Assembly (NCBI GenBank): GCA_003159055.1
Contig: PMLH01000030.1
Coordinates: 366 to 7,766, forward strand
Reading direction: 5' to 3'
DNA from: Myxococcales bacterium
GTDB taxonomy: Bacteria > Myxococcota > Polyangia > Fen-1088
Length of the DNA stretch: 7,401 bases
How positions within the stretch are numbered: position 1 is the stretch's first letter; the number at the start of each line of letters is the position of its first letter. The notes beneath the pieces are model-generated. The model was not told where the DNA came from and ran no database searches. It was given only the letters and a program-made list of their open reading frames with translations. Below are positions 1-7,401 of the stretch, one piece after another. The translations under genes and the position numbers were made by a program.

Positions 1-122
1 GGCGTTTCAACGGACTATGCTCCCGCCGGCGTATCGCAGGATGGCGATTGTCGATGGACCGGTACAGACGACGGTGTTGTGTTGTTCGATGCGAGCCGTC
101 GCGACTCGAGCTACTGTCGCTC

Positions 123-3100
123 TCACCTGACGTGGCGGCGCAGCGCGATCACCGTCTGGTCGTCGTCTCGCTTGGGAGACCAGGCGGCGACCCGCTCCAG
201 CGTCCGGGTGCAGATGCTTGCGACCGGGTCGCCATGGACGCCCTCCAGTAGCTCCGCCAGACGGGTGGGTCCGAACTGCTCCCTTCGATCCGCCATCGCC
301 TCCGTGATTCCGTCGGTGTAGAGCAACACGACGTCCGATTCCTCAAGGCGGAACTCGCGTCGCGGGACCTTGCCCTCCGCGTCCTCGACCATGCCGACCC
401 ACGTTCCAGCCGCATCGATCCACTCGCACCGCCCCGTCCCCGCGCGCCAGACGAGGATGTCCTCGTGGCCACCGGCCACCACGAAGCGCCCGTCCGGGAA
501 GAATCGGAACAGCGACAGCGTCGCGAAGTCGCTGCGCCCCAGCCGCACGTGGATGTTCTCGTACAGCATCCGGTTGAGGAGCGCGACCAGCCGCGAGGGA
601 TCGTCCTCGCGGTCGCCGTGCATCAGCGTGGACAGCCCGCTCTGGAGCATCAACATGATGAGGCCCGCGTTGAGGCCGTGGCCGGACACGTCGCCAATCC
701 CGAGCCAGCAGCCGCCGTCCGCCGTCCGCTGCAGATCGTAGTAGTCGCCGCCGACCTCGCTGGCGGTGACCATCGCGGCCGCGATCTCGAAGCCTGGCAC
801 GTCTAGCTGGCGCGGAAGGATCGAGGTCTGGATCTGCTTTGCGATCGCCATCTCGCTCTCGTAGTAGGCGACGGCCGTCTTGCGCTCAGCCTCGATCAGC
901 TGGGACTGGTTCTTCTTCAGCAGGCGCAAGCTGGCCTCGAGCTCGCGCGTGCGGTCCTCCACGCGACGCTCCAGGTCCTCGTACAGCATCGCGTTCTCCA
1001 GCGAGACCGCCGCCTGCGACGACAGCACCTCGAGCAGCTCGACGCGATCGGCGCTGAACGCGGCGGTCGCCAGGTTGTTCTCGAGGTAGAGCAGGCCCAC
1101 CAGGTTCCCCTGGCGGACGAGCGGCAGGCACAGCAGCGAGCGGACTCGGCCGGCGCCGAAGTGAGGATCGGCCGAGAAGATGTTCTGATGATCGGCGTCG
1201 GTGAGGAGGACCTTTTCCTTGGTGCGCTCGGCGTAGGCGATCAACGAACGCGGCAGCGACGGGCGGCCGTCGCTGCCCGCGTCCGCGAGGAGAAAGCGCT
1301 CGAAGGCGCCGGTCTCCTGCGGGCCCGCCACACCCTCGACCCACAGCTCGCCGGCCTTGAGCAGAATCAGGTAACCGCGCTCGGCGCCCGCCTGCTCGAT
1401 CACGATGCGCAACAGGCTCTGGATCAGCTTCGACAGCACCATCTCGGTGGAGACGGCCTGCGAGGCCCTGACGAAGCTGAGGGCGTCGAGCTGCTCGGAG
1501 CGCACCTCCGCCGTCCGCGCGCCGTCGACGGGGATGTCGGCGGTGAGCTCCTGCACCTTGGCGGTGGCGCCGCAGCGCTGGTAGGCGGCACGCGCCTCGC
1601 GTCGATAGAGAATGGCGACCTTCGGCCAACCTTGTCGCGCGGCGAACTTGGCGCACAGCTCGTTGGCCAGGCCCTGGTGGAGGATCGCCCGGTTCTCTTG
1701 CGCCAGCGAGGCGGCCCGATCGTAAAGGGCGATAGTTCGGCGTCCGTCGCCGCCGATGCCCGTCAGCTCGGCCTCGATCAGCGCGTGCCAGTGTCCGAAC
1801 GTGTCCGGCGACGACATCGCCCAGCCGCGCAACATCGCCTCGTCACGCCCGAGCGCCTCCAGCAGCGACGCACGCTCGCCCTCGGACAGGCCGCCGCCCG
1901 CCGAGTCCTCGGCCGCGAGGCGCAGGCGGCCGGCGCGCGCCAGCGCCGTGTGGAACGCGATCTCGGGCGTCGTCAGCTCGGGGGGCACCGAAGGCGAGGC
2001 CTTCTCGAGATCGCCCAGCGCGCCCGCATGGTCGCCCGCGAAGTAGCGCGCGATCCCCGAGAACAGGAAGTAGGTCGAGATGAGAAAGCGATTGCCGCTG
2101 TCGACGACGGTCCGTTCGAACTCGCCGAGATCGAAGCCTTCGCTTTCGAGGCTCCCGCGACGCACGGTCTTGCCCTGAAAGCTAGCGACGAGCTGGGCGA
2201 CCATGGTCACCGCCCGGCGGTTCACCACGTTGCCAGTCCGCTCGAGCGTCTCGGCCTTGCTGGCGAGCTCGGCGGTGACCTCGTCGAGGTCATCGCCGAT
2301 GTAGAGGCGGTAGAGGCCGAGGAAGGTGATGCAGTACGCGGCGTGCAGATAGTCGCCGGAGTCGAGGCCGCGCCTGAGCCCCGCAGCAAACAGATCGAGG
2401 CTCTCGCGCAGGGGCTTGCGCCAGAACGAGACGAAGGCTCCGAACACGAAGTGGTTGGCGCAGTCCACCGCCTGGTAGTCCATGCGCTGGTTGAGGCGCA
2501 TGCCCACCTCGGCGACCCGGTACGCGGTGTCGAGATCGCCGCCGCTCGCCAGCACCATGCTGTAGCAAAGGTAGAAATACGACGACACCCGCGAGTTGCC
2601 GTGGCGAAGCGCCACGTTGACGGCCTTGCCCACGGTCAGAACGAACAGGGGGGTATTCGACTGCGATGCCGCGGGGATGATGCCGTAAAGGACGTCGAGC
2701 AGCTCGACCGCCTCGGGATCGGTCGCCACCGGCAGGTCGAGCAGCGACTCGACGCTGCGGCCGCCGAGCGCCGCGCCGACCGCGCCCAGCTCGGCGCCGA
2801 TGGCCGGTCCCAGCTCGCCGCTCGGGGGCGGAAACTCGAGGCCGAGGCGCGCCGCCGTCTCGAGGCCGCTGAGAATGGCCTCCTCCATGCGATCGGTGTG
2901 CGACAGGATCAGCGTGCGCAGCTTCAGCGCCGCCACGGCGTCGAGCGTGGTGCGCGCACGCCGCACCACCGTCTCAAGCAGCCGGAACGCGTCCGCGACG
3001 TTGTTGGCGGCAAACTCGCACTCGGCGCGCGCGAGACACGCCTTGTAGGCCAGGTCGTAGTCCGTTTCCCACGCGCCGTCGCCCAGTAGCTCCTCGACGG

Positions 3101-5453
3101 TGCCGAGGAACTTCGCCGCCATGCCGTAGGCGATCGCGTCCCGCGCCTTGCGGCCGGCCGCCAAGTTCATGTGCGCGAGCCGCCGCCGCTCGCCCGCATC
3201 GGCGATCAGCGCGGCGCCAATGTTCATGTGGTTGACCACGTCGAACAGCCGCTCGTCACCGCCGCCCGCCGCCGCCATCATGAGCCGACCGATGCGCAGG
3301 TGGACCGCTTGCTTGTCGGCGTCGTCGATCAGCGCATACGCGGCCTGTTGGACGCGATCGTGAAGAAAGCGGTAGGCGGGATTCATGTCCTCGCCGTCGC
3401 CGCCGGTGAAGGCCTCGCCGTTGCCGTGCAGGTAGCCCTGGTTGGCGTCGAGCGGGATCACGAGGCCCTCGCGCAGCGCCTCCCACAGCGCCACCGCCAC
3501 CTCGGCCGGCGGCTGCTCGGAGGTCACCGCCAGCGTCCGCCGGTCGAACTGGTCGCCGATACAGGCGGCGAGCGACAGCGCGCGCTGGGAGGCGGGGGCG
3601 AGCCGCCGCAGCTTGGCGATCATGAAGTCGATGACGTTGTCCGTCGCCTTCGCCCCCTCGATGCGGCCGAGATCCCAGGCCCACCGTCGCTCGGCGACGT
3701 CCCAGGCGAGCAGACCCTGCTTGTGCAAATGGGTGACGAACTGGTTGAGGAAGAAAGGGTTCCCATGGGTCTTGCCCAGTACCAGCTCGGCGAGCGACGG
3801 CACGTCGGGATCGGCCCGGTCGAGCCCCAGCGTGTCGGCCAGCAGCTGGCACACGTCGGGCAGGCCGAGCGGCGCCAGCTTGATCTCGTGCGCGGTGACG
3901 CCCGCCTTGGCGAGCTCGGCGAGGGCGAGCATCAGCGGGTGAACCGGGTCGACCTCGTTCTCCCGGAAAGCGCCGATCACCAGCAGGTGACCGCGGCGGG
4001 GGCTGGTGAGCAGGAGGTTGATGAGCCGCAGCGACGCGGGATCGGCCCATTGCAGGTCGTCGAGGAAGAACGCCAGCGGATGCTCGGCCGTGGTGAACAC
4101 CTGCAAGAAGCTCTGGAACGCCTGCTCGAAGCGGCGCTGGGTCTCGCTCGATCCCAGCGCCTGAACCTTCGGTTGCGGCCCGATCACGAACTGCAGCTCG
4201 GGGACGAGATCGATGAGCACCTGGGCGTTCGGCCCCACCGCGTTCAGGATCTTCTGGCGCCAGTGCGCGAGCGACTCGGCCGATTCGCCGAGGATCGAGC
4301 GCAGCAGCTGCCCGCACGCGCGAGTGATCGGCAGGTAAGGCACGCGGCGGCCCAGCTGATCGAACTTGCCCGCGATGAAGCGCCCGTTCTGCACGATCTG
4401 ACGCTGGATCTCGTTCACCAGCGCCGACTTGCCGATCCCCGAATAGCCCGAGATCAGCAGCAGCTCGGCCGCTCCACTCCGCGCCCGTTCGAAGGTCGCG
4501 AGCAGGGCCGCCGACTCCACCTCGCGGCCGTATAGCTTCTGGGGAATGCGCAGCTCGCCGGAGAAATCGTGGCTGCCGAGCAGGAAAGGCCCGACGTCGC
4601 CGCCTGGCCCCAGCCGCGCCAGGCAACGCTCGAGGTCGGCCTTGAGCCCGCCTGCGTCTTGATAGCGATCCTCGGCGTTCTTTGCCAGCAGCTTCATCAC
4701 GATCGCGGACACCACCGACGGGATCCCCGAGACCAGGGCGTCGGGCGCGATGGGCGCGCGGGCGATGTGGCTATGCACCAGCTCGAGGGGATCACTGGCG
4801 CGAAACGGCAGAGTGCCCGTCAGCAGCTCGTAGAACGTCGCCCCCAGCGAGTAGAGATCGGTGCGGCGATCGAGCACCCGGTTCATGCGGCCGGTCTGCT
4901 CGGGCGACATGTAGGCGAGCGTGCCTTCCAGTCGGCTGACGTTGGTGGCGCGGCGATCCTCGAGGGACAGGCGCGTCGCCACCGCGAAGTCGATCAAGGT
5001 GACGTCGCCGGGCTTGCCTCCACTGCGGAGGAAGTTGTGCGGCTTGATGTCCTTGTGAATGACCTGGCGGCGGTGGATCGCCTCCACCACGCGCGCCATC
5101 GAGATCGCGACCTCGAGGAAGCTGCGCAGGTCCATCGGTTGCGCGCCGGCGCCGAGATCCAGCGAGCTGCCGCCCACGTCCTCGAGGACGAGCGCCATGC
5201 TGTCGCCGATCCTCTCGACGCCGAGTGGCTTGACCGCGCCCGTGCCAGTGAGCGATTGCAGGATCGAATATTCGTGGCGGAGGCGCGCGATCTGGGCGGC
5301 GCTCGGGTAATCGTCGGTCGGGATGCGCAACAGCACCGCCGCCTGGTCGGCATTCCGGCGCCCTCGGTAGAGAGTGGCCTGTGACAGGTCACGGAGCTTG
5401 GTCGTGGGCGTGTAAGCGTCGGTCACGGTTGCCATCGACATCCACAACGTCAT
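123..5453 (-). CDS. Giant multidomain signalling protein: kinase-like, AAA ATPase, TPR-like, GAF and SpoIIE/PP2C phosphatase
   Basis: Predicted cytoplasmic signal integrator of up to 1776 residues; no signal peptide or membrane helix is seen. Residues about 20-277 are a Ser/Thr-kinase fold (HKDIKPHN at 133-140, SPE at 183-185, D199, R263). Residues about 305-510 are an AAA_16-type ATPase with Walker A GYSGIGKS (336-343) and Walker B LAFFLDD (460-466), followed by a winged-helix-like segment to about 710. Residues about 710-1310 are helical and TPR-like. GAF spans about 1335-1490 and a coiled coil about 1490-1540. A SpoIIE/RsbU phosphatase spans about 1533-1771 and keeps EVGGDYYD (1566-1573), GDVSGHG (1587-1593), YTDGITEA (1712-1719) and DDDQT (1763-1767), so it looks active. 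The front end matches the HstK-like kinase-ATPase-GAF architecture, which usually ends in a histidine kinase; here a phosphatase replaces it. Starts at 5453, 5441 and 5435 are all possible, none with a strong ribosome site. The stop is TGA at 125-123. The gene is divergent from the GHKL/STAS pair. Confidence 0.95.
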   Translation of the reverse strand: MTLWMSMATVTDAYTPTTKLRDLSQATLYRGRRNADQAAVLLRIPTDDYPSAAQIARLRHEYSILQSLTGTGAVKPLGVERIGDSMALVLEDVGGSSLDLGAGAQPMDLRSFLEVAISMARVVEAIHRRQVIHKDIKPHNFLRSGGKPGDVTLIDFAVATRLSLEDRRATNVSRLEGTLAYMSPEQTGRMNRVLDRRTDLYSLGATFYELLTGTLPFRASDPLELVHSHIARAPIAPDALVSGIPSVVSAIVMKLLAKNAEDRYQDAGGLKADLERCLARLGPGGDVGPFLLGSHDFSGELRIPQKLYGREVESAALLATFERARSGAAELLLISGYSGIGKSALVNEIQRQIVQNGRFIAGKFDQLGRRVPYLPITRACGQLLRSILGESAESLAHWRQKILNAVGPNAQVLIDLVPELQFVIGPQPKVQALGSSETQRRFEQAFQSFLQVFTTAEHPLAFFLDDLQWADPASLRLINLLLTSPRRGHLLVIGAFRENEVDPVHPLMLALAELAKAGVTAHEIKLAPLGLPDVCQLLADTLGLDRADPDVPSLAELVLGKTHGNPFFLNQFVTHLHKQGLLAWDVAERRWAWDLGRIEGAKATDNVIDFMIAKLRRLAPASQRALSLAACIGDQFDRRTLAVTSEQPPAEVAVALWEALREGLVIPLDANQGYLHGNGEAFTGGDGEDMNPAYRFLHDRVQQAAYALIDDADKQAVHLRIGRLMMAAAGGGDERLFDVVNHMNIGAALIADAGERRRLAHMNLAAGRKARDAIAYGMAAKFLGTVEELLGDGAWETDYDLAYKACLARAECEFAANNVADAFRLLETVVRRARTTLDAVAALKLRTLILSHTDRMEEAILSGLETAARLGLEFPPPSGELGPAIGAELGAVGAALGGRSVESLLDLPVATDPEAVELLDVLYGIIPAASQSNTPLFVLTVGKAVNVALRHGNSRVSSYFYLCYSMVLASGGDLDTAYRVAEVGMRLNQRMDYQAVDCANHFVFGAFVSFWRKPLRESLDLFAAGLRRGLDSGDYLHAAYCITFLGLYRLYIGDDLDEVTAELASKAETLERTGNVVNRRAVTMVAQLVASFQGKTVRRGSLESEGFDLGEFERTVVDSGNRFLISTYFLFSGIARYFAGDHAGALGDLEKASPSVPPELTTPEIAFHTALARAGRLRLAAEDSAGGGLSEGERASLLEALGRDEAMLRGWAMSSPDTFGHWHALIEAELTGIGGDGRRTIALYDRAASLAQENRAILHQGLANELCAKFAARQGWPKVAILYRREARAAYQRCGATAKVQELTADIPVDGARTAEVRSEQLDALSFVRASQAVSTEMVLSKLIQSLLRIVIEQAGAERGYLILLKAGELWVEGVAGPQETGAFERFLLADAGSDGRPSLPRSLIAYAERTKEKVLLTDADHQNIFSADPHFGAGRVRSLLCLPLVRQGNLVGLLYLENNLATAAFSADRVELLEVLSSQAAVSLENAMLYEDLERRVEDRTRELEASLRLLKKNQSQLIEAERKTAVAYYESEMAIAKQIQTSILPRQLDVPGFEIAAAMVTASEVGGDYYDLQRTADGGCWLGIGDVSGHGLNAGLIMLMLQSGLSTLMHGDREDDPSRLVALLNRMLYENIHVRLGRSDFATLSLFRFFPDGRFVVAGGHEDILVWRAGTGRCEWIDAAGTWVGMVEDAEGKVPRREFRLEESDVVLLYTDGITEAMADRREQFGPTRLAELLEGVHGDPVASICTRTLERVAAWSPKRDDDQTVIALRRHVR

Positions 5454-5649
5454 TCACGCCCATTACTTGAGCCTGGAAGCGCGCGCCAGGGCGCCGCCAC
5501 GCCCTGCGGCCTGAAGTTTCGTCACCAGTGGTGCCATTTTGCGCCCCTGGTGCGCGTCTTGGTACCTGCTCGGGGATTGCGCTCAAGAACTTGTCCGAGT
5601 TGACTATACTTCTTCACTGGCTCTGCCGATGTCTGCTTTGCGAGATCCC
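5454..5649. promoter_or_regulatory. Divergent intergenic control region
   Basis: This 196-bp gap separates the start of the giant minus-strand gene from the plus-strand GHKL/STAS operon, so both promoters should lie here. An open frame runs through its right part toward the GHKL gene, but it lacks a ribosome site and looks unlike the family N-terminus. Visible symmetric elements are the palindrome CACCAGTGGTG (5523-5533), a CACCAG/CTGGTG inverted pair (5523-5528 and 5547-5552), and a perfect 7-bp inverted repeat CAGGGCG/CGCCCTG (5487-5493 and 5500-5506). The last would form a GC-rich hairpin in the leader of the giant gene. Operator function is inference; short inverted repeats are common by chance at this GC content. 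Confidence 0.4.
5605..5610 (+). promoter_or_regulatory. Candidate -10 box of the GHKL/STAS operon
   Basis: TATACT matches the sigma-70 consensus TATAAT at five of six bases and lies in a locally AT-rich patch of otherwise GC-rich DNA. Transcription would begin near 5617, leaving a leader of roughly 30-50 nt before the likely GHKL starts. No good -35 hexamer lies 16-18 bp upstream (positions 5582-5587 read CTCAAG), so the site is weak, activator-dependent or false. Confidence 0.3.
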
Positions 5650-6141
5650 ATGCCAGAAGGCCCTACCTTGAGCTTTGGACTCCAGATCCAGCCCCAGCCA
5701 CGCATGGTGTCGATCGTGCGCCGATTCGTCGAGGAAAGCTTCGAGAAGTTGGTTGGAGATTCGGAGGCCGTGTTCCGCGTCTCCCTAGCAGTGCACGAGC
5801 TGCTTGAGAATGCGGCGAAATATGCCGTCGGCGACAAGACCGGGATAGCCGTGCATTTCGAGTCAAACGGTCGCGCGGCGAGAATCAAGCTAACCAACCA
5901 GTCCACGCCCGAGCACATCGCCCGCCTGCGCGAATCCATCCAGGAAATTCAGTCCAGCCGGGAGCCGTTCGCACTCTTCCAGTCGCTGATGCGCAGAACA
6001 GCTGGCGTCCAAGAGGAGTCCGGCCTGGGCCTGGCGCGCATTCGCGCCGAGGGTGAGCTCGATCTCTCTCTTGAAATCGATGGATTGATGGTCACCATCA
6101 CGGCGAGCAGCGCGCCGATGTGGGTGCACGCGCATGGATAG
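5650..6141 (+). CDS. GHKL (HATPase_c) ATP-binding protein, RsbW/SiaB-like
   Basis: Likely a small soluble serine kinase or anti-sigma-like switch protein acting on the STAS protein encoded next to it. From this start it has 163 residues. The N box is clear, HELLENAAKYA at about 49-59 with E50 and N54, and a glycine-rich ATP-lid motif ESGLGLA lies at about 123-129. The usual DxGxG motif between them is absent; its place is taken by LTNQSTPEHI (about 81-90), which recalls SiaB-type kinases more than classic RsbW. The start is uncertain. ATG 5629 has no ribosome site, ATG 5650 has a weak one (GCGAG), and TTG 5668 is preceded by AGAAGG (5655-5660) at a 7-nt spacing and would give 157 residues. 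The stop codon overlaps the next gene, which implies translational coupling. The fold is well supported; kinase activity and partner are inferred. Confidence 0.85.
   Translation: MPEGPTLSFGLQIQPQPRMVSIVRRFVEESFEKLVGDSEAVFRVSLAVHELLENAAKYAVGDKTGIAVHFESNGRAARIKLTNQSTPEHIARLRESIQEIQSSREPFALFQSLMRRTAGVQEESGLGLARIRAEGELDLSLEIDGLMVTITASSAPMWVHAHG
5655..5660 (+). promoter_or_regulatory. Strong ribosome-binding site AGAAGG pointing to a TTG start
   Basis: AGAAGG lies 7 nt before an in-frame TTG at 5668 and is the best Shine-Dalgarno match in front of the GHKL gene. It lies inside the reading frame if ATG 5650 is used. If it is the real site, the protein begins MSFGLQIQP and is six residues shorter than annotated here. 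Confidence 0.45.
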
Positions 6142-6511
6142 CTGGGCGGAGATCGTGAAGGGGGAGGACTTCGCCGCACACGCCAGTGCCAGCGAGCAAG
6201 GGATCCTGGTCTGTCTTAGCGGTACGGCCGATCTCACGGTCAAGAGCCACCTTGATACCTTCCTGCGCGAGGTGCACACGGAGGCCCAGCGCCGCCTGGC
6301 CCAAGTGGTCACCGTGGATCTACGCAAGATGGATTTCATGAACTCGTCGTGCCTGAGGAGCTTCGTATGGTGGATCAGCACCGTGCAGGAACAACCTGGC
6401 GAGGCAAAATACCGCATCATCTTTTTGCACAACCCATCCCTGCGCTGGCAGCTGCGCAGCCTGAATTCCCTCGCCAGCATTGCCAGCAACATGATCACCA
6501 TTCGGGCGTAG
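6134..6511 (+). CDS. STAS-domain protein, anti-sigma-factor antagonist-like (RsbV/SiaC role)
   Basis: A 125-residue soluble protein filling a single STAS fold. Residues 21-30 (EQGILVCLSG) fit the first strands. Residues 58-80 hold the diagnostic strand, loop and helix: VVTVDLRKMDF followed by MNSSCLRSFVWW. S71 aligns with the serine phosphorylated in SpoIIAA and RsbV, where the usual motif is DSSGLG; here it reads NSSCLR, with Asn replacing the Asp and Cys replacing the Gly. N-[ST]-S is closer to the SiaC (DUF1987) phospho-site region. The start ATG overlaps the last 8 bp of the GHKL gene, so the two are co-translated and probably bind each other. The presumed cycle is phosphorylation by the GHKL protein and dephosphorylation by the PP2C domain encoded divergently. 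The downstream target is not visible. The fold is fairly sure; the role is inferred from motif and context. Confidence 0.85.
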   Translation: MDSWAEIVKGEDFAAHASASEQGILVCLSGTADLTVKSHLDTFLREVHTEAQRRLAQVVTVDLRKMDFMNSSCLRSFVWWISTVQEQPGEAKYRIIFLHNPSLRWQLRSLNSLASIASNMITIRA

Positions 6512-6675
6512 ACATGCAGCCCGCCGTCGTGCTCTTGGTCAGGGGAAATGCCTCCAGGATAAGAGCGGTCTCCTATTGCGACATGCACGGCTTCTGGCAA
6601 GCCGAAGCTCCGCTGTAGTCCGGGTGAAGCGGTCCACCGAATTTCGCCACGTCCTTTTCTGCGGTGGCCCGCCAG

Positions 6676-6698
6676 CATGGCACGTCAATCCTGCCATG
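6676..6698. repeat. Perfect 7-bp inverted repeat with 9-nt spacer
   Basis: CATGGCA (6676-6682) and TGCCATG (6692-6698) are exact reverse complements separated by nine bases. The repeat lies about 165 bp after the STAS stop. There is no T-run on either side, so it is not a standard intrinsic terminator. It could be a protein-binding site, an RNA hairpin or chance. Confidence 0.45.
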
Positions 6699-6711
6699 AG
6701 ATCACGGCGTT

Positions 6712-6738
6712 GCAGCTCCGCTTCCGTGCGGCTGCTTT
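6712..6738 (+). terminator. Weak hairpin plus TTT, possible terminator of the GHKL/STAS operon
   Basis: GCAGC-tc-CGC (6712-6721) pairs with GCGGCTGC (6728-6735) as an 8-bp stem with a two-base bulge and a six-base loop, and is followed by TTT (6736-6738). The T-tract is short and the site lies 200 bp beyond the STAS stop, so this is only a suggestion. Confidence 0.2.
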
Positions 6739-6775
6739 AGCCGACCGGGTCGCGTGCTTCCACGCCCTCGCCCCG

Positions 6776-7054
6776 CTATCCTTCGAAAAGAGCTGCCCCA
6801 CGCTCTGCTAGCCCATAGTCATCTTGAATAGGTATTTTGGGCTTGGTGTCCAGAAACAGATCATCGGCAGCGTAGGCCTTGGCATCGAGGCCAACTGCCG
6901 CCAGCGACTGCGTGGCGTCCGCAAGTCGCCGCTCGTTGCGAGCCACCGCGGCCACACGGTAGCCTTCTCGGCCAAATCGACGGGCTACTGCTTCGGAAAT
7001 CCCGACTCCGTGTGGATCTGCGGAATGGGAAGCCTGGCCTCGACGGCGAGGCAT
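6776..7054 (-). pseudogene. Short-chain dehydrogenase/reductase N-terminal remnant
   Basis: The part at about 7009-6857 reads GVGISEAVARRFGREGYRVA, then AVARNERRLADATQSLAAVG and LDAKAYAADDL. This is typical SDR sequence from the glycine-rich turn through helix A, strand 2 (VAAVARN), helix B and the AxD end of strand 3. The first beta strand and the start of the TGxxxGxG motif are missing, replaced by an unrelated GQASHSADPH stretch. The catalytic Ser-Tyr-Lys region is absent: after AADDL the frame continues for 26 unlike residues (FLDTKPKIPIQDDYGL and on) to a stop at 6776. An ATG at 7054 could give 92 residues, but that protein would lack an active site. It lies just behind the stop of the unrecognised gene at 7072. 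Most likely a deletion scar of a former NAD(P)-dependent oxidoreductase gene. Confidence 0.6.
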
Positions 7055-7071
7055 TCGACCCGCTTGGTGCA

Positions 7072-7401
7072 CTACGGACAAGCCGGAATCGGGGTCACCC
7101 CGGCGAGATTGCTGATGTTGCTTTGCAGTCCGCTTGGCGCTGTGCCGGTGATGTTGGCCGCGATCACGCCCTCCGCGACGCGCGCATTGATGTCGGAAAG
7201 GCTGGCCGTGGACCAACTGTCGCCCGCGGCGGAAGCGCCGGCGCTGGTGTCGACCAAGATGGTCTTTCCCGTGAGGCTATGAAGATAGGCGTAGGTCGCG
7301 GTGGCCGCGTTGTACGTGCTGCTCGTGGTGCCGGATTCGAGGAAGCCCTTGTTGTTGCCGACGCCCGTCGTCCAAACCATGTCGTAGTTCACGTTCTTCA
7401 T
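7072..7401 (-). CDS. C-terminal part of an unrecognised, probably exported protein (runs off window)
   Basis: An open frame of 109 codons ends at TAG 7074-7072. Its first visible codon is ATG at the very last base of the window, so the true start may lie outside and I treat it as partial. The sequence is rich in Ser, Thr, Ala, Gly and Asn and poor in charge (for example GFLESGTTSSTYNAATATYA and LVDTSAGASAAGDSWSTASL), with a single Cys three residues from the end (IPACP). Such composition is common in secreted or surface proteins and hydrolases, but I do not recognise a family or a catalytic motif. There is no signal peptide in the visible part. A 6-bp hairpin, GCCTCG/CGAGGC (7037-7042 and 7047-7052), lies 20 nt after the stop without a T-tract. 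The coding call rests on open length and non-random composition. Confidence 0.6.
   Translation of the reverse strand: MKNVNYDMVWTTGVGNNKGFLESGTTSSTYNAATATYAYLHSLTGKTILVDTSAGASAAGDSWSTASLSDINARVAEGVIAANITGTAPSGLQSNISNLAGVTPIPACP

Follow-up and report, generated by a model that had tools for sequence, protein, structure and literature searches.

Several described systems share parts with the locus analyzed here. Synechocystis recovered less well from iron limitation and expressed more pgr5 when slr1658 was disrupted, as stated in a passage of PMC7555055 that cites Zer et al. 2018. The T68 phosphorylation of SiaC is controlled by SiaA and SiaB in a partner switch, according to the part of PMC7647112 consulted, and an excerpt of PMC8256260 presents HmpU/HmpW/HmpV of Nostoc punctiforme as a suggested partner switch whose final target is unknown. 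Fusions of PP2C-like phosphatases to Ser/Thr kinases were described in Pseudomonas and Deinococcus in 2005, and the phosphatase resembles the SpoIIE family (PMC1262709, in the portion used). For S. cellulosum, a section of PMC2887360 gives 71 STAS-type proteins and 13 SpoIIE-like phosphatases, most of which form one clade with periplasmic-binding domains.

Here, we analyzed a window of 7,401 nucleotides, the whole stretch of DNA under study, from contig PMLH01000030.1 of a Myxococcales bacterium. Our best reading of its three main genes is a partner switch that employs a STAND/HstK-type sensor-phosphatase and is a distant relative of slr1658/slr1659.

Genes, domains and residues of the window

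The window contains two divergent transcription units. Leftwards runs the ORF of a giant sensor-phosphatase of 1776 aa (123..5453, minus strand; ORF call and Pfam), which has no internal stop; because its database copy, P0210, has 1770 aa, the start possibly lies a few codons later. Rightwards, a gene for a predicted GHKL switch kinase of 170 aa (5629..6141, plus strand) runs from an ATG at 5629 to a TAG at 6139-6141, with an alternative start at 5650, where most aligned homologue rows begin. The ATG of the STAS gene (125 aa; 6134..6511, plus strand; assigned by NCBIfam, profile match, and model) lies within the 3' end of the GHKL gene, giving an overlap of 8 nt. Between the units, a consensus scan of the 175-bp intergenic region (5454..5628) found neither a sigma-70-like promoter nor a terminator. 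Two further ORFs in 6512-7401 were scanned with Pfam; one matched a short-chain dehydrogenase below cut-off and the other gave no Pfam match. The coordinates in the preliminary description agree with our ORF calls for all three genes, and the gap and overlap bear out its picture of a giant divergent from a coupled GHKL/STAS pair. The three-gene arrangement is thus confirmed as real, and because homologues of all three proteins exist, the three genes are more than chance.

From its N-terminus, the giant carries a Pkinase domain (aa 28-264; 4662..5372; Pfam 3.5e-26), an AAA_16/STAND-like NTPase (aa 306-493; 3975..4538; 4.7e-40), a long region without a Pfam name that is kept in relatives (about aa 520-1330; 1464..3896), a GAF domain (aa 1341-1485; 999..1433; 3.4e-15), and a SpoIIE/PP2C-type phosphatase (aa 1579-1774 by Pfam, 1.5e-37, and approximately 1561-1774 by homologues; 132..719), all on the minus strand. 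The phosphatase retains all four Asp residues (1570, 1588, 1714, and 1765), as do 130 of 131 aligned proteins; P0247, the only one to deviate, lacks a SpoIIE domain in the Pfam table. Among solved chains, its sequence matches 3ke6 (Rv1364c) at 6.8e-6 and 6k4e at 1.6e-4. In the AAA_16 domain, we found the Walker A motif GYSGIGKS and the Walker B motif FFLDD, and the alignment of 131 shows next to no variation at the Walker residues. The SpoIIE terminus and the AAA ATPase of the front end are as first described. The TPR-like segment proposed at the same time is not confirmed, since Pfam places no TPR family in the giant at E ≤ 1.

The kinase domain of the giant retains its catalytic loop, HKDIKPHN. 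Its β3 Lys is replaced by Arg43 (codon 5325-5327), a substitution found among the 131 aligned proteins only here and in P0210, and its DFG motif reads DFA, with Ala at this position in 7 of 131 (including P0213); the β3 Lys is retained in P0211-P0213. The canonical K/D/N/D set is present in 90 of the 131 aligned sequences, and the kinase domain is less constrained than the phosphatase and Walker residues. Given Arg43 and DFA, the kinase of the window copy is probably impaired and not an active part. The idea of a eukaryotic-type kinase wired into the switch is therefore the weakest part of the preliminary description. As an addition to the partner-switch reading, the giant's kinase could phosphorylate the STAS or the GHKL protein, making the giant two-directional. 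The intact catalytic loop and the canonical set in most aligned giants favor this relay, but the two substitutions in the window copy argue against it, and we consider it very unlikely.

The same early account regarded this architecture as unfamiliar among characterized systems. This holds for the open-licence PMC papers searched, in which we found no description of a characterized kinase-AAA-GAF-SpoIIE protein, but not for the databases. A search with the GAF-SpoIIE end of the giant returned 1843 homologues, a list that leans to SpoIIE-bearing proteins because of this query, and PF00069, PF13191, and PF07228 occur together in 106 of the best 120, which rules out a rare architecture.

Because Pfam nearly misses both small proteins, we dropped it as their sole test and used NCBIfam, a profile search of solved structures, and a fold search. 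For HATPase_c_2 in Pfam, the GHKL protein scores 27.0 bits, short of the cut-off of 27.4, and it matches the slr1658 superfamily below cut-off in NCBIfam. Its AlphaFold model (pLDDT 86) matches SpoIIAB (1til, 2.6e-7), RsbW, and SiaB; 6kko, the SiaB of the SiaB-SiaC complex, gave the highest query TM among the best 50 matches (0.62-0.64). The N-box residues Glu57 (5797-5799) and Asn61 (5809-5811) are invariant in 38/38 and 25/25 aligned sequences, and a GLGL G2 motif is present. A canonical G1 motif, DxGxG, is absent; judged from the order of elements, TN-x(3)-PE appears to sit in its place, and Asn90 of this TN motif is invariant in 38/38, 25/25, and 11/11 sequences, the last set including slr1658-type proteins. 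Kinase activity of the GHKL protein is not certain, because canonical DxGxG is missing and its profile matched nothing significantly among solved chains (best 0.08).

For the STAS protein, no STAS Pfam hit was obtained at E ≤ 1, and the NCBIfam matches to the slr1659 superfamily (1.9e-7) and TIGR00377 (4.3e-4) are both below cut-off. A profile match links it to SpoIIAA chains at 2e-5, and its AlphaFold model (pLDDT 89) matches SpoIIAA and RsbV at 1e-5 and, with less significance, SiaC at 5e-3 in the fold search. Ser71 (6344-6346) falls on the serine that is phosphorylated in SpoIIAA and is invariant in 34/34, 24/24, and 11/11 aligned STAS sequences. The SpoIIAA entry 1tid, which we take to be the S58A mutant, has Ala at the position aligned with Ser71. 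The protein had no match in the plasmid collection.

Linkage of the pair, SpoIIE phosphatases and the giant across genomes

We assembled a set of 63 GHKL loci, taking the best GHKL per locus. Scanning the genome collection with an alignment of GHKL proteins yielded 19 loci, from assemblies titled Deltaproteobacteria, Myxococcales, Polyangiaceae, Sorangium, Nannocystis, Proteobacteria, and, once, Cyanobacteria (L016). In the following, "Myxococcota-type" denotes the phylum of genome G001, a name chosen because the order of G001 includes the genomes of two loci titled Myxococcales, and "cyanobacterial" that of the genome of L016. Searching 377 genomes of the former phylum, with the scoring set to 9 candidates for each, turned up 48 GHKL places in 34 genomes, of which 40 were fetched and 2 dropped as duplicates. 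Finally, 18 genomes of the order contributed 12 places, 6 of them new and 6 already in the set.

A STAS gene lies within 100 bp of the GHKL gene in 56 of the 63 loci, and 41 loci have a SpoIIE ORF within 1 kb, 46 within 5.1 kb; 17 stretches, some of them cut by contig ends, contain no SpoIIE hit. In the 53 loci whose flanks extend 2.5 kb or more on each side, the corresponding counts are 49 for STAS, 37 for SpoIIE within 1 kb, and 42 for SpoIIE within 5.1 kb. Of the seven loci that lack a STAS gene within 100 bp, L008 and L086 are at contig ends and L019 has it at 270 bp; the others are L068, L091, L147, and L148. In L068, L147, and L148, a GHKL gene without STAS is divergent from a gene for a kinase-domain protein. 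Seven genomes totaling 51.5 Mb contain 38 SpoIIE hits, so that, with SpoIIE ORFs assumed to be approximately 2.2 kb long, approximately 0.35% of loci would have one within 1 kb by chance. The excess near GHKL genes is plain, although the loci are related to each other, so that a binomial probability exaggerates its significance, and it upholds the three-activity module originally proposed.

The phosphatases in these loci differ in their front ends. We observed LacI-type periplasmic-binding domains in L004, in both phosphatases of L009, and in L015; dCache, below cut-off, in L003 and L006; HAMP in L019, at 3.9-5 kb from the GHKL gene; no named domain in L016; and the full giant in L005. The module is thus well supported as conserved in kind, with varying front ends. 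Among 50 of 66 listed neighboring ORFs in 13 related loci, with 25 of 72 matched families listed, we found no output partner; the same 50 ORFs include Pkinase in 4, SpoIIE in 2, and GGDEF in 1.

These neighborhoods bear on a special case of the partner-switch reading, in which the GHKL protein would be an RsbW-like anti-sigma factor, the STAS protein its antagonist, and the sigma factor encoded elsewhere. The predicted folds, which match SpoIIAB/RsbW and SpoIIAA/RsbV, would suit such sigma control, which we nevertheless consider unlikely: Pfam detected no sigma factor in the six window ORFs scanned, although a distant one elsewhere in the genome is possible, no sigma-factor family is among the 25 listed for the neighboring ORFs, and the G1 motif of the GHKL protein is noncanonical.

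We also followed the giant itself. Searches for giants gave 10 of Myxococcota type, defined by a frame of more than 1500 aa and a match reaching the SpoIIE end, and 6 of these are near a GHKL-STAS pair. The order is GHKL, STAS, and then giant in L005; giant, GHKL, and STAS in one direction in L075, L076, L106, and L149; and in L145 the giant is divergent from the pair, with one ORF between them that by eye is an aldehyde dehydrogenase. The pair of L106 scores above the slr1658/slr1659 cut-offs. The remaining four giants (L029, L030, L105, and L107) have no pair nearby. From the cyanobacterial phylum, we fetched 15 giants from 8 of 386 genomes. Three are near an slr1658-type gene: in L121 and L122, an slr1658/slr1659 pair lies downstream of the giant with an ORF between, and L112 has slr1658 only. 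For the other 12, two profiles at 1e-3, which weak members may escape, found no GHKL or STAS gene in the stretch. Some giant stretches stop at contig ends (e.g., L105, L113, and L114), and giants are undercounted because the phylum searches scored 3 candidates per genome. In a tree of 128 giants, from which L145 is absent, the window's protein falls among the Myxococcota-type giants, with near-pair and not-near-pair members mixed.

In the genome scan, the window's GHKL protein has its closest relatives in L001 (71% identity) and L002 (73%), and neither locus has a giant in its fetched flanks; in both genomes, a giant whose C-terminal part is 53% identical is on another contig. The fetched flanks of L001 contain no SpoIIE hit. 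In L002, a PP2C-family gene lies upstream, approximately 350 bp from the pair (PP2C_2, 40.3 bits; SpoIIE, 28.6 against a cut-off of 25), a gene not counted by the SpoIIE profile used for linkage. A phosphatase adjoining the pair is therefore more constant than a giant adjoining it. Either the giant's linkage was lost in these genomes with function kept, or the linkage is partly accidental. Proximity of all three genes recurs in 6 of 10 Myxococcota-type giants but fails in the closest relatives, so that the refuting observation named in the preliminary description, a neighborhood not conserved across genomes, holds in part.

If the linkage were accidental throughout, the pair would rely on a different phosphatase encoded in the genome, with an unrelated substrate for the giant. 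The unlinked giants of L001 and L002, the other PP2C-family phosphatase beside the pair in L002, and the 12 of 15 unlinked cyanobacterial giants are what such chance neighbors would look like. Against this, more than half of the Myxococcota-type giants are near a pair, in several gene orders, and a GHKL gene of this kind more often than not has a SpoIIE ORF within 1 kb (37 of 53). We consider mere chance quite unlikely.

A proposed partner switch

We consider it likely that the window encodes a three-protein partner switch in which the giant's SpoIIE domain acts on the STAS protein and its front end gates this activity. From the three genes, the key residues of the phosphatase, ATPase, N-box, and STAS protein, the predicted folds, and the linkage in kind, we infer the phosphotransfer and its direction, the gating, the signal, and the output. 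The GHKL protein would phosphorylate the STAS protein on Ser71, and the giant's C-terminal SpoIIE domain would take this phosphate off. The front of the giant, with its kinase-like domain, STAND-type ATPase, unnamed region, and GAF domain, may sense something cytosolic and gate the phosphatase. Once dephosphorylated, the STAS protein would act; it would either capture the GHKL protein or bind a target encoded outside the window.

A broader and more tentative interpretation, which we regard as possible rather than probable, is that these giants are a widespread class of STAND-type receptors of the cytosol. In place of a histidine kinase, protease, or pore, their output would be a PP2C phosphatase, which would reset a STAS switch. 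The kinase would, in some lineages including that of the window, be decaying to a pseudokinase that may sense a ligand or partner. In both Myxococcota and Cyanobacteria, a single conserved GHKL-STAS core would be served interchangeably by this receptor type and by LacI-type and dCache receptors.

The link to the GHKL-STAS pair offers a candidate function for the large and common kinase-AAA_16-GAF-SpoIIE class, and STAS Ser71 is named as a testable substrate residue. It also suggests that cyanobacterial slr1658, an iron-starvation mutant gene, is part of a phosphatase-controlled switch.

Comparison with known systems

Measured against partner switches in general, the window holds a SpoIIE/PP2C phosphatase with metal-binding Asp, a GHKL protein with N-box Glu and Asn and a predicted SpoIIAB/RsbW/SiaB fold, and a STAS fold with Ser/Thr at the phosphoserine position of SpoIIAA. 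It has the three activities and folds in common with RsbU/RsbW/RsbV and SpoIIE/SpoIIAB/SpoIIAA of Bacillus, and Ser71 occupies the place of the SpoIIAA serine. Unlike RsbU/RsbW/RsbV, the six scanned window ORFs include no sigma factor, and the G1 motif of the GHKL protein is noncanonical. The N-terminus of RsbU also differs. SiaA/SiaB/SiaC of Pseudomonas aeruginosa likewise combines a PP2C phosphatase, a kinase, and a STAS-fold target. SiaA is a membrane sensor, whereas the sensor of the window's giant is a kinase-AAA-GAF assembly. The window proteins gave no match at E ≤ 1 to the families of SiaB (NF038262 and NF038264) or SiaC (PF09345), and the diguanylate cyclase adjacent to SiaABC is absent from the six window ORFs scanned with Pfam and rare beside related loci (GGDEF, 1/50 neighboring ORFs). 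HmpU/HmpW/HmpV resembles the window's module as a suggested partner switch.

For the giant, the nearest parallels differ in domain order or output. HstK and the cbSTKIII proteins of cyanobacteria join a protein kinase and GAF in one protein, as here (PMC2176072, in the part consulted), but carry a C-terminal HisKA where the window's giant ends in SpoIIE; the main text of that paper contains neither "SpoIIE" nor "PP2C". In the Pseudomonas and Deinococcus fusions, the phosphatase precedes the kinase, and the portion of PMC1262709 used mentions no AAA, GAF, or GHKL-STAS.

The pair itself resembles slr1658/slr1659 (NF047703 and NF047705), with the same GHKL and adjoining STAS genes, N-box, TN motif, and STAS serine, although the window's proteins, at 51.0 and 31.4 bits, are below the cut-offs of 100. 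A search for a solved relative of a cyanobacterial GHKL protein gave no match. In the cyanobacterial phylum, NF047703 is found at 46 places in 36 of 194 genomes. All 20 slr1658-type loci that we fetched have STAS within 1 kb; 7 of them have a SpoIIE ORF within 1 kb, and 11 have one within 3 kb. In its adjoining GHKL and STAS genes, with the GHKL Asn and the STAS serine in common, the window's pair agrees with slr1658/slr1659, whose genes sometimes adjoin a giant themselves (L106, L121, and L122, and slr1658 alone in L112).

Genes beside the giants and in the rest of the window

Among the loci fetched from related genomes (L-numbers), a second kinase-AAA_16 protein of 1223 aa (L076:9855-13523) directly follows a run of giant (the multidomain sensor-phosphatase), GHKL, and STAS genes. 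A response-regulator receiver gene (L107:11167-11628) lies immediately past the phosphatase domain of a giant that is without GHKL-STAS. The window itself also contains two overlapping minus-strand ORFs (6776-7216 and 7072-7401), one with a short-chain dehydrogenase match below the cut-off and the other with no Pfam match.

Additional phosphatases and a possible fusion

Approximately 350 bp upstream of the GHKL-STAS pair of L002, a close relative of the window's pair, is a PP2C-family phosphatase gene (L002:8525-9673); similar ORFs are present in L063-L066 at greater distance. In L009, a complete module is adjoined by an additional SpoIIE phosphatase and a second STAS gene (L009:6068-9131), and both phosphatases carry LacI-type front ends. 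A single open frame spans GHKL and STAS at L003:3886-4692, but this fusion may be an assembly artefact, as the stretch contains an ambiguous residue.

GHKL homologues in a different pairing

In three stretches (L147:3361-6598, L148:2768-6069, and L068 ~9660-11339), a GHKL homologue without a STAS gene is divergent from a gene for a kinase-domain protein, which is a kinase-TPR protein by Pfam in L147 and L148 and was assigned by kinase profile only in L068. These loci represent the same GHKL family in a different pairing, with a kinase-domain protein rather than STAS.
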